The notes under the pieces: generated by a model
What the model was told of the DNA's origin: nothing
Database searches by the model: none
What the model saw: only the letters and a program-made list of their open reading frames with translations
Shown: positions 1-64,000 of the stretch, piece after piece
Layout of the letters: the number at the start of each line of letters is the position of its first letter
Numbering within the stretch: the first letter of the stretch is position 1
Position numbers and translations under genes: made by a program
Source: Burkholderiaceae bacterium
GTDB lineage: Bacteria; Pseudomonadota; Gammaproteobacteria; Burkholderiales; Burkholderiaceae_A
NCBI GenBank assembly: GCA_018402635.1
Contig: JAGYIP010000005.1
Coordinates: 248,001-312,000 of the forward strand
DNA: 64,000 nucleotides
Reading direction: 5' to 3'

Positions 1-183
1 ATTCCCAGCGCTGCCGTTGAGTCCGTACGTAAGACATTTTCCGGCCGAGACAATGTGCGAGTCATTACGCATCCGGATGTTGACCATGGCTTTAACTGCT
101 GGCAACGCCCCTCGTGGCATCAGCCAACGGCGGCCAGGGCCCGCGGCCAGACCCTTGTGCACCTATCGGAGACCTTGGTCTAG
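1..183 (+). CDS. Dienelactone hydrolase family protein, C-terminal fragment
   Basis: Frame 1 is open from the first base to a TAG at 181-183 and carries the C-terminal end of an alpha/beta hydrolase. Visible are a DVDHGFN segment, which holds the catalytic His typical of dienelactone hydrolases, and after it a Trp- and Arg-rich helix (CWQRPSWHQPTAARA) like the family's last helix. The 5' end lies outside the window, so the nucleophile and the full length cannot be seen. The assignment rests on about 60 residues, so the family is likely but the substrate is unknown. Confidence 0.6.
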   Translation: MPSAAVESVRKTFSGRDNVRVITHPDVDHGFNCWQRPSWHQPTAARARGQTLVHLSETLV

Positions 184-202
184 CGGCTGTGAAGCGCGCC
201 CG

Positions 203-239
203 AAAAGAAGGGCCTCACCCCATGCCTGGCGAGGCCCTT
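203..239 (-). terminator. Rho-independent terminator of metY
   Basis: A perfect 9-bp inverted repeat, AAGGGCCTC at 208-216 and GAGGCCCTT at 231-239, encloses a 14-nt loop. Read on the minus strand it is followed by a T-rich run (CTTCTTTTC). It begins 15 bases past the metY stop codon. On the plus strand it also lies after the dienelactone hydrolase stop, but no T tract follows there. Confidence 0.75.
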
Positions 240-253
240 GCCGCAATGGTCGA

Positions 254-1552
254 CTAGGCGGCCTCAAGGGCCTGACGAAGATCCTCAATTAAGTCGTCGC
301 GGTGCTCAATGCCGAGCGACAGGCGCACCATGTCTTCAGAAACACCCGCGGCCTTAAGCTCCTCGGGGCCCAGTTGGCGATGGGTTGTTGTGGCGGGATG
401 GCAGGCAAGCGACTTGCAGTCCCCAATATTCACAAGACGTGTAAAAAGTTGGAGGGCATCTTGGAACTGCGCACCTGCCTGCCTTCCGCCCTTAAGCCCG
501 AAGTTCAAAATGCCACTGGCTTGACCGTTCATGTACTTCTTAACAAGCGCATGGTCTGCATGACTGGAAAGGCCCGCGTAATTCACCCAGTTCACCTTTG
601 GATGGCTTGAAAGAAACTCTGCAACAGCCATGCTGTTCTCACAGATTCGGTCCATACGTAAAGGCAGTGTCTCAATGCCCTGCATAATTTGAAAGGCATT
701 AAAGGGGCTAATGGCTGCACCGGTGTTGCGCAGTGGCACAACACGCGCACGACCAATAAAGGCGGCTGGTCCAAGGGCCTCGGTATAGACCACCCCGTGG
801 TAGCTGACATCGGGCTCGTTGAGCCGACGGAAACGCTCTTTGTGCTCGGCCCAGGGAAACTTGCCGCTATCGACAATGGCTCCCGCCACTGTTGTGCCGT
901 GGCCACCCATGTATTTAGTAAGGCTGTGCACCACAATATCGGCGCCATGCTCAATGGGGCGGCACAGGTAGGGGCTTGGAACGGTGTTGTCAACAATCAA
1001 CGGAACGCCATGGCGATGAGCGATTTCTGCTAGACGACCAATGTCAGTGACATTGCCCAGAGGATTGCCAATGGTTTCGCAGTAAATAGCCTTGGTCTTT
1101 GCATCAATGTGGGCCTCGAACGACTCAGGCCTGCGGTAATCGGCAAACCGCACCTCAATACCGTACTGCGGCAGGGTGTGTGCAAACAGGTTGTAGGTTC
1201 CACCGTAAAGCGTGGCGGCAGACACAATGTTGTCTCCCGCCTCAGCGATGGTTTGAATGGCATAGGTAATGGCGGCCTGGCCAGAGGCCAGCGCCAGCGC
1301 GGCAATACCCCCTTCAAGCGCTGCCACCCGTTGCTCAAGCATGTCCTGCGTGGGGTTCATGATACGGGTGTAGATATTGCCCATGACCTTCAGATCGAAC
1401 AGGTCTGCACCGTGCTGGGTGTTGTCAAAGGCATAGGCCACGGTTTGGTAAATGGGTGTGGCAACGGCCTTGGTTGTTGGGTCGCCCGCAAACCCGGCAT
1501 GCACAGCCTTTGTTTCGAAACGCCAGTTGCTGCTATTGGATTGATCCGCCAT
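254..1552 (-). CDS. metY: O-acetylhomoserine sulfhydrylase / aminocarboxypropyltransferase
   Basis: This is a PLP enzyme of the Cys/Met metabolism family that makes homocysteine from O-acetylhomoserine and sulfide in the cytoplasm. At 432 aa it has the usual MetY length, longer than MetB or MetC. The PLP lysine is K213 in the HSLTKYMGGHG context. The substrate-loop segments YTRIMNPT (about 61-68) and SGQAAITYAI (about 90-99) are present. The ATG at 1552 has a GGAGA ribosome site 7 bases upstream. The gene appears monocistronic, with its own terminator, and 103 bp separate it from queE upstream. No S-adenosylmethionine riboswitch was recognised in that gap. Confidence 0.93.
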   Translation of the reverse strand: MADQSNSSNWRFETKAVHAGFAGDPTTKAVATPIYQTVAYAFDNTQHGADLFDLKVMGNIYTRIMNPTQDMLEQRVAALEGGIAALALASGQAAITYAIQTIAEAGDNIVSAATLYGGTYNLFAHTLPQYGIEVRFADYRRPESFEAHIDAKTKAIYCETIGNPLGNVTDIGRLAEIAHRHGVPLIVDNTVPSPYLCRPIEHGADIVVHSLTKYMGGHGTTVAGAIVDSGKFPWAEHKERFRRLNEPDVSYHGVVYTEALGPAAFIGRARVVPLRNTGAAISPFNAFQIMQGIETLPLRMDRICENSMAVAEFLSSHPKVNWVNYAGLSSHADHALVKKYMNGQASGILNFGLKGGRQAGAQFQDALQLFTRLVNIGDCKSLACHPATTTHRQLGPEELKAAGVSEDMVRLSLGIEHRDDLIEDLRQALEAA

Positions 1553-1655
1553 GGTTGTGTCTCCTTATTCGTTACCTGTTATTCACTATCTCTAAGGCCC
1601 AGGCATTGTCGTCTCCTGCCAGGCTTTCCTGCCATGGTACTGCCCGAAAGGCCAA

Positions 1656-2297
1656 CTAGGGAATGTTAAGTACCTTGTGGCTTTGAATCGACAGCCTCCA
1701 CTTGGGATTGGCCTTGCAGTAGTCAATTGCAGCGCGGGTGTTGGCCTGGCTGGCCAGCCCGTCCATGGGCTGAAGGAAGAAGTGGTCGAACTTCAAGGAC
1801 TCAAAAGAGGCTGGGTCGACCATGGGCTGCGGAAAGACAAGCTTAAGTTCCTGACCCGAAGTCTGCACGACTGGGTTTAAGGCCTTCGGACTTACACAGA
1901 CCCAATCAACATCGAAGGGCACGCGAAGGGTTCCATTGGTCTCAACCGCAATTGTGAAGCCTTGGCCATGCAAGGCATCAATAAGTGGTTGATCCAACTG
2001 AAGCATAGGCTCCCCGCCTGTGCACACGACATAACGACTACCGGAACTGACATCTGCAGCTGGCCAATGCGCGGCAATTGCCAAGGCAAGCTCGTTGGCC
2101 GTACCAAACTTGCCGCCCCCCGAACCATCAACGCCAACAAAGTCGGTATCGCAGAAATTACAGGCGGCCTGCGCGCGGTCTCTCTCGAGACCCGACCAGA
2201 GGTTGCATCCCGAGAAACGACAAAAGACGGCTGGCCGGCCCGACTGCGCGCCCTCGCCTTGCAAGGTATAGAACACCTCTTTAACCGCGTAAGTCAT
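1656..2297 (-). CDS. queE: 7-carboxy-7-deazaguanine synthase (radical SAM)
   Basis: QueE converts 6-carboxytetrahydropterin to 7-carboxy-7-deazaguanine, the radical step in preQ0, queuosine and 7-deazaguanine synthesis. The N-terminal EVFYTLQGEG motif is diagnostic. The iron-sulfur ligands are spaced CX14CX2C (GCNLW... to CNFCDTDF), the variant known from Burkholderia QueE, instead of the canonical CX3CX2C. A TGGEP S-adenosylmethionine-binding motif follows. The gene starts 3 bases after the queD stop, so the three que genes are almost certainly one operon. Length (213 aa) is normal. Confidence 0.93.
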   Translation of the reverse strand: MTYAVKEVFYTLQGEGAQSGRPAVFCRFSGCNLWSGLERDRAQAACNFCDTDFVGVDGSGGGKFGTANELALAIAAHWPAADVSSGSRYVVCTGGEPMLQLDQPLIDALHGQGFTIAVETNGTLRVPFDVDWVCVSPKALNPVVQTSGQELKLVFPQPMVDPASFESLKFDHFFLQPMDGLASQANTRAAIDYCKANPKWRLSIQSHKVLNIP

Positions 2298-2300
2298 AAA

Positions 2301-3410
2301 TCAAACAGACACCGCCGGCGCCGACTCGGCCCAGCCAAGAACAACGCCCTGATGTCGCGTTGGGTAGAGATCAATACGATTAAGGGCAGGTAGCATGGGC
2401 GAAGACTGCTGCCTCAACCATTGGGCAAGGCTTACAGCATCGCAGTCGTCAAGTTCAGCTATTTCGTGCAGAGGCTTATGGTCGAAGCGCTGAAAGATGG
2501 GCTTAAAGAGCTGCTTCACGTCACCGAAGTCAACGGTCCATCCCAAGACCTCGTCGATCGGGCCTGTTAAGTGCAGTCGCAAGACATAGGTATGTCCGTG
2601 AACGCGCCTGCGGCCATCACCTTCAGGGGCATGACGCAGGCTAAGCGCGCTGTCCATTGAAAGCTCTTTCCAAATGCGCACCTGCTGGCCGTTGAAGATG
2701 GACCCGCAGCTGGCGTTCTCATAGACGGTTACCAGGTGAAGGCCTGGCAGAGTCTTGACAAGCCGTGACCAAAGCCAGCACGAAATCTGCTCGCTGGTGG
2801 GATTCTCAAGCCCAGCAATGTCATTCAGGCAGGCCAAATGCAAGGCTTGATGCAAGGGCGCCCATGCAGAATCAATAGCCTGGTAAAGCGCTGCAAGTTC
2901 CAGGGATGAACAGCCAAAGCCCCCGCGAGGTAACTGCGCATGCAAAATAACCTCAAACCCATGGCCGTGCATGTTGCCGCATTTATGCCCAACAGGAACG
3001 TGAGGCAGCCGATGGGCCGCCTGAAAGCTATAACGCCTCCAGGCATACCCCGGTTGAGAAGGCCGAAGGACAACGCCTTCGTGCGCAGTACTTGCCAGGT
3101 CAACAGACGCGGGGCTGAGATCTTCAAGCTGACTGCAGAACCAGGCCGCAAGAGTCGCGTTACTGGGGCTCTCAATAATTCGGTTCAGATCTTTATAGCT
3201 AAGGGCCTGAGTCGTGTCATGAAGGCGCTGTGTGACCGCATCAAGCTCACCCCCAGCAAACTCTGAGAGCCCCGCGCGATTCGCAAACCGACAGGCCACT
3301 TTGAAGCTGTGGCCATGAAGCTGGGCCTCGGGGTTCGACGCTGCAAGCTCGGGCAGGCAGCGCGCAGACTCAAAAACACTGGAGGCTGCCAATAGACAGT
3401 ACTCAGGCAT
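2301..3410 (-). CDS. queD: Triple-domain 6-carboxytetrahydropterin synthase (QueD)
   Basis: Ordinary QueD is about 120 aa; this protein is 369 aa and contains three tandem QueD-like units, each with an HGH or HGHS segment (HGH at 32-34, 148-150 and 271-273). Against E. coli QueD, the middle unit (about 126-245) keeps the zinc histidines H133, H148 and H150, the catalytic Cys144 and the substrate Glu231, but the catalytic Asp-His pair reads HL. The third unit (about 250-369) keeps the Asp-His pair as D310-H311 but has lost the Cys, the first zinc His and the Glu. The first unit has lost nearly all of them. A complete site could form between units 2 and 3. The queC 3' end overlaps its start by 8 bases. 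Confidence 0.88.
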
Positions 3411-4107
3411 TGGACAGCCCCGCCCAACGCGTCATTAACGGGTCGACCTGGCCGATTTCCGCGAACCCCTTCGCCCTAAGCAGGCAGGCATCGCATTGAC
3501 CACAGGGCTGGCCCTTCGGGCCCGGGTCGTAACAGCTGCAGGTGTTGGAATAATCCACGCCAAGCTGAAGGCCCTCACGAACAATATCAGCCTTGGTCAT
3601 GTTGATAAGGGGGGCATGGAGACGCAATCGTTGGCCAGCCTCTGTGCCCGAGCGGGTCGCAAGGTTGGCCATGGCCTCAAAGGCTTCAATGTAATCGGGA
3701 CGGCAGTCGGGGTAGCCCGAATAATCGAGTGCATTAACCCCCAAGAAGATGTCACTGCAGTTCAAGGTCTCTGCCCAGGCAAGTGCAAAACTTAAAAAGA
3801 TGGTGTTGCGCGCGGGAACATAGGTGGACGGAATGCACCCCTGCATGGCCTCAAGCGAGCGACCCTTAGGCACCTGCATATCACTGGTTAATGCCGAGCC
3901 TCCGAACTGACGCAGGTCAATGTCAACCACCGTGTGGTGCGCGACCTGCGCAGCCTGAGCAATCGATGCAGCACATTCGAGCTCAATGGCATGCCGCTGC
4001 CCATACCGAAAGCTCATGGCGTAGCACTGAAAGCCCGCAGTCTTGGCAATGGCTAATACGGTGGCAGAGTCGAGTCCTCCGCTTAGAAGTACAACAGCAG
4101 GTTTCAT
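3403..4107 (-). CDS. queC: 7-cyano-7-deazaguanine synthase
   Basis: QueC is the ATP-dependent enzyme that turns 7-carboxy-7-deazaguanine into preQ0. The PP-loop ([12 protein letters not shown]) lies at the N-terminus. The zinc-binding cysteines sit near the C-terminus in CSCYDPG...[10 protein letters not shown]. The ATG at 4107 is preferred over an in-frame TTG at 4122, because homologues begin directly at the beta strand before the PP-loop. The gene is first in the queC-queD-queE operon and diverges from ggt across about 60 bp. No preQ1 riboswitch was found in that gap. Confidence 0.92.
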
Positions 4108-4167
4108 AAAATGTCTTTGCAAGAATAAGAAGCCGACGTTAACAGCGCACAGTTACACTGCGGGCTT

Positions 4168-6036
4168 ATGACCACCCAGGAAAGCTCGACCGTATGTCCC
4201 GTATTTTGCCAGCATCCGCTGGTCCCTGAGCGAGCACTGGTTAAAGGCAGGGCTATTAACTCCGCGGCAGGACTGAGTGCGGCCTTCCTGGTAAGTCTTA
4301 GTCTGGCCCCGGCGCAGGCTCAGGCGCAGCCTTCTGCCGCAACCGCCCCTGAGGCGGCCTCCGGTTGGAGCGAAAAGCCCGAATGGCGCTTCTCGAAGTT
4401 TGCTGTTGCCACGGCCCACCCACTTGCCTCAGAGGCCGGCGCTTTAATGCTCAAGGAAGGCGGAAGCGCCATTGACGCGGCCATCGCAAGTCAGATGGTG
4501 CTCGGCCTTGTCGAGCCTCAGTCCAGTGGTCTTGGTGGAGGCGCCTTCCTTGTTCATGGCAACGGCCGAGAGGTTCATGTCTACGATGGTAGAGAGACCG
4601 CGCCGGCCGCAACAACGCAGGCGCTCTTTCTTCATTCCTCCGATCGTCAGACGCCGCAGCCCATGGCGTTTGAGAAGGCAAAACGTGGGGGCCGGGCAGT
4701 GGGAGTTCCAGGCCTTATTGCGATGCTGCATCTTGCGCATCAAGACCACGGCAGGCTGCCATGGAAGCGCCTCTTTGAGCCTGCCATTGAACTTGCCGAG
4801 CAAGGCTTTCCTGTCGGGCAAAGGCTGCATCGTCTTCTTCTAGGCGACCGTCTGCTTCGAGAGGACCCTGCCGCACGCGCCTATTTTTACGACCAACGGC
4901 TCGATCCCTGGCCTGTGGGCCACCGGCTGCGCAACCCCATGCTTGCCAATGTCTTGCGAGGCTTAGCAGCCAAGGGGCCAGACTTCTTTTACACGGGTGA
5001 GGTTGCCAAGGCCATTGAGAGCGCCGTGCAAAAGCATGCAAGCGACCCGGGAGGGCTTGGCCAGAAAGACCTTCAAAACTACAAAGCCCTGCGGCGCAGC
5101 CCCTTGTGCTTTAACTGGAAGGTCGAGGCGCAGGCAAATAGCTACAAAATCTGCGGGCCTCCTCCCCCAAGCTCTGGGCCCCTGGCTATTGGACAAATTC
5201 TTGGAATCCTTCGTCATCAAGAAAAGCGCTCAAGGTCTGCTGACCGTGACCATCTCTACCTTGAGGCCTCACGACTTGCCTTTGCAGATCGTGCGCTGTA
5301 TGTCGCCGACCCAAAATATTTAAGCCATGAATCGCGCCAGTGGGAATCGCTTTTGGAGAGCAGCTACCTGAAGGCGCGCTCCCAGCTTATTACGGAGAAA
5401 AGTCTTGGCCTGGCGCCTGCCGGGGTGCCTGCAGGTTTTCCTGGTAAGCAACTGGGAGGCATGCCCTTACAGCCCGAGGCAGGAACGACGCACCTGAGTA
5501 TTTTTGATGGCAGCGGCAATGCCTTGGCCTTAACCAGTTCCATCGAGTCAGCATTTGGCTCGCGAACCATGGTGAAGGGCTTTCTTCTGAATAACCAGTT
5601 AACCGACTTCAGCTTCAAACCCCTTGATGAACACGGCAGACCTATTGCGAATCGCCCAGAACCTGGGAAGAGGCCGAGATCGTCCATGAGTCCACTTTTG
5701 GTGCTTGATTCCCAGACCCAGGAACCCGTTATGGCCGTGGGTAGCGCAGGGGGTGCAATGATTATTCATTACGTTGCGCAAAGCCTTCTTCATACATTGC
5801 GCGATGGCCTAAGGCCGCAACACGCCCTTGAACAATCTCACCTCGGAAGCCTTAATGGCCCAAGCCTTCTCGAAGCGGGTCGTTATCCTAAGGCTCAGGC
5901 CGATCTCTTGGCTGGCCGGGGAGCTGAGTTACGGTTTATTCCAATGACCAGCGGCACACAGCTTGTCATGCGTCGAGGAGACGAGCTTTGGGGCGCCGCC
6001 GACCCACGTCGAGAGGGCTGGGTCGTAGGGGAATAG
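4168..6036 (+). CDS. ggt: Gamma-glutamyltransferase (periplasmic)
   Basis: This N-terminal nucleophile hydrolase cleaves gamma-glutamyl bonds of glutathione and related compounds. A hydrophobic segment ending in an Ala-Gln-Ala run (about residues 30-54) looks like a signal peptide, though the n-region is long, so a later start is possible. The autoprocessing nucleophile is T440 in the GTTHLS motif, and the GSAGG motif near residue 528 would form the oxyanion and substrate site. Length (622 aa) fits an unprocessed GGT. It stands alone on the plus strand, 50 bp before the next gene. Released glutamate and pyroglutamate could connect it to the 5-oxoproline operon 4 kb downstream, but that link is inference. 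Confidence 0.9.
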   Translation: MTTQESSTVCPVFCQHPLVPERALVKGRAINSAAGLSAAFLVSLSLAPAQAQAQPSAATAPEAASGWSEKPEWRFSKFAVATAHPLASEAGALMLKEGGSAIDAAIASQMVLGLVEPQSSGLGGGAFLVHGNGREVHVYDGRETAPAATTQALFLHSSDRQTPQPMAFEKAKRGGRAVGVPGLIAMLHLAHQDHGRLPWKRLFEPAIELAEQGFPVGQRLHRLLLGDRLLREDPAARAYFYDQRLDPWPVGHRLRNPMLANVLRGLAAKGPDFFYTGEVAKAIESAVQKHASDPGGLGQKDLQNYKALRRSPLCFNWKVEAQANSYKICGPPPPSSGPLAIGQILGILRHQEKRSRSADRDHLYLEASRLAFADRALYVADPKYLSHESRQWESLLESSYLKARSQLITEKSLGLAPAGVPAGFPGKQLGGMPLQPEAGTTHLSIFDGSGNALALTSSIESAFGSRTMVKGFLLNNQLTDFSFKPLDEHGRPIANRPEPGKRPRSSMSPLLVLDSQTQEPVMAVGSAGGAMIIHYVAQSLLHTLRDGLRPQHALEQSHLGSLNGPSLLEAGRYPKAQADLLAGRGAELRFIPMTSGTQLVMRRGDELWGAADPRREGWVVGE

Positions 6037-6086
6037 TCAGGTCAACCATCGCTAGACTATGAGCTTCTTTTAGTCGGGAGAACCTC

Positions 6087-7253
6087 ATGCGACGCGGTCG
6101 AGCCCTTGTTAGTGTTTCGCTCTGGTCATTGTTTGGCGCAAACCTTGCGCTTGCTGAACCCAGTTTTTCGAAGACCGTGACGCAGCCTGCGGCCGCAGGC
6201 CCAAGCTTCACGGTGAAACGGCTTGTCAATGGGCTTGACCAGCCTTGGGCCGTGGCCTGGCTTCCCAGCGGCGAGCTTCTTATTACCGAGCGAACCGGTC
6301 AACTGTTGCGAGTCGCATCGAACTTTAAGTCAAGGCCTGTGCCAATTGCGGGCCTACCGAACACCATTGCAGTCGATGGCCAGGGTGGCCTACTTGATGT
6401 TGCCGTTCATCCAAATCATCGTGAAAACGGCCTCATTTACCTCTCCTACTCCGAGTTGGCGGCAGACAGTTTTATGTCGGGGTCGGGAACCGTGTTGGCC
6501 CGCGCCCGCCTTAAGGGCAACACGCTTGACGATTTTCGCGTTCTATTTCGAATGCAGCCCGCCTCGCGAGGTGGTCGACATTTCGGCGGGCGTATTGTTT
6601 TTGCAAGCGATGGCACGGTCTTTTTAACCCTTGGTGACCGGGGTTCTGAAGAGCGTGCCCAGCGGGCGAAAGACCATGCCGGATCGGTCATACGCCTGCA
6701 TGATGATGGACGTGTACCTGCAGACAACCCCTTCGTAAGCCATGCCTCCCATCTGCCTGAATCGTTTTCAAGGGGTAATCGCAATATTCAAGGCGCAGCG
6801 CTGCATCCTTTAACCGGTGAGCTCTGGACGCATGAGCATGGGCCGCAGGGCGGAGACGAGGTCAACATCATTCGTCCGGGACGCAACTACGGTTGGCCCA
6901 CGATTACCTATGGCGTGAACTATGTAACAGGCACACCTATTGGCGAAGGGCATCGCAAACCTGGGCTTGAGCAGCCCTTGCATGTCTGGGTGCCCTCCAT
7001 TGCCCCATCGGGCCTTACCTTCTACAACGGCCCTCATTTTCCAGCCTGGAAGGGAAGCCTTTTTCTGGGTGCACTGCGTGGTCAGGCACTTGTGCGACTT
7101 GAGCTCAATGGCAATAAGGTGGTGCGAGAAGAGCGCTTGCTAGCCGGCCAGGTAGGGCGTGTTCGTGATGTACGACAAGGCCCTGACGGCTACCTGTATC
7201 TGCTAACAGACTCCTCAAACGGGGCTCTGCTTCGTATCGAGCCTAAACTCTAA
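6087..7253 (+). CDS. PQQ-dependent soluble aldose dehydrogenase family protein
   Basis: A 388-aa exported six-bladed beta-propeller of the glucose/sorbosone dehydrogenase family (like E. coli YliI). The first 23 residues are a clear signal peptide (cut after ANLALA). Family landmarks are LNQPWAV-like LDQPWAVAWLP, the catalytic-His region GGLLDVAVHP, GGRHFGGRI, and HEHGPQGGDEVN followed by NYGWP. It oxidises aldose sugars in the periplasm using PQQ. No PQQ synthesis genes are in the window, so the cofactor must come from elsewhere. Physiological substrate unknown. Confidence 0.88.
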   Translation: MRRGRALVSVSLWSLFGANLALAEPSFSKTVTQPAAAGPSFTVKRLVNGLDQPWAVAWLPSGELLITERTGQLLRVASNFKSRPVPIAGLPNTIAVDGQGGLLDVAVHPNHRENGLIYLSYSELAADSFMSGSGTVLARARLKGNTLDDFRVLFRMQPASRGGRHFGGRIVFASDGTVFLTLGDRGSEERAQRAKDHAGSVIRLHDDGRVPADNPFVSHASHLPESFSRGNRNIQGAALHPLTGELWTHEHGPQGGDEVNIIRPGRNYGWPTITYGVNYVTGTPIGEGHRKPGLEQPLHVWVPSIAPSGLTFYNGPHFPAWKGSLFLGALRGQALVRLELNGNKVVREERLLAGQVGRVRDVRQGPDGYLYLLTDSSNGALLRIEPKL

Positions 7254-7324
7254 ACCGTAAAGATCAAATAGAAAGAAGGTCTACGTTTAAAGACCCATCT
7301 CACCGCCTACGCCACAAATTTTAA

Positions 7325-7561
7325 CTACATACCCAGCATTTTTTTGGCTTCACCAAGAGTTGCCATGGACTCCGAGTGCTTTCCCGTCTTGTGCTGCTCT
7401 TCGCCCTTGGCACGAAGCTCTTGCACCTTGGAGGCATCCGCCTGGCTTAACTTCGCGGTCGGCAAGGCCGCATCAATCTTCTTCATTTCACCCGGACACC
7501 CGTGTGCAAAAGCTAGGGACGTGGCAAACATAGAGGCAACAACGATCATCGAGTTTTTCAT
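7325..7561 (-). CDS. Small exported helical protein, unknown function
   Basis: A 78-aa product with a signal peptide (about residues 1-19, ending in LAFAHG) and then a mature part of about 58 residues rich in Lys, Glu and Ala that should be helical. One Cys remains (HGCPGEMKK). The composition resembles small periplasmic proteins common in Burkholderiales genomes, but no function is known to me. An AAGGG ribosome site lies about 8 bases before the ATG. It is followed 81 bp upstream by the glutathione peroxidase gene on the same strand. Confidence 0.7.
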   Translation of the reverse strand: MKNSMIVVASMFATSLAFAHGCPGEMKKIDAALPTAKLSQADASKVQELRAKGEEQHKTGKHSESMATLGEAKKMLGM

Positions 7562-7642
7562 AACAAGAACCCTTAAAAAAGGAGGATGGGGAGGAAACGA
7601 CCACCTCAGTTTAAGGACTCAATCGCTGACAAAGCAGATCGA

Positions 7643-8140
7643 TTACCCCTTCAATGAATGGGTATTGAGGGCGGCCATAAGATGGGGCTCAATTTTTTCG
7701 GGGCTGTCCATCGAACCAAAGCGCTGCTGCACCTGGCCATCCCGGTTAACAAGAAACTTGGTGAAATTCCACTTGATGGCCTCTGTGCCCAGAAGACCTG
7801 GAGCCGATGTTTTGAGAAAGTCAAAAAACGGGTGAGCTCCTGGGCCGTTGACCTCGCACTTCTTAAACATTGGAAAGCTCACCTGAAAACGGCTTTCGCA
7901 GAAGCTTGCAATGTCATGGCTCTCCCCCGGCTCCTGAGTTCCAAACTGGTTACAAGGAAACCCCATAACAACGAGGCCCTGATCTTTGTATTTACGATAC
8001 AAGGACTCAAGCCCGCTGTACTGAGGCGTAAAACCACACTGGCTAGCAACGTTAACAACAAGTAAAACCTTGCCGTTATAAAAGCTGAGCGCTTCTTGGG
8101 CCCCATCGAGCCGCTCAAGCGTAAGTATTGGGAGACTCAT
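7643..8140 (-). CDS. Glutathione peroxidase family (thiol peroxidase)
   Basis: A 165-aa thioredoxin-fold peroxidase that reduces hydrogen or organic peroxides with glutathione or thioredoxin. The peroxidatic cysteine is C35 in the VASQCGFTPQY motif. The FPCNQFG segment and the WNFTKFLV segment supply the Gln, Trp and Asn of the catalytic tetrad. As in most bacterial members, Cys replaces selenocysteine. No signal peptide, so cytoplasmic. It diverges from the Old Yellow Enzyme gene, with 42 bp between the start codons. Confidence 0.92.
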   Translation of the reverse strand: MSLPILTLERLDGAQEALSFYNGKVLLVVNVASQCGFTPQYSGLESLYRKYKDQGLVVMGFPCNQFGTQEPGESHDIASFCESRFQVSFPMFKKCEVNGPGAHPFFDFLKTSAPGLLGTEAIKWNFTKFLVNRDGQVQQRFGSMDSPEKIEPHLMAALNTHSLKG

Positions 8141-8182
8141 AATGACTCGCAGAGTTGTTTCAAAGGACTAGAATACGCCGCT

Positions 8183-9313
8183 ATGACTTATCTATTTCAA
8201 CCTTTTACCTTTCCGTCCAAGGGCAACTTGGCCCGCCTTCAACTGGACAACAAACTCGTTGTTGCTCCAATGTGCCAGTATTCCGCCGAAAACGGGGCGG
8301 CTAGCGATTGGCACCTGAGCCACTGGACGAGCCTGCTCAACAGCGGCGCCTCAATGGTCATCATCGAGGCAACCGCCGTCACCCCAGAGGGGCGAATCAC
8401 CCCCGCGTGCCTTGGGCTCTGGGATGACACAACCGAGCAGGCCCTCGGCAGCGTTATGGCGCGAGCCCGCAAACTTGCGCCAAGTAGCGTCAAAGTATGT
8501 ATTCAGCTGGCCCATGCAGGTCGTAAGGGCTCAAGCGCCCTTCCGTGGCTTGGAGGCCAGCTCTTAAAGCCTGAAGAAGGTGGCTGGATGCCTCTCGGCC
8601 CCTCGGCCATTGCTCAGAAGCAAGGGGAACAGGCCCCACAAGAAATGAGCCTGCAAGACATGCAGCGTGTTCAAGAAGCCTTCGTTGTTGCGGCCAAACG
8701 AGCCTTGTCCATTGGAATTGAGGCCATTGAGCTGCATGCCGCCCATGGCTACCTGCTGCATGAATTTCTCTCCCCTATCGCCAATCAGCGATCCGACAAC
8801 TATGGCGGATCCCTTGAGAACAGAATGCGCTTTCCTATTGCGGTTTTTGAGGCGGTCCGCGAGGTAACCAATGGCGTCTTAGGTGTGCGTGTCTCAGCCA
8901 GCGACTGGGTGGATAACGGCCTTACCCCCGAGGAGGTAGCAGTTTTTGCGCAACGCCTGAAGCAAAAGGACTGCGACTATGTGCATGTCTCATCGGGCGG
9001 CGTTGCTTCAAACCAGGTCATACCCAATCAGCCGCTCTATCAAGTCCCCTTTGCTAGGCTTATTAAGAATGAATCGAAGCTTCCAACCATTGCCGTCGGC
9101 CTCATCACCCAGCCCGCGCAGGCTGAGTCCATCTTAACGAATGGCGACGCCGATATGATTGCCCTCGCAAGAGCTTTTCTGTTCAACCCCCGCTGGGGCT
9201 GGCATGCCGCGGCAGAGCTTGGCGGTGTGGTTCAAGCTAACGAGCGCTATTGGCGGTGCCTACCCTCGGAGGTACGAACTATTTTTGGCGACACACGCAT
9301 CGCGCAACGTTAA
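8183..9313 (+). CDS. NADH:flavin oxidoreductase, Old Yellow Enzyme family (YqjM/NamA-like)
   Basis: A 376-aa FMN enzyme that reduces activated alkenes or other xenobiotic electrophiles with NAD(P)H. Typical parts are VVAPMCQYSAENG near the N-terminus (the Cys is characteristic of YqjM-type members), HAGRKGS, IELHAAHGYLLHEFLSP with the substrate-binding His pair, SDNYGGSLENRMRF, and the C-terminal phosphate-binding MIALARAFLFNP. The ATG at 8183 is chosen because homologues start right before the first barrel strand and the longer reading would run back into the divergent peroxidase gene. Confidence 0.9.
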   Translation: MTYLFQPFTFPSKGNLARLQLDNKLVVAPMCQYSAENGAASDWHLSHWTSLLNSGASMVIIEATAVTPEGRITPACLGLWDDTTEQALGSVMARARKLAPSSVKVCIQLAHAGRKGSSALPWLGGQLLKPEEGGWMPLGPSAIAQKQGEQAPQEMSLQDMQRVQEAFVVAAKRALSIGIEAIELHAAHGYLLHEFLSPIANQRSDNYGGSLENRMRFPIAVFEAVREVTNGVLGVRVSASDWVDNGLTPEEVAVFAQRLKQKDCDYVHVSSGGVASNQVIPNQPLYQVPFARLIKNESKLPTIAVGLITQPAQAESILTNGDADMIALARAFLFNPRWGWHAAAELGGVVQANERYWRCLPSEVRTIFGDTRIAQR

Positions 9314-9364
9314 TTGCCAGTGCGCCAAGAGACTCTTACCTAGCGTCGAAGTCTTATCACCTCC

Positions 9365-10141
9365 ATGCACCCCGTGACCAGCCTCCCAATCAATTCCCCA
9401 ACCATTAGCGTTGAGGGTAAGAGGGTTTTGATCACTGGCGCATCAAGGGGTATTGGCCGTGCCTTGGCCAAGGGCTTTGCAAATGAAGGGGCTGACGTTC
9501 TATGTCTTGCTCGCTCGTCGGCCGATCTTTTATCGCTTGAAGGCGAGTTAAAGAGAGAAGGCAAAAAGGTTCAAATACTTGCTGTCGATCTCACCGAGGC
9601 CTCTTTCAAAGAGATACTGAAAAAGCTCGGGCCTATCGACACCCTCATCCACTCTGCTGGGCTGGCACGCCATAGTTCAATTCAGGATGTTAGCCAGGAG
9701 GGTTTCGATGCGGTCATGGCGCTTAACGTGCGGGTACCCCTTCTGCTGTCAAAGGAGGTTATTCAAAACTGGCGACATCTGGGCAGGGGTGGTTCTATTA
9801 TTTTTTTCTCATCGCAACTAGCACACATCGGAATGACAAACCGTTCTGTCTACTCGGCCAGCAAATCAGCCATTGAGGGCTTAAGCAGAAGTCTGGCTAT
9901 TGAACTCGCTAAAGAAGGAATACGAGTGAACACCATTTGCCCAACATTCACGCTCACCGAGATGACAGCAAAGGCCCTTGAAGATCCGGTATTTCGTGAA
10001 TCGGTAATCTCCAAAATCCCGCTGGGTCGACTCGCAAGCCCAAGTGATTATCTGGGCATTTGCCTTCTTCTTGCCTCCGAGGCCGGTGCCCTTATCACCG
10101 GCGCAAGCTTCATGGTCGACGGGGGCTGGACCGCTCAGTGA
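9365..10141 (+). CDS. SDR family oxidoreductase
   Basis: A 258-aa short-chain dehydrogenase. The Rossmann motif is TGASRGIG, an NxGxA-like HSAGLA follows, and the catalytic Ser plus YxxxK (SVYSASKSA) are intact. The C-terminal GASFMVDGGW is standard for the family. Its stop TGA overlaps a possible GTG start of pxpB, so it is the first gene of the 5-oxoprolinase/TRAP operon. The substrate is unknown. A role in breakdown of a pyroglutamate-related hydroxy or keto compound would fit the setting but is inference. Confidence 0.88.
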   Translation: MHPVTSLPINSPTISVEGKRVLITGASRGIGRALAKGFANEGADVLCLARSSADLLSLEGELKREGKKVQILAVDLTEASFKEILKKLGPIDTLIHSAGLARHSSIQDVSQEGFDAVMALNVRVPLLLSKEVIQNWRHLGRGGSIIFFSSQLAHIGMTNRSVYSASKSAIEGLSRSLAIELAKEGIRVNTICPTFTLTEMTAKALEDPVFRESVISKIPLGRLASPSDYLGICLLLASEAGALITGASFMVDGGWTAQ

Positions 10142-10152
10142 GTTCAGAAGGT

Positions 10153-10848
10153 ATGCCCTGGAAAAACCTGTCTTATGTGTCGGAAGACACCGTAATTCTG
10201 GAACTGCACAACATCGCAGGGAAAGACACGACAGGCAGGCTTGCTCTCGCGATCAATCGCCTAAAGAGGGATGGACCCGAATGGCTCATTGACGTTACCG
10301 CCGGCTTTGGAAAGCTTATGGTTCATTACCGTCCCGAAATCATTGAACCCAAGGCACTGCCTGCCGCACTGTCTAAGTTCTTAACGTCAGACTCTATGGA
10401 ACCCGACACAACCCTTCTCCAAGGCATTATTGAACTTCCTGTCTGCTACGACCCTCGAGTGGCACCCGATATTGAATCGGTTGCCTCCCAACTTGGACTG
10501 TCTGTCAGCGAAGTTTCTCAACTGCACTGCCAAGGAACCTACACTGTTCTTGCGGTTGGTTTTGCACTTGGATTTGCTTATATGGGAGACCTCCCTGCAG
10601 CGCTTAACATTCCAAGGAAAACAACGCCCGCTACTCGAGTGGCAGCAGGTAGCGTTGCCATCGCTGGTTCGCAAACAACTATTTACCCAACGGAAACGCC
10701 TGGCGGATGGCACCTTATTGGAATGTGCCCAAAGCCACTCGTTGAAAGAGGCATAACGATTAAAGTCACACTACCGATTGGAAGTCGTGCGAAATTCAAG
10801 CCAATAAGCTACCCAACATTCAAAAACCTTGAGCCTTCGTATTCATAG
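10153..10848 (+). CDS. pxpB: 5-oxoprolinase subunit B
   Basis: PxpB (KipI/AHS1 family) works with PxpA and PxpC to hydrolyse 5-oxo-L-proline to glutamate with ATP. The family segments ELPVCYDP, FALGFAYMGDLP, PRKTTPATRVAAGSVAIAG and TPGGWHLIG are all present. The ATG at 10153 gives the N-terminus that lines up with E. coli PxpB; a GTG at 10138, overlapping the SDR stop as GTGA, is the alternative. The 3' end overlaps pxpC by 20 bases. Confidence 0.92.
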   Translation: MPWKNLSYVSEDTVILELHNIAGKDTTGRLALAINRLKRDGPEWLIDVTAGFGKLMVHYRPEIIEPKALPAALSKFLTSDSMEPDTTLLQGIIELPVCYDPRVAPDIESVASQLGLSVSEVSQLHCQGTYTVLAVGFALGFAYMGDLPAALNIPRKTTPATRVAAGSVAIAGSQTTIYPTETPGGWHLIGMCPKPLVERGITIKVTLPIGSRAKFKPISYPTFKNLEPSYS

Positions 10849-11752
10849 CAGCAGCCCTCTGCATACCTTGCAAGATTTTGGTCGCTTCGGTTACCAGGAT
10901 CTGGGCGTCACCGCTTGTGGACCACTTGATGCACATGCCTATGCCTGGGCGCAAAAAGCATTAGGTACAAACAATCGTGGAAATGCACTGGAGCTTATCC
11001 GAGGAGGATTTGTAGGGGAGTTCACAAAGCCTACAGAGATGATTCTTACTGGCGCCGACTGCGAGGCAACCCTAGGCAATAGGCCTTGTCCACCCTGGGT
11101 GAGTCGTTCTGTGAAACCTGGCGATGTTCTTAAGCTTGGCAACCCAAAGAATGGTCAGGTCTGTTATTTGGCAGTCGCGGGAAGCTTCCTTGTCTCACCT
11201 CAGTATTCAAGCGTGGCAACAAGTCGGCGAGACAGAATCGGTGGTCCGCATGGCGATGGCAGTGCAGTGGGGCCAGGAGACGAATTAATTTTTCAGAGCA
11301 CAGCCCAGAAAAAAGCATACGTCCCTCAGCGTTACATCCCAGACTACTCAAAGCCGCTAGGCCTGCGATTCGTGCCCGGATACCAGTTTGAGGCATTCGA
11401 CCCTCAGGCAATTAGAGTCTTACTCGGTGCGAGCTACGAAGTCAGCACCGAGATAAGCCGAATGGGCTATCGACTGCGCGGGCCAGCTCTGCCCAACGTT
11501 CCGGTCGCGGGTTTGTCCGAGCCCATTGCACTAGGCTCTGTCCAGGTCCCACCCGATGGGCAGCCAATTATTCTAAACAGAGACAGGCAGTCTCTGGGGG
11601 GCTATCCAAAGCTTGGAGTCATTTGCAGAAAAGACCTGGGATTTCTCAGCCAGCGAAAACCGGGCGATAAGGTTTCATGGCACATCACGACGCTTGAGCG
11701 AGCACAAGAAGAATTTTTGGCTTCGAAGCATTTTTTTGGGGAGTTTCTGTAG
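10829..11752 (+). CDS. pxpC: 5-oxoprolinase subunit C
   Basis: PxpC (KipA/AHS2, biotin-carboxylase-like fold) is the partner of PxpB. The diagnostic N-terminal stretch TLQDFGRFGYQDLGV and CGPLDAHAY, then ELIRGGF, GDGSAVGPGDEL and the C-terminal GYPKLGVI are seen. Translation must begin at a TTG at 10829, because no ATG or GTG stands in the right place. This rare start and the 20-base overlap with pxpB suggest translational coupling. Length (307 aa) is normal. Confidence 0.9.
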   Translation: MSLRIHSSSPLHTLQDFGRFGYQDLGVTACGPLDAHAYAWAQKALGTNNRGNALELIRGGFVGEFTKPTEMILTGADCEATLGNRPCPPWVSRSVKPGDVLKLGNPKNGQVCYLAVAGSFLVSPQYSSVATSRRDRIGGPHGDGSAVGPGDELIFQSTAQKKAYVPQRYIPDYSKPLGLRFVPGYQFEAFDPQAIRVLLGASYEVSTEISRMGYRLRGPALPNVPVAGLSEPIALGSVQVPPDGQPIILNRDRQSLGGYPKLGVICRKDLGFLSQRKPGDKVSWHITTLERAQEEFLASKHFFGEFL

Positions 11753-11881
11753 GCTCGTTCTCAGTAGCACAGACAAACAAAGGGTAATCACCAATAACTA
11801 CTAGCAATGAATCTTCCCAAAATACTCATTGAAGAGTTTGCGTTCCAGTATTTTAATAAGTCGTCTACAAGGAGTTAACCT

Positions 11882-12850
11882 ATGTTTCGTTACATTAGCA
11901 AGTATGTTGGGGGCTTTACTGTGGCCTTATGTCTTGGCACCGGTGTTCAGGCAGCCAATTGGGATATGCCAACCCCCTATCCAGACGCAACATTTCACAC
12001 AGTCAACATTCAACAGTTTGCAAAGGACGTATCAGAAAACTCGGGCGGAAAACTTACAATCAAAGTGCACTCCGCCGGTTCGCTCTTCAAACATCCGGAA
12101 ATCAAGAATGCGGTACGTAACGGTCAGGTCCCTATAGGGGAATTCTTTTTGTCCCTACTGGCCAATGAGAACCCCGCCTTCGGAATTGATTCTCAACCAT
12201 TTCTTGCAACCAACTACGGGGACGCCCAACGTCTTTGGGCTGCTCAGAAACCAGTGGTTGATCGTCTTCTTGATGCCCAAGGCCTTATGGCCCTTTACGC
12301 CGTACCTTGGCCACCCCAGGGGCTCTACACCAAGAAAGAGGTTGCATCTGTTGCAGACCTTAAGGGCATGAAGTTTAGAACGAACAATGCTGTACTTGAG
12401 AAAATGGCCACGTTGGCCGGTGCAGCGCCGACCCAAATTGAGGTTCCCGATATTCCTCAGGCTTTTGCAACCGGTCGTGTTGAAGCCATGATCACCTCAC
12501 CCTCTACGGGCGCCAACTCGAAAGCTTGGGATTACCTTAATCATTTTTACGACACCCAAGCCTGGGTTCCCAAAAATATTATTGTCGTAAACAAAAGGGC
12601 TTTTCAACGTCTTGATGCGAAGACCCAGTCTGCTGTCAAGCAGGCAGCCGCAGCCGCTGAAAAGCGTGGTTGGGAAATGAGCAAGAAAGAAACAGCCGAA
12701 AAAATTGCCGTGTTAAAGGCAAATGGCATTAAGGTTCATACACCCTCGCCTGAGCTGATGAAAGGGCTCAAGGATATTGGGGCGAAAATGATCACAGAGT
12801 GGAAAGTTAGCGCGGGGGCGGACGGGCAAGCGATTCTGTCCAAATACTAA
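11882..12850 (+). CDS. dctP: TRAP transporter solute-binding protein, DctP family
   Basis: A periplasmic binding protein (322 aa) with a signal peptide cut after GTGVQAA. The fold is recognisable from ADLKGMKFRTNNAVLEKMA, which contains the carboxylate-binding Arg of DctP proteins, and from PDIPQAFATGRVEAM. An AAGGAG site lies 7 bases before the ATG. Its place between pxpC and pxpA and the known pyroglutamate-binding DctP subfamily of Bordetella pertussis suggest that 5-oxoproline is the ligand. That is an inference from context. A 129-bp gap before it may carry an internal promoter. Confidence 0.9.
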   Translation: MFRYISKYVGGFTVALCLGTGVQAANWDMPTPYPDATFHTVNIQQFAKDVSENSGGKLTIKVHSAGSLFKHPEIKNAVRNGQVPIGEFFLSLLANENPAFGIDSQPFLATNYGDAQRLWAAQKPVVDRLLDAQGLMALYAVPWPPQGLYTKKEVASVADLKGMKFRTNNAVLEKMATLAGAAPTQIEVPDIPQAFATGRVEAMITSPSTGANSKAWDYLNHFYDTQAWVPKNIIVVNKRAFQRLDAKTQSAVKQAAAAAEKRGWEMSKKETAEKIAVLKANGIKVHTPSPELMKGLKDIGAKMITEWKVSAGADGQAILSKY

Positions 12851-12893
12851 TGAACAAAGGATGGCTTATTTACTAACATGCTCCCCCTGCTAA

Positions 12894-13397
12894 GTGCGCC
12901 CAGTATTTGACCGGCTTTATTCCTTAAGTGCATTTTTAGGCGCACTGACACTTGGGCTGATCTGCCTTGTTATTTCAGCTCAAGTTTTTCTTAACGTGGT
13001 CGATAAACTGGCGCTCTCTTTTACAGGTGAGGCCATCGGTCTCACCATTCCGAGCTACTCTACTTTTTCGGGTCTTTTTCTTGCATCGGGTACGTTCCTA
13101 GCCCTTGGCTATACCTTTCGCCATGGCGCCCATATTCGCGTTAGTCTTCTGCTCCAACATCTCTCTTTGCGTCATCGTCGTATTGCAGACACGCTTAGCC
13201 TAGTTATAGCCTTGGTGGTGGTTGCGGTGATGACCATCTCACTGGGCTTTATTACCTGGGAGGCGTGGTTCTATGGGGACACGACCTCCGACATTATCGC
13301 CGTCCCCATTTGGATACCACAGGCATTTATGACTTTCGGAAGCGCCAATTTTTTCTGGCTATTCTTGACAGACTGCTCAATCCATCCAATGAAATAG
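12894..13397 (+). CDS. dctQ: TRAP transporter small permease, DctQ
   Basis: A 167-aa membrane protein with four predicted helices (about residues 13-36, 48-70, 92-115 and 137-160), the size and pattern of DctQ. The start is a GTG at 12894; the nearer ATGs open only very short frames. It pairs with the large permease that begins 5 bases after its stop. Confidence 0.85.
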   Translation: MRPVFDRLYSLSAFLGALTLGLICLVISAQVFLNVVDKLALSFTGEAIGLTIPSYSTFSGLFLASGTFLALGYTFRHGAHIRVSLLLQHLSLRHRRIADTLSLVIALVVVAVMTISLGFITWEAWFYGDTTSDIIAVPIWIPQAFMTFGSANFFWLFLTDCSIHPMK

Positions 13398-13401
13398 AGT
13401 C

Positions 13402-14701
13402 ATGACCGATATCTGGCTTACGGGGCTTGTATTTGTAGCCCTCATTGGCTTTACTTGCTGTTGGACTATGGGTTGGGCTTGCCCTTATTGTTGTCGGTTT
13501 CATTACCCTTTTCATCTTTTCTGACACCTCAGCAACGATCGTACTGGCTACGACAGCCTGGGGAACACTCAATTCATGGTCGTTGGCTGCCCTGCCGTTA
13601 TTTATTTGGATGGGCGAGATCCTGTTTCGGTCAAGACTCTCCACTGCTTTGTTCTCAGGGCTAACCCCGTGGCTCGCCTATCTTCCGGGCCGTCTGCTGC
13701 ACGTCAATATTTTTGGGTCTGCGATCTTTGCAGCTGTCTCAGGCTCGTCTGCCGCAACAGCAGCAACCATAGGGAAAATGGCAATGCCCGAGCTTCGCAG
13801 GCGAGGCTATCCCGAAAAACTCATGGTGGGTAGTCTTGCGGGCTCGGCAACCCTCGGCCTGTTAATACCCCCGTCAATTATTCTCATTGTCTATGGAGTT
13901 GCCACTGACCAATCCATCGCACGACTATTCGTTGCTGGCATTCTTCCTGGACTTCTCTTGGTCTGCCTGTTTTCAGGCTTCGTAATTGCCTGGGGACTAC
14001 TCAATGCCGATGCAATACCAAAGGAGGAAAAGACCTCACTTCGCGAGAAGCTGCTAAAAAGCAAAGACCTCTTGCCGGTAATAGGCTTAATTGTTGGCGT
14101 TATTGGGTCTGTCTATGCGGGGCTCGCCTCGCCCACAGATGCTGCGGCAGTCGGCGTGTTGCTCGCCCTGCTCCTTACCTATATCCAAGGAGACCTGAAG
14201 CTTACAAGCTTTAAAGAGGGGCTTTTAGGGGCGGTCAAAACCTCTTGCATGATTGGGCTCATTCTTATTGGCGCGGGCTTTCTTACAGTTGCCATGGGTT
14301 TTGCAGGTATACCCAAGGCAATTGCCGAATGGATTGCCACCATGGGTCTTAGCCCTGGAACGCTTCTCATTGCTCTCACGCTCTTTTTCGTTGTCTTGGG
14401 CTGCTTTCTAGACGGTATATCGATTGTCGTGCTTACAACCTCAATCATCATGCCCATGGTGCTGCAGGCTGGAATTGACCCCATCTGGTTCGGTATCTAC
14501 CTTGTTTTGGTCGTTGAAATGTCGCAAATTACCCCGCCTGTTGGCTTTAATCTGTTTGTACTTCAGACACTGACCCAACGTAATATTCTGCAAATTGCAA
14601 TGGATGCCTTGCCCTTCTTTTTACTGATGCTGTGCGCGATTGGGCTCATCACTTGGTTTCCAGATATTGTTCTTTTTCTCCCTAACATGATGGGAAGCTA
14701 G
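13402..14701 (+). CDS. dctM: TRAP transporter large permease DctM, apparent frame break near the N-terminus
   Basis: The large permease (about 430 aa, about a dozen helices) drives sodium-coupled uptake with DctP and DctQ. Family landmarks are FGSAIFAAVSGSSAATAATIG, LIPPSIILIVYG and the C-terminal PPVGFNLFV. The ATG at 13402 opens the expected first helix (MTDIWLTGLVFVALI), but the rest of the protein is read one base further on, from about 13445. Removing one base in the TTGG at about 13445-13448 restores a continuous helix. The alternative is a TTG start at 13445, which would lose about 15 residues of helix 1 and has no ribosome site. Confidence 0.82.
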
Positions 14702-14704
14702 CGG

Positions 14705-15442
14705 ATGCGTATTCTTCTTAATGCGGATATTGGGGAGAGCTACGGCCCCTGGAACATGGGTAATGACGAGTTACTTATGCCTGTCATCGATATGGCCAAT
14801 ATCGCCTGCGGTGGGCATGCCTCCGACCCTGTCACCATGTCAAAAACCGTAAGGCTTGCGCTAAACCATAAGGTTATATTGGGCGCTCATCCAAGCTACC
14901 CTGACCGGCTGGGCTTCGGCAGACGAGCAATGGCCATGGCACCTTTTGAACTTACTGCTCATGTCATCGCTCAGGTGGGAGCGCTTCAGGCCATTGCCAA
15001 AGCCGAGGGCGCTGCACTTGGTTACGTAAAGCCACATGGGGCTCTGTACAACACAATGATCAAAGACCCCGAGGTTATGGTCGCAGTCATGCAGGCCGTT
15101 GCTGGGCTGGAAAGCAACCTTAAGCTCATGATTCTTGCAACCACTCGAATCGCTGAACACGAAGAGCTAGCTAGTCGCTATGGACTAAGCCTTATTAAAG
15201 AGGCATTTGCTGATCGTCGTTACTGCAGCAATGGAGAGCTGCAAGACCGAAAAATTGCAGGCTCGGTTTATCACGAATGGGAGCTTATCCAGGCCCAAGT
15301 CAAGCAGCTTACCCAGAGCTCAAGTGTGACTTCAGAAAGCGGAAAGCCCATTACTATTCATGCTGAGAGCCTCTGTGTACACGGGGACAATCCAGAATCT
15401 GTACGTGTCGCTCAGGCTATTAAAGATTTACTGCAGGCTTAA
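14705..15442 (+). CDS. pxpA: 5-oxoprolinase subunit A (LamB/YcsF family)
   Basis: PxpA completes the PxpABC 5-oxoprolinase. The N-terminal NADIGESYG and ANIACGGHASDP motifs with their conserved Asp, Glu and His, then ILGAHPSYPDRLGFGRR and YVKPHGALYN, are diagnostic. Length is 245 aa. The start is 3 bases after the dctM stop, so it ends the operon. It converges with the dehydratase gene on the other strand, with 20 bp between. Confidence 0.93.
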   Translation: MRILLNADIGESYGPWNMGNDELLMPVIDMANIACGGHASDPVTMSKTVRLALNHKVILGAHPSYPDRLGFGRRAMAMAPFELTAHVIAQVGALQAIAKAEGAALGYVKPHGALYNTMIKDPEVMVAVMQAVAGLESNLKLMILATTRIAEHEELASRYGLSLIKEAFADRRYCSNGELQDRKIAGSVYHEWELIQAQVKQLTQSSSVTSESGKPITIHAESLCVHGDNPESVRVAQAIKDLLQA

Positions 15443-15462
15443 GAACTCCGAACAAATTAGCA

Positions 15463-17184
15463 TCAAGCCCGCGGCTCCCCCCGCAGAAAATGGAAGTCGC
15501 AGCCCTGCGGGGCCTGAAGGACATGCTGACCGTGCAGCCATCCATAGCCACGCGGTTTCACAACAGACGGTAGGTTGAGATGCGCCTGCTCTTTTTCTCG
15601 CAATTCAAGTTCGTCGGGCGAGACAAGTAACTCAAGCGATGCCTGCTCAACGTCGAGTCGAATAAGGTCGCCATTACGCACCAGGGACAAGGGCCCGCCT
15701 ATGCCAGCCTCTGGGCTAATGTGCAGCACGATGGTTCCCGCAGCCGTTCCACTCATGCGGCCATCCGACAACCGCACCATATCGCGAACACCTTGAGCGG
15801 CGAGCTTTTTGGGAATAGGAATGAGCCCTGCCTCGGGCATGCCGGCAGCAAGTGGGCCGATACCCCGAAGCACCAGAACATCATCGGGTTTAACGTCCAG
15901 CAGGGGATCGTCAAGCCGATTCGCCATATCTTCAAGCCCGTCAAAAACAACGGCTCTGCCCTGATGCTTTAAGAGCGATATCGAGGCAGCAACCGGCTTT
16001 ATCACAGCGCCTTGCGGCGCCAGGTTACCGCTAAGCCAACGAAGCCCACCAGATGGATAAATGGGGTCCTGCATGGAGCGAATGATGGACTGGGAATGCG
16101 TCTCCATGCGTCCCTGGGCGCAGAGGGCGCTAAGCCTTTGCGCCATCGTCTCGCCCGTGACGGTGGGAAGGTTGAGGTTAAGCAGAGGGCCAAGCGTATT
16201 CAGCAGTCTTGGAACACCTCCAGCATCATGAAAATCGGGCATGTAGCCTTGACCACCGGGCTTTAAATCGACAAGTACTGGCGTGCGATCAGCAAGCTCA
16301 TTGAAGCGCAGCGGGTCAAGATGAAGGCCCAAGCGGCCCATCATGGCCGCAAGGTGCACCAGCGCATTGGTTGACCCACCCACAGCAAGAAGCGTCGTGA
16401 GCGCGTTCTCAAAATGCGCCTCAACAACTTGCACCATCGATGTCTGCTGGCTGGCTAGGGCGGCAGCTGCCAGCCCCGAGGCCTGGGCAATGCGCACACG
16501 GTCGGCAGAGACCGCAGGGGCACTGGCCGCGCCAGGTACGGTAAGGCCCATGACCTCAAGTATGCAAGCCATGGTGCTTGCCGTGCCCATGACAGAGCAT
16601 GTTCCCACCGAGGGGACCAGCCTATTGTTGGCCTCATCAATCTGTGTCTGGTTGAGCCGGCCCGCACGAAAGTCCGCCCAAAGCCTGCGGCAGTCGGTGC
16701 ATGCGCCCACACGCTCCCCCGCCCACTGCGAGGTCATCATGGGGCCCGTGGGCAGCACCACAAAAGGACGCCCTGCCGACAAGGCCCCCATCACCTGTGC
16801 GGGTAGGGTCTTGTCGCATCCACCAACAAGCAGCACGGCGTCCATGGGCTGGGCACGGACCATTTCTTCGGTATCCATACTCATAAGGTTTCGAAGGTAA
16901 AGGCTCGTTGGGGCAACAAATGATTCATGCAAAGAAATGGTTGGAAAGACCATGGGCAGGGCGCCGGCCTGCGATACACCGCGCTTGGCTGCCTCGATAA
17001 GGGCTGGCACATTACCATGGCAAGGGTTGAAGTCGCTTGCGGTATTCACAATTCCAACAATTGGCTTTGAGAGGTCCTCGTCGGTGTAGCCTGCGCCCTT
17101 AATGAATGCCTTTCTTAGAAAGAGCGCGAAATCCCGATCTCCATAATCCACCGTATTCGCCGATAAACCTCTGCGACTTGTCAT
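15463..17184 (-). CDS. IlvD/Edd family dehydratase (sugar-acid or dihydroxy-acid)
   Basis: A 573-aa iron-sulfur dehydratase that removes water from a 2,3-dihydroxy acid to give a 2-keto acid. The cluster ligands are C55 (DFNPCHGN), C123 (GGCDKTLP) and C196 (GTCSVMGTASTM), three cysteines as in the [2Fe-2S] members such as L-arabinonate dehydratase. LSDGRMSGT near the C-terminus is the substrate region. Context with a TAXI TRAP transporter and an enolase-superfamily enzyme favours a sugar acid over the branched-chain pathway, but IlvD proper cannot be excluded. It lies 79 bp downstream of the dehydrogenase gene on the same strand. Confidence 0.87.
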   Translation of the reverse strand: MTSRRGLSANTVDYGDRDFALFLRKAFIKGAGYTDEDLSKPIVGIVNTASDFNPCHGNVPALIEAAKRGVSQAGALPMVFPTISLHESFVAPTSLYLRNLMSMDTEEMVRAQPMDAVLLVGGCDKTLPAQVMGALSAGRPFVVLPTGPMMTSQWAGERVGACTDCRRLWADFRAGRLNQTQIDEANNRLVPSVGTCSVMGTASTMACILEVMGLTVPGAASAPAVSADRVRIAQASGLAAAALASQQTSMVQVVEAHFENALTTLLAVGGSTNALVHLAAMMGRLGLHLDPLRFNELADRTPVLVDLKPGGQGYMPDFHDAGGVPRLLNTLGPLLNLNLPTVTGETMAQRLSALCAQGRMETHSQSIIRSMQDPIYPSGGLRWLSGNLAPQGAVIKPVAASISLLKHQGRAVVFDGLEDMANRLDDPLLDVKPDDVLVLRGIGPLAAGMPEAGLIPIPKKLAAQGVRDMVRLSDGRMSGTAAGTIVLHISPEAGIGGPLSLVRNGDLIRLDVEQASLELLVSPDELELREKEQAHLNLPSVVKPRGYGWLHGQHVLQAPQGCDFHFLRGEPRA

Positions 17185-17263
17185 TGCGTAATGCTCCTGC
17201 GGTTAGGCGCCGTCGGACTTGCCGGTATTCAACAAGGGCTCGGCAGCTTGGGCGATGTCCTTC

Positions 17264-18190
17264 TCAAGAAGCCTGGCTGCAGCTAACAGAAGTCCCTTCA
17301 TAGCGCTGCTTCTCGGCGTTGATGCTTTCTTCATCCCACTTACGAAAACCTTGGCCAACCTTCATCCCATAGTGACCGGCATCCACCTTATCTTTAAGCG
17401 CCTTGGCGGGCTTAGCATCATTGCAAAGATCGGGGTAAATGGAGCAGCCTGCTGCGTAGTGAATATCAAGGCCAGCATGGTCACGCTGAAGACAAGGCCC
17501 TGCAGCCAGATAGCGAAAGCCAAAGCCGAAGCGAACGGCGGCATCGATATCGGCTGCTGTGGCAATTCCCTCATCAATTAAATGAAATGCCTCACGCGAC
17601 AAGGCGTGCTGAAGCCTATTGACCAAAAACCCGGCAATATCACGCCTGACCATAATTGGCACGCGGCCCGCAGACCGCAGGTCGTCGGCAACGCGCTCGG
17701 CAATGGCCGGGTTGGTCTGGCTTGAACTTACCACCTCCACCCCGGGAACAAGATGCGCTGGCATAAAAAAATGGGTGCCAACCATACGGGGTGAAGCCGC
17801 AAGCCCGTGCCCAATCTCACCAATAGGAATGGCCGAGGAGTTGCTGCATAAGGGAATATGGCTTGGGACACGCTCAGAGAGCTCAGCAAATACCCTCTGC
17901 TTAAGTGGGAGCGACTCTGGAACAGCCTCAATAACCAGGCCATGGGAGATCGAGGCAAAGGACACCTTCGCAATGGAATCGAAAAAAGAGGCTGCTCGAG
18001 AGCCGCCACCAAGTATCGAAAGACTGTGATCGAGGCGACTTTTTGCCAAAGCATGGCCCTCTACCCTGGGCTCAACCAGGCTGGCTGCCCAGCCCCCTGC
18101 TAGAAAGGCAGCAGCAATATCAACGCCCATGGTTCCTGCTCCTATAACCACGATATGCTTGGGCTGGTCTACGGCCTGAGGCTTTTCCAT
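17264..18190 (-). CDS. 3-hydroxyacyl-CoA dehydrogenase family protein
   Basis: A 308-aa NAD-dependent dehydrogenase with the GAGTMGVDIAAAF dinucleotide motif, an SNSSAIPI segment, GTHFFMPAHLVPGVEVV containing the catalytic His, and RDIAGFLVNRLQHALSREA, which starts the C-terminal helical domain. Single-domain members of this length include 3-hydroxybutyryl-CoA dehydrogenase, L-gulonate 3-dehydrogenase (lambda-crystallin type) and carnitine dehydrogenase. The neighbouring dehydratase and transporter make a free hydroxy acid more likely than a CoA ester, but the sequence does not settle it. Confidence 0.85.
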   Translation of the reverse strand: MEKPQAVDQPKHIVVIGAGTMGVDIAAAFLAGGWAASLVEPRVEGHALAKSRLDHSLSILGGGSRAASFFDSIAKVSFASISHGLVIEAVPESLPLKQRVFAELSERVPSHIPLCSNSSAIPIGEIGHGLAASPRMVGTHFFMPAHLVPGVEVVSSSQTNPAIAERVADDLRSAGRVPIMVRRDIAGFLVNRLQHALSREAFHLIDEGIATAADIDAAVRFGFGFRYLAAGPCLQRDHAGLDIHYAAGCSIYPDLCNDAKPAKALKDKVDAGHYGMKVGQGFRKWDEESINAEKQRYEGTSVSCSQAS

Positions 18191-18347
18191 ACGATTCGGC
18201 GTCCGCGCTGCTTCTCTGTAAAGGGTGTCGGCAAGTATAGCCCCGGCTAGCCAAGCGTCGTTTTAAGACCGCACCTACGTGGAATCACCTATTTTGTCTT
18301 GCCCCATCTAATGAAACTCTTACGAAGTTAACCCAAAAGGAGTCGAT

Positions 18348-19295
18348 ATGAATTTCCGTAAAGCATTTGTTGGACTGGCCGCTGCTGGCGCACTAAGCCT
18401 TGGCGGCGTCGTACACGCCCAGAACATTTCAATTGGCACAGGAGGGACGGGTGGCGTTTATTACCCACTTGGCGGCGGCTTTGCTGCTGCGCTGTCAAAG
18501 CATGTGCCGGGGATGCAGGCCACTGCCGAGGTTACGGGCGGATCCGTATCAAACCTTCAGCTTATTGGAACGGGCAATTCGTACATTGGCCTTACGATGG
18601 TGGATGCCGCTAAGGACGCCATGAATGGCGAGGGCAAATTCAAAGAGAAGGTCAAAGTACGCACCCTGCTGGTGCTCTACCCGAACCGTATGCACCTTGT
18701 CACCACAACGGCAACGGGTATTAAGACCCTGAAAGATCTGCAGGGCAAGCGCATGTCGGTCGGTTCCATTGGGTCGGCTACCGAGGTGATGACCTCGCGT
18801 CTGCTTGAGGCCGTTGGCGTTGAGGTTCAGCGCGAGCGCCTTAGCGTTGCGGAGTCTGTAAACGCCCTTAAAGATGGCAAGATCGACGCCTTTTCCTGGG
18901 TGGGTGGGCTTCCTACCGCGGGTGTGACCGACCTTGCGAGTACGCCTGGTATCACCATTCAAATGATTGACCATACCGAGGCTATTCCTGGCATGGTTAA
19001 GAAATACGGCAATCTTTATTACCCCGATGTCATACCCATGAGCACCTACAAGGGCATGACTGCAGACAACAAGAATGCCTCGATCGCCAATATTCTTGTT
19101 TCTTCCGCCGATATGTCAGACGAAACGGCCTACAACATCGTTAAGACCATTCTTGAAAAGCGTGAGGACCTCAAGCTTGTTCATAAGGCCGCAGGTGAGA
19201 TCGAGTCCAAGAATCAAAAGAAGGCCTCCACCCCTGTGCCTTTCCACCCGGGGGCCATGAAGTACTTCAAAGAAAAAGGCATTTCGGTTGACTAG
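18348..19295 (+). CDS. TRAP transporter solute-binding protein, TAXI family
   Basis: A 315-aa periplasmic protein with a signal peptide (MNFRKAFVGL...VVHA). The TAXI hallmark GTGGTGGVYYPLGGGFA follows, then YIGLTMVDAA, LQGKRMSVGSIGSAT and FSWVGGLPT. An AAAAGGAG ribosome site precedes the ATG. It diverges from the dehydrogenase gene across 157 bp and is followed by a hairpin and the fused permease gene. The ligand is unknown. Its neighbours suggest a carboxylate such as a sugar acid. Confidence 0.92.
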   Translation: MNFRKAFVGLAAAGALSLGGVVHAQNISIGTGGTGGVYYPLGGGFAAALSKHVPGMQATAEVTGGSVSNLQLIGTGNSYIGLTMVDAAKDAMNGEGKFKEKVKVRTLLVLYPNRMHLVTTTATGIKTLKDLQGKRMSVGSIGSATEVMTSRLLEAVGVEVQRERLSVAESVNALKDGKIDAFSWVGGLPTAGVTDLASTPGITIQMIDHTEAIPGMVKKYGNLYYPDVIPMSTYKGMTADNKNASIANILVSSADMSDETAYNIVKTILEKREDLKLVHKAAGEIESKNQKKASTPVPFHPGAMKYFKEKGISVD

Positions 19296-19351
19296 AAACT
19301 GCTCTGCTTCTTGCCTTAGCGCCACTCAGGCCTAAGGTTGGCTTACAAGGG

Positions 19352-19377
19352 GACCCGCGAAAGCGGGTCTTCGTTTT
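19352..19377 (+). terminator. Intercistronic hairpin between TRAP binding protein and permease
   Basis: GACCCGC at 19352-19358, a GAAA tetraloop, and GCGGGTC at 19363-19369 form a perfect 7-bp stem followed by TTCGTTTT. It lies 57 bases past the binding-protein stop and 25 bases before the permease start. Such a partial terminator would let the binding protein be made in excess over the permease; it would also protect the upstream message. Confidence 0.7.
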
Positions 19378-19401
19378 AGATCAAAGAGATTAATTCAACC
19401 C

Positions 19402-21459
19402 ATGACAGCACCCCCCCCAGCCCAAAACCCCAACCCTGGCCTTGAGGGCCAGATAGACGACGAGCTTCAAAAGAAGCTCGACAGGCTCATCGAGGAAGAA
19501 GAAGGCACCCAAAGCAAATTTGCAGGCTGGGTGGGCGTTCTTATTACCCTGGCCTTGCTTGGGATGTCATTTGTGCATCTCTACGCCGCCTACGGAATTA
19601 TTCCAGCCTCAACCCTAAGGCCGCTTCATGTGGCCATGGTGACGGCCCTGGTTTTTCTTATCTTCCCCATCAGCAGACGGTTTAAGAACCGAATTATGTG
19701 GTGGGACCTTCTAGCAGGCGCATTCTCTTTGTTCGCCATCTTCTATTTATGGTCGGGTGGTGAAGACCTGCTTGAGCGAAACACCGCACCGAACACCATG
19801 GATCTAATCATAGGAACAGGCGTTGTGCTCACCATTCTTGAGGCGCTGCGTCGAACCAATGGCCCCATTCTGGTCTCTATTACGCTTTTGTTTTTAGCCT
19901 ATGCGCTCTTCGGAAACCACCTTCCCGAACCATGGACGCATAAAGGCTATTCCCTTGATCGCCTTGTTGGGCATATGTACATGACCCTTGAGGGCATTTA
20001 CGGCTCCGCCGTTGACGTCTCTTCGTCTCTTATTATTCTTTTCACCATCTTCGGTGCTTTCTTGCAATACACCGGTGCTGGTAGGTTCTTTATTGACTGG
20101 TCCTTCTCCGTGCTGGGTGGACGACCCTCGAATGTCGGTCGAACCATTGTCTTGTCCTCCTTTCTTCTGGGCGGTCCCTCTGGGTCGGGGGTGGCAACCA
20201 CAGTCACTGTCGGGTCCGTGGCCGGAAGTATGCTTAAAGATGTAGGCTATGAGAAAAACTCTGCTGGAGGCCTTCTCGCTGCAGGTGGCCTGGGTGCCAT
20301 TATCTCGCCCCCAGTGCTTGGCGCTGCAGCCTTTCTTATTGCAGACTTTCTAGGCAGGTCTTACCTTGATGTACTGGTAATGGCCACCATTCCAACAGTG
20401 CTTTACTACCTTGGCCTTTTCGTAATGGTGGAAATTGACAGCCGGAAGTTCGGTATGGTCACCACTGCAAAGACCCAAACCGAGTCTGCGCTTAAGCTCG
20501 CCCTGCGCTACTGGTATCACTTCTTCTCGCTCATTTCAATTGTTGTATTCATGCTCATGGGGTTCTCGCCCATGACCAGTGTCTTCTGGGCCACCGTGCT
20601 TTCAGCGGCCACCAGCATGCTACGGCCTGAAAGTGCCGTTATACCCTGGGGGCTTTTCAAAGGTCAGGTTCCACTGGTGAAGGGGCTTTACGAGTCAAAG
20701 CTTGTTCAGTCTCTTGCAGGGGGAACACGAGAGGTGCTGGGCATTGCAGCGGTCTGTGCAGGAGCTGGGCTTATTGTTGGGGTTGTAACCCTAACGGGGC
20801 TTGGCCTGAAGTTCTCAAGCATTGTTCTTGAACTTGCAGGTGGAAGCCTCTTCCTAACAGCTCTCTACACAGCATTTATTGTCTGGATCGTGGGCCTGGC
20901 AGTACCCGTTACAGCCTCTTATATTATTTGCGCCGTCATAGCCGCCCCCGCCCTCATTAAGCTTGGCGTCCCAGACTACGCAGCCCATATGTTCATTTTC
21001 TATTACGCGGTTCTCTCTGAGGTCTCGCCGCCAACGGCGCTGTCTCCCTTTGCCGCAGCAGCAATATGTAAAGGCAACCCCTATCGTACGACCCTGCAAA
21101 GCTGGAAGTACGTAACTCCAGCTATTCTTGTCCCCTTCATGTTCGTGCTCGACCCCAGTGGGCTTGGCCTTCTTCTTATGGGCTCAATTGATGGGCTTAT
21201 GAAGGCGAACTGGGGTGATATTGCCTTGGTTACAGCAACAGCAGGCCTAGGAATTGTTTGTCTAGCGGGAGGTTTGCAGGGCTGGTTTATACGCAAGACC
21301 ACCTTTATTGAACGCTGGATCATGATCTTCTCAGGCCTAGGCCTGACCTACCCGGGACAAGAAACCGATTTGGCTGGGTTGGCGGGCTTTATTCTCGCCA
21401 TCTTTTTGCAGTGGCTTCGTCGTAACTCCCCCCCCGACATACCTATTCGAGCAAGCTGA
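19402..21459 (+). CDS. TRAP transporter fused small-large permease (TAXI type)
   Basis: A 685-aa membrane protein in which the 4TM (Q-like) and 12TM (M-like) permease parts are fused, the usual form next to a TAXI binding protein. A soluble, charged N-terminal tail (about 45 residues) precedes the first helix. Landmarks are GGPSGSGVATTVTVGSVAGSML, ISPPVLGAAAFLIADFL and VSPPTALSPFAAAAI. It works with the binding protein encoded just upstream; the enolase-superfamily gene follows after 30 bp. Confidence 0.92.
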   Translation: MTAPPPAQNPNPGLEGQIDDELQKKLDRLIEEEEGTQSKFAGWVGVLITLALLGMSFVHLYAAYGIIPASTLRPLHVAMVTALVFLIFPISRRFKNRIMWWDLLAGAFSLFAIFYLWSGGEDLLERNTAPNTMDLIIGTGVVLTILEALRRTNGPILVSITLLFLAYALFGNHLPEPWTHKGYSLDRLVGHMYMTLEGIYGSAVDVSSSLIILFTIFGAFLQYTGAGRFFIDWSFSVLGGRPSNVGRTIVLSSFLLGGPSGSGVATTVTVGSVAGSMLKDVGYEKNSAGGLLAAGGLGAIISPPVLGAAAFLIADFLGRSYLDVLVMATIPTVLYYLGLFVMVEIDSRKFGMVTTAKTQTESALKLALRYWYHFFSLISIVVFMLMGFSPMTSVFWATVLSAATSMLRPESAVIPWGLFKGQVPLVKGLYESKLVQSLAGGTREVLGIAAVCAGAGLIVGVVTLTGLGLKFSSIVLELAGGSLFLTALYTAFIVWIVGLAVPVTASYIICAVIAAPALIKLGVPDYAAHMFIFYYAVLSEVSPPTALSPFAAAAICKGNPYRTTLQSWKYVTPAILVPFMFVLDPSGLGLLLMGSIDGLMKANWGDIALVTATAGLGIVCLAGGLQGWFIRKTTFIERWIMIFSGLGLTYPGQETDLAGLAGFILAIFLQWLRRNSPPDIPIRAS

Positions 21460-21489
21460 GCGTTTCATCCTCTCCCTAAAAGGTTCTTC

Positions 21490-22623
21490 ATGCCCATTAT
21501 TGAATCCATTGCTGTTGCCGCCGTTGAAGTTCCGCTCGATAAAGTCACCTCGTTTGCCACCCGCACAGTGCACGCGCGCCACTATGGGCTTGTGAGAGTT
21601 CGTAGTGTTGATGGTGTCGAGGGCATTGGGTTTTGCTACGTTGGAAGTCAGGCCGGAGGCCTTCTGAAGGCAGCCGTAGAGAGCCTATTGGGGCCCGCCC
21701 TTATTGGTAAAGAGAGCCACCAAACGGAGGCCATCTGGCAGTCCATGTACCAGGAAGCACTTTTACAGGGCCGCTCCGGTGTTGTGATGCGTGGACTATC
21801 TATTTTAGATACCGCCTTGTGGGACTTAAATGCCCGCTCTGTTGGCCTACCCCTGCACGACTACCTAGGCAGTCTGCATCGCGACCAGGTTGTTGCCTAT
21901 GCAAGCGGCGGCTACTACCTTGATGGCAAGACACCTGCGCACCTCGGTGAGGAGCTTGCCGGGTATGTCAGCCAAGGCTTTAGGGCGGTCAAAATGAAAA
22001 CCGGACGGCTAAGCCCGGGGGAGGAAGAGGCCCGGATTGCCGCGGCCCGCGATGCCGTGGGGCCCGACATTTATTTAATGCTTGATGCGAACAATGCATG
22101 GGCAGACCTGCCCACCGCCCTTGAGTACATGCGCCGGTTTGAGCCCTATAACCCTTACTGGATTGAAGAGCCCTTCTCGCCGGACGCCATCGACCTGCAT
22201 GCGCGTTTGGCCGAGCGCACCACCATTACAGTGGCCACCGGAGAGGTCGAGGTTGGGCGCTGGCGTTTTCGTGAGCTGATTGATGCTGGAGCAGCGGAAA
22301 TTCTGCAGGCCGATGCAGCCGTCTGTGGTGGTGTTTCTGAATGGCGAAAGATTGCGGCCCATGCTGACAGTCGGGGGGTTACGGTAAGCCCGCACTGGTT
22401 CCACGACCTTCACGCACCCCTGGTTGCAGCAACACCCAACGCCCGCTTTGTTGAATTCTTCCTTGACGACCAGGTGCTGAACTTCCGCCGTCTTATCTCA
22501 AACCAGCTGGCATTTAAGGATGGCTACGTAAAGCTTCGTCAATCGCCCGGACTTGGTTTTGAGTTTGACGAGCAGGCAATAAAAAAATACGCCGGAAGCG
22601 CAGCCTGGTCGAGTCTTCGTTAG
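21490..22623 (+). CDS. Enolase-superfamily enzyme, mandelate racemase / sugar-acid dehydratase type
   Basis: A 377-aa enzyme of the mandelate racemase/muconate lactonising group. The KxK base pair is K168 and K170 (AVKMKTG), the metal ligands are D199 (LDANNAW), the Glu of WIEEP near 226 and E252 (TGEVEVG), and a second acid-base pair is D275 and H302 (SPHWFHD). A KxK motif plus a His-Asp dyad is what mandelate racemase and several acid-sugar dehydratases use. Its co-transcription with a TAXI TRAP transporter suggests that it acts on the imported acid. The exact substrate cannot be read from the sequence. Confidence 0.88.
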   Translation: MPIIESIAVAAVEVPLDKVTSFATRTVHARHYGLVRVRSVDGVEGIGFCYVGSQAGGLLKAAVESLLGPALIGKESHQTEAIWQSMYQEALLQGRSGVVMRGLSILDTALWDLNARSVGLPLHDYLGSLHRDQVVAYASGGYYLDGKTPAHLGEELAGYVSQGFRAVKMKTGRLSPGEEEARIAAARDAVGPDIYLMLDANNAWADLPTALEYMRRFEPYNPYWIEEPFSPDAIDLHARLAERTTITVATGEVEVGRWRFRELIDAGAAEILQADAAVCGGVSEWRKIAAHADSRGVTVSPHWFHDLHAPLVAATPNARFVEFFLDDQVLNFRRLISNQLAFKDGYVKLRQSPGLGFEFDEQAIKKYAGSAAWSSLR

Positions 22624-22649
22624 ACGCGTGAGGCAGAAGGAGACGATTC

Positions 22650-23861
22650 GTGGCCGATAAGGGGTTTGATCGAATTGGCACCCCACAGTCGCCGAGTGCG
22701 ACGCGTGTCATGCTTCTTGGTGCCGGGGAACTGGGCAAGGAAGTCATCATTGCCTTTCAGCGCTTTGGTGTCGAGGTCATTGCCGTCGACCGCTACGCGA
22801 ATGCACCCGGGCATCAGGTGGCTCATAAGGCGGTGGTTATTGATATGTCTGATCACGCAGCCTTACGCGAACTCATTGAACGCGAGAGACCGCATCGCGT
22901 AATTCCCGAGATTGAAGCCATTGCAACCTCCGTGCTCATTGAACTCGAGAAATCGGGGCTTGAGGTCATTCCTACGGCAAAGGCAGCCTTCCTTACGATG
23001 AACCGAGAGGGTATTCGGCGATTGGCCGCCGAGGAATTGAACCTACCGACCTCCAAGTACCGGTTTGCAGTCTCTGAAGAGGAAATGACTGCGTCTGCAG
23101 ACGCGCTGGGATATCCCTGTTTTGTTAAGCCGATCATGTCGTCGTCAGGTAAAGGGCAGTCAAAACTTGCCGGTACAAGCGATTGTTCCGAGGCATGGAT
23201 GAAGGCTAAGTCGGCTGCTCGGGTCGACATGCAGAAGGTTATTGTTGAGGCCGCTATTGATTTCGACTTTGAGATCACCCTGCTTACAGTTCGCAGCTTA
23301 GACAATCAAGGGCAGCCGGTTGTCTCTTACTGTGAGCCTGTTGGCCATCTGCAAGTCAACGGCGATTACGTGGAATCGTGGCAGCCTCAGCCCATGTCGG
23401 AGACGTCTTTGCTTAAGGCCCAGGCCATCGCCGCCAGTATTGTGAATGCCTTAGGCGGCCTTGGTATTTTCGGGGTCGAGCTTTTTGTGAAGGGTGATGA
23501 AGTTTGGTTCAGTGAGGTCAGCCCTCGACCGCACGACACTGGAATGGTAACCATGAGCTCACAGGTTCAAAGCGAGTTCGAATTGCACGCCAGGGCCATC
23601 CTTGGCCTTCCGGTGAATACCAGCCTGCGACGGCCAGGCGCATCGGCTGTTATTTACGGAGGTATGGACGAAAAGGCTATTGCCTTTGAAGGCGTCGCTG
23701 AAGCCTTGCGTATCCCCGAGAGTAACCTGCGCCTCTTTGGCAAGCCGGAGTCTTTTGTTAAGCGACGCATGGGTGTGGCCCTTGCCAACGCCGACACGGT
23801 TGATGAGGCGCGCGACCGAGCAAAGATGGTTGCCAGCAGAGTAAGGCCCGTTAGAGGGTGA
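22650..23861 (+). CDS. purT: Formate-dependent phosphoribosylglycinamide formyltransferase
   Basis: PurT is an ATP-grasp enzyme that makes formylglycinamide ribotide from formate, ATP and GAR in purine synthesis. The N-terminal [14 protein letters not shown] and [16 protein letters not shown], then [20 protein letters not shown], and [25 protein letters not shown] are all standard. Translation starts at GTG 22650, preceded by a good GAAGGAGA site. The 26-bp gap after the enolase-superfamily gene suggests read-through, although purine synthesis is functionally unrelated. Confidence 0.95.
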
Positions 23862-23895
23862 GGGACATAGCAGTGCCTGCACCCCCAGAGTTCAT

Positions 23896-24294
23896 TTACT
23901 GCGGCGCCACCAACTGAACGCTCGGGAAATAATTTGTGTAGCGCCTCGTATCTCGGGTTAATACCGGCAGGCCTGTGACTGCGGCATGGGCACCAATAAA
24001 GAAATCCCCAAGTACATTATTCTTTCGACCACCACTTCGGCGATAGTGCACAAACGCCTTTCCAGCCAGAAACAAGGCGGGCTTAGGAATGTCCAGCATG
24101 GCTAGACCCATGCCATCAAGCGCCCGGTCTAGGGCCTCGGCGGTAGAAAAAGTAAGTGAGAGTTCCGAGTAAATAATGGGGTTTATGACCAGGCGGTGAA
24201 CCTTAGACTGGGCCTGTAGCTGTGATATCGACCAGTTAGCCCAGTCCGGGTCATTCTCAAGCACATCAACCAGAACATTTGTATCGACCAGCAT
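23896..24294 (-). CDS. vapC: VapC family PIN-domain toxin (ribonuclease)
   Basis: A 132-aa PIN-domain nuclease. Acidic metal ligands are visible as D4 (LVDTNVLVD), the Glu of YSELSL (about 43), the Asp of VLGDFFIGAHA (about 96) and the Asp of LTRDTRRY (about 115). VapC toxins cut specific RNAs and are held inactive by their partner. The ATG overlaps the stop of the upstream antitoxin gene as ATGA, the usual coupled arrangement. It converges with purT 35 bp away. Confidence 0.92.
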   Translation of the reverse strand: MLVDTNVLVDVLENDPDWANWSISQLQAQSKVHRLVINPIIYSELSLTFSTAEALDRALDGMGLAMLDIPKPALFLAGKAFVHYRRSGGRKNNVLGDFFIGAHAAVTGLPVLTRDTRRYTNYFPSVQLVAPQ

Positions 24295-24545
24295 CAGGAT
24301 GCGTTTCCGATGTCATCACGCAACAAGGCCATCAAGTCTTGCGTGCGCCATTTGATGTCGGCTTTGCCACGAGCAGACTCGAACCGATCGGGTTTTCGCT
24401 TACCCGTCCCCCCAGCCGTATGAATCACCACCTCACCCTCTTGGTTGACTGCGAAGTCCACAGGCATACCAGGCTTTAAGCCCAGTGCATCTCGGATCTG
24501 CTTGGGGATAGTGACTTGCCCCTTAACACTGAGCATGGTCGACAT
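24294..24545 (-). CDS. vapB: VapB family antitoxin, AbrB/SpoVT-type DNA-binding
   Basis: An 83-aa protein whose N-terminal half is a swapped-hairpin AbrB fold (LSVKGQVTIPKQIRDALGLKPG). The C-terminal half is basic and helical and should bind the toxin. It starts with ATG at 24545, preceded by an AAAGGAGG site. An inverted repeat 12 bases upstream is a good candidate for the autoregulatory operator. Confidence 0.92.
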   Translation of the reverse strand: MSTMLSVKGQVTIPKQIRDALGLKPGMPVDFAVNQEGEVVIHTAGGTGKRKPDRFESARGKADIKWRTQDLMALLRDDIGNAS

Positions 24546-24556
24546 ACGGCCTCCTT

Positions 24557-24575
24557 TGTTTTACTTGATAAAACA
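24557..24575. promoter_or_regulatory. Candidate VapBC operator
   Basis: TGTTTTA (24557-24563) and TAAAACA (24569-24575) form a perfect 7-bp inverted repeat with a 5-base spacer. It begins 12 bases upstream of the vapB start codon and overlaps the ribosome-binding and promoter region, where VapB-VapC complexes normally bind. The role is inferred from position only. Confidence 0.5.
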
Positions 24576-24676
24576 TAGTAATACTCAAAGCGTAGGGAGG
24601 CAACAGACAAGAGCGCTTCTCATATTGCCCACTCCCGTTGGCCTCCTCAACCTCAGATTTCCGTATCATCCTTGGC

Positions 24677-25030
24677 ATGAAACTGAATCTTGTAAGGCAA
24701 CAGAAACTCTTTCACCTTTCAAAGAGCCTCGTCCTACGCATCGTTTCAAGCAAAGACTTCCAAGCCCAATGGCCCGCCTCTGATTCCCTGGGAGCACAAG
24801 GCCTAAGGCTAGGTTACATACTGGGGCTTGCCGTTATGGTTAATGAGCCTTGGGATGCTGGAGACAGTCTTGAGCCCGCAGGGGCCCTAGTAAGAGGGCG
24901 AACAAGGCCACTGCAGAATAAGCCTGAATCGGACCCGACGCATATTGTCATTCTTACCGCGCGCAATGGTGACCTAACACGGGCAGTCTGGGCCGATGAG
25001 CTTTATTTCCCCGAGGAAGAACTGCTCTAA
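24677..25030 (+). CDS. Hypothetical protein at the head of the T6SS region
   Basis: A 117-aa product if started at the ATG at 24677 (an in-frame upstream start at 24638 would add 13 residues). No family is recognised. The N-terminal part is basic (MKLNLVRQQKLFHL), the middle is neutral (GLRLGYILGLAVMVNEPW) and the end is acidic (YFPEEELL). No signal peptide or clear membrane helix. It has the strand and position of the secretion-locus genes that follow 60 bp later, but could also be unrelated. Confidence 0.5.
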   Translation: MKLNLVRQQKLFHLSKSLVLRIVSSKDFQAQWPASDSLGAQGLRLGYILGLAVMVNEPWDAGDSLEPAGALVRGRTRPLQNKPESDPTHIVILTARNGDLTRAVWADELYFPEEELL

Positions 25031-25055
25031 GGAAGAATGACTTCAGGCCGGAATA

Positions 25056-25069
25056 TAGACTAAAGTATG
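25056..25069. promoter_or_regulatory. CATACT-AA-AGTATG-type palindrome, site 1
   Basis: TAGACT-AA-AGTATG: 12 of 14 positions match the perfect copy at 31047-31060. It lies about 22 bases upstream of the start of the membrane-protein gene at 25091. TATGAC at its right end could act as a -10 element. A shared regulator is inferred from the repeated sequence and position. Confidence 0.5.
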
Positions 25070-25090
25070 ACTTTGGTTTAAATTCCGGTG

Positions 25091-25993
25091 ATGATTCAAC
25101 AAACACGACCTTACGAGGGGTCCATTCGTTTTTTCCTTTTCTGTGGGGGGCTTCTGCTTGCAGCCGCCCTTTACACCGCGTATTCGCAGCTCTACCTGCT
25201 CCCGCCTAGGCTTGCAGCAGACCTTGGGCAGATAAGTCCCACACTGCTTCAAATCTATCAATGGTTTTGGGACCATGCACGCAGTCTTGGCAAATGGGGG
25301 GTTCGCGAAGGACTCTTCGACCCCGAAGTTCGTGAGTTTGGAAAAAACGGAATTCCTGCCTACTTTATCAACCTTATTGGCGGGCTGGCCGCCGCCCTGC
25401 TGGCTGTCTTTATTGGTCTCATTGCGTTTCTTGGCCGATCAAGAACGCAGGCTGCCAACGCATCTGCCACTGCGTCGCCAATGCAGCCACCTTTAAATCC
25501 CCCTGCAAAGGCGCCCTCTTTCGCATCACCCAGCCCCTTGCACTGGGCCTCTAATAAAGCCGGGTACGATGGACAGACTGGGCAATCCGGTGCCAAAGAC
25601 TGGCGATTTGGGCTCACAGAACCTCCTATCCAGAAAAAAACACTATCTGCACAAGAGAGAAAAGTAATTGCCGATACGAAGGCTCAGACACCCCTGCCGT
25701 CTCCATGGCAGCACGCCGGCAGCCTGAGTTCCATGCAGAGAGCCCTTGATGAGTCGTACCACTGCATCAATGAGGCTGAGAGCGCGCTTCAACGACTGCA
25801 GCGCTCGGCCTTGAATCTTGCCCTGACACACCCATCGTTAGAGGCTGGCGATGACGTTACTGAAGTTCACTTGGCCATGGCATCGCTTGACCGCCTTCTT
25901 CGCACCATTAAATCCTCGCAGGCTGAAATCTCTGAACAACTGGCGCACCTAAATGCCGACCCTTACCCAAGCCGCGGCACACGCGCCAGCTAG
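25091..25993 (+). CDS. Two-helix membrane protein, unknown, T6SS-linked
   Basis: A 300-aa protein without a recognised family. A first membrane helix lies at about residues 12-30 and a second at about 91-114. Between them is a 60-residue segment that would be periplasmic, and after them a long Pro/Ala/Ser-rich, poorly ordered stretch (about 118-200) leads to a C-terminal helical region with coiled-coil character (about 210-290). It overlaps the next gene by 41 bases, so the two should be co-expressed. It could be a scaffold or sensor for the secretion system. That is a guess from position. Confidence 0.65.
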   Translation: MIQQTRPYEGSIRFFLFCGGLLLAAALYTAYSQLYLLPPRLAADLGQISPTLLQIYQWFWDHARSLGKWGVREGLFDPEVREFGKNGIPAYFINLIGGLAAALLAVFIGLIAFLGRSRTQAANASATASPMQPPLNPPAKAPSFASPSPLHWASNKAGYDGQTGQSGAKDWRFGLTEPPIQKKTLSAQERKVIADTKAQTPLPSPWQHAGSLSSMQRALDESYHCINEAESALQRLQRSALNLALTHPSLEAGDDVTEVHLAMASLDRLLRTIKSSQAEISEQLAHLNADPYPSRGTRAS

Positions 25994-26609
25994 CGATCTG
26001 GATTTTTTCGAGCGCCTGTACTACCTAGGGATCGCGGCGACACACCCCGATCGACCTCAAGGAGTGGCGCAGTTCAGTCTTCAGAGCATTCGCCGGATGC
26101 TCCTTGCAAGGGGAATCTCTTGCAACACACACGATTCAATCGACCTGCGGTGTTCCCGGCTTTGGGAACCACTTCTTGCTGCGCTACCGTACGAGCTCGA
26201 ACTGCAATCCTCGCCCTGTCGACGTTGGATCTGGCTATGCTTCAAACAGCCCGGCAATGTTCTACTTGCTGGATCACAGACTGCAGAACAAAGCCTTGCG
26301 GCCATTCAGCAGCTCGCTGGACCTGTGGGTGAGACCATTCACTGGATTCCTGGCCTGCAGAGCCCTCGTGGCTTTCAACTTTCAATAACCCCTGAGATTG
26401 GTGGCTGCCTAAGCACCGAAATGAACGGACACTGGATTGGTCGGTGGTCAGCCTGGGGTAAGCCAGGTGTTTTCTTCTGGCTCGAGCGCGCAGTCATTCC
26501 GCACCCGTCTTCCAAGCCTGTGCTGGGGATGGCCATCTCAGGTGGAAACCCCGCCGTGACCATCCTCAAGCTCGAGGCTGGTGCTCCAAGCCAAGGATCG
26601 AACGTATGA
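25953..26609 (+). CDS. Hypothetical soluble protein, T6SS-linked
   Basis: A 218-aa product with no recognisable family, Trp-rich and without a signal peptide or membrane helix. It begins inside the preceding gene and ends with an ATGA overlap with the following 7TM-PAS gene, so it is the middle member of a tightly coupled trio. An HDSIDLRC..LW segment and several GxW motifs are visible but match nothing I know. No function is proposed. Confidence 0.6.
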   Translation: MPTLTQAAAHAPASDLDFFERLYYLGIAATHPDRPQGVAQFSLQSIRRMLLARGISCNTHDSIDLRCSRLWEPLLAALPYELELQSSPCRRWIWLCFKQPGNVLLAGSQTAEQSLAAIQQLAGPVGETIHWIPGLQSPRGFQLSITPEIGGCLSTEMNGHWIGRWSAWGKPGVFFWLERAVIPHPSSKPVLGMAISGGNPAVTILKLEAGAPSQGSNV

Positions 26610-28093
26610 GTCTTGTTCTCGGCTTCTTTATTTGTATCGTCCTATTTCAATGTCTTGCGGCCTACCTTGAACTGCGCCCTTACCTGCGGGGGCCCTGGCA
26701 TCAGTCGGTCATGAGGGTCTTTGTCACCTTGGGCATCTGGACTCTACTCGGCCTCATCATCCCTGTTTACTTAGTCAGTAATTTGCATGCGGACTCGGGG
26801 CTAAGCGAGGTTATTGCCTCCACAGCAGCCCTGCTCTCCTTTGAGTTTCTCGCCCTGATGGCCATAGGCCTTGGCATTGCTAAGGTATCGGGACCAGGCT
26901 TGAGACTTGGTGGACTGCTCTCGCTCGCAGCCTGGCTTAGCCTACTGATGCTTCAGATACTACTCATTCATCAGAGTCATACCGCGTTGGCTGCTGTCGC
27001 CGGACTGCTTGCCCTAATGGTGTCGGTCATGGCTCTTGCGTTTGAGCTCATCTACAGCCTGCCGAGGAGCGCAGCCAGTGGGACCCCAACACCAACAGGT
27101 CATCTACGAATTGCGCTTGGCCTGACCGCATTTGTCTACTTTTTATTGCTCTCGGGTCTTCAAATTTCCACGCTCTCTTTTGATCATTGGCTCGCAAGCC
27201 AACCGGCGCAGGACTTTGCCCGGCTGGAGGCCTTTTTGGCATTGCCAAGCCCCATTGAACCCTTGCTCCCTGCGCTTCTTCTTGCCTGGTTGCTGAGCAA
27301 GTTGCTTCTTACAGGCTTACTTATTCGGCTGGAGATACAGCACATGAACTGCCTTAAAAGGCGGGTCGATGAGAACCTTGTGGAGCAAAGTAACCAGATC
27401 ATTCGACCCTATCAAATGACCGCCCAGGCACTCTTTCATCTGCCCACTCCCATCCTGCTGATTAACCGTACTGATCAAGAGCTGGTCTATGCAAATGGCT
27501 TGGCCCGAACCCTTCTAAGCGATGCAAGACTTACCCGTCAGCCGCTCACCACCATTTTTCTTTCCATTGTTCCAATGGGGGCCAACCGGACCATGGCCCT
27601 CTTTCTTCATCCCAACCTCACGGTCGGGCTGTTTCGACTTGAGCCAATTCAAACGCCAGGTGTCAGTGGACTGAGTCAGATGTTGCTTCTCCATCGAGAG
27701 GAGCTTGACACCATGCAGCTAAGCCATTGGCTTATAACAAGCCGTCTCGATCCCCCTGGCTTTGGCGCCTGCCTCTTAAACTCCAAGTTCTCTATTCTTG
27801 CGATCTCAGAGGGCTGGGAGAGCATATTCGGTCGATACGACTCTTACTTTGGCTCTGGATTAATCTGGGACCGTCTTAGGAGCTTCACCGACCGAATGAG
27901 CGATGTGCTCGCCCTCGAAGAAAAAATAGGGCGTGAAAGCTGCGTCTCCCAACTGCTTACGGACCCGACTGGCAGGGAGATGAAAGTGACCATGCAACTG
28001 CTTATAAGTCCCGATGGCAGCCCCGCCTATCATGTCGTTGTCCTGCTTACGTCGGAGGCCAATGCAAGGAATCAGCTTCATCGGATAGACTAA
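26606..28093 (+). CDS. 7TM membrane sensor with PAS-like domains, no kinase domain
   Basis: A 495-aa protein. The first 250 residues contain seven predicted membrane helices (first at about 2-22, last at about 220-243), like the N-terminal 7TM module of some histidine kinases. A short linker helix follows, then two PAS-like units (about 265-365, starting ALFHLPTPILLINR, and about 375-490, starting GACLLNSKFSILAIS). There is no histidine phosphoacceptor, ATPase domain, GGDEF or methyl-accepting domain after them. It may sense a ligand and pass the signal by protein contact, perhaps to the separate kinase encoded 0.9 kb downstream. Family identity is uncertain. Confidence 0.7.
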   Translation: MSLVLGFFICIVLFQCLAAYLELRPYLRGPWHQSVMRVFVTLGIWTLLGLIIPVYLVSNLHADSGLSEVIASTAALLSFEFLALMAIGLGIAKVSGPGLRLGGLLSLAAWLSLLMLQILLIHQSHTALAAVAGLLALMVSVMALAFELIYSLPRSAASGTPTPTGHLRIALGLTAFVYFLLLSGLQISTLSFDHWLASQPAQDFARLEAFLALPSPIEPLLPALLLAWLLSKLLLTGLLIRLEIQHMNCLKRRVDENLVEQSNQIIRPYQMTAQALFHLPTPILLINRTDQELVYANGLARTLLSDARLTRQPLTTIFLSIVPMGANRTMALFLHPNLTVGLFRLEPIQTPGVSGLSQMLLLHREELDTMQLSHWLITSRLDPPGFGACLLNSKFSILAISEGWESIFGRYDSYFGSGLIWDRLRSFTDRMSDVLALEEKIGRESCVSQLLTDPTGREMKVTMQLLISPDGSPAYHVVVLLTSEANARNQLHRID

Positions 28094-28100
28094 AGGTTAT

Positions 28101-28307
28101 ATGAACCTCCGTCATTCCAGACAGATCGAGATCAATCGCCTGCAGTGGGCAGACCAGGCCCTTGGCAGTCTGTCTGTTCTACAAGACCTCGAGGCAGTTG
28201 AAGTCACCGTACCCATTCGAGAGTCGTGCCCCGCCTCAATCCTCTTTGCCTCACTGCTCGTATGTCTTGGAAGTGTTGCTGGCTTTTTCATAACCTTGCA
28301 ACTCTAG
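28101..28307 (+). CDS. Small tail-anchored membrane protein, unknown
   Basis: A 68-aa product with a soluble N-terminal part and one C-terminal membrane helix (about residues 46-66, SILFASLLVCLGSVAGFFITL). It lies 7 bases after the 7TM-PAS gene and 7 bases before the response-regulator gene, so it belongs to the same transcript. No family is recognised. Confidence 0.6.
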   Translation: MNLRHSRQIEINRLQWADQALGSLSVLQDLEAVEVTVPIRESCPASILFASLLVCLGSVAGFFITLQL

Positions 28308-28314
28308 AGGCGGG

Positions 28315-29016
28315 ATGGGTGAGGCAATGACCAAAGTCAAGCCTGAGGCTTCAACGAATCGATTGCCGGGATCGTCACAGGCTATTGTTCTGGTCGATGA
28401 CCACCCTTTGATACGTCATGGCCTAGCCGCAGCCATCCAGGCACGATTTCCTGGCTTAAATCTCGCACTTTCCTCAACGGCTGAAGAGGGCTTAATTCTT
28501 GCGCGAAAGATACTGGCCTGGCCTGAACCAACAAGACTGCTCGTCTTGCTTGATCTCTCCCTTCCTGGCTTAAGTGGTCTGTCAGCAATCCAGAACTTTC
28601 GCGACCTGGCGGGCCCCATCACAATCATCACGCTCTCAGGTAACGATGAAGACCTGCGCGTGGGAGCTTGTCTTGGCTCGGGGGCAGACGCCTTCGTAAG
28701 TAAGGCAGCACCCGTCGACATGCTCTTAGATGTCGTTGAACAATCGCTCAGTACAAGCCTGAAGTCTGGCACCTGGTTGTCGGCCTGCGGCTTTCGAGAT
28801 AGTTCCACCATACAACGCCTTAAACTTACGGGCCGTCAGCTTCAAGTGCTTCTAATGATCTGCAGTGGCGCAAGCAATCGAGATATTGCGAACGACCTTG
28901 AGATCACAGAGATCACAGCAAAAACGCATGTCAGTGGGGTGTTTAAAGCGCTGGGCGTCGCAAGTCGGACACAGGCTATTTTGATGGCTCAGCAACTGGG
29001 CTTAGTGACGACTTAA
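28315..29016 (+). CDS. LuxR/NarL-type response regulator
   Basis: A 233-aa regulator. The receiver has the acidic pair in VLVDDHP (D28, D29), the phosphoacceptor D80 (LLDLSLPGLSG) and K130 (FVSKAAP). The C-terminal helix-turn-helix (about 168-228) shows the LTGRQLQVLLMI and NDLEITEITAKTHVSGVFKALGV signature. Its 3' end overlaps that of the histidine kinase on the other strand by 41 bp. With the kinase it probably forms a two-component system controlling this T6SS, and it is the best candidate to bind the local palindromes. Confidence 0.88.
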   Translation: MGEAMTKVKPEASTNRLPGSSQAIVLVDDHPLIRHGLAAAIQARFPGLNLALSSTAEEGLILARKILAWPEPTRLLVLLDLSLPGLSGLSAIQNFRDLAGPITIITLSGNDEDLRVGACLGSGADAFVSKAAPVDMLLDVVEQSLSTSLKSGTWLSACGFRDSSTIQRLKLTGRQLQVLLMICSGASNRDIANDLEITEITAKTHVSGVFKALGVASRTQAILMAQQLGLVTT

Positions 29017-30460
29017 TCGGCTCGGTCTGCAGACGCAGAGTGGCCGCCTTAAGTTTCTTAAGCGTAAAAGGTGGAGCAATCTGAATAACGGAGCTGTCCT
29101 CATCCCAGGCTCTGGTTGGTTCACGCCTTAAGGCGAGGTCGAGTACCGGAAGTTCTTCGTTAAATTCGTCTCTCAGGCGGGCAATCGCGGACTCAACACC
29201 CTGACCTTCACCACTAACGATCACAATAAAAAGGGGGGAATCCTTCAAGCCCTCAAGCTGCGTAACCCGAAGAGACCCATCCATTGAATCAATGATGCCG
29301 TAGCCCTCCGCCTTCAATGCAAGCCGAAAGGCTTCGAGGGTCGCATCGGTCTTGGCATCAAGACCGACCGATGCAGGCTGGACCCAGACAATGAACTTGT
29401 CTTGAAGGCTCGAGCGCTTGGGGTAGGGCTCGTTAGGGTTCATTGCGGCCTGAACTGCTGCAGCCTCAGAGGGCGGACAGACGGGCAGATCGAGAAAAAA
29501 GCCTGAGCCATGGGCTAAATGACTGCTCACCCCAAGACGAGCGCCAATGCTCGAGGCAAGTTGGCGCGAGATCAATAAGCCCAGCCCAGACCCCTTAGCA
29601 TTAGGTAGAACATAAGAGGGTATCGACGAGCGAAAGCCTTGGCGAAGTCTCTTGCGAACCTCAGCAGTCATACCCATGCCGTTGTCGAGAACGGCTACAC
29701 GGCAAGTGGTTTGCCTTGACCGAATGGTCAGTCGAATACGACGACCATCCGCATGTCGAAGTGCGTTGATTAATAAATTCCGAAGAATACGCCCAAGTAA
29801 TCTTGGATCAGTGCTTACACAGGTGTCCTGCGGCTGCCAGCAATAGAGCTGCACCTCACTATGGAAGCTCTTGGCCAAAGGCCGCAGCTGCTCTACAAAG
29901 TCTCGACAAAACGCCTCAATTTCAAGAACCTCATGCCGGGGGCTTATGCTGTTGTTAGCGAGTCGCTCCGTATCAAGAGCGCTTTCAACCAGTTCATTGG
30001 CGATCTGAAGGCAGGCGGAGATTCCACTTAGGCCATCGCCCACACCCTGCCCCTCAGAGCCAAAACCCTGCTGGTCTTCGAGGCGTTCGGAGAGCATCGA
30101 CCTGTGAGCGGCAATGGCCTGCAAAGGCTGCCTTAGATCGTGACTGAAGGATATAAGGAGCTGGCCCTGGGCCAGACGACGCTGAGTCTCCTCCTCAAGA
30201 CTGGCCTGCAGTTTCTGAACTTGTATGGCCAAGGCACGGTTTTCTTCGGCCAGTCGGTCAAGCGATCGCAGACGCCGGACCGCAACTGCAATCCAGACGC
30301 CAAAACCTACAGTCAGCGTAAAAAGAAGCCCTGCAACCTGCCAGGACGGAAAAACCAGAGGGTGTTGCTCATCACAAAATAATACTTTAGTATCTGTTTT
30401 TACGCCATTGGCCTTGAACACAACGTACATGCCCGAGACCACTTCACCTATTGGATTCAC
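28976..30460 (-). CDS. Histidine kinase with degenerate C-terminal receiver
   Basis: A 494-aa protein when started at GTG 30460 (ATG 30430 is an alternative; both overlap the divergent gene). One membrane helix (about 40-61) leads to a coiled coil and a HisKA box (SFSHDLRQPLQAIAAHR, phospho-His). The ATPase domain has the N box (LLINALRHADG), DNGMGM and GSGLGLLISRQLA. The last 130 residues look like a receiver but lack the acidic pair and the phosphoacceptor Asp, so this part cannot be phosphorylated in the usual way. It lies tail to tail with the response-regulator gene. Start uncertain. Confidence 0.85.
   Translation of the reverse strand: MNPIGEVVSGMYVVFKANGVKTDTKVLFCDEQHPLVFPSWQVAGLLFTLTVGFGVWIAVAVRRLRSLDRLAEENRALAIQVQKLQASLEEETQRRLAQGQLLISFSHDLRQPLQAIAAHRSMLSERLEDQQGFGSEGQGVGDGLSGISACLQIANELVESALDTERLANNSISPRHEVLEIEAFCRDFVEQLRPLAKSFHSEVQLYCWQPQDTCVSTDPRLLGRILRNLLINALRHADGRRIRLTIRSRQTTCRVAVLDNGMGMTAEVRKRLRQGFRSSIPSYVLPNAKGSGLGLLISRQLASSIGARLGVSSHLAHGSGFFLDLPVCPPSEAAAVQAAMNPNEPYPKRSSLQDKFIVWVQPASVGLDAKTDATLEAFRLALKAEGYGIIDSMDGSLRVTQLEGLKDSPLFIVIVSGEGQGVESAIARLRDEFNEELPVLDLALRREPTRAWDEDSSVIQIAPPFTLKKLKAATLRLQTEPIKSSLSPVAEPSK
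30382..30393. promoter_or_regulatory. ATACT-TT-AGTAT palindrome, site 2
   Basis: A perfect palindrome ATACT-TT-AGTAT, the same core as sites 1 and 3. It stands 35 bases upstream of the plus-strand ATG at 30429 and inside the annotated 5' part of the divergent kinase gene. TATTAT on the minus strand at its left edge is a good -10 sequence, so it may control both directions. Confidence 0.55.
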
Positions 30461-31028
30461 CGGCGCCCAGCCAACCGGACCAGACCAGGCGCCAGGTTCC
30501 AGTGCCCGTTCAATACGACGCCCCGACCTGCGCGTCTACGCGGAGTATGCGCGACAAACCCAAGGCGACAGCCCTAGAGCGTCTTTAAACCCGTCAGAGA
30601 GATCGCAAAAGTCCCCACCTGAACCTCGCCAGCGCACTCGCTCCATCAATCAAATTGTTGATGAATCGCTCGCCGCCTTAAATCAAGACGATGAGGAGTC
30701 AACCGCTACGGCACAAGGCTTGGCCGAGCTTGCCGACGAGCTACGAGGTCTCTTCCTCCAACTCTCTGAATCACCCTCTGAAAGCGGAGGCAGTTCATGG
30801 GAGTCCATTGCCGAGCTTCTTAATGACATCTCTGCCAAGGTCGACCGACGGGCGTCACTTCAGTCCGAGTTAAGAATGGTTCAAAGCTCAATTGAGGGAT
30901 CAAAGCAGAGGCTCTTGGAGGAGATTAAATCGATGTCGGTTCTTGAACAAGAGCGGTTGGCAACCATTCAGGCGCGCAGCAAGATGGTGGCTGAGCTTGC
31001 AGAGCGTGTTGTACAAAAACTAAGATGA
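30429..31028 (+). CDS. Coiled-coil protein, unknown, upstream of tssB
   Basis: A 199-aa soluble product. The N-terminal 75 residues are Pro/Arg/Ser-rich and probably disordered. The C-terminal part (about 80-199) is strongly helical, with acidic then mixed-charge heptads typical of a coiled coil. No family is recognised. The ATG at 30429 is chosen because the longer reading would run through the palindrome and deep into the kinase gene. It ends 70 bp before tssB, with another palindrome between, so it looks like part of the T6SS regulon. Confidence 0.65.
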   Translation: MPETTSPIGFTGAQPTGPDQAPGSSARSIRRPDLRVYAEYARQTQGDSPRASLNPSERSQKSPPEPRQRTRSINQIVDESLAALNQDDEESTATAQGLAELADELRGLFLQLSESPSESGGSSWESIAELLNDISAKVDRRASLQSELRMVQSSIEGSKQRLLEEIKSMSVLEQERLATIQARSKMVAELAERVVQKLR

Positions 31029-31046
31029 ATAAAAAATAGTAGATTT

Positions 31047-31060
31047 CATACTAAAGTATG
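31047..31060. promoter_or_regulatory. CATACT-AA-AGTATG palindrome, site 3 (tssB promoter)
   Basis: A perfect 14-base palindrome 38 bases upstream of tssB. TATGAT (31057-31062) at its right end matches a -10 hexamer well, while the -35 position (about 31034-31039, AAATAG) is poor, so the promoter probably needs an activator, or the palindrome is the site where a repressor blocks the -10 region. Confidence 0.6.
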
Positions 31061-31098
31061 ATATAAAACCGAGCAGGGTCTTCTTTAAGGAGTAGCAA

Positions 31099-31599
31099 AT
31101 GGCTGAAAGTTTACAAAAATGGGTGGGACGTAACCGCCCCCCGCGTGTGCAGATTACCTATGACGTGGAAATTGGTGATGCCGTCGAAAAAAAGGAACTG
31201 CCCTTTGTTATGGGCGTTCTCGCCGACCTTGCGGGCCATCCGAGTGAGGCCCCGCCAAAGCTGAAAGACCGTCGTTTTGTCGAGATCGATCGTGACAACT
31301 TCAATCAGATTATGGAAAAGATTAGCCCCCGACTCGATCTCTCTGTCGACGATCGATTAAAAGGCGAGGGCCAGATCAAGGTGGAACTGAACTTCAAACA
31401 GTTCTCCGATTTCCATCCAGAGGCAATTGTTGAGCAAGTCCCCAGGCTAGCCAAACTTCTTGAGGCCCGAACGCAACTTCGCGACCTGCTCTCAAAGCTC
31501 GACGGCAACGATGAGCTTAACGAGTTGCTTGCCCTGGTTGCAATCGACCACGATGAACTCAAGAAGCTTGCTCCCCCGGCTGAGACACCCGCTGAATAG
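31099..31599 (+). CDS. tssB: T6SS sheath small subunit TssB (VipA)
   Basis: A 166-aa contractile-sheath protein. The N-terminal VGRNRPPRVQITYDVE and ELPFVMGVLADLAG and the central RRFVEIDRDNFNQIM are typical of the family. It assembles with TssC around the Hcp tube in the cytoplasm. A TAAGGAG site precedes the ATG. It is the first core gene of the T6SS operon and its promoter carries palindrome site 3. Confidence 0.95.
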   Translation: MAESLQKWVGRNRPPRVQITYDVEIGDAVEKKELPFVMGVLADLAGHPSEAPPKLKDRRFVEIDRDNFNQIMEKISPRLDLSVDDRLKGEGQIKVELNFKQFSDFHPEAIVEQVPRLAKLLEARTQLRDLLSKLDGNDELNELLALVAIDHDELKKLAPPAETPAE

Positions 31600-31646
31600 C
31601 CGCCAGCTCATACCCCAACCCTTAACTTGACTATTTGGTGATCAAC

Positions 31647-33134
31647 ATGGCAGACAATCAGGAAACTCAAACCGCGAACGCCGAGGGATCCGAAAACCTT
31701 GAGCTCTTAGACCGGATTATTTCAGAAGGTGGTATGGCCAACGAGCCCTCGCAGGTTGGTTATGCCAAAGTAATGCTAGGCACCCTGGCCAGTGAACTGC
31801 TTGATGAGGGTATGACCTTCAGTCCAGATAAGGGCCTGGTTGCCACCATTAATGAGCGGGTGGCAGAGATCGACCAGATACTTACCGATCAGCTAAATGC
31901 CATCATGCATCACCCCGACTTCCAGTCGCTTGAAGGGTCCTGGCAGGGTCTAAAAGATCTTGTCTTCGGATCAGAGACATCCGGCCGTCTCAAGATTCGG
32001 CTTATGGTTGCCTCAAAGAAAGAGCTGCTCACCGACCTCGAGTCGGCTGTCGATTACGACATGAGTGTGCTCTTCAAGAAAGTCTACGAAGAGGAATACG
32101 GCACCTTTGGCGGAAATCCGTTTTCCATGCTTCTTGGCGATTACTACTTTGGCCGACACCCGCAAGATGTCGCCCTGCTTGAGAGGATCTCAAAAGTGGC
32201 TGCGGCAGCGCATGCTCCGTTCATTGCCGCCCCGTCGCCTGCCCTCTTCGATATGAAGTCTTTTACAGACATCGGTACCCCGCGCGATTTCTCAAAGATC
32301 TTTGAGAGCGCCGAACTGGTGGCTTGGAACAGCTTTCGGGAGTCTGAAGATTCTCGATATATTGCGCTTGCTCTTCCCAGATATGCCTCAAGACTGCCTT
32401 ACGGCGCTGCCACTCGGCCCATTGACAAGTTTGCATTTGAAGAAGATGTAAATGGCAAAGATCACACGAAGTACCTGTGGACGAATTCAGCCTACTTGCT
32501 TGGTCTACGTATCACGGAGGCCTTTGCAAAATACGGCTGGACCACAGCCATTAGGGGTGTCGAAGGCGGTGGCAAGGTTGAAGGCATGACCGCCCACACC
32601 TTCCAGACCGATGAGGGCGATATTGTTCTGAAATGCCCAACCGAGGTCACCATTACAGACCGCCGTGAGAAAGAACTTAACGACCTTGGTTTTATTTGTA
32701 TCGTTAATGCCAAAGGCAACAACACAGCGACATTCTTCGGTGGCCAGACAGCCAACAAGCCAAAGGTTTATGACAAAGACGCTGCAAATGCCAATGCCCA
32801 GTTATCGGCAAGGCTTCCCTATATGCTTGCTGCATCCCGGTTCTCGCACTATGTCAAGGTTATTATTCGGGACAAAATTGGCAGCTTCCAGACCAAGGAC
32901 TCCATTCAGACTTACCTGAATAACTGGATATCAGCCTATGTCTGCCTAGACCCCGCAGCCTCGCAAACAACAAAGGCGAAGCTGCCCTTAGCCAACGCCC
33001 GCATCGATGTCTCAGAGATTGCAGGAAAGCCAGGCGCCTACCAGGCCGTCATCTTTGTGCGACCCCATTTTCAAATGGAAGAACTCAAGGCCTCCATTCG
33101 TATGGTCGCCGAACTACCAGCGCCTGCGGCCTAA
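31647..33134 (+). CDS. tssC: T6SS sheath large subunit TssC (VipB)
   Basis: A 495-aa sheath protein. Landmarks are the HPDFQSLEGSWQGL motif, NPFSMLLGDYYFG and, towards the C-terminus, HYVKVIIRDKIG and the conserved PGAYQAVIFVRPHFQMEEL end. The ATG at 31647 is preferred over in-frame TTG 31635 and GTG 31638. It follows tssB by 47 bp. Intact. Confidence 0.96.
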   Translation: MADNQETQTANAEGSENLELLDRIISEGGMANEPSQVGYAKVMLGTLASELLDEGMTFSPDKGLVATINERVAEIDQILTDQLNAIMHHPDFQSLEGSWQGLKDLVFGSETSGRLKIRLMVASKKELLTDLESAVDYDMSVLFKKVYEEEYGTFGGNPFSMLLGDYYFGRHPQDVALLERISKVAAAAHAPFIAAPSPALFDMKSFTDIGTPRDFSKIFESAELVAWNSFRESEDSRYIALALPRYASRLPYGAATRPIDKFAFEEDVNGKDHTKYLWTNSAYLLGLRITEAFAKYGWTTAIRGVEGGGKVEGMTAHTFQTDEGDIVLKCPTEVTITDRREKELNDLGFICIVNAKGNNTATFFGGQTANKPKVYDKDAANANAQLSARLPYMLAASRFSHYVKVIIRDKIGSFQTKDSIQTYLNNWISAYVCLDPAASQTTKAKLPLANARIDVSEIAGKPGAYQAVIFVRPHFQMEELKASIRMVAELPAPAA

Positions 33135-33203
33135 GCACTTTGGAATAAAGGCCTTTAGGTTGGCACACCCAAAACCATTACTTGTCATCTGAAAGACGAA
33201 CCC

Positions 33204-33725
33204 ATGAATACAAAGACCGTCAATACCAGTGGTGATCTGTACGTTCTTACCATTCCCGATGTCCCAGGAAACGATCAATTAGGCTTTGCTGATATTGCCA
33301 AAGGCATTATTTGTGAGTCTTGGCATATCGGTGCCACCCTTCCTATGCAGCTCGATATGGCCAATTCCGAGCGTACGGCCGGGCGTGTGCAAGTCTCTGA
33401 CATGATGATTCGAAAAATGTCCGACCTCTCAACCTGTAAGCTCTGGCAGGCCTGTACTGCAGGAATGTCATTCGCAGAGGTTCGGCTGCGCGTCGGACGA
33501 ACAGGCGCAAGCGACTATTCGCCTCTTATGGAGTGGGTTATGACAAATGCCATGATCTCCTCCATCAAAACCATCGGCAGCGGTGAGGGTGGACTCCCCA
33601 TTGATGAATTCAACATCAGCTTTACGTCCATCGAGATGACCTACTCGCAGCAAGGCCTTGATGCAGCCGTACTTGGTGGAACCGCCTTCAATTGGGATCT
33701 CGCAACCAATGGCCCTCTAAGCTAA
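33204..33725 (+). CDS. hcp: T6SS tube protein Hcp (TssD)
   Basis: A 173-aa Hcp1-family protein that stacks as hexameric rings to form the expelled tube. Sequence features include DIAKGIICESWHIGAT near the N-terminus, the GRVQVSDMMIRKMSD strand region and the C-terminal SFTSIEMTYSQQ. No extra effector domain is attached. It lies between tssC and tssE with 69-bp and 49-bp gaps, enough for its own translation control. Confidence 0.93.
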   Translation: MNTKTVNTSGDLYVLTIPDVPGNDQLGFADIAKGIICESWHIGATLPMQLDMANSERTAGRVQVSDMMIRKMSDLSTCKLWQACTAGMSFAEVRLRVGRTGASDYSPLMEWVMTNAMISSIKTIGSGEGGLPIDEFNISFTSIEMTYSQQGLDAAVLGGTAFNWDLATNGPLS

Positions 33726-33774
33726 AGCAGGCCCCCACAAGACACGCTAATGCTTTTAGATAAGGGGGCTCGCT

Positions 33775-34224
33775 ATGGCTCAACTCTCCCACGGAGGGAA
33801 CACACCATTATTTGACCGGCTTAGCCTAAAAGGGTTTGTTTCCCCCGCCGGCCAGTCGGCAGAGGCACGTCTCTTAGACATTGAGGCTTCCATTTATAAA
33901 GAGCTTCAATCATTAACCTTAAGTCGGTCTCGATTAAGCATCGAGCAGTTTCTTAAGACCGCCAGACTTACCGTACTTGACTGGGGGCTTCCCGATCTGA
34001 CGGGCTTGTCGGCAGAGCGCTCGGAAGACCGTGATCTCTGCGCGCGTGTCGTTGTGCGTGCCATCGAGGCGTTTGAGCCAAGGCTTTCCAAGCCAACCGT
34101 CGAGATTGCCGCCTTTCGGCAAGGCCGCGATATTTGTCGCTTTAGCCTTGCTGCTGAGCTGCGTTTAGGAACAATTCGCGAGAGACTTATTTTTAACCTA
34201 GGGATTGATGGCGATGCAGTCTGA
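33775..34224 (+). CDS. tssE: T6SS baseplate protein TssE (gp25-like)
   Basis: A 149-aa protein of the phage gp25 lysozyme-like family. A LFDRLSLKGF segment opens it and the core VLDWGLPDLTGLS is the family signature. It belongs to the cytoplasmic baseplate together with TssF, TssG and TssK. Its 3' end overlaps tssF by 17 bases. Confidence 0.9.
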   Translation: MAQLSHGGNTPLFDRLSLKGFVSPAGQSAEARLLDIEASIYKELQSLTLSRSRLSIEQFLKTARLTVLDWGLPDLTGLSAERSEDRDLCARVVVRAIEAFEPRLSKPTVEIAAFRQGRDICRFSLAAELRLGTIRERLIFNLGIDGDAV

Positions 34225-35968
34225 GGCCACAACCCTTCAGTCCTACTACCTGGCCGAGCTCACGGCGCTTCGCGAGCTCGGCACAGAGTTTGCCCAGCGG
34301 CACCCGAAGATTGCGGGGGCGCTTGATCTTGGGCATGAGCAATCGCAGGACCCCCATACCGAACGGCTCATCGAAGCCTTTGCCTTCTTAACGGCTCGGC
34401 TGCAGCTTGATCTCGACCGTGAGTTTCCTAGAATTGCTCAGTCTGTTATTGATCATCTCTGCCCAGCCCTCCTTCAGCCAACCCCGTCGATGAGCATCGC
34501 GAGGTTTGAATGGCAGGAACGACTTCCAGGAGCCACCACTGGGCTGAGCATTCCCGCGCAGACCATGCTGGCCGTACGATCCCAGGAGGGTGTTCTCATT
34601 CGTTTTCGAACAGGCTGGGAGACCAGGCTCTTTCCATTGGTGGTTGGGGCGCTTAAGCGTGAAGAAGATGGCGCGGTAACCCTTTGCCTGCAGACGCTGG
34701 GCCAGGCAAATCTGGAAGACCTTGATCTTTCCAAGTTTCGTTTCTACCTTCATGGTGACTGGAGCACGCTTACGCCGCTTTTGGAGTTACTGCTTGCCGA
34801 GACCAGCAGGGTTTCTGTGGGCACCGAACTTGGCCAGCTAAAGGCCCTGCAGGCGCCCCCGAGCCTAACGGGCTTTGGTGATAACGAGGGGGTTCTTCCC
34901 TGTCCCCCATCTGCACATCCCGCCTACAGCCTTTTGCAGGAATACTTCGCCTTTGCTCAGAAGTTTCACTTCATCACCCTGCAGGGCATTGAAACGCTGG
35001 GGGTGAAAGGAAACACTCTTTTTATTCGCTTTCACCTTGGACCCGCTGCAACGCGTATTGCTAAGCTTAACGAAGACACCTTTCAGCTCGGCTGCGTTCC
35101 GGTTGTTAACCTTTTTCAGCGAACAACCGAGCCCATACTTGTTACCGATGAACGCCATGAATGGCTGGTGGTCGGCGATCGCGATCAGGAATCCAGCACG
35201 GAGATTCATAGTCTTCTTGAGGTCTCACTCAGTCAGCCAGGCGCTGAGCGTCCAGACATACTCTCTCCCTTTGGCGCCATGGGAGACTTCAGGGGCGATT
35301 CAAACCAGACCCTTTGGATGGTTCGTCGCGACCAGAGCCTTCGCAAAGACATCACAGGAACCGATCTTTTTCTTAGCTTTGTTGATCGCTCCCAGTTTCC
35401 TGTGCGACCCCCAAGCACAACGGTTTACGCCCAGGCTCTTTGTTGCAACAGGGGCCTTGCCGAGCAGGTTCCTGCACAGACGCAGTGTCATATGGAGACA
35501 ACCAACCTCGGGCTTAAGGCCACGCTTTTGCTCACACCATCTGCCCAGAAGTCACCGCCCCTGGGCGGCGATGCGGCCTGGCGTCTCACGCGACTGGTGC
35601 GTCTGCACCATGGAAATTTGCTTGGGCCGAATGCGCTTGAGCAGCTTCAAGCCTTACTGCAGCTTTTTGCTGGGGATCAAAGAAAAGATTCTGAGCACAT
35701 CGCCGGAATCGTTGATATTCAGGCCCAGCGAGGCTTTCAACGACTCGGCAAACAACCCTGGGCCGGTATGCTGCCCGGAACAGAAATCGCTCTGCGTATT
35801 GACCCGAAGTCGTTTTCAGCAGGCTCAGCCATTGTCTTCTCAGCAATGTTGTCGCGATTTTTCTCTCTCTACACCACTGTGAATAACTTTACGCAGACCA
35901 GCCTCTGGCGTGGCGATGACTGTCTTAAGCGCTGGCCTGCAGCGACCGGCTATCAGGAGATGCTCTAG
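34208..35968 (+). CDS. tssF: T6SS baseplate protein TssF
   Basis: A 586-aa baseplate wedge component. The N-terminus SYYLAELTALRELGTEFAQ and AGALDLGHEQSQDPHTERLIEAFAFLTARL with RIAQSVIDHLCPALLQPTPSM are diagnostic. The ATG at 34208 sits 5 bases after an AGGG site; ATG 34214 and TTG 34205 are alternatives. Intact over the whole length, and its stop overlaps the tssG start. Confidence 0.94.
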   Translation: MAMQSEATTLQSYYLAELTALRELGTEFAQRHPKIAGALDLGHEQSQDPHTERLIEAFAFLTARLQLDLDREFPRIAQSVIDHLCPALLQPTPSMSIARFEWQERLPGATTGLSIPAQTMLAVRSQEGVLIRFRTGWETRLFPLVVGALKREEDGAVTLCLQTLGQANLEDLDLSKFRFYLHGDWSTLTPLLELLLAETSRVSVGTELGQLKALQAPPSLTGFGDNEGVLPCPPSAHPAYSLLQEYFAFAQKFHFITLQGIETLGVKGNTLFIRFHLGPAATRIAKLNEDTFQLGCVPVVNLFQRTTEPILVTDERHEWLVVGDRDQESSTEIHSLLEVSLSQPGAERPDILSPFGAMGDFRGDSNQTLWMVRRDQSLRKDITGTDLFLSFVDRSQFPVRPPSTTVYAQALCCNRGLAEQVPAQTQCHMETTNLGLKATLLLTPSAQKSPPLGGDAAWRLTRLVRLHHGNLLGPNALEQLQALLQLFAGDQRKDSEHIAGIVDIQAQRGFQRLGKQPWAGMLPGTEIALRIDPKSFSAGSAIVFSAMLSRFFSLYTTVNNFTQTSLWRGDDCLKRWPAATGYQEML

Positions 35969-37056
35969 TGTCAGTGCGCATCGATAAGCTGCTCTCAACA
36001 CCTCAGTCGTATGACCTGCTTAAGGCCATTGCCCTGCTTGACCAAGAGGCAAGTCAGAAGGGTTTTTCCCCGCTCGATACGCGCGATGCGCAGCCCGCCT
36101 TGGAATCAAAAGGTAAGCAGACGGTTCGCCTCCTTGGCCAGGCAAGCCTGAGCTTTGTGCCAAGCGATATCTCAAGCATTAAGTCATCGCCTGCTACAGG
36201 CGAAGGCTTTGGGCTCACGACCGCAGTGATGAGTCTGGCAGGCAACTCCGGGCCGCTGCCCCTGGCCTTTACTGAAGAGCTCATTGCGCGCAACGCAAAT
36301 CAAGATTTCGCCACACGCGACTTTCTGGATATTTTTCATCACCGCCTTCTACGGTTGTTCTACCTCATACGTAAGCGTTCCCAGCCGGGGCTCTCCATTC
36401 AAGACCCCTGGCAGTCGGCGGTTCCTCGACTGGTCGGGCATCTGGCAAATCTTCCCTCGGACAATCCGGTTAGAAGTGACGATCCCCCAGTAACCTACCC
36501 ACGTCATTCCTCCTTCATGGCCATGGAATCGCGATCGGTCATTGGGCTTCGCCAGTATCTGTTTGACCAGCTCGGGATTCGCTTTCAAATTGAATCTTTT
36601 GTTGGGCGATGGCAGGCCCTGAGAGGCCATTTTGTGAACAGACTGGGGGCCTCCTCTGGGCAAGCGAAGGCCGTCGAGGGTCGTCATGCGGTGCTAGGTC
36701 ATAACGCCATCTTAGGTAAGCGCGTTATGGTGCCAAGTCACGGCATCCGACTCACCGCGGGCCCCATGCCAACTCAGGCGATTCATCAGCTTCTGCCTGG
36801 CGCCGTTGACTACCGAAAACTCAAGGCATGCCTTATTCAGTACCTGCCCTCACCCACCCTGGTTGAGATAGGCCTCTACCCCATGCGAGCCAGTATTCCA
36901 AGGCCCAGCCTAGCGACTCAGGCTAACCTTCGGCTTGGCCAGACGGCATGGCTTGTATCGAAGACAAAACGGGCGGTTAGTCCCAGTGCAAGCCGGTTCG
37001 AAATCGAGACCACCGACCAACACCATGGGAATGCTGGAAAAGGGGTGGGCGTATGA
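35968..37056 (+). CDS. tssG: T6SS baseplate protein TssG
   Basis: A 362-aa partner of TssF. The conserved LPLAFTEELIARNANQDFATRDFLDIFHHRLLRLFY block is present in segments at about residues 94-130, followed by GLRQYLFD. It starts at GTG 35968, overlapping the tssF TAG by one base, and ends in an ATGA overlap with vgrG. Intact. Confidence 0.93.
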   Translation: MSVRIDKLLSTPQSYDLLKAIALLDQEASQKGFSPLDTRDAQPALESKGKQTVRLLGQASLSFVPSDISSIKSSPATGEGFGLTTAVMSLAGNSGPLPLAFTEELIARNANQDFATRDFLDIFHHRLLRLFYLIRKRSQPGLSIQDPWQSAVPRLVGHLANLPSDNPVRSDDPPVTYPRHSSFMAMESRSVIGLRQYLFDQLGIRFQIESFVGRWQALRGHFVNRLGASSGQAKAVEGRHAVLGHNAILGKRVMVPSHGIRLTAGPMPTQAIHQLLPGAVDYRKLKACLIQYLPSPTLVEIGLYPMRASIPRPSLATQANLRLGQTAWLVSKTKRAVSPSASRFEIETTDQHHGNAGKGVGV

Positions 37057-39186
37057 GACAGGGCTATCGTCAGACCGGCAACCTGGCCACAATAAAAACG
37101 AGCCTTTCAGGCGATGCACTGCTTGTAACTGAGCTGCAGGCAAACGAAGGCCTGTCTGAGCCCTTCTCGGTTCGTCTTCAACTAAAGTCTGAAAATGCCA
37201 GTATTGATACGGCCGCCTTGGTCGGACAAAAAGTAACCGTCACAATCAATCTCTCGAACGGCTCACAGCGTTTCTTTCATGGAATTTTTAAATCGTTGGG
37301 GCTCGAGACCATTGATGCTGCCTTTGCCTACTACACCGCAGAGATCGTTCCCGAGCTCTGGCGCATGGAGCTCGATCGAGATCGGCGCATATTTCAGAAC
37401 CTTTCTGCCGTAGAAATTATTGAGCAATATCTTCAGTACTACGCAATCGTCTTTGAGAAGCAACTTATTGGCGCCTACCAAAGCCGCGAGTACTGCGTGC
37501 AGTACGACGAATCATCCCTTCATTTTCTTAGCCGACTTATGCAAGAAGAGGGCCTCTGGTATTTTTTCAAACAGTCGGCAAGCAGCTGCACCCTTGTACT
37601 AGCAGACCATAACGCTGCTTTTACCTACGAGGGGCCCGAGGCGCCGCTGGCCTTCAGAGGAAGGCAGACCGAGGCCTTTTCCGAGAACGCCATTCTGTCT
37701 GTTAAGCAGACTAACAAGATGGTCACCCAGGCCTGGGCAGTGTCCGACTACAACATGCTCACACCTTCTACGAACCTTGCTGCTGAGTCAAAGGGGCTTT
37801 CGGGGCAGGGGCGATGGTTTGAATATCCCGCTGCAGGCTCTGCGCCAGACCTTACCGCGGCATCGGCGCAGCGCCTGGCAAATGCCAGCCAGATCTCATC
37901 CTCAACAACCTGCTTTGAGACCATACGCTGCGAGCTGACAGCAGGCGCGCCCGTAACCATTTCCGAGCACCCTTCTTCGGCCCTCAACAAAGACTATATC
38001 GTCCAGTCAATCGCTCATAGCCTGCTCGAGGAAACCTACGTAAATGAGTGTCATGCCTTTTGCAAGTCACTGCCATTTCGTTCAAGTCGCAGTCTTGAAG
38101 AAACCAAGAGTCGCCGGGAACCACTCGGCCGTGGTCGTCGGACCCAGCGATGAAAAAATCTGGGTTGATGAGCTAGGACGAGTCCGGGTGCGCTTTTTCT
38201 GGGATCAATACAGCCCAAACGATGCAACAAGCTCTTGCTGGATGCGGGTGAGCCAGAACTGGGCAGGCAGCAGCTGGGGTAGCGTTTTTCTGCCGCGTGT
38301 CGGTCACGAGGTGATTGTCTCTTACATCGATGGTGACCCCGACCGACCCATGGTCACAGGCTCTGTCTATCATGCCGAGGAAGAGCTTCCGGTGGATCTT
38401 CCCGCCAACAAGACCCAGTCCATCTTGCGCACCCAATCCGTTAAAAAAAGCACGACCACCCTTGAGGCAATCAAGAAGGCCGCGGTCACTGCTTTTAACG
38501 AGTCCAGCCAGGCAGGCGTGGCGTCACTTGCTGCAAGCTTTGGAATCGGCCAGTCCAGTGACCGCGAGCCCGGCAATGCCATTCGATTTGAGGACCAGTC
38601 GGATGCCGAAGAGTTCTACCTTCACGCCCAGAAAGACATGACCGTAGAGATCGAACATGACAGCAGCACGACGCTCTATGAGGGGTCGGAGACGCACACA
38701 CTAGAGAAAGGAGACCGCACAACAGAAATCAAGACGGGTAAAGACCTGCTTAAAATTGCGAGCAATCGAGAGATTGAAGTCGGCGGCAATGAGACCCATA
38801 CGACCTCAGGCGATCTGACTCAGTCGGTTTTGAAGAATTTAGCGCTAGATGTCACGGGCGATCTGAATCAGACCGTCACGGGCAATATGATTGAGTCCAT
38901 TACGGGCAATATGAATCAGACCATCACGGGCGACTATGTACTTAAGGTTAGCGGCAACCTGCGTATCGAGGTCGATGGTGATCTCTCGCTAAGCGCATCG
39001 AAGTCGCTAAGCAGTAAGAGCGGTACCGAGCACAGTGCTGAGGCTGGAACAGCTCTCAGTGCGAAATCAGGCACGGCCATGGACCTTACCGCGGGCACTG
39101 CATTGAATGTCAAGGCATCCGCCCAGGCCAGCGTCGATGGGGGCTCGATGCTTGCGCTCAAGGCCGGTATGGTCAACATTAACTAG
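37053..39186 (+). CDS. vgrG: T6SS spike VgrG (TssI), interrupted by one frame break
   Basis: The membrane-puncturing spike, about 710 aa if joined. The first part (37053 to about 38090) has the gp27-like region with REYCVQYDESSLHFLSRLMQEEGLWYFF. The second part (from about 38090 in the next frame) holds VDELGRVRVRFFWD, the gp5-like OB fold and a long repeat region of TGD/GNM units (about 38800-38970 in DNA) that forms the triangular beta-helix, ending without an added effector domain. The two parts join as PFRSS-R-VLKKPRVAG if one base near 38090 is skipped. Read as given, the spike would stop at 38153 and lack its tip. Confidence 0.88.
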
Positions 39187-39193
39187 CCAAACA

Positions 39194-39805
39194 ATGCCCA
39201 TGTCAGACACCTTTGAACGCCACCTTGCCAACGGAACCCTCATTGAGCGCGGACTTTTAGGCGAACAAGGTCTTGAGGGCCTCTACGAGGTCTTTGACTC
39301 CGAAGGCAGGCCTTGCCTCAAGTGCGCCTACCTTGGCGGAGAGCGCCATGGAACGAGTGACTATTTCAAGAATGGCCGCCTAAGCATGCGTCAGAATCTT
39401 ATTCAGAATCAGCTCCACGGCATCACACAGAGCTTTGACGATTCCGAAAGGCTTGCAGCAGAGCTTTCCTATGCAAATGGGCTGCTGCACGGAGCAAGTA
39501 AGTTCTATTCCCAGGGTACCTTAAGTCGCCAAGCGCACTACCTTAATGGAATGCTTGACGGGCTTGTTGAAGAGTATTCAGAGGACGGCAAACTTTTGTC
39601 ACGCTCAGAGTACTCAAAAGACCAACTGCATGGCGAGCGCTGCCTGTTCTGGCCCAATGGAAAGGTGCTTCAACGCGAGGCCTACGAGCGGGGCATTCGC
39701 CAAGGCGAAATTGAAAAGTTTGACGAGGCTGGGAAGCCGCTTAAAGACAAGCTTAAGTTGGTGTCAATGGGCGACCGTCTTGCTTCCGCGCTAAGAGGCG
39801 ACTAA
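39194..39805 (+). CDS. YwqK-like/MORN-type repeat protein in the VgrG module
   Basis: A 203-aa protein made of about six repeats of the kind GxLxxxxxYxNGxxHGxxxxYxxxG (for example SYANGLLHGASKFYSQG and YFKNGRLS), typical of the 'YwqK family antitoxin' or MORN-like proteins. ATG 39194 is chosen; a longer reading would run back into vgrG. It stands between the spike gene and the PAAR-like gene, where adaptors, effectors or immunity proteins are usually encoded. Which of these it is cannot be told from sequence. Confidence 0.75.
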   Translation: MPMSDTFERHLANGTLIERGLLGEQGLEGLYEVFDSEGRPCLKCAYLGGERHGTSDYFKNGRLSMRQNLIQNQLHGITQSFDDSERLAAELSYANGLLHGASKFYSQGTLSRQAHYLNGMLDGLVEEYSEDGKLLSRSEYSKDQLHGERCLFWPNGKVLQREAYERGIRQGEIEKFDEAGKPLKDKLKLVSMGDRLASALRGD

Positions 39806-40191
39806 TGGGTAAACAAGTCTGCGCAGGTGCCATGATGCAGTGCTCTTTCGGGGTTGCACCCGCCTCGCTGGTCGTGCTTCCGGTGAATTGCGTGTTCACC
39901 ACAACGCCAGCAGCAAACATTCTGGACAACATTCCAATGCTAAACATCTTACCGTTTGGAATGTGTCAATCGATGGCCAACCCCACCGTAGCCGCTGCAA
40001 CCGCAGCGGCCATGGGCGTTCTTACGCCAATGCCTTGCATGCCACTCACGCCTGCGCCCTGGTCACCGGGAAGTTCAACCGTAAAGCTTGGGGGCATGCC
40101 TGCCTTGCAAGACAGCTCGAAACTTAACTGTGTATGGGGGGGGTCTATCTCTATTAATCAGCCTGGCCAACAAACCGTAAGCATTCCCTAG
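39805..40191 (+). CDS. DUF4280 PAAR-like spike-tip protein
   Basis: A 128-aa protein with the DUF4280 pattern: CAGAMMQCSFGVAPASL at the N-terminus, NIPMLNILPFGMCQSMANPTVAAATAAA, GVLTPMPCMPLT and APWSPGSSTVKLGGMPAL with paired cysteines. DUF4280 proteins are PAAR-like tips that sit on VgrG. No toxin domain is fused. It starts on the last base of the preceding stop codon. Confidence 0.82.
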   Translation: MGKQVCAGAMMQCSFGVAPASLVVLPVNCVFTTTPAANILDNIPMLNILPFGMCQSMANPTVAAATAAAMGVLTPMPCMPLTPAPWSPGSSTVKLGGMPALQDSSKLNCVWGGSISINQPGQQTVSIP

Positions 40192-40202
40192 GTCAACCCA
40201 TC

Positions 40203-40442
40203 GTGGAATTTCGAATCTCTCTTACACCCCGACTCAGCATCTTCCTGGTGCTCTTTAGCCTTATTTTTCTCGTTCTCGTCAGTCTCATCGGCTATGAACT
40301 TGGCTATCGCGAAGGCCAAAAGTTTGTCACTCCAAATAACCTTGATAGCAAGGCTACAAGGCCAGAATCGTCTGAGGTCGTGGCCCGGCCAGCCAGCATG
40401 ACGGACGAACAATCAAACAAGGCTGGGACGCAAAGACCATGA
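40203..40442 (+). CDS. Small single-helix membrane protein, T6SS-linked
   Basis: A 79-aa product starting at GTG 40203, with one membrane helix (about residues 10-32) followed by a polar 45-residue tail that should be periplasmic. It ends in an ATGA overlap with the tssJ-like gene. No family is recognised; a role next to the TssJLM membrane complex is possible. Confidence 0.6.
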   Translation: MEFRISLTPRLSIFLVLFSLIFLVLVSLIGYELGYREGQKFVTPNNLDSKATRPESSEVVARPASMTDEQSNKAGTQRP

Positions 40443-40954
40443 GCTTGCCTTTTATCGACATCCGGCTTGCACGTGCTTTCATGCTTCTGGTCTGCCTTAT
40501 TACGCTGTCTGCTTGTTCGGTAACAGGGGCGTTGAAGTCTGCAAAAGACTTTCTTATACCGCCCGGTGACCGCTTGGAGTGGGACTACCTAAGCTTCCTG
40601 GTCGATGAGGGCGCAAACAATAACTCCCCCCTGTCTGTCGAACTGGTTTTAGTAACAGAGCCCGAACTCATTCCCATCGTTGCAGGTCTTTCAGCAGAGC
40701 AGTGGTTTGCCCAGCGCAAGGGCTTGCTGCAGACCAGCCCCTCAGGGCTCATCGTCCAGGGCGGTGAGCTTGTTCCAGGCAAAAGCCTAAGAATTGCTCG
40801 CACAAGCCTTCCTCAAGACAGAGCACTGGCTGTGTTTTTATTCATGAACTTTCTCTCAACCGCGGACCATCGACTTACGCTCAATCCCAAGGCCAGTGCG
40901 GTCATCGTACAAATCGGGCCCAACGACAGCACGCTTTCACCCATTGCCCGTTAG
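40439..40954 (+). CDS. tssJ: T6SS outer-membrane lipoprotein, TssJ-like
   Basis: A 171-aa product with a lipoprotein signal and lipobox LSAC (Cys about residue 26). The mature part has the TssJ pattern: a strand of VELVLVTEP type, a TSPSGLIV(Q)GGELVPGKSLRI stretch and a hydrophobic FLFMNFLS strand near the end. TssJ anchors the membrane complex in the outer membrane by binding TssM. Sequence similarity is weak as usual for this family, so the call also rests on its place before tssK. Confidence 0.78.
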   Translation: MSLPFIDIRLARAFMLLVCLITLSACSVTGALKSAKDFLIPPGDRLEWDYLSFLVDEGANNNSPLSVELVLVTEPELIPIVAGLSAEQWFAQRKGLLQTSPSGLIVQGGELVPGKSLRIARTSLPQDRALAVFLFMNFLSTADHRLTLNPKASAVIVQIGPNDSTLSPIAR

Positions 40955-40981
40955 GACACCTATGCTCATAGGACTCTCCTT

Positions 40982-42334
40982 ATGCAATTTCTAAAGCCAA
41001 CACTTCCTGTGCAGTGGCATGAGGGCATGCTTCTTAGCCCGCAGCACTTTCAACAAGAAGCCGAGAGCCTTCGCAGCGCCTTTGCATTTCATCAGGCACT
41101 TGCAACTCCTTACGGCTGGGGCTTTGAAACGCTTCAGATTGATGAGTCGCTTCTGCCAGCCGGGCGCGTTCGACTACTTACAGCCAGGCTGGTCTTTCCC
41201 GATGGAACAGCAGTCTGGTATGACGCACAGACCGACGAGGAACTTACGCTTGACCTGATGGCTGCGGATGCAGAGTTTGAGGCAGGCCCGGTTGACCTCT
41301 TTCTGCGCCTTGCCATTCAGCCGCAGCTCAACACACCTCAAAGACTTGGCCGCTACCGCCCAGTGGTCCAGGCACCCATCGAAGACAGTGTCTCTGAGGC
41401 CCTGCCTATTGACATCCCACGACTCGGAATGGCCTTAAGCCTCTCGCTTGGAGCCCCTCCTTCCGGGGCGTTTACGTCCATTCGCCTTGGTCGCATCATC
41501 AGTGTCGCAGGTGTCTTCCGGTTCGACAGCACGCTGCCCCCCTTGCTACGTCTGCACTGCGCTCATGCTCTGCTCGACCGTATTCGAAGCCTTCTGGGCA
41601 GTCTGCGTTCCAAGGCAAGCTTTGTAGCCCGGCAGGTGGCAGGACTTGCAAAGCCCGAGCTGCTCGCAGAACGCACACTGATGCAGCAAAGGCTAAGTGC
41701 CATGGTTGTGGCACTGCCCCAGGCCGAGGCAGTGGCGCAGTCTGCTCAGGCCTCTGCCTGGCAGGCCTATATTGCTCTTGTTCAACTCAATGCCCAGCTC
41801 AGCCAACTTAATTCAGCCACGGTGCCCCATGCGCCTCCTATCTACGACCACGACAACCCTTCAATAAGTTTTGATCCCTTGCTTGAATCACTGGAACAGC
41901 TGGTTCTTGAAATAAGCCAAGACTATCGAGAGATTCGTTTCTCTTGGGCGCAGAACGCCTTTGAACTTGAACTGCAACGTTCCTGGCTCGATACACGACT
42001 GGTGGTCGGGCTTCACGGGGAGTCTGAGCAGGTCATGACAGACTGGATGGAGGTGGCCTTAGTTGGAGAGGCTGGCGAACTCGATGAGCTTATGGAGCGC
42101 CGTATTCTCGGGCTTCGAAGATTGCGCGTGGCATCGGCCGATGAACTTGGCCTGCGTCCACTTCCCAAGACTGTCTTTTTTGAGATTCAGCCTGGTGCGC
42201 TCGTAAATTCTGAAAGCCCACGACTGGTCATTCGCTCATCAAGTCGCACCGGGCCGCTTACCCCACCGCGTAGCATCGTGCTTTATGTTGCGAATCAGCC
42301 CGGCGCGCAACGGTCTAAGGGGACTGCCGCGTGA
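40982..42334 (+). CDS. tssK: T6SS baseplate-membrane linker TssK
   Basis: A 450-aa protein opening with PVQWHEGMLLSPQHFQQ, the signature of TssK. It connects the baseplate to the TssLM membrane complex. The C-terminal receptor-like domain with LPKTVFFEIQPG is present. Intact; its stop overlaps the GTG start of tssL. Confidence 0.95.
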   Translation: MQFLKPTLPVQWHEGMLLSPQHFQQEAESLRSAFAFHQALATPYGWGFETLQIDESLLPAGRVRLLTARLVFPDGTAVWYDAQTDEELTLDLMAADAEFEAGPVDLFLRLAIQPQLNTPQRLGRYRPVVQAPIEDSVSEALPIDIPRLGMALSLSLGAPPSGAFTSIRLGRIISVAGVFRFDSTLPPLLRLHCAHALLDRIRSLLGSLRSKASFVARQVAGLAKPELLAERTLMQQRLSAMVVALPQAEAVAQSAQASAWQAYIALVQLNAQLSQLNSATVPHAPPIYDHDNPSISFDPLLESLEQLVLEISQDYREIRFSWAQNAFELELQRSWLDTRLVVGLHGESEQVMTDWMEVALVGEAGELDELMERRILGLRRLRVASADELGLRPLPKTVFFEIQPGALVNSESPRLVIRSSSRTGPLTPPRSIVLYVANQPGAQRSKGTAA

Positions 42335-43170
42335 CTCGACGAGAGCCCGAGCTGGAAACACCGCATCTGGGCAGTGCAACGAGCCCACAGATTCAGCAGT
42401 TTCGCGCCCTGCTTCAAACGATTCACACGCTGCAACGTGAGCAGCCAACCTCCAGCACGCCGGACGAAGACAAGGCTAAGGCGGCGGCAATGGTGCGCGA
42501 TCAACTGGTGCAGGCCATTGCCGCACAAGAGCTTGAACTTGCCGCGGCTGCAGCCACCGACGAGCTCGCCACCTTAGACGAGACCCGTTACCTAAAGGCA
42601 GCCCTTGCCGACGAACTGCTTCTGCATTCCGTCTGGATGGGCCAGTCGGCACAGCTTGACTTCCTTCTTGAGGATCAGCTTTTTCATACAAGCTACTCGG
42701 GCCAGGAGGTCTTTCATCGAATCGACGGCATCTTGCGTGACCCTTCGGCACGTGCAACCTATTTGTCGTCCATTTATCTGTTTGTTATTAATGCCGGGTT
42801 TCAAGGCCAGTATCGAGGCGAACCCTTTGCGGAAGATCGGCTTCAAGAAATTGCTGAACAACTCTTTAGACGGGCCTATCGTCGACCCGCGCAGGCCCTT
42901 TCAAGGGCCATTCACCCCACCGGCCGTGGCGAACAACGAATCTGCCATCAGGCCTACGAGAACGTTCTATCGGGCCTAGCCCCCATCAAGGTCTTTCGCT
43001 TTACGAAGGGCACGGTTTTATTCATTGGCCTTTTTCTTGCGCTTGGGCTTGCCTCACAGCTGATCTGGTTGTCAATCTCAGCTCCTGTGAGGCAGGCACT
43101 TAACGATAACAGTGCTGCCACCGCAAGCGCCGCGCAGACCAACCAGGCAGGCCGCGAGCAGACACGATGA
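42331..43170 (+). CDS. tssL: T6SS inner-membrane protein TssL (DotU)
   Basis: A 279-aa protein with a cytoplasmic domain (DETRYLKAALADELLL, the DotU motif, then YLSSIYLFVINAGFQGQYRG) and one C-terminal membrane helix (about 229-250). No OmpA-like peptidoglycan-binding extension follows, so cell-wall anchoring would need another protein. GTG start in a GTGA overlap with tssK; ATGA overlap with tssM. Confidence 0.92.
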   Translation: MTRREPELETPHLGSATSPQIQQFRALLQTIHTLQREQPTSSTPDEDKAKAAAMVRDQLVQAIAAQELELAAAAATDELATLDETRYLKAALADELLLHSVWMGQSAQLDFLLEDQLFHTSYSGQEVFHRIDGILRDPSARATYLSSIYLFVINAGFQGQYRGEPFAEDRLQEIAEQLFRRAYRRPAQALSRAIHPTGRGEQRICHQAYENVLSGLAPIKVFRFTKGTVLFIGLFLALGLASQLIWLSISAPVRQALNDNSAATASAAQTNQAGREQTR

Positions 43171-46100
43171 CCAGTAACAGCCTTTTCTGGCTTATTTTTC
43201 TAGCCGTTATCGTTCTTCTGCTCTTAGGGCTTGCCATCGCCGCGGCCATTCGACGCGGCTCACAGCCAGATAAGTCTGTCTTGCACTCCACCGCGCAGAT
43301 CAACGCCGTTTTCTCCGAGTACACGCAGGTTGTCGATTCCAGCCTTGGCCCATCACGCACGCGCTACGACCTGCCACTGGTTGTCGTGCTTTCAGAAGGC
43401 GAGCAGCCTGACCCAGCCGGCCTTAGTGAATCGGCCCTTGCCTTTGCCACCCGTGTTGCAGGCAACGCATCAAGTCAGCTCGAAGGCCCAGTGATGAAGG
43501 TCTTCGATGAGGGAGGTCTTTTTGCCTTTGCAACCGATCGGCTGGCCGACCCCACAAAGACAGTCGATCAGCGTCGCTGGACAACCTTTCTTAATCTGGC
43601 TGGCCAGTACCGGCCGCAACGGCCCTTTGACTCCGTAATTGTTGATGTCCCAGTCTCGCTGCTGCTCAAGGCCGATCAGACTGAAGGAATTAATGAGATT
43701 GAACGGCGTGCAACGGCCACCAGCCGCCGCCTCTGGCATGCGCAGAACCACTTCGGTATTCGTTACCCTGTCTACCTTCTCATCTCTGGTCTCGACGATC
43801 TTGAAGGCTTTGAATCGCTTCAGCTTCTACTCGGATGAGATGCGCGATGGCCTGCTGGGCTGGTCCTCTCCTTTTGACCCCACCAAGAAGTACTCCTCAA
43901 GCTGGATTGAGGAGGCTCTGGAAAGGACCGATCGAGAGCCTTAGCCACCTCGCTGCTGAACTCACAACAACCGATCGGTCCCCTGCCGCCCGAGGCGCCC
44001 TCACCTTTCCAGGTCAGCTTGCCCGCCTGGCTAGGGGTCTTCGTATTTACGCCGACCTGCTCAACGGCGCGGCCACCTTTCATGAACCCTTCTTCTTCCG
44101 AGGTGTTTACTTTTCGGGTAAGCACGAGCGTGCTGTATTTGTTAAAGACCTCTTGAGACGAAAAGTCTTCGCTGAATATGGCTTGTCACGGGCGGCCCTT
44201 GCCTTCGCGGTAAGTCGCCCCATCACCAGTCGCGTTCTACGATGGGGGGGCATTAGTTTTTTAACAGTCTGGCTCTTGGGTCTTATTATTACTAGCTACC
44301 AGTTTCAACAGATCTTCCCGCGCATTGCAGAGGGTATCGAGGGCCTGAACCGTGATGCCTTGTATCGGCAGGTGACCAGGCCTATGGACAACGAGGACAC
44401 AACCGAGTGGCAGACGCGAACAGCAACCTCGCTCATTGTGGGACTAGAGAATATTCAGGCCCATCGACTCGTGAAGTTCAAGGTGGGTTCCGACGATGTC
44501 GTTCTTAATCCGTTCATTCCCGGAAGCTGGCCTTACTGGGATCCCCTTCTTACCGACCTCAGGCTTCGCATCGAGCGTGAGTTCGACGAGGTTGTGGTGC
44601 GTACTGTGCGCCGGGTACTTGTTGAGAAAGGCGAGAAGCTCACCGGAGTGCCTTCGTTAGGCCAGGCTGACGCAGTTATGACGCAGTTCTCTGACATCAC
44701 GAGCTGCAGGCCCTTAGAGCCGATGCTTTCAGAGGCAGGCGGTCATTCTTTAGCAAGGGGCAACAACAAAACCCTCGCCATAAACAAAATGGAAAACTAT
44801 CAAAAGCTGGTTCGCTTTGTTGAACTCGCAGCCGATCTCGATAAAGCGATCGCCCAGTATGAGAGTGTCGATGTGCCTTCACGCCATGCAGAGAGCGATC
44901 TACGCCAACTCTTGCGCTACACCCTTGGCCGACCGTTTGAGCAGCCACTTACCGCTAGCCTTCCACTTTTTCACGTAGCACTTGACGATCCAAAAAAACA
45001 CCTCTACGAGCCCGCCTTTCAGGCGGCTCTAAAGTGTTCGGTCAATAAACTTTATTCGTCGTTACTGCAGCAATTGGTTGAAAACAACCCAGTCTTGTTA
45101 AGCGAGCAAAAGATTGGGGAGATTCAGGCGCAGCTTCTGCAGATCGAGCTTACTCGCGCTACGCACTCTCAAAGACTCGAGCTCGCACAGGCCCTGCTTG
45201 CAAAGCTCAACGACCAGAAAGACCTTCTTGCCCGTGGTGCCAACCAGTGGATGGCTGGACCCGAGCCTAACCTTTCCCAAGAGCTTGCCCCGCTTTTGCG
45301 TTCTATCGAGAAGGTGCCCATGCTGGGATCAGACTTTGTGGCAAAAAGCCTCATCCCACAGACCCAACAGGCAAGCCTAAGACTTGGCGCATTGCGTGCC
45401 AACTTGGCTGCCCCAGGTACAGACACAGGCCTTCTAATCTCCACTGAAGAAAAGCTGTCAATTACGCAATCCGAGGAGCGCATTGAATTTGTCATCGCGC
45501 TCAGAAAACTCCTTGACCCTAACTTCATCCCTTATGACGAGCTGCCCCTTTCAGCCAAGTTTGAGTGGCCCAGCAGTCTTCGATGGGACGAGGCACTGCT
45601 TACGGAAGCAGCTGAGACGCTTCAAACTCGCACGAAGCGTATCGAAGACGAGCTTAAGTCCGTCCCCGAGACGTCCCGTAACGTGTTTATGGCGCTCGCT
45701 AATGAGGCGCTAGGAGTCCACATTCAAAATCTCATCATCAAGGCTGTAACCGAAGACCCCTCCGAAACAACACTCGTTTCCGAGGAGTTTTTAACAAGCT
45801 ACCAAAGCACGAATGCGCAGTTAAAGGTATTGCTGACAGGGCTTGAACGACTGTCTCAGAAAAGCGCAGCAGGCGCGATTCGTGAAGCAATCAATCAAGA
45901 CGCCCTCTTAAGGCTTGAGGAGCTCAAGAGTGCATTTAATCAGAATGAACCCTATCGGCTTCTTCGAACTCAGGCCGAGGGCATGTCTTCTCTGGATGCA
46001 GCCCTGTCGTTTGATCCCGCAAGCCTTCAGACCTATCTGCAGAGCTCAGTTCAACACCATTGAGTCCATCAACAAGACAGGCAAGGTCTTAGTGCAGGGG

Positions 46101-47204
46101 CTAACAACCCAGCGCCCCGACCCTTTCTGGAAGATGCTTGATTCCAATGTGCAACGCCAGGCCGCCGGTGAGCCCACGGCCACCATCAAAAAGCTTGAAG
46201 GCCTTCTGTACACCGTCACATCCGAAGACTTTGGTGTGTTTTGTAAAGACACGCTTCCAAAGCAATCGGTAGCAGCCCGATCAACTGACTACTTTGAAGC
46301 ACGTTTTACCGAACTGCATGGCGCCTTAAGTCAACACTGTCGCGACCGAAGTTCAACTCGCTTTATTGCCGACTGGGAATCGTTTTCAAACAGCGTCAAC
46401 AACTACCTTGGGAAATACAGACCTCTTGTTAACCTTGGCCTGCCCTCCGCCAGCGCAAACGGAAATCGTTTCCCGGTTTTAGACCGACCATTAATCGCGA
46501 ATCTACTGAAAAATCCTGGTCCAACACTCTCAGCAAGCCAGCTTACCGCCTTTGGTCTTCCCTCCTCCAAGAAGGTCGAGTTTCTTGGGTTTGCTGATCA
46601 ATGGGAGAAGACTCGGTTGGCTTTGCAGCAGATCTTTCCCATCGACCCAGCCAAGCCTGCAGGGGCCAAATTTCAAGTAGTCTTTCGCGATTCACGCGAC
46701 CAGGAGTTTGCAGCCAACCAGATTCTTGACTGGTCTATTCAGGTGGGTGGCAAAACCGCGAATGAACGTAACGCGAAGACGACAACCCTGCTCTGGCGTC
46801 CTGGTGACTCCATCGTTATTCAGTTTCGCTTTGCTGATCAATCAAACCTTGTGCCTGTCTCAGAGCCTTCCGACCCAAGCTTGCAGATGACGGGCCGATC
46901 GGTTCGACTTACCCTGGATGGGCCCATTGCGCTTCTCGATCTCATTCAACGCTTCAAGGTCAAACCCATTGGTGGGCAGACCGACAGAATGCTTCTTAAG
47001 CTTGAAGTCCCCGTTCGACTTGTCTCTCAGCCTTCAGGGCAGGCCTCACGCCGGGTCATCACTTTTCTGGGGCTAAGCCTCACATCGCTTCAGGACGATT
47101 CGGTGGTGAACTGGCCCCTTGAAATTCCTGTAAGAGCGCCCTCCTTGAAAGGCTTTTGCACCGATGCCGCAGGAGGCCTTTCCCCCTGCCCTCAAAAGCC
47201 CTAG
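43167..47204 (+). CDS. tssM: T6SS membrane-complex protein TssM (IcmF), three frame breaks
   Basis: The large inner-membrane protein of the TssJLM complex, about 1,340 aa if joined. One helix lies at about residues 6-28 and another just after the second break (about 44260). The cytoplasmic domain shows VYLLISGLDDLEGF, matching the IcmF family, but the P-loop position reads LSEGEQPDP, not GxxGxGKT, so this TssM should not bind nucleotide. Reading goes through three frames: 43167 to about 43832, about 43834 to about 43930, about 43931 to about 46048, then back to the first frame to 47204. Each break needs one base skipped: LLL-DEMRDG, LERT-IESLSH and YLQ-AQFNTIE. Taken literally, translation stops at 43838. 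Confidence 0.87.
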
Positions 47205-47207
47205 GCA

Positions 47208-48315
47208 ATGAGCACGGATAGCTCCCGTTTTAATACTGCAGCTCTGCTCACGCCCATTGCGGGCGAGGAGGCCTCCGGCCCGTGGTTGCGTTACACCGCC
47301 ACGTTTCGGGAGATCGAGAGTATGCGTGTCAACGAAGACCCCACCCTTCCCATGGGCGAGTGGAGTCGGCCTTTGGTTAGGGCCGACTGGGGCGCTGTGT
47401 GGCGGCGAATTGATGAGGTCCTTGAGCAAGACTCCAAAGACCTCTTGCTCGCGGCGTGGTCGTGCGAGGCGCGGCTTCTCGACACTGGGCTGCCTGGGCT
47501 TACCGAGGGGCTGCATAGACTGCATGCCCTGGCGGTTCATTTCTGGGAGACAGCCTGGCCGCAGTTAGACCCTGAGCGACCCCAGTGCTCGACTCAGCCC
47601 CTTTGAATGGCTCAATCGGTCCATTCCCTTGCACCTTCGACGTGAGCTTACCCTGCTTCCGGTAACACTTGAGCGCCCCGAGCGCCTCACCTTCGCCGGA
47701 TGGCTTGGCCTTGAGGCAAGTTCCAACGGCCAGGCTACCAAGACCCCCACGAAGGAATCCGTTCGAAAGAAATTATCAGCGTCGGACACCGAGCAGCTTG
47801 AGACACTGGCGGGCCAGATTGACGATGCCATGAAGGCGGTTCTGCAAATCGATAGTCATCTGGAAGCTCAGCTTCAAGACGAAAAGTTTGGGCTTAGTCT
47901 GTTGAAGGCCGAGCTTGAATCGCTCGGTCAAATTACAGGCTCCCTTGCTCGGTCTGGTCTCGAAGCAAACCGCAGGCAGACCCCCATCGAGGCGAATCCT
48001 CTGCCCGCCCAGGCTAAGCCAGAGTCCTTAGAGCTGCCAAAAAATGACCTGCCCGTTGTTCGAGCGCAGGAAACCTCGCAGACCTCTGAGCCCGTTGAGA
48101 CCGACATACAAAGCATGGATCGTGATGAGGCCTACCGAAGCCTTGAAAAAATTGCTCTTCGACTGCGGGAAATGGACCCCCACAGCCCAGCACCCTTGCT
48201 TGCCCTAAAGGCCGCCCGGTGGGGCCAAATGAGTTTTCAAGAAATCGTTCAGGCCGAGTCCAAGGAAGGCGTTGAGATGGCAAACCTGCTTAGCTTTCTT
48301 GGGCTTAGCAAATAA
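47208..48315 (+). CDS. tssA: T6SS assembly protein TssA (ImpA-type), one frame break
   Basis: TssA starts baseplate and sheath assembly. The ImpA-N domain is seen in CEARLLDTGLPGLTEGL and HFWETAWPQLDPE. The frame then changes: LDPER joins PSARLSPFEWLNRSIPLHLRREL if one C is removed from the CCCC at 47580-47583, as the family pattern (DPE...P-ARL) demands. The remaining part (to 48315) is a helical linker and a C-terminal domain ending MANLLSFLGLSK. Taken literally, translation stops at 47606. It is the last T6SS gene and converges with the curlin gene. Confidence 0.85.
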
Positions 48316-48356
48316 CGTCACGCTATAAGCGCGACTAACCGCCAGGCGCTGCGGTG

Positions 48357-50066
48357 CTAATCACAGAAATTTGAAGGGGTGGAAGCGCTTCCGTCGCTGC
48401 TGTTAAACACACAGGATTTTCCGTCGATGGAATCCAACACAACGCTGCCCTCGCCCAAATTGGTGATGGTATGGCTGTAGTTGTCATTGGCCGCACTATA
48501 AGTGACTTGTGTGTTGAAATCGTCTCCGGTTACCGCATAAGTCAGGTTATGCCCACCATAAACCATGGCCACGGTGTTGTTGGCACCGAAGATATCCACA
48601 TCAACCGTGCCTGCACCACCAACGTCGTCACCTAGAATCGAAAGTGTGTTTCCGTTACCACCGCCAATATCAATATCAAAGGTACTTGATGCCGCTGATA
48701 ACCCTGTAACATCGCTCGCATCCGCGTTTCTACCGAGGTAGACCTTGTTAGAACTCGTGTCGATGCCAAGATTTAACGAAGAGACCAATACGTTCTTGTA
48801 ATAGAGTTCGTTACTGTCCCCAAATAGATCGATGACCAGGTCGCTGGAATTTCCGGAGTACGTCTGAAAATAAGTTGAGGACGCATCGGGCGCTATTGTG
48901 TTTGAGTTGCCGTAAATACGAAGTTGCAAGGAGGACGCCCCCTCAAGGTCGACGTTGTTTGAATTTCCGATCACTGATACATCGAAGTCTGTACCTTGCA
49001 CCCCTAGACGTGTGCCTGACCTTGAGGGCTGGGGCCGTATAGACTTGAGATGCCTCGTCCCCTTCGGCGGCCGTGATAGTAATGGTGTTGTCATTTCCTT
49101 CCGTAACGGCATCAAGGTCAACGGTCGGTGGTGTTGAGTCACCGGAGGTTTGAGTACTTGTGAAGGTAAACGTGTTGGTATCTCCGTCTTGATAAATACG
49201 CACTGAGCCATTATCTCCAGAGTTCAAGGTCACCACCGCGGCGTTCTTGATGCCGTTCTGTCGAAGCAGCACCTCATAACCAAACGTAGCCGTTGGGCTG
49301 TTGGTGAGGCTGATCGTGGCTGTATTACCGTCTGTCGAAGCAGTAGAAGTCTGCTCATTATTCTGCGATATGGAAACACGATTATCTGCAGGAACACCGC
49401 CTGAAATTGTCAATGCAATGGTTGAGAAATCATCGTACCCGAGTGCGATGACGTTGTCAGAACCCGTTATATTTAGATCAAGATCGACTGCAACGCTCAA
49501 TGCCGCGGAGGCAGCGATTGCGGCGGCCTGAATTTCGTTATTGTCCCCGACTAGGTTTAAATCAACGGTTGCGTTGGTCGCTCGAAATTCCTCCGAACTC
49601 GTTGAAAACCACTGTATTACCAACAGCGCCCGCGGTGTTGTTGGTAATGGTCATTGTCAGAATAGAGTTGCCTAATTGCGTAAAGAACACCGTATTCTTA
49701 GGGCCATCGATGGTTATATCCGCCGTGTTTCCCGAGCCTGATTGCAATAAATTCGTTGAACCTGACTCCCCCGGAGCAACCACGGTGATATCGCTGTTTT
49801 TTATCTTGAGCTCGACTTTATTGTTTGACTGAGTGGTGGCTGTATCAACCTGTGGCAGCTCAATGCGATCTGCGGTCGGGGCAGCAATACCTGCTGGATT
49901 GGGTGTTGGTAGAGTAGACAAAAACCCATCAAAGGGGTCCGCAATGGAACCCACACCAGCGGATGGTGCTGAGCTTCTGCTGCTGAGTCCCTCACTTGGG
50001 AAAAACACTGCTGCTTGAGAAAAATAGAAGTACCGATAGGGCCTGCGCAACCGTCGTCTTTTTCAT
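48357..50066 (-). CDS. Large curlin-repeat-like secreted protein, three frame breaks
   Basis: A signal peptide starts at ATG 50066 (MKKTTVAQALSVLLFFSSSS, GGAGAG ribosome site). The mature part, about 545 aa if joined, consists of Asn/Gly/Ser/Thr-rich repeats with GxxNTxxI and Q-G-N spacing (LLQSGSGNTADITI, FTQLGNS, GDNNEIQ, TGSDNVIAL, GNDNTITI, GNSNNVDL), typical of curlin-like beta strands. CsgA or CsgB of E. coli is only about 150 aa. Three breaks, each one extra base, are at about 50010 (a T5/CCC run), about 49580 (TTT) and about 49010 (GGGG). It is probably the amyloid or adhesive substrate of the CsgG channel encoded upstream. Confidence 0.72.
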
Positions 50067-50149
50067 TGTCTCTCCACGTCGTTCTGTTTTCAGCCAAATT
50101 TCACTAGTGTTTACAGGGACGAGGATGCACCGGTAAGGAGTCTTTTGAA

Positions 50150-50169
50150 ATACCATGGGTGCATGGTAT
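50150..50169. promoter_or_regulatory. ATACCATG inverted repeat upstream of the curlin gene
   Basis: ATACCATG (50150-50157), spacer GGTG, CATGGTAT (50162-50169): perfect 8-bp arms. It lies 84 bases upstream of the minus-strand curlin start and 60 bases upstream of the plus-strand response-regulator start. The same repeat, followed by the same TAGCGA, occurs at 54737-54755. Confidence 0.65.
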
Positions 50170-50228
50170 ATGTAGCGACAGTGGCGCTTGCGCTAGACCT
50201 CATTTATTCATAGTGCGGAGAATTCAGG

Positions 50229-50864
50229 ATGCAAAATGCGCTTATTCTGGAAGACGATACGGCAACAGGGCTTCTTTTCGCCGATGCACTTACAGCAAAC
50301 GGTCAATTCACAGTCTCCATTGCACAGACTTTAAGCAGAGCCGAATCCATCGTTAGGCGCGAACCACCCGACCTCGCCCTTTGCGATCTGCAATTACCCG
50401 ATGGTCTTAGCTTTGACCTTATTAGGGCCTTGGCAACCTTGAACCCCCATTGTCGAATTCTGGTGCTAACCAACCTGCTGAATACAGACTTGGTGGTGAC
50501 CGCGCTTGTTGCAGGGGCTCACGGATATTTGGTTAAAACAGATGGAACCAAGCGAATTCTGCGCTGTATCGCGGAGTTGCTTGAGGGCGAAACACCCATG
50601 TCCAAACAGGCAACCACGCTACTGATTGAACACCTTCAGCGACAGGCCCGCCCGCTAGACATGGCCAAGAGAAACGAGCTGCTAACCGATCGTGAGGCAC
50701 AGCTTCTAACCCTACTGGAAAAGGGCCAGACTTATCAGGCGATAGCTAACCAACTCTTCATCTCCAAGGGCACCGTGCAGAGCCACATCAAAAACATCTA
50801 CCGCAAACTTGACGTACACAACAAGGACAAGGCCATTCAACGGGCGTTCTACGACCACGGCTAA
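50229..50864 (+). CDS. LuxR-type response regulator of the curli locus
   Basis: A 211-aa regulator. The receiver has acidic residues in ALILEDD (D9, D10), phosphoacceptor D53 (LCDLQLPDG) and K103 (YLVKTDG). The helix-turn-helix (about 145-205) reads LTDREAQLLTLLEKGQTYQAIANQLFISKGTVQSHIKNIYRKLDV. It diverges from the curlin gene and converges with the 7TM kinase gene (1 base between stops). It could fill the CsgD role and bind the ATACCATG repeats; this is inferred. Confidence 0.9.
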   Translation: MQNALILEDDTATGLLFADALTANGQFTVSIAQTLSRAESIVRREPPDLALCDLQLPDGLSFDLIRALATLNPHCRILVLTNLLNTDLVVTALVAGAHGYLVKTDGTKRILRCIAELLEGETPMSKQATTLLIEHLQRQARPLDMAKRNELLTDREAQLLTLLEKGQTYQAIANQLFISKGTVQSHIKNIYRKLDVHNKDKAIQRAFYDHG

Positions 50865-50865
50865 C

Positions 50866-52695
50866 CTAAAACCGCAAGCGTAGATTGACCTGAAGAGCAT
50901 GCTCTAACTTGACTTCTAAATGCGCGCCTATCTGCTTAGCGCGAACGTGCATATTCGTTATGCCGAAACCCTTGACATACGACGATCGAGCGGACCGTCC
51001 ATTATCAGAGACATTAATAAGCACGGTGTCGTTCGACTCGTTGGTCACAGTCACTTCAATCTGACTGCCGCCAGAATGTTTTACTGCGTTTTGAACAGCC
51101 TCTTGCAAAATACGAAATATCGCCAGAGACTCTTCGGGGGATATTTCCTTATATGCACCATCAAACCTACTTAACCAGACCAACCGAAACCCGAACTCTT
51201 CTACAAAGGGTGTGATTTGCTGGCGGAAGGTGTTGAGACAGGTACTTAAGTCGCCTCCAAAAGATTGCGTCGAATTAACGACGAAACGAAGCTCTTGCAC
51301 GGCTGCCTGCGATGCCTCCTCGATACTTCTAACTCTGTCGCCACCCCGATCGATACGGGCCAGGTTTAAAATTGATACGAGTTTTCCTGCAACGCCATCA
51401 TGTAGGTCACCCAAAATGCGTGTTCGCTCGGCCTGCCTAATTAATTCTGATTTCTGTAACTGATTTATTTCTTGCTGTCTTCTCTCTGCATCGACCGCCC
51501 TTGCAGCAACATCAAAAAGCTCTTCGCGGTGGTTCGATACTTCAATGAAATCAATAAGAAACCAGCGTATCAGAACAAGCCCCAACAAAATTACACTTAA
51601 GGTGTACGGCCCCGTTTGGTAGAACAGTTCATTCTTGTCGGGCTGATAGTAGAAAAATAATTTAGCTACCACTAGAGCGAAGATAAATCCAAAGGCACCG
51701 CCAAACAGAAGCAAATCGGGTGTCTTTTGTTTAACGCCGTCTTGCATCAACCGAAACAGAGAGTAGATCGCCAAAAGCACAGAGAGAACCAGCACTCCCA
51801 TAATGAGACGCCGAAGCAGATAAATATCATTGAGAGTCGAAAGGGCCGCCATGATAACAAAAGCCAGGAATATCGACCAAGGCCAGATTCGACTCTGTCG
51901 CAAGGGGAAAGTACGGATTGCCTCGAAAAAGGGGAAAACAAGAAGCACACCGACAATCCATGAATAGTTTAAAAAGATGGACTGAGCCTGCGTCATTGGC
52001 ATGGGCATCATGTAGACCAGTCCACTCGCAAGAAAAGAAAGGGCGATACCTGAAAAGAGGAGGTAAATGGTGCGTCGACCCTTCACTAGGAAGCCTGCGA
52101 CCAAAGCAAAACAAAGCAGACTCAAGATCATTCCGTCTGCAAGATACCGGGTCGACGAGGAATAAAAGACTCGTAACCGGTAATGCTGGCTAATCGCCTT
52201 GGCCTCGCCAACCCACTGCTTACCGAACTCAATCCCCATTAAGCTTCTTGATATGAAGTCAATGGTGAGTTGATTCATACCCGCCTTAATCGTTTCCGGT
52301 GGGATCAACACAATGACCGGGGGTGAGCCGCGGGGTACAAACTCGGTTTCGAGAGTCGGCAAGGTCGGGAGACTCACTCCGTTGACCTTAAACCTCACTT
52401 CTCCGCGGAAGTAACTAAGTAGTGCGGCATGCAGGCTGGACTCCATACCTGAGGGAACCTCAAAGCGAATGGTCAATGACTGCGTGCAATGGTAGTCAAG
52501 GGCACCGTAGGCTTGACATTGCTCCTTATCAGCAACAGAACTCGTGACATAGGTTGGGGCAACACCTCTGGCCTGCACGACCTGCCAATAGACCAGGTAG
52601 ACGAAGAGACAAAGAAGCACAAGGACCACTGCCCGTAACAGGCTCACTGGAGATGGCCTCAGCTCTTTTAGTTTGGACTCTTGCATGACAACCAT
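50866..52695 (-). CDS. 7TM histidine kinase (7TMR-DISM / NarX-like output)
   Basis: A 609-aa sensor. One N-terminal helix, then an extracytoplasmic beta-rich domain (about 45-175), then seven membrane helices (about 190-395), a coiled coil and a HisKA_3 domain with the phospho-His in ILGDLHDGVAGKLVSIL. The ATPase domain shows LQEAVQNAVKHSGGSQIEV and SDNGRSARS, ending GFGITNMHVRAKQIGAHLEV. HisKA_3 kinases pair with LuxR-type regulators, so the regulator encoded tail to tail with it is the natural partner. The 114-bp gap upstream separates it from csgF. Confidence 0.9.
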   Translation of the reverse strand: MVVMQESKLKELRPSPVSLLRAVVLVLLCLFVYLVYWQVVQARGVAPTYVTSSVADKEQCQAYGALDYHCTQSLTIRFEVPSGMESSLHAALLSYFRGEVRFKVNGVSLPTLPTLETEFVPRGSPPVIVLIPPETIKAGMNQLTIDFISRSLMGIEFGKQWVGEAKAISQHYRLRVFYSSSTRYLADGMILSLLCFALVAGFLVKGRRTIYLLFSGIALSFLASGLVYMMPMPMTQAQSIFLNYSWIVGVLLVFPFFEAIRTFPLRQSRIWPWSIFLAFVIMAALSTLNDIYLLRRLIMGVLVLSVLLAIYSLFRLMQDGVKQKTPDLLLFGGAFGFIFALVVAKLFFYYQPDKNELFYQTGPYTLSVILLGLVLIRWFLIDFIEVSNHREELFDVAARAVDAERRQQEINQLQKSELIRQAERTRILGDLHDGVAGKLVSILNLARIDRGGDRVRSIEEASQAAVQELRFVVNSTQSFGGDLSTCLNTFRQQITPFVEEFGFRLVWLSRFDGAYKEISPEESLAIFRILQEAVQNAVKHSGGSQIEVTVTNESNDTVLINVSDNGRSARSSYVKGFGITNMHVRAKQIGAHLEVKLEHALQVNLRLRF

Positions 52696-52809
52696 CTAAG
52701 ATCTAAGGGGCAATGCGCCCGATCACCTAATTGAGTAACGGCAAGGTGCAAGCATCGAACGCTATACAGCCCTAGCCTCGAGCATGTGTCGAAAGCTCTA
52801 GTCTAAGCC

Positions 52810-53241
52810 TTACTCCGAATTTCCTAAAGCAGCTCTAGGGATGACGATAGTGGTTGTTGCGCCGTTGGTTTCAGCAATGGTTACGTTAACGTTTGTCCCA
52901 TCGGAACTGGTAACGTAATTCAGTGTGAAGTCATCAAATGCGTAAGTGCCCTCGGGCGTCTCTGAGTCTCTTAAATCATCAATAATTTTTGCAGAAATAG
53001 TACTTAGAATTCGTCTCTGAATCTGGTCCTGGAAAAACTCGGCCTCCGAACGTACCTCGCGCTCAACTTTCGGCTTATGAATATTGGCAATACCAAGAAG
53101 TTGGGAGCCATTCAAAGGATTTCCACCGAAAGAGGGGTTCACTGGTCGGTAGCTAAGTTCGGCTGCCAACAGCGGGGCACCCCCCAAAATACTGACAATC
53201 ACCCCAAACCAAATCTTAATTGCTAATAAATTGTGCATCAT
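52810..53241 (-). CDS. csgF: Curli assembly protein CsgF
   Basis: A 143-aa exported protein (signal peptide cut after LLAA) whose mature N-terminus ELSYRPVNPSFGGNPLNGSQLL matches the CsgF part that plugs into the CsgG pore. It couples secretion to nucleation at the cell surface. It overlaps the csgG 3' end by 26 bases. Confidence 0.92.
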   Translation of the reverse strand: MMHNLLAIKIWFGVIVSILGGAPLLAAELSYRPVNPSFGGNPLNGSQLLGIANIHKPKVEREVRSEAEFFQDQIQRRILSTISAKIIDDLRDSETPEGTYAFDDFTLNYVTSSDGTNVNVTIAETNGATTTIVIPRAALGNSE

Positions 53242-54649
53242 GGAACCCCAATGTCTGAATCTGCTTTAGCCTTGCCTCTCGGGTGGTGAAATCGGCAATT
53301 GGAATTGTTGCGACTTGAAATACAACCTCACTACCAACCTGCATCTCGGTAACTAGAGGAACGATGCCGTTATTTCTAAGAAGTAAGACAACGGAATCAA
53401 CGTTTTCAATATTTTTATAGTAGCCGATCTGTATGACCGGCTTATCGCCTGTGATTCTTACAATTTGCCCAACCAGATCTTCAAGCCCTCGGGTAAGCGA
53501 CAGCAAGATCTTGCCCGTTGCAGAATCGTTATTAACGCGACCGGCCTCAAACTCAACCAGTAGATCTGGACTGACAAATCCAAAGAGTCCGAATTGTTCC
53601 AGCTCGGACCTCACAAGTCCTGACTGTAAAGAGGTTGCCTTAATTTGACCACTGGCTACATCTGTCATGTAGAGCACGATCGAGATTTCATCCGTGCTGT
53701 CCTTTGACGATGGTCCGACTCCGGCGATCTTTACCCCTGAACCTCCACTTTTTATGTTGGGATCGTAACCAACAATTGCCCCAGAAATAAGATAGTCAAC
53801 AGGCTCAAGACTTCGGGCCGGGGTTAAGGCCTGCCGCCTATTTAGGCCATCTTGCAGTTGAGACAGGAATTGCCCAAGTTGACCAGATGCCTTATCCGCA
53901 TTGAGGTTCACCGGTTTCTTCTCTCCCCGCCCTCCAGCGGCCTGACTGTTTCGCCTTTTCTCTTCATAGAGCTGGCGCTCAGTTAGAAGCGCCTGCAAGT
54001 TGGCTCGGTCGAACTGCTGAAAAATAGTCTTAAAGTAGCTGGAGGAAACGACAAACTTTAAAAGCTCAGTTGCGCCTTGAGACACAGCACGAGAATTTGT
54101 GGTGCCTTGGTCGGTTGATTTGGCTGCACCTGTTTTGTCAGTAACCGTCGTAACCGCAACCGGAATCGGATTGCGCACCATCGCCAAAACTGCGCTGTTG
54201 ATCTCAAGGCTCTTGGTGCCGACTCTGGGTCCCGATTCATGCGCTCGAACCTGATTTGATTTCTCTGGCGCGCTTGGTTCCCTCAATTCCTTCGATTCGT
54301 TCGGAGCGTTCGGCTTATCTGCCCTGTTTACCTGGGTTGCGTCGTTGACTGCGGCCCAAGTAGTGCTTCCTGGCTCTGGGACGGTTGATGTCTCGAGTGT
54401 ACTCGTCAAAACCTCTTGCCCCCAACGCGTGATGAGCCGGGTGCGCATCTCGGGAATAGGTTCAATACCCGAGACTGACTTCTCAGAAGTAGAACAGGCG
54501 CTTAATGAGAGCCCAAAGAAAACAAACAGCCCAAGGTGACAAAACGCTGCTGGCCCGAAGAACCCTGAGGCCTGCGAAATTCGGGTGTGACTAGGCATTG
54601 CAAGAAATGCTAGCAGGCCAAGGGTTGTCGTCGGCTTGTTTCGTTTCAC
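53216..54649 (-). CDS. csgG: Curli secretion channel CsgG with SPOR-like C-terminal domain
   Basis: A 477-aa outer-membrane lipoprotein; E. coli CsgG has about 277. The lipobox is LSLSAC (C52 from GTG 54649; an ATG at 54598 gives a more normal 34-residue signal). A polar linker rich in Pro, Glu and Asn (about 55-145) follows, then the CsgG domain, recognised by ISGAIVGYDPNIKSGGSG and KFVVSSSYFKTIFQQFDRANLQALLTERQ (shown in parts). Residues about 402-477 (IQIGYYKNIENVDS... RLKQIQTLGFHDAQFI) have the SPOR pattern of two beta-alpha units. CsgG forms the pore through which curlin subunits leave. Confidence 0.88.
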   Translation of the reverse strand: MKRNKPTTTLGLLAFLAMPSHTRISQASGFFGPAAFCHLGLFVFFGLSLSACSTSEKSVSGIEPIPEMRTRLITRWGQEVLTSTLETSTVPEPGSTTWAAVNDATQVNRADKPNAPNESKELREPSAPEKSNQVRAHESGPRVGTKSLEINSAVLAMVRNPIPVAVTTVTDKTGAAKSTDQGTTNSRAVSQGATELLKFVVSSSYFKTIFQQFDRANLQALLTERQLYEEKRRNSQAAGGRGEKKPVNLNADKASGQLGQFLSQLQDGLNRRQALTPARSLEPVDYLISGAIVGYDPNIKSGGSGVKIAGVGPSSKDSTDEISIVLYMTDVASGQIKATSLQSGLVRSELEQFGLFGFVSPDLLVEFEAGRVNNDSATGKILLSLTRGLEDLVGQIVRITGDKPVIQIGYYKNIENVDSVVLLLRNNGIVPLVTEMQVGSEVVFQVATIPIADFTTREARLKQIQTLGFHDAQFISN

Positions 54650-54697
54650 TCACTTTTCTAAATCTTTCAATCAGTGCTGATGGAGTCTTTTTCCTGA

Positions 54698-54711
54698 TAT
54701 ACAAAAGTATG
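54698..54711. promoter_or_regulatory. TATACA-AA-AGTATG site upstream of csgG
   Basis: Resembles the T6SS palindromes (12 of 14 positions equal to CATACT-AA-AGTATG), with ATAC/GTAT arms intact. It lies 49 bases upstream of the GTG start of csgG. It may be a weaker copy of the same site or a chance match. Confidence 0.35.
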
Positions 54712-54736
54712 AGAACACTGGGGTTTGCGGCGTGGA

Positions 54737-54755
54737 ATACCATGGGGCATGGTAT
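54737..54755. promoter_or_regulatory. ATACCATG inverted repeat upstream of csgG-csgF
   Basis: ATACCATG (54737-54744), spacer GGG, CATGGTAT (54748-54755), then TTTTTAGCGA. Arms are identical to those at 50150-50169, and the TAGCGA after the repeat is also shared. It lies 88 bases upstream of the GTG start of csgG. Confidence 0.65.
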
Positions 54756-54908
54756 TTTTAGCGAGAAATAATCTAGCGCAACATCGTGCGACGTGTGTGC
54801 CCATAAACAAGCGCGGGTAAACCCGTAATCAATCCGACCACACGGTTGATGGGACCACTTTAACCTTGAATAGCCACCTGCATGAGCTACCAATGCTCCA
54901 AGGGCCTC

Positions 54909-55349
54909 CTACTGGCGCAGGAGACCGGTTAAAAGCGCCCGCACATCCCCGGGAATGCTCACTGGCCGGTTGGTCTGACGATCCACATAAACATGCACAA
55001 AAAACCCAAGGGCCGAGACCTCTGTCTGGTCATTGGCAAAGACGCCGAGCTCGTACTGCACACTGCTGTTGCCGATTTTCGCAACCCGCAGACCAATCTG
55101 AATTCGGTCGGGAAACGTCACCGAAGAGAAATACTGACAACGGGTTTCAACCACCAGCCCAACAACGGGGCTGGTTTCAATATCGAGAAGCCCCCCTTCA
55201 ACCAGGTGCTGGTTCACAGCTGTATCAAAGTAGGAGTAGTACACAACGTTATTCACATGCCGGTAGACGTCATTGTCTGACCAGCGTGTGCTTATCGGTA
55301 CAAACACCACGAAATCATTTCTGCTTAGTCTCTTTTTTTGTTCGCTCAC
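54909..55349 (-). CDS. Acyl-CoA thioesterase, 4HBT hotdog fold
   Basis: A 146-aa thioesterase. The hotdog signature TRWSDNDVYRHVNNVVYYSYFDTAVNQHL contains the catalytic Asp (given here in parts). It hydrolyses short- or medium-chain acyl-CoA. It starts at GTG 55349, overlapping the true stop of the iron alcohol dehydrogenase gene (GTGA), so it is the last gene of the acyl-CoA operon. Confidence 0.88.
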   Translation of the reverse strand: MSEQKKRLSRNDFVVFVPISTRWSDNDVYRHVNNVVYYSYFDTAVNQHLVEGGLLDIETSPVVGLVVETRCQYFSSVTFPDRIQIGLRVAKIGNSSVQYELGVFANDQTEVSALGFFVHVYVDRQTNRPVSIPGDVRALLTGLLRQ

Positions 55350-56502
55350 AGCACCTCCGAATAAATGGCAAGGGCGTCGTCATAGGTTAGCTCGCGAGGG
55401 TTATTGACCAGCAGACGGGTCTGCTTCATGGCATCGGCTGCCAAATCGGGAAGGTTCGTGGCAGCAATTCCCAACTGCGACAGACGAGTCTCCAGTCCAA
55501 GCTCTGGGGCTAGCCGGCCCAGAGTCGCTACAAACCAGTCTGCCGCCTCGGCTTCGTCCGCTTCTGGGGGCGCGCCAATAATTCGGCCGAGCTCGGCGTA
55601 CTGGGCACAGGCAAGGGGATGTTAAAACGCAGCACGGGCGCCAGCACCAAGGCGTTCGATAAGCCGTGGGGCACATGAAAGCGGGCTCCAACGGGATAGG
55701 CCAAGGCATGAACGGCAGCAACCGGTGCATTCGCAAATGCCATGCCTGCAAGGCAGGCTCCAATGAGCATGTTTTCGCGGGCTGTTAGATTATCGCCCTG
55801 GCGGCATGCCTGATGAATATTCTGGGAAAGCAGGCGCATTGCCTCTCGGGCTAGGCAATCGGAAATTGGGTTTTTCAGGCGTTTGCTGGTGTAAGCCTCG
55901 GTGGCATGCACCATGGCATCGATGCCGGTTGCCGCAGTGACATGGGTCGGAAGACCAACGGTTAATGTGGCATCTAAAATCGCGAGATCCGGTAACAACG
56001 TGGCGGAGACCACGCCTTTTTTCTCTCCAGCACCCGTCGTGACAATCGCGATTGGGGTCACCTCAGAGCCAGTACCCGAGGTGGTGGGCACCAGAAAAAG
56101 TGGCAGCCGCTTGCCCTTGACCATACCAACACCATAAACAGTCTCAAGACGCTCATCGGAGCCTGCTAGCAAGGCCACCAGCTTGGCGGCATCCATAGAG
56201 CTTCCACCCCCAAAACCAATCACCAGGTCTGCCTTTGCCCGTCGCGCCTGTTCAACCGCTTGAAGAATGACTGCATCAGAAGGGTCCGCCACCACCTCTG
56301 AAAATACAACCGTTTCAACCGACGCTCGAGCAAACATGCTTAGGGTGTTACTAAGCAGCCCTGCCTTGATGACGCCGGCATCCGTGATGATCATCGGACG
56401 CCGACATTCAAGTGTGGCCATACGAGCCGTTAACTCATCGCCAACTGCTCCCCTGCTCACCAGGATGGATCGACTTGTAGCGAACTCAAAAGATCTGGAC
56501 AT
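55346..56502 (-). CDS. Iron-containing alcohol dehydrogenase, one frame break
   Basis: A group III alcohol dehydrogenase, about 385 aa if joined. The NAD region GFGGGSSMDAAKLVA and TTSGTGSEVTPIAIV, and the metal ligands in MVHATEAY, AVHALAYP and HVPHGLSNALVL, are present. After VLRFNIP the frame is lost; the C-terminal region (LACAQYAELGRIIGAPP... to EVL and TGA at 55346-55348) is read in another frame. One extra C in the CCCC at about 55616-55619 (minus strand) would restore it, so here a base is missing. As given, the protein would stop at 55528. Confidence 0.85.
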
Positions 56503-56607
56503 CGCAACCCTCGTTTAATCTGCTCAATTTTTGGGCCTCTACAGCCTACATTCTGAAGCAAATGGCAGGCTTCCTTGGCTAAGACTGACCCATTAGAACG
56601 AGATGAA

Positions 56608-58134
56608 CTACAGCATCTCCCTAAGTCTGGTCTTCAAGACCTTCCCATAATTGTTCTTTGGCAAGCACTCAACAAAACGGTACTGCTTGGGTCGCTTAAA
56701 ACGAGCAATTCGCTCCATGCAGTGTGCATCAAGCTGTTCACGGGAGGGCTCATAACCGCCTCGGGTCACGACAAATGCAACAACCGTCTCACCCCAGTCT
56801 GGATCCGGCGCACCCACAACAGCCACCTCCTCAACCGCGGGGTTCGTCAGAAGCGCTTCCTCAACTTCGCGCGGGTAAATATTTGCTCCGCCACTAATGA
56901 TTAAATCTTTGCTTCGATCTTTAAGGGTCAAAAACCCATCGGAATCAAAGACCCCAATATCCCCGGTGAGCAGCCATCCATCTTTGACAGCTGCCGCGGT
57001 CGCACTGGGATTCTCCCAGTAGCCCTTCATAACAGTGTCACCCCTCACGGCCACCTCACCTACCTGCCCTGCAGGAACTGGGCTACCCGCGCTGTCGACG
57101 ACTCGCACAAGAACGGGGCTTTGTGCCACCCCCACCGAGGCCAACCGTTGCTCAAACCTTTCGTGGCTTTGATTGATAAGGTCTTGCCGAGAAAGTACGG
57201 TTGCAACCATTGGCGTCTCACCCTGACCATAAATCTGAACAAAGCGCGGTCCCATGACCGACAAGGCACGCCTAATGTCTGCCACATACATTGGCGCACC
57301 GCCATACACAATGGTCTTAAACACCTTGGCGCAGTCCTCGGGCGATAAGGAACTTTCTTCTGCGTGTTGAACGAGTTTGTTCACGATGGTTGGCGGTGCA
57401 AATGTTGAGAGTGGCCCCAAGGCCTGGCCAAGCTCAAAGAGTTCTTGCGCATTCACTCCACCCGATTCCGGCACCACATGGCAGGCCCCAGCAATGACAT
57501 GCGGCACACTGTAGAGGCCTGCCCCATGGGACATAGGAGCGGCATAGACCATCCGATCATCAGGCCCAACAAAATCCACGTCTGCAAAATAACCAAGCCC
57601 CATCGAGAGAAGATTGCGATGCGTGATCTGCACGCCCTTGGGTCGACCCGTTGTGCCACTGGTGTAAAAAAGCCATGCAGTGTCATCAGGCTGCAGTACA
57701 GCGGGCTCTTGCAGGGTGCTGTTAGGGTCCGTAACGTCGAGCAGGCTTAAAAACTCTTGAGACTCGATGGTGATCTGATGGGTGAGCCCATGAAGCGCAG
57801 TGCGCGTAAGACCCTCACTCACGAACCCCGTTTGCGCCCCTGAGTTTTGAATAATCCATTCGACCTCTTTGGTATGGAGACGAAAGTTCACCGGAACAAC
57901 GACAAGCCCCATCCACCAACAGGCAAAGACAAGCTCGAGATACCGCGGATGGTTGACCATGAGCAACAACACGCGATCGCCGGGCTTTAGCCCGAGCTTT
58001 TGAAGGCGAAGGGCAAGCGCATTACTTCGTAGGCCCCACTGTTGAAAGCTTGCCCAGGGCGTCGTTCCGAAAAAAATGGCTGTCTTACTGGCCTTTAAAA
58101 GGCATTGGCGGTAAAGATAGGATGCGATATTCAT
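56608..58134 (-). CDS. Acyl-CoA synthetase (AMP-forming)
   Basis: A 508-aa ANL-family ligase that activates a carboxylic acid to its CoA ester with ATP. The P-loop-like LFYTSGTTGRPKGVQITHRN, the QIYGQGETP motif, GWLLTGDIGVFDSDGFLTLKDRSKDLI and a C-terminal Lys in NNYGKVLK are all present. The substrate class (fatty or aromatic acid) cannot be told. It follows the thiolase gene closely (21 bp), and the alcohol dehydrogenase gene lies 105 bp downstream of it. Confidence 0.9.
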   Translation of the reverse strand: MNIASYLYRQCLLKASKTAIFFGTTPWASFQQWGLRSNALALRLQKLGLKPGDRVLLLMVNHPRYLELVFACWWMGLVVVPVNFRLHTKEVEWIIQNSGAQTGFVSEGLTRTALHGLTHQITIESQEFLSLLDVTDPNSTLQEPAVLQPDDTAWLFYTSGTTGRPKGVQITHRNLLSMGLGYFADVDFVGPDDRMVYAAPMSHGAGLYSVPHVIAGACHVVPESGGVNAQELFELGQALGPLSTFAPPTIVNKLVQHAEESSLSPEDCAKVFKTIVYGGAPMYVADIRRALSVMGPRFVQIYGQGETPMVATVLSRQDLINQSHERFEQRLASVGVAQSPVLVRVVDSAGSPVPAGQVGEVAVRGDTVMKGYWENPSATAAAVKDGWLLTGDIGVFDSDGFLTLKDRSKDLIISGGANIYPREVEEALLTNPAVEEVAVVGAPDPDWGETVVAFVVTRGGYEPSREQLDAHCMERIARFKRPKQYRFVECLPKNNYGKVLKTRLREML

Positions 58135-58155
58135 AGCAGCCTAGGCCAGACCAAT

Positions 58156-59349
58156 TTAGGCAATCTCAAGACCAATTGCCGTTGCCTCGCCTCCCCCAAT
58201 ACAAAGGCTTGCAATGCCCCTGCGTGCGCCCAAGCGTCGTAAGGCATGAACTAAGGTAACGATAATTCGTGCACCCGAGGCTCCAATGGGATGCCCAATT
58301 GCACACGCCCCGCCATGAACGTTAACCTGGCGGTGGTCGATTCGAAGCTGCTGCATCGCTGCCATAACCACCACCGCAAACGCCTCGTTGATCTCCCATA
58401 AATCGACGTCTGCCACACGCCAGTTGTTTAGTTGCAGCAACTTATTAATGGCACCAATGGGGGCTGTGGCAAAGCGACTGGGTTCCTGTGCAAAGCTGCA
58501 ATGACCAACGATTCGTGCCAGTGGAGCAATACCACGGGTGTCGGCCATTGATTGACGACATAGAACAAGCGCAGCCGCGCCATCACTAATGGATGAAGAC
58601 GATGCCGCTGTAACGGTGCCGTCGGTTGCAAAGGCTGGTTTGAGATTTGGAATTTTCTCAATGTTTACAGTGCGCGGGCCTTCGTCCGATTCAACAATGG
58701 ATGACCCTTTACGTGACTCTATTTTTATCTTAACGATTTCGTCTTTGAAGGCGCCACTCTCACTGGCCTTGCGGGCCCGAGTAATGGACTCAATTGCAAA
58801 TTCGTCCTGCTCTGCTCGACCAAACCCATACTCACGCGCGCAGTCTTCCCCAAATTGACCCATCGTGCGTCCACGATCATAGGCATCTTCTAGGCCGTCC
58901 CTAAGCATATGGTCTAGCAAAGAGGCATGGCCAAACCGATACCCTGGGCGTGCCTGAGGCAGAAGGTGCGGTGCATTGCTCATGCTCTCCATACCACCTG
59001 CCAGGGCGAGGTGGGTTTGTCCAAGAGCCAAGGTGTCGTGCAGTGCCATAACGGCGCGCATCCCCGACCCACAGACCTTGTTGACCGTTGTGCAGGCTGT
59101 GGAGCGCGCAAGACCGGCTGCAAGCGCAGCCTGACGGGCAGGCGCCTGGCCCACCCCGGCTGTTAAAACACAGCCAAACATTAGCTCCTCGATGGAATGG
59201 GCCTCAAGTGACACCTTGCCCACGGCCTCACGAATGCAGGCCGCGCCGAGTTCGGGTGCCGACAGGCCCGCTAGCTCCCCCATGAAATTACCAATAGGAG
59301 TTCTTACTGCAGACAAAACGACCACCGGGTCATTGAGAAACGGGTTCAT
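58156..59349 (-). CDS. Acetyl-CoA C-acyltransferase (thiolase)
   Basis: A 397-aa thiolase. The nucleophile is C93 (NKVCGSGMRAV), the catalytic histidine lies in CAIGHPIGASGARI and the second cysteine in ASLCIGGGEATAIGLE. Such enzymes either condense two acetyl-CoA or split beta-ketoacyl-CoA. First gene of the minus-strand acyl-CoA operon, divergent from coxM. Confidence 0.93.
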   Translation of the reverse strand: MNPFLNDPVVVLSAVRTPIGNFMGELAGLSAPELGAACIREAVGKVSLEAHSIEELMFGCVLTAGVGQAPARQAALAAGLARSTACTTVNKVCGSGMRAVMALHDTLALGQTHLALAGGMESMSNAPHLLPQARPGYRFGHASLLDHMLRDGLEDAYDRGRTMGQFGEDCAREYGFGRAEQDEFAIESITRARKASESGAFKDEIVKIKIESRKGSSIVESDEGPRTVNIEKIPNLKPAFATDGTVTAASSSSISDGAAALVLCRQSMADTRGIAPLARIVGHCSFAQEPSRFATAPIGAINKLLQLNNWRVADVDLWEINEAFAVVVMAAMQQLRIDHRQVNVHGGACAIGHPIGASGARIIVTLVHALRRLGARRGIASLCIGGGEATAIGLEIA

Positions 59350-59673
59350 AAGCCCTGATTATAAGTACGGGTTTGGTCTGCGTCGCCCCGGCCGACCATC
59401 CGGGCTCTTAGGCAACACGCAGAGCGGCCAGTCGAGTAAATAAACGTGATCCGCCCGTCTTCAACCGGAGCACTGCCGGATAAGCCAAAGGTGTTTACCC
59501 ACTAACCATTAAAACAATTTGTAACCACCACCGCCGTGGCTACCCATAACCGGTAGCGACTTCGATCACAGGCTGAAAGCAAAGGTAAACCCGGGGTTGA
59601 CTCGTAAGATTTCAGATTAGAGACTCGACCGAGGCAGCATTACATTCAACCTTACACGCACCAGGAGTCTGGC
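59350..59673. other. Divergent intergenic region between thiolase operon and cox operon
   Basis: 324 bp without a convincing gene. It must hold the promoters of both operons. A TTGACT near 59599-59604 is a -35-like sequence facing coxM, but no clear -10 follows at the right distance. CTACC-7-GGTAG (around 59537-59553) is a short inverted repeat. An AGGAGT ribosome site stands before coxM. Nothing else is recognised. Confidence 0.4.
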
Positions 59674-60537
59674 ATGATCCCTCCCAGCTTTGAGTATCAC
59701 GCACCTCGCACCGTCTCTGACGCAATTGCACTGCTTACAAGTCTTGGGTCCGAGGCTAAGCTTCTGGCTGGCGGGCATAGCTTGCTGCCCATGATGAAAC
59801 TTCGGTTTGCGCAACCCGAGCATCTGATTGATATCAACCGTATTCCAGAACTCAAGGGAATACGGTTGGAAGGCGACGAGCTTGTCATAGGGGCCATGAC
59901 CAGCGAGACCGAACTCATCAACAGCACCCTCATCCAGCAGCACCTGCCACTTTTATCTGATGCTGCCAAGCTTATTGCCGACCCCCAAGTACGTAACCGA
60001 GGAACGATAGGCGGTGATATTGCGCACGGGGATCCCGGTAACGATCATCCCGCCCTCTCGATGGCAATAGATGCGAATTTCGTTCTGCAAGGACCTGGCG
60101 GAAAACGCACGGTTGCCGCGGGCGCTTTTTTCTTCGGCACTTACATGACTGCGCTTGAAGAAAATGAAGTCCTTGTAGAAATTCGCGCCAGACCCTTTCC
60201 TCAAGGCACAGGGTATGCCTACGAAAAACTTAAGCGTAAAACGGGCGACTGGGCCACTGCAGCCTGCGCAGCAGTCCTGCGAGTGCAAAATGGAAACGTA
60301 AGCCACATTCGGCTAACTCTAACAAACCTTGCACCCACTGCTTTGCGTGCGCAGGATGCAGAGTCGGCTCTACTTGGCAAACCACTTTCTGACGCTGCAA
60401 TAAGCGCGGCTGCCGACCTGGCAATGTCCATTTGTGACCCTGCAGAAGATCTTCGAGGGGACCCCGAGTACAAGACCGCCATGGCAGGTGCCATGGTTAA
60501 ACGTGCCATTCAAAACGCCGCTGCCCTCTGCAACTAA
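59674..60537 (+). CDS. coxM: Aerobic CO dehydrogenase medium (FAD) subunit
   Basis: A 287-aa flavoprotein subunit. FAD is bound by AGGHSLLPMMKLRF near residue 32 and by TIGGDIAHGDPGND near residue 111. It passes electrons from CoxS to the respiratory chain. Gene order M-S-L is that of form I carbon monoxide dehydrogenases. Confidence 0.92.
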   Translation: MIPPSFEYHAPRTVSDAIALLTSLGSEAKLLAGGHSLLPMMKLRFAQPEHLIDINRIPELKGIRLEGDELVIGAMTSETELINSTLIQQHLPLLSDAAKLIADPQVRNRGTIGGDIAHGDPGNDHPALSMAIDANFVLQGPGGKRTVAAGAFFFGTYMTALEENEVLVEIRARPFPQGTGYAYEKLKRKTGDWATAACAAVLRVQNGNVSHIRLTLTNLAPTALRAQDAESALLGKPLSDAAISAAADLAMSICDPAEDLRGDPEYKTAMAGAMVKRAIQNAAALCN

Positions 60538-60561
60538 CCTCAAACCATAAGGCTTAGAACC

Positions 60562-61053
60562 ATGACCAAAAAAATGATCAAGATGACGCTAAACGGCAAA
60601 GAAGTAGAGGAGGCCGTTGAGCCTCGTACCTTGCTGGTGCACTTTCTTCGCGAGAAAATGAACCTAACGGGCGCCCACATTGGCTGTGAGACAAGCCACT
60701 GCGGTGCCTGCACGGTGGATGTTGACGGGCAGTCGGTCAAGGCCTGCACTCATTTGGCGGTGCAATGCGATGGCTCGGAAGTCCTCACGGTTGAAGGGCT
60801 TGCCCAAGCGGGTGTCCTGCACGCCGTTCAAGAAGGTTTTTACCAAGAGCACGGTCTTCAGTGCGGGTACTGTACGCCTGGCATGCTGATGCGTGCCTAT
60901 CGCCTGCTGCAAGAAAACCCCGAGCCTACGGAAGACGAAATTCGCATAGGCATCAGCGGTAACTTGTGTCGATGCACTGGCTACCAGAATATCGTCAAAG
61001 CGGTTCAGTATGCAGCCAAACAACTCAGAGAGACGGCTGTCGCCGCAACCTAG
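60562..61053 (+). CDS. coxS: Aerobic CO dehydrogenase small (2Fe-2S) subunit
   Basis: A 163-aa subunit with two [2Fe-2S] clusters. The first, plant-ferredoxin-like, uses C42, C47, C50 and C62 ([10 protein letters not shown]...KAC). The second uses C101, C104, C136 and C138 (QCGYC...NLCRCTGY). It carries electrons from the molybdenum site in CoxL to FAD in CoxM. 24 bp after coxM, 21 bp before coxL. Confidence 0.95.
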
Positions 61054-61074
61054 AGAACAAATTCGGAGACCAAT

Positions 61075-63486
61075 ATGAATGCACCTGTAGATAGCGTCGA
61101 AGCCCGTGCCCTAGCCCTTGCTGGCATGGGTGCATCTCGTCTTCGTAAGGAAGATGCCCGTTTTATTCAGGGAAAGGGTAATTACGTCGACGATATGAAG
61201 CTTCCGGGCATGCTGCATATGGACATTGTCCGTGCGCCAGTGGCTCACGCCCGCATCATAAAAATAAATAAAGACGCAGCACTTGCTATGCCGGGCGTTC
61301 ATGCCGTGCTTACTGCGGACGATTTAAAACCCCTGAAGCTGCACTGGATGCCAACGCTTGCAGGAGACGTGGCTGCCGTTCTTGCCGATGAGAAAGTTCA
61401 CTTCCAGATGCAAGAGGTCGCCATCGTCATCGCTGACGATCGTTATATTGCAGCCGATGCTGTCGAAGCTGTTGAGGTGGAGTACGAGGAGTTGCCTGTG
61501 GTCATGGACCCCTACGCAGCCCTTGAACCGGATGCACCAGTCTTGCGGGAAGACTTAGCTGGGAAGACCGAAGGGGCGCACGGAAAGCGTGAGCACCACA
61601 ACCATATCTTCACCTGGGAGGCAGGCGACAAGTCGGCAGCAGATGCGGCCTTCAGTAACGCCGCAGTGACAGTCGAACAACACATGTACTACCCCCGAGT
61701 GCATCCTTGCCCACTTGAAACCTGTGGCGCAGTTGCAAGCTTTGATGCAGTCCGGGGTGAGCTCACCACGTGGATGACCTCTCAGGCGCCGCATGTTGTT
61801 CGTACAGTTGTGTCTCTTCTGTCCGGTATTCCAGAATCGAAGGTACGCATCATTTCGCCCGACATTGGTGGTGGGTTTGGGAACAAGGTGGGCGTGTACC
61901 CCGGTTACGTTTGTGCCATCGTCGCTTCGATTGTCTTGGGCCGGCCGGTTAAGTGGGTTGAAGACCGCATTGAAAACATCTCGACGACAGCGTTTGCGCG
62001 GGACTACCACATGGACGGCGAGTTAGCGGCCACGGCAGACGGGAAGATTCTGGGTCTACGGGTTAATGTTGTAGCGGACCACGGTGCTTTCGATGCCTGC
62101 GCAGATCCTACAAAATTTCCTGCCGGAATGTTCCATATTTGTTCGGGTAGCTATGACATTGCTGCTGCGCACTGCAGTGTCAAAGGCGTCTATACAAATA
62201 AAGCGCCTGGTGGCGTTGCCTACCGTTGCTCTTTTCGCGTTACCGAGGCCGTGTACCTTATTGAACGCATGGTCGATGTCCTCGCCCAAAAGCTTGGTAT
62301 GGACAAAGCTGAAATTAGAGAAAAAAACTTTATTCGGAAAGAGCAGTTTCCCTACACCAGTGCGTTTGGCTTTGAGTATGACTCGGGCGACTACCACACC
62401 GCATTGAAAAAAGTACTTGATGCTGTCGATTACAAAGGTCTCCGAGCAGAGCAGGCAGCCCGACGGGCCGACCCTAACTCGCCAACGCTAATGGGAATTG
62501 GCCTTGTCACCTTCACCGAGGTTGTGGGCGCTGGGCCAAGTAAAATGTGCGACATTCTTGGCGTGGGCATGTTTGACTCATGCGAGATTCGTATACATCC
62601 GACAGGCAGTGGGATCGCTCGTATGGGCACCATCACGCAAGGTCAGGGGCACCAGACAACCTACGCTCAAATTATTGCGACCGAGTTAGGTATCCCCAGT
62701 GAGGTCATACAAGTTGAAGAAGGCGACACCAGCACGGCCCCATACGGTTTAGGTACATACGGATCTCGGTCCACTCCCGTAGCAGGTGCTGCCATCGCAC
62801 TCGCAGCGCGAAAAATCCATGCAAAGGCTCGGAAAATTGCCGCCCACCTTCTCGAGGTGGCCGAGGGTGACCTCGATTGGGAAGTTGACCGCTTCAAGGT
62901 AAGGGGCGATGAGGATAAATTTAAAACAATGAAAGACGTTGCCTGGGCGGCTTACAATCAACCGCCTCCTGGGCTAGAGCCTGGGCTAGAGGCGGTTCAC
63001 TACTATGATCCACCAAACTTCACCTTCCCTTTTGGTATTTATCTCTGCGTTCTGGATATTGACCGAGCAACGGGTGAGACGAAGATACGTCGTTTTTACG
63101 CCCTCGACGACTGCGGTACGCGCATAAACCCCATGATTATCGAAGGGCAGATTCACGGAGGCCTTACTGAAGGTTTTGCCGTTGCGATGGGTCAACAAAT
63201 GCCGTATGACGCACAAGGCAACTTAATGGGGAACACCCTTATGGATTACTTCCTTCCCACTGCCGTCGAAACCCCGCACTGGGAGACTGACCATACAGTA
63301 ACCCCATCGCCTCATCATCCGATCGGTGCAAAGGGAGTTGCGGAATCACCGCACGTTGGATCCATTCCAACCTTCACCTCCGCGATTGTTGACGCCTTCT
63401 CCCATAAGGGTGTTACACATCTTGATATGCCCCACACGTCCTTCCGAATTTGGAAGGCCCTTAAAGAAAATAATTTAGCACTCTGA
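61075..63486 (+). CDS. coxL: Aerobic CO dehydrogenase large (Mo-Cu) subunit, form I
   Basis: An 803-aa molybdopterin subunit. The active-site loop reads VAYRCSFR with the copper-binding cysteine at C385, the AYXCSFR motif that marks form I, genuine CO-oxidising enzymes; form II has AYRGAGR. The pterin-binding DIGGGFGNK, GQGHQTTYAQI and C-terminal GAKGVAESPHVGS with the catalytic Glu are also present. It oxidises CO to CO2 and lets the cell gain energy from trace CO. Intact. Confidence 0.95.
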   Translation: MNAPVDSVEARALALAGMGASRLRKEDARFIQGKGNYVDDMKLPGMLHMDIVRAPVAHARIIKINKDAALAMPGVHAVLTADDLKPLKLHWMPTLAGDVAAVLADEKVHFQMQEVAIVIADDRYIAADAVEAVEVEYEELPVVMDPYAALEPDAPVLREDLAGKTEGAHGKREHHNHIFTWEAGDKSAADAAFSNAAVTVEQHMYYPRVHPCPLETCGAVASFDAVRGELTTWMTSQAPHVVRTVVSLLSGIPESKVRIISPDIGGGFGNKVGVYPGYVCAIVASIVLGRPVKWVEDRIENISTTAFARDYHMDGELAATADGKILGLRVNVVADHGAFDACADPTKFPAGMFHICSGSYDIAAAHCSVKGVYTNKAPGGVAYRCSFRVTEAVYLIERMVDVLAQKLGMDKAEIREKNFIRKEQFPYTSAFGFEYDSGDYHTALKKVLDAVDYKGLRAEQAARRADPNSPTLMGIGLVTFTEVVGAGPSKMCDILGVGMFDSCEIRIHPTGSGIARMGTITQGQGHQTTYAQIIATELGIPSEVIQVEEGDTSTAPYGLGTYGSRSTPVAGAAIALAARKIHAKARKIAAHLLEVAEGDLDWEVDRFKVRGDEDKFKTMKDVAWAAYNQPPPGLEPGLEAVHYYDPPNFTFPFGIYLCVLDIDRATGETKIRRFYALDDCGTRINPMIIEGQIHGGLTEGFAVAMGQQMPYDAQGNLMGNTLMDYFLPTAVETPHWETDHTVTPSPHHPIGAKGVAESPHVGSIPTFTSAIVDAFSHKGVTHLDMPHTSFRIWKALKENNLAL

Positions 63487-63496
63487 GAGGGCTTTC

Positions 63497-64000
63497 ATGG
63501 AAGTAAGTCTTACCAAGCAATACCCTCTTGCAGTCCAGGCTGATCAGGCCTGGGCTGTCCTGCGCGATCTCAAAGCCGTAGCCTCTTGTATGCCTGGTGC
63601 CGAACTAACCGAACAAGTGGATGAACGCTCCTACAAGGGCACAGTTAAAGTGAAGGTGGGTCCAGCAAGCGCGCTTTTTGGCGGGTTGGTGGAAGTACTG
63701 GAAGTGGACGAGGTAAACAAGCGCATGAGTCTGCGAGGCAAAGGTGCGGACAAGGGGGGTTCCTCGGCCTCGATGGACCTCGTAGCCACCATTGAGGCTA
63801 CACCCGATGGCAAAAGCCAGTTACTGGGCGATGCCAAAGTAATTGTTAACGGAAAATTTGCTCAGTTTGGCGGAAGAATGATGGTGCAGGTCTCCGATGT
63901 AATTCTGGCGCAGTTTGTAGAAAACTTTCGCGCAAGTGCCGCAAATGTTTCCACAGACTCAGAACTCGCTGCCGCGTCACTTGATGGGGCCGTTGCAACT
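63497..64000 (+). CDS. coxG: CoxG family protein (SRPBCC), 5' part, cut by window end
   Basis: Open from ATG 63497 to the last base (168 codons). The sequence MEVSLTKQYPL, LRDLKAVASCMPGAEL and GTVKVKVGPASALFGG matches CoxG, an SRPBCC-fold protein encoded in cox clusters and thought to help anchor or assemble CO dehydrogenase at the membrane. A hydrophobic C-terminal anchor, if any, lies outside. It follows coxL by 10 bp, so it is co-transcribed. Confidence 0.88.
   Translation, partial: MEVSLTKQYPLAVQADQAWAVLRDLKAVASCMPGAELTEQVDERSYKGTVKVKVGPASALFGGLVEVLEVDEVNKRMSLRGKGADKGGSSASMDLVATIEATPDGKSQLLGDAKVIVNGKFAQFGGRMMVQVSDVILAQFVENFRASAANVSTDSELAAASLDGAVAT

Follow-up and report, generated by a model that had tools for sequence, protein, structure and literature searches.

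A QueD of three units in one chain with its active-site residues divided between the second and third units

QueD is a queuosine tRNA-modification enzyme that is normally a ring of identical small subunits, and in the DNA analysed here it is found as one chain with three copies of the unit. The window, a stretch of 64,000 nucleotides from a Burkholderiaceae bacterium (assembly GCA_018402635.1, contig JAGYIP010000005.1, positions 248,001 to 312,000), features an open reading frame on the minus strand at 2301..3410, for which the ORF list and the translation give a protein of 369 amino acids with an ATG start and a TGA stop. The Pfam PTPS model matches three stretches of this chain (4.1e-41), as does the NCBIfam QueD model TIGR03367, which scores 121 bits against a cut-off of 89.25, while the broader TIGR00039 falls under its cut-off (101.1 versus 125.5). 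These matches bear out the sequence-only reading, which had described three QueD-like units in a single 369-residue chain. The gene is packed in a tight operon between queC, which lies upstream (3403..4122, minus strand; TIGR00364, 211 bits, cut-off 150.3), and queE, which lies downstream (1656..2297, minus strand; TIGR04508, 348 bits, cut-off 240). The queC stop overlaps the queD start by 8 bp (ATGCCTGA), and a 3-bp gap separates the queD stop from the queE start. Clustering with queC and queE is expected of QueD, and these gene neighbours are a likeness to the QueD/PTPS-I type.

The active-site residues are distributed unevenly over the three units. Unit 1 (residues 1–117; 3060..3410, minus strand) is a degenerate QueD unit without the first zinc His, the Cys, the Asp-His pair, and the Glu, and it keeps H32-G33-H34 (codons 3309..3317, minus strand). 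Unit 2 (residues 118–243; 2682..3059, minus strand) is the zinc/cysteine half and features H133, C144, H148, H150, T205, E207, and E231. Unit 3 (residues 244–369; 2304..2681, minus strand) is the Asp-His half and features D294, K299, D310, and H311. The residue numbers assigned earlier to the zinc His triad, Cys144, and Glu231 of unit 2 and to the Asp310-His311 pair of unit 3 are all right according to the translation. At the place in unit 2 that aligns with the Asp-His pair the protein reads H191-L192, and at the aligned places of unit 3 the first zinc His is replaced by Leu, the Cys by R267, and the Glu by P350. Counted as zinc-half plus Asp-His-half residues, the window protein has 2 + 0 hallmarks in unit 1, 7 + 0 in unit 2, and 2 + 4 in unit 3, so that the zinc His triad, the Cys, the Asp-His pair, and the Glu are all present in the chain but are divided between units 2 and 3.

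E. coli QueD (PTPS-I; PDB 3qn0, 4ntk, 4ntm; TIGR03367) shares the fold, the CxxxHGH signature, the zinc His triad, the Asp-His pair, and the Glu with the window protein; however, the E. coli enzyme carries all of these residues in one unit per chain, whereas here there are three units and the residues are shared by units 2 and 3. C144 (codon 2979..2981, minus strand) aligns with Cys27 of E. coli QueD and D310-H311 (codons 2478..2483, minus strand) align with Asp70-His71, both of which we take to be catalytic in the E. coli enzyme; the roles of single residues in the pocket are those of the PTPS/QueD family. Because the chain has three T-fold units and not one, the protein is filed as a QueD variant rather than as a plain member. 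Animal PTPS-II and the PTPS-III of the folate bypass (Plasmodium) have the PTPS fold and the zinc site in common with it. The motifs are given in PMC5041015 as CxxxHGH for PTPS-I, CxxxxxHGH for PTPS-II, and ExxHGH for PTPS-III. Unit 2 has the PTPS-I form, C144-GNM-HGH, unlike the other two motifs, and a folate-type PTPS was ruled out by this motif, which reads CGNMHGH (GNMHGH at the place of ExxHGH).

Of 399 genomes from the order, 62 contain a relative of the protein (E <= 1e-40), as do 19 of 369 genomes of the class (E 1e-30), and full-length matches were found in 14 of 398 genomes of the phylum, 11 of the 14 lying outside the class; the three samples overlap partly, each includes the window's own genome, and such strict E-value limits could miss divergent forms that break the residue split. 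A search for fused QueD in the order had been proposed; the family extends beyond that order. The named three-unit examples are mainly MAGs of Rhodoferax and SAR86. After identical sequences were collapsed, 87 non-identical three-unit proteins were aligned, the window protein included, and 11 proteins from outside the class brought the set to 98. Of two sequences (L103 and L134) about the last 370 residues entered the alignment; a seemingly split three-unit gene with unreadable bases (X) at the joint (L142) and two parts of one genome on two contigs (L140 and L141) were left out. Seven loci (L020–L026) were found by a scan whose patterns include the Cys and the Asp-His pair, and all others by whole-protein or profile searches that make no demand on these residues.

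All 98 proteins of the alignment, the window protein among them, show the same split. The seven residues of unit 2 and the four residues of unit 3 named above do not vary in any of the 98, and the same eleven are fixed in a reduced set of 63 representatives that share less than 80% identity. Because the split is the same throughout, the three-unit arrangement is a conserved design and not local decay, and a pseudogene or an assembly chimera was ruled out by the same 98 proteins. At the Asp-His place of unit 2, Asp is found in 24 and His in 54 of the 98, which indicates that the pair was let go in most of them; both residues are still present in unit 2 of five loci (L006, L008, L009, L021, and L022). 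In the HGH of unit 3 the first His is kept in 66/98 and the second in 94/98. The earlier statement that unit 3 lacks the Glu stands for the window protein, which has Pro, but it does not describe a general loss since Glu is found there in 69/98. Mean identity over the first, middle, and last part is 69, 33, and 57% for unit 2, 54, 58, and 38% for unit 3, and 45, 31, and 34% for unit 1, and the values for units 2 and 3 are complementary, in line with the residue split. A tree of the units gives a support of 0.075 for unit 1, does not part the units cleanly from single QueD, and does not allow the duplications to be dated; one triplication event likely lies behind the three units, although this tree gives no proof of it.

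Single-unit QueD proteins served as a control, comprising the E. coli enzyme and 35 sequences from collected loci. In these 36 proteins 19 places reach 80%, and the eleven hallmark places were picked after that table was seen; the remaining eight places show no opposite trend. The controls were chosen by the CxxxHGH motif and some also by the Asp-His pair, so that the motif places are occupied through this selection, and H16, D54, K59, T84, E86, and E110 alone serve as an independent yardstick. All seven zinc-half residues are present in 32/36 controls, and all four Asp-His-half residues are likewise present in 32/36. The 87 three-unit proteins amount to 261 units, none of which has all eleven. 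In 87/87 unit 2 has the complete zinc half together with 0 to 3 residues of the Asp-His half, never all 4, and in 87/87 unit 3 has the complete Asp-His half together with 0 to 4 of the 7 zinc-half residues; unit 1 ranges from 0 to 5 in the zinc half and from 0 to 2 in the Asp-His half. If every unit were assessed separately from its motifs, all three would be taken for inactive.

A composite made of the outer parts of unit 2 and the middle of unit 3, with cut points set by the analyst, scores 95.6 bits against the single-unit QueD profile, compared with 66.1 for unit 2 alone and 64.9 for unit 3 alone. This unit 2–unit 3–unit 2 order is the best of nine arrangements in 96/98 proteins, and another arrangement is best in the remaining 2. 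Additionally, phmmer unprompted splits E. coli QueD into three aligned segments, which match unit 2, unit 3, and again unit 2. A division of labour between units 2 and 3 had been proposed from the window protein, and it is supported by the complementary conservation in 98/98, by the lack of a full unit among the 261, by the composite in 96/98, and by the operon. The protein is a known enzyme, QueD, built on a three-unit architecture that recurs and is conserved.

AlphaFold2 (63-row alignment) predicts three T-folds for the single chain with a pLDDT of 96.2 and a pTM of 0.92, and a SAR86 relative that is 36% identical gives a pLDDT of 93.3 and a pTM of 0.90. The model features three beta-beta-alpha-alpha-beta-beta units, with strands 111–116/119–133 and 235–239/244–256 at the joints, and the links between the strands of successive units are 2 and 4 residues long. 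Links of this length probably place the last and first strands of neighbouring units side by side, as in one continuous barrel. The fused pseudo-trimer suggested earlier is supported indirectly by a confidently predicted single chain of three T-folds and short links. The best Foldseek matches of the model are chains of E. coli QueD, followed by uricases and GTP cyclohydrolase IB, for which the superposition is poor (TM 0.19–0.33 of the query, rmsd 13–19). Uricase and GTP cyclohydrolase IB are T-fold enzymes with tandem units, and they align along most of the chain; however, they catalyze other reactions.

In QueD one subunit contributes the Cys and its neighbour the Asp-His pair, and a 1995 description of PTPS reportedly names an "intersubunit catalytic triad" in its title. 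The window protein is very probably a fused QueD pseudo-trimer that makes 6-carboxytetrahydropterin at one composite site formed by units 2 and 3. Within one chain, the three T-fold units would take the place of three subunits of the QueD ring. Unit 2 would supply the zinc site (H133, H148, and H150), the nucleophile C144, T205/E207, and the pterin-anchoring E231, and unit 3 would supply D294, K299, and the D310-H311 pair, so that one working pocket per chain is expected. The two halves would meet in one pocket, which would probably belong to a single chain and not be shared by two. Pockets that use the zinc half of unit 1 or of unit 3 would be dead, and unit 1 would mainly close the ring. In such a fused ring one kind of interface would be enough to keep alive; the data indicate that it joins the zinc/Cys/Glu half of unit 2 to the Asp-His half of unit 3, the other combinations having decayed.

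PMC7546909 describes PTPS as a dimer of trimers whose six sites are situated between monomers, and by analogy two chains of the window protein probably pair head to head, like two PTPS trimers, which would leave two sites per assembly as opposed to six. The same paper places the PTPS pockets between three adjacent monomers of the dimer of trimers, so that contacts across both rings may take part. This allows a different arrangement, in which unit 2 of one chain meets unit 3 of another and the protein functions as an obligate, half-swapped dimer, and the residue split alone fits the same-chain and the cross-chain site equally. The short links and the high pTM of the single chain, however, fit a closed three-unit ring, where units 2 and 3 would lie next to each other in any case, and we consider the cross-chain site rather improbable.

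Unit 1 is not devoid of conserved residues. Both His of its HGH (window 3309–3317) are present in 97/97 proteins with letters there, one protein having a gap, and the conservation of the pair comes close to that of the active-site residues. The sequence-only reading had credited unit 1 with almost none of the hallmarks and with a role as scaffold; the loss of most catalytic residues agrees with this, but the His pair was overlooked, and a plain scaffold role does not explain an invariant HGH. Unit 1 may instead have a second job, in which its pocket and HGH bind a metal or a pterin for regulation or for hand-over to QueE. The His pair of unit 1 is kept more strictly than the first HGH His of unit 3, and the missing third zinc ligand is Cys in 17/98 proteins; however, it is Arg in 73/98, which would not bind zinc, a Cys is found at the nucleophile place in only 5/87, and the His pair may simply hold a strand, so that a second job is judged quite unlikely. 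A combined proposal, an asymmetric trimodular T-fold ring that evolved from a symmetric one of six sites, with a single composite site per chain and with the unit 1 pocket freed for a task such as metal or pterin sensing or hand-over to QueE, is likewise improbable as a whole.

In the 87 three-unit loci queE is a neighbour in 72, queC in 45, either gene in 74, and neither in 13, many of these loci having only about 1.5 kb of flank. An ordinary second queD elsewhere in the genome would speak against the earlier reading; the window's assembly shows one PTPS gene and no other, though at 83% completeness it leaves some room for a second. Among the matches listed for 80 three-unit genomes, at least three carry a further single-unit PTPS (strong in G040, weak in G738, and with a stop in G020). 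The three-unit form was found in 0 of 10 other genomes of the genus, which counts against the fused-QueD picture, and six of these genus-mates have a short single-unit PTPS beside queE that lacks the Cys, so that a lineage evidently manages without the three-unit gene. A decaying or re-purposed protein, whose residues were lost as 6-carboxytetrahydropterin was no longer made, would suit these genus-mates, the full residue set in 0/261 units, and a tgt gene in two frames in the same assembly, but it is highly unlikely given eleven residues invariant in 98/98, a three-unit form both within and beyond the class, queE adjoining so many of the genes, and so few listed spare copies of PTPS. A phage or plasmid form was set aside: relatives lie on 190 viral-contig loci, all matches in the 80 of these that were examined are of single-unit length, and none of the plasmid and phage records reaches 80% coverage of the query.

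The fused QueD appears to be a clear natural example of a homo-oligomer that was fused into one chain and then specialized unit by unit, and its division of labour between fused subunits is testable with one gene in E. coli. The same course was taken with two units by QueF of the same pathway. PMC5372742 describes this kind of split in bimodular QueF, which acts later in the pathway. The bimodular enzyme (V. cholerae, E. coli) also has the T-fold and belongs to queuosine synthesis; however, it is a nitrile reductase and has two units as opposed to the three found here. Among the literature matches listed no description of a three-unit QueD was found, with tandem, fused, and triplicated forms included and with most subscription literature outside this scope.

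Several further genes were observed in the window's assembly and in related genomes. The tgt gene of the window's assembly (L262, 936–2115; G000:C5:6750-7836) is in two overlapping frames, which might be an assembly error or a broken gene with the pathway failing in this organism. The assembly has two FolE2-type GTP cyclohydrolase genes (G000:C6:89330-90073 and G000:C7:151284-152051), and FolE-I gave no match in its 83%-complete sequence. The single-unit PTPS of the six genus-mates (loci L144–L149, genomes G003, G009, G002, G007, G008, and G004), which is 109 amino acids long in L146, keeps the zinc His, the Asp-His pair, T84, E86, and E110 and lacks the catalytic Cys, with Pro and Glu at the places of D54 and K59. 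A sister genus has a short PTPS between queC and queE (L150, 2364–2711) in which CxxxHGH is replaced by EEIHGH, which resembles the folate-type motif, and the Glu110 place is occupied by Lys. Additionally, one genome (G125) has two three-unit queD genes, at G125:C1:2324950 and G125:C1:2378085, one of which lies by queE (L085) and the other by queC (L143).
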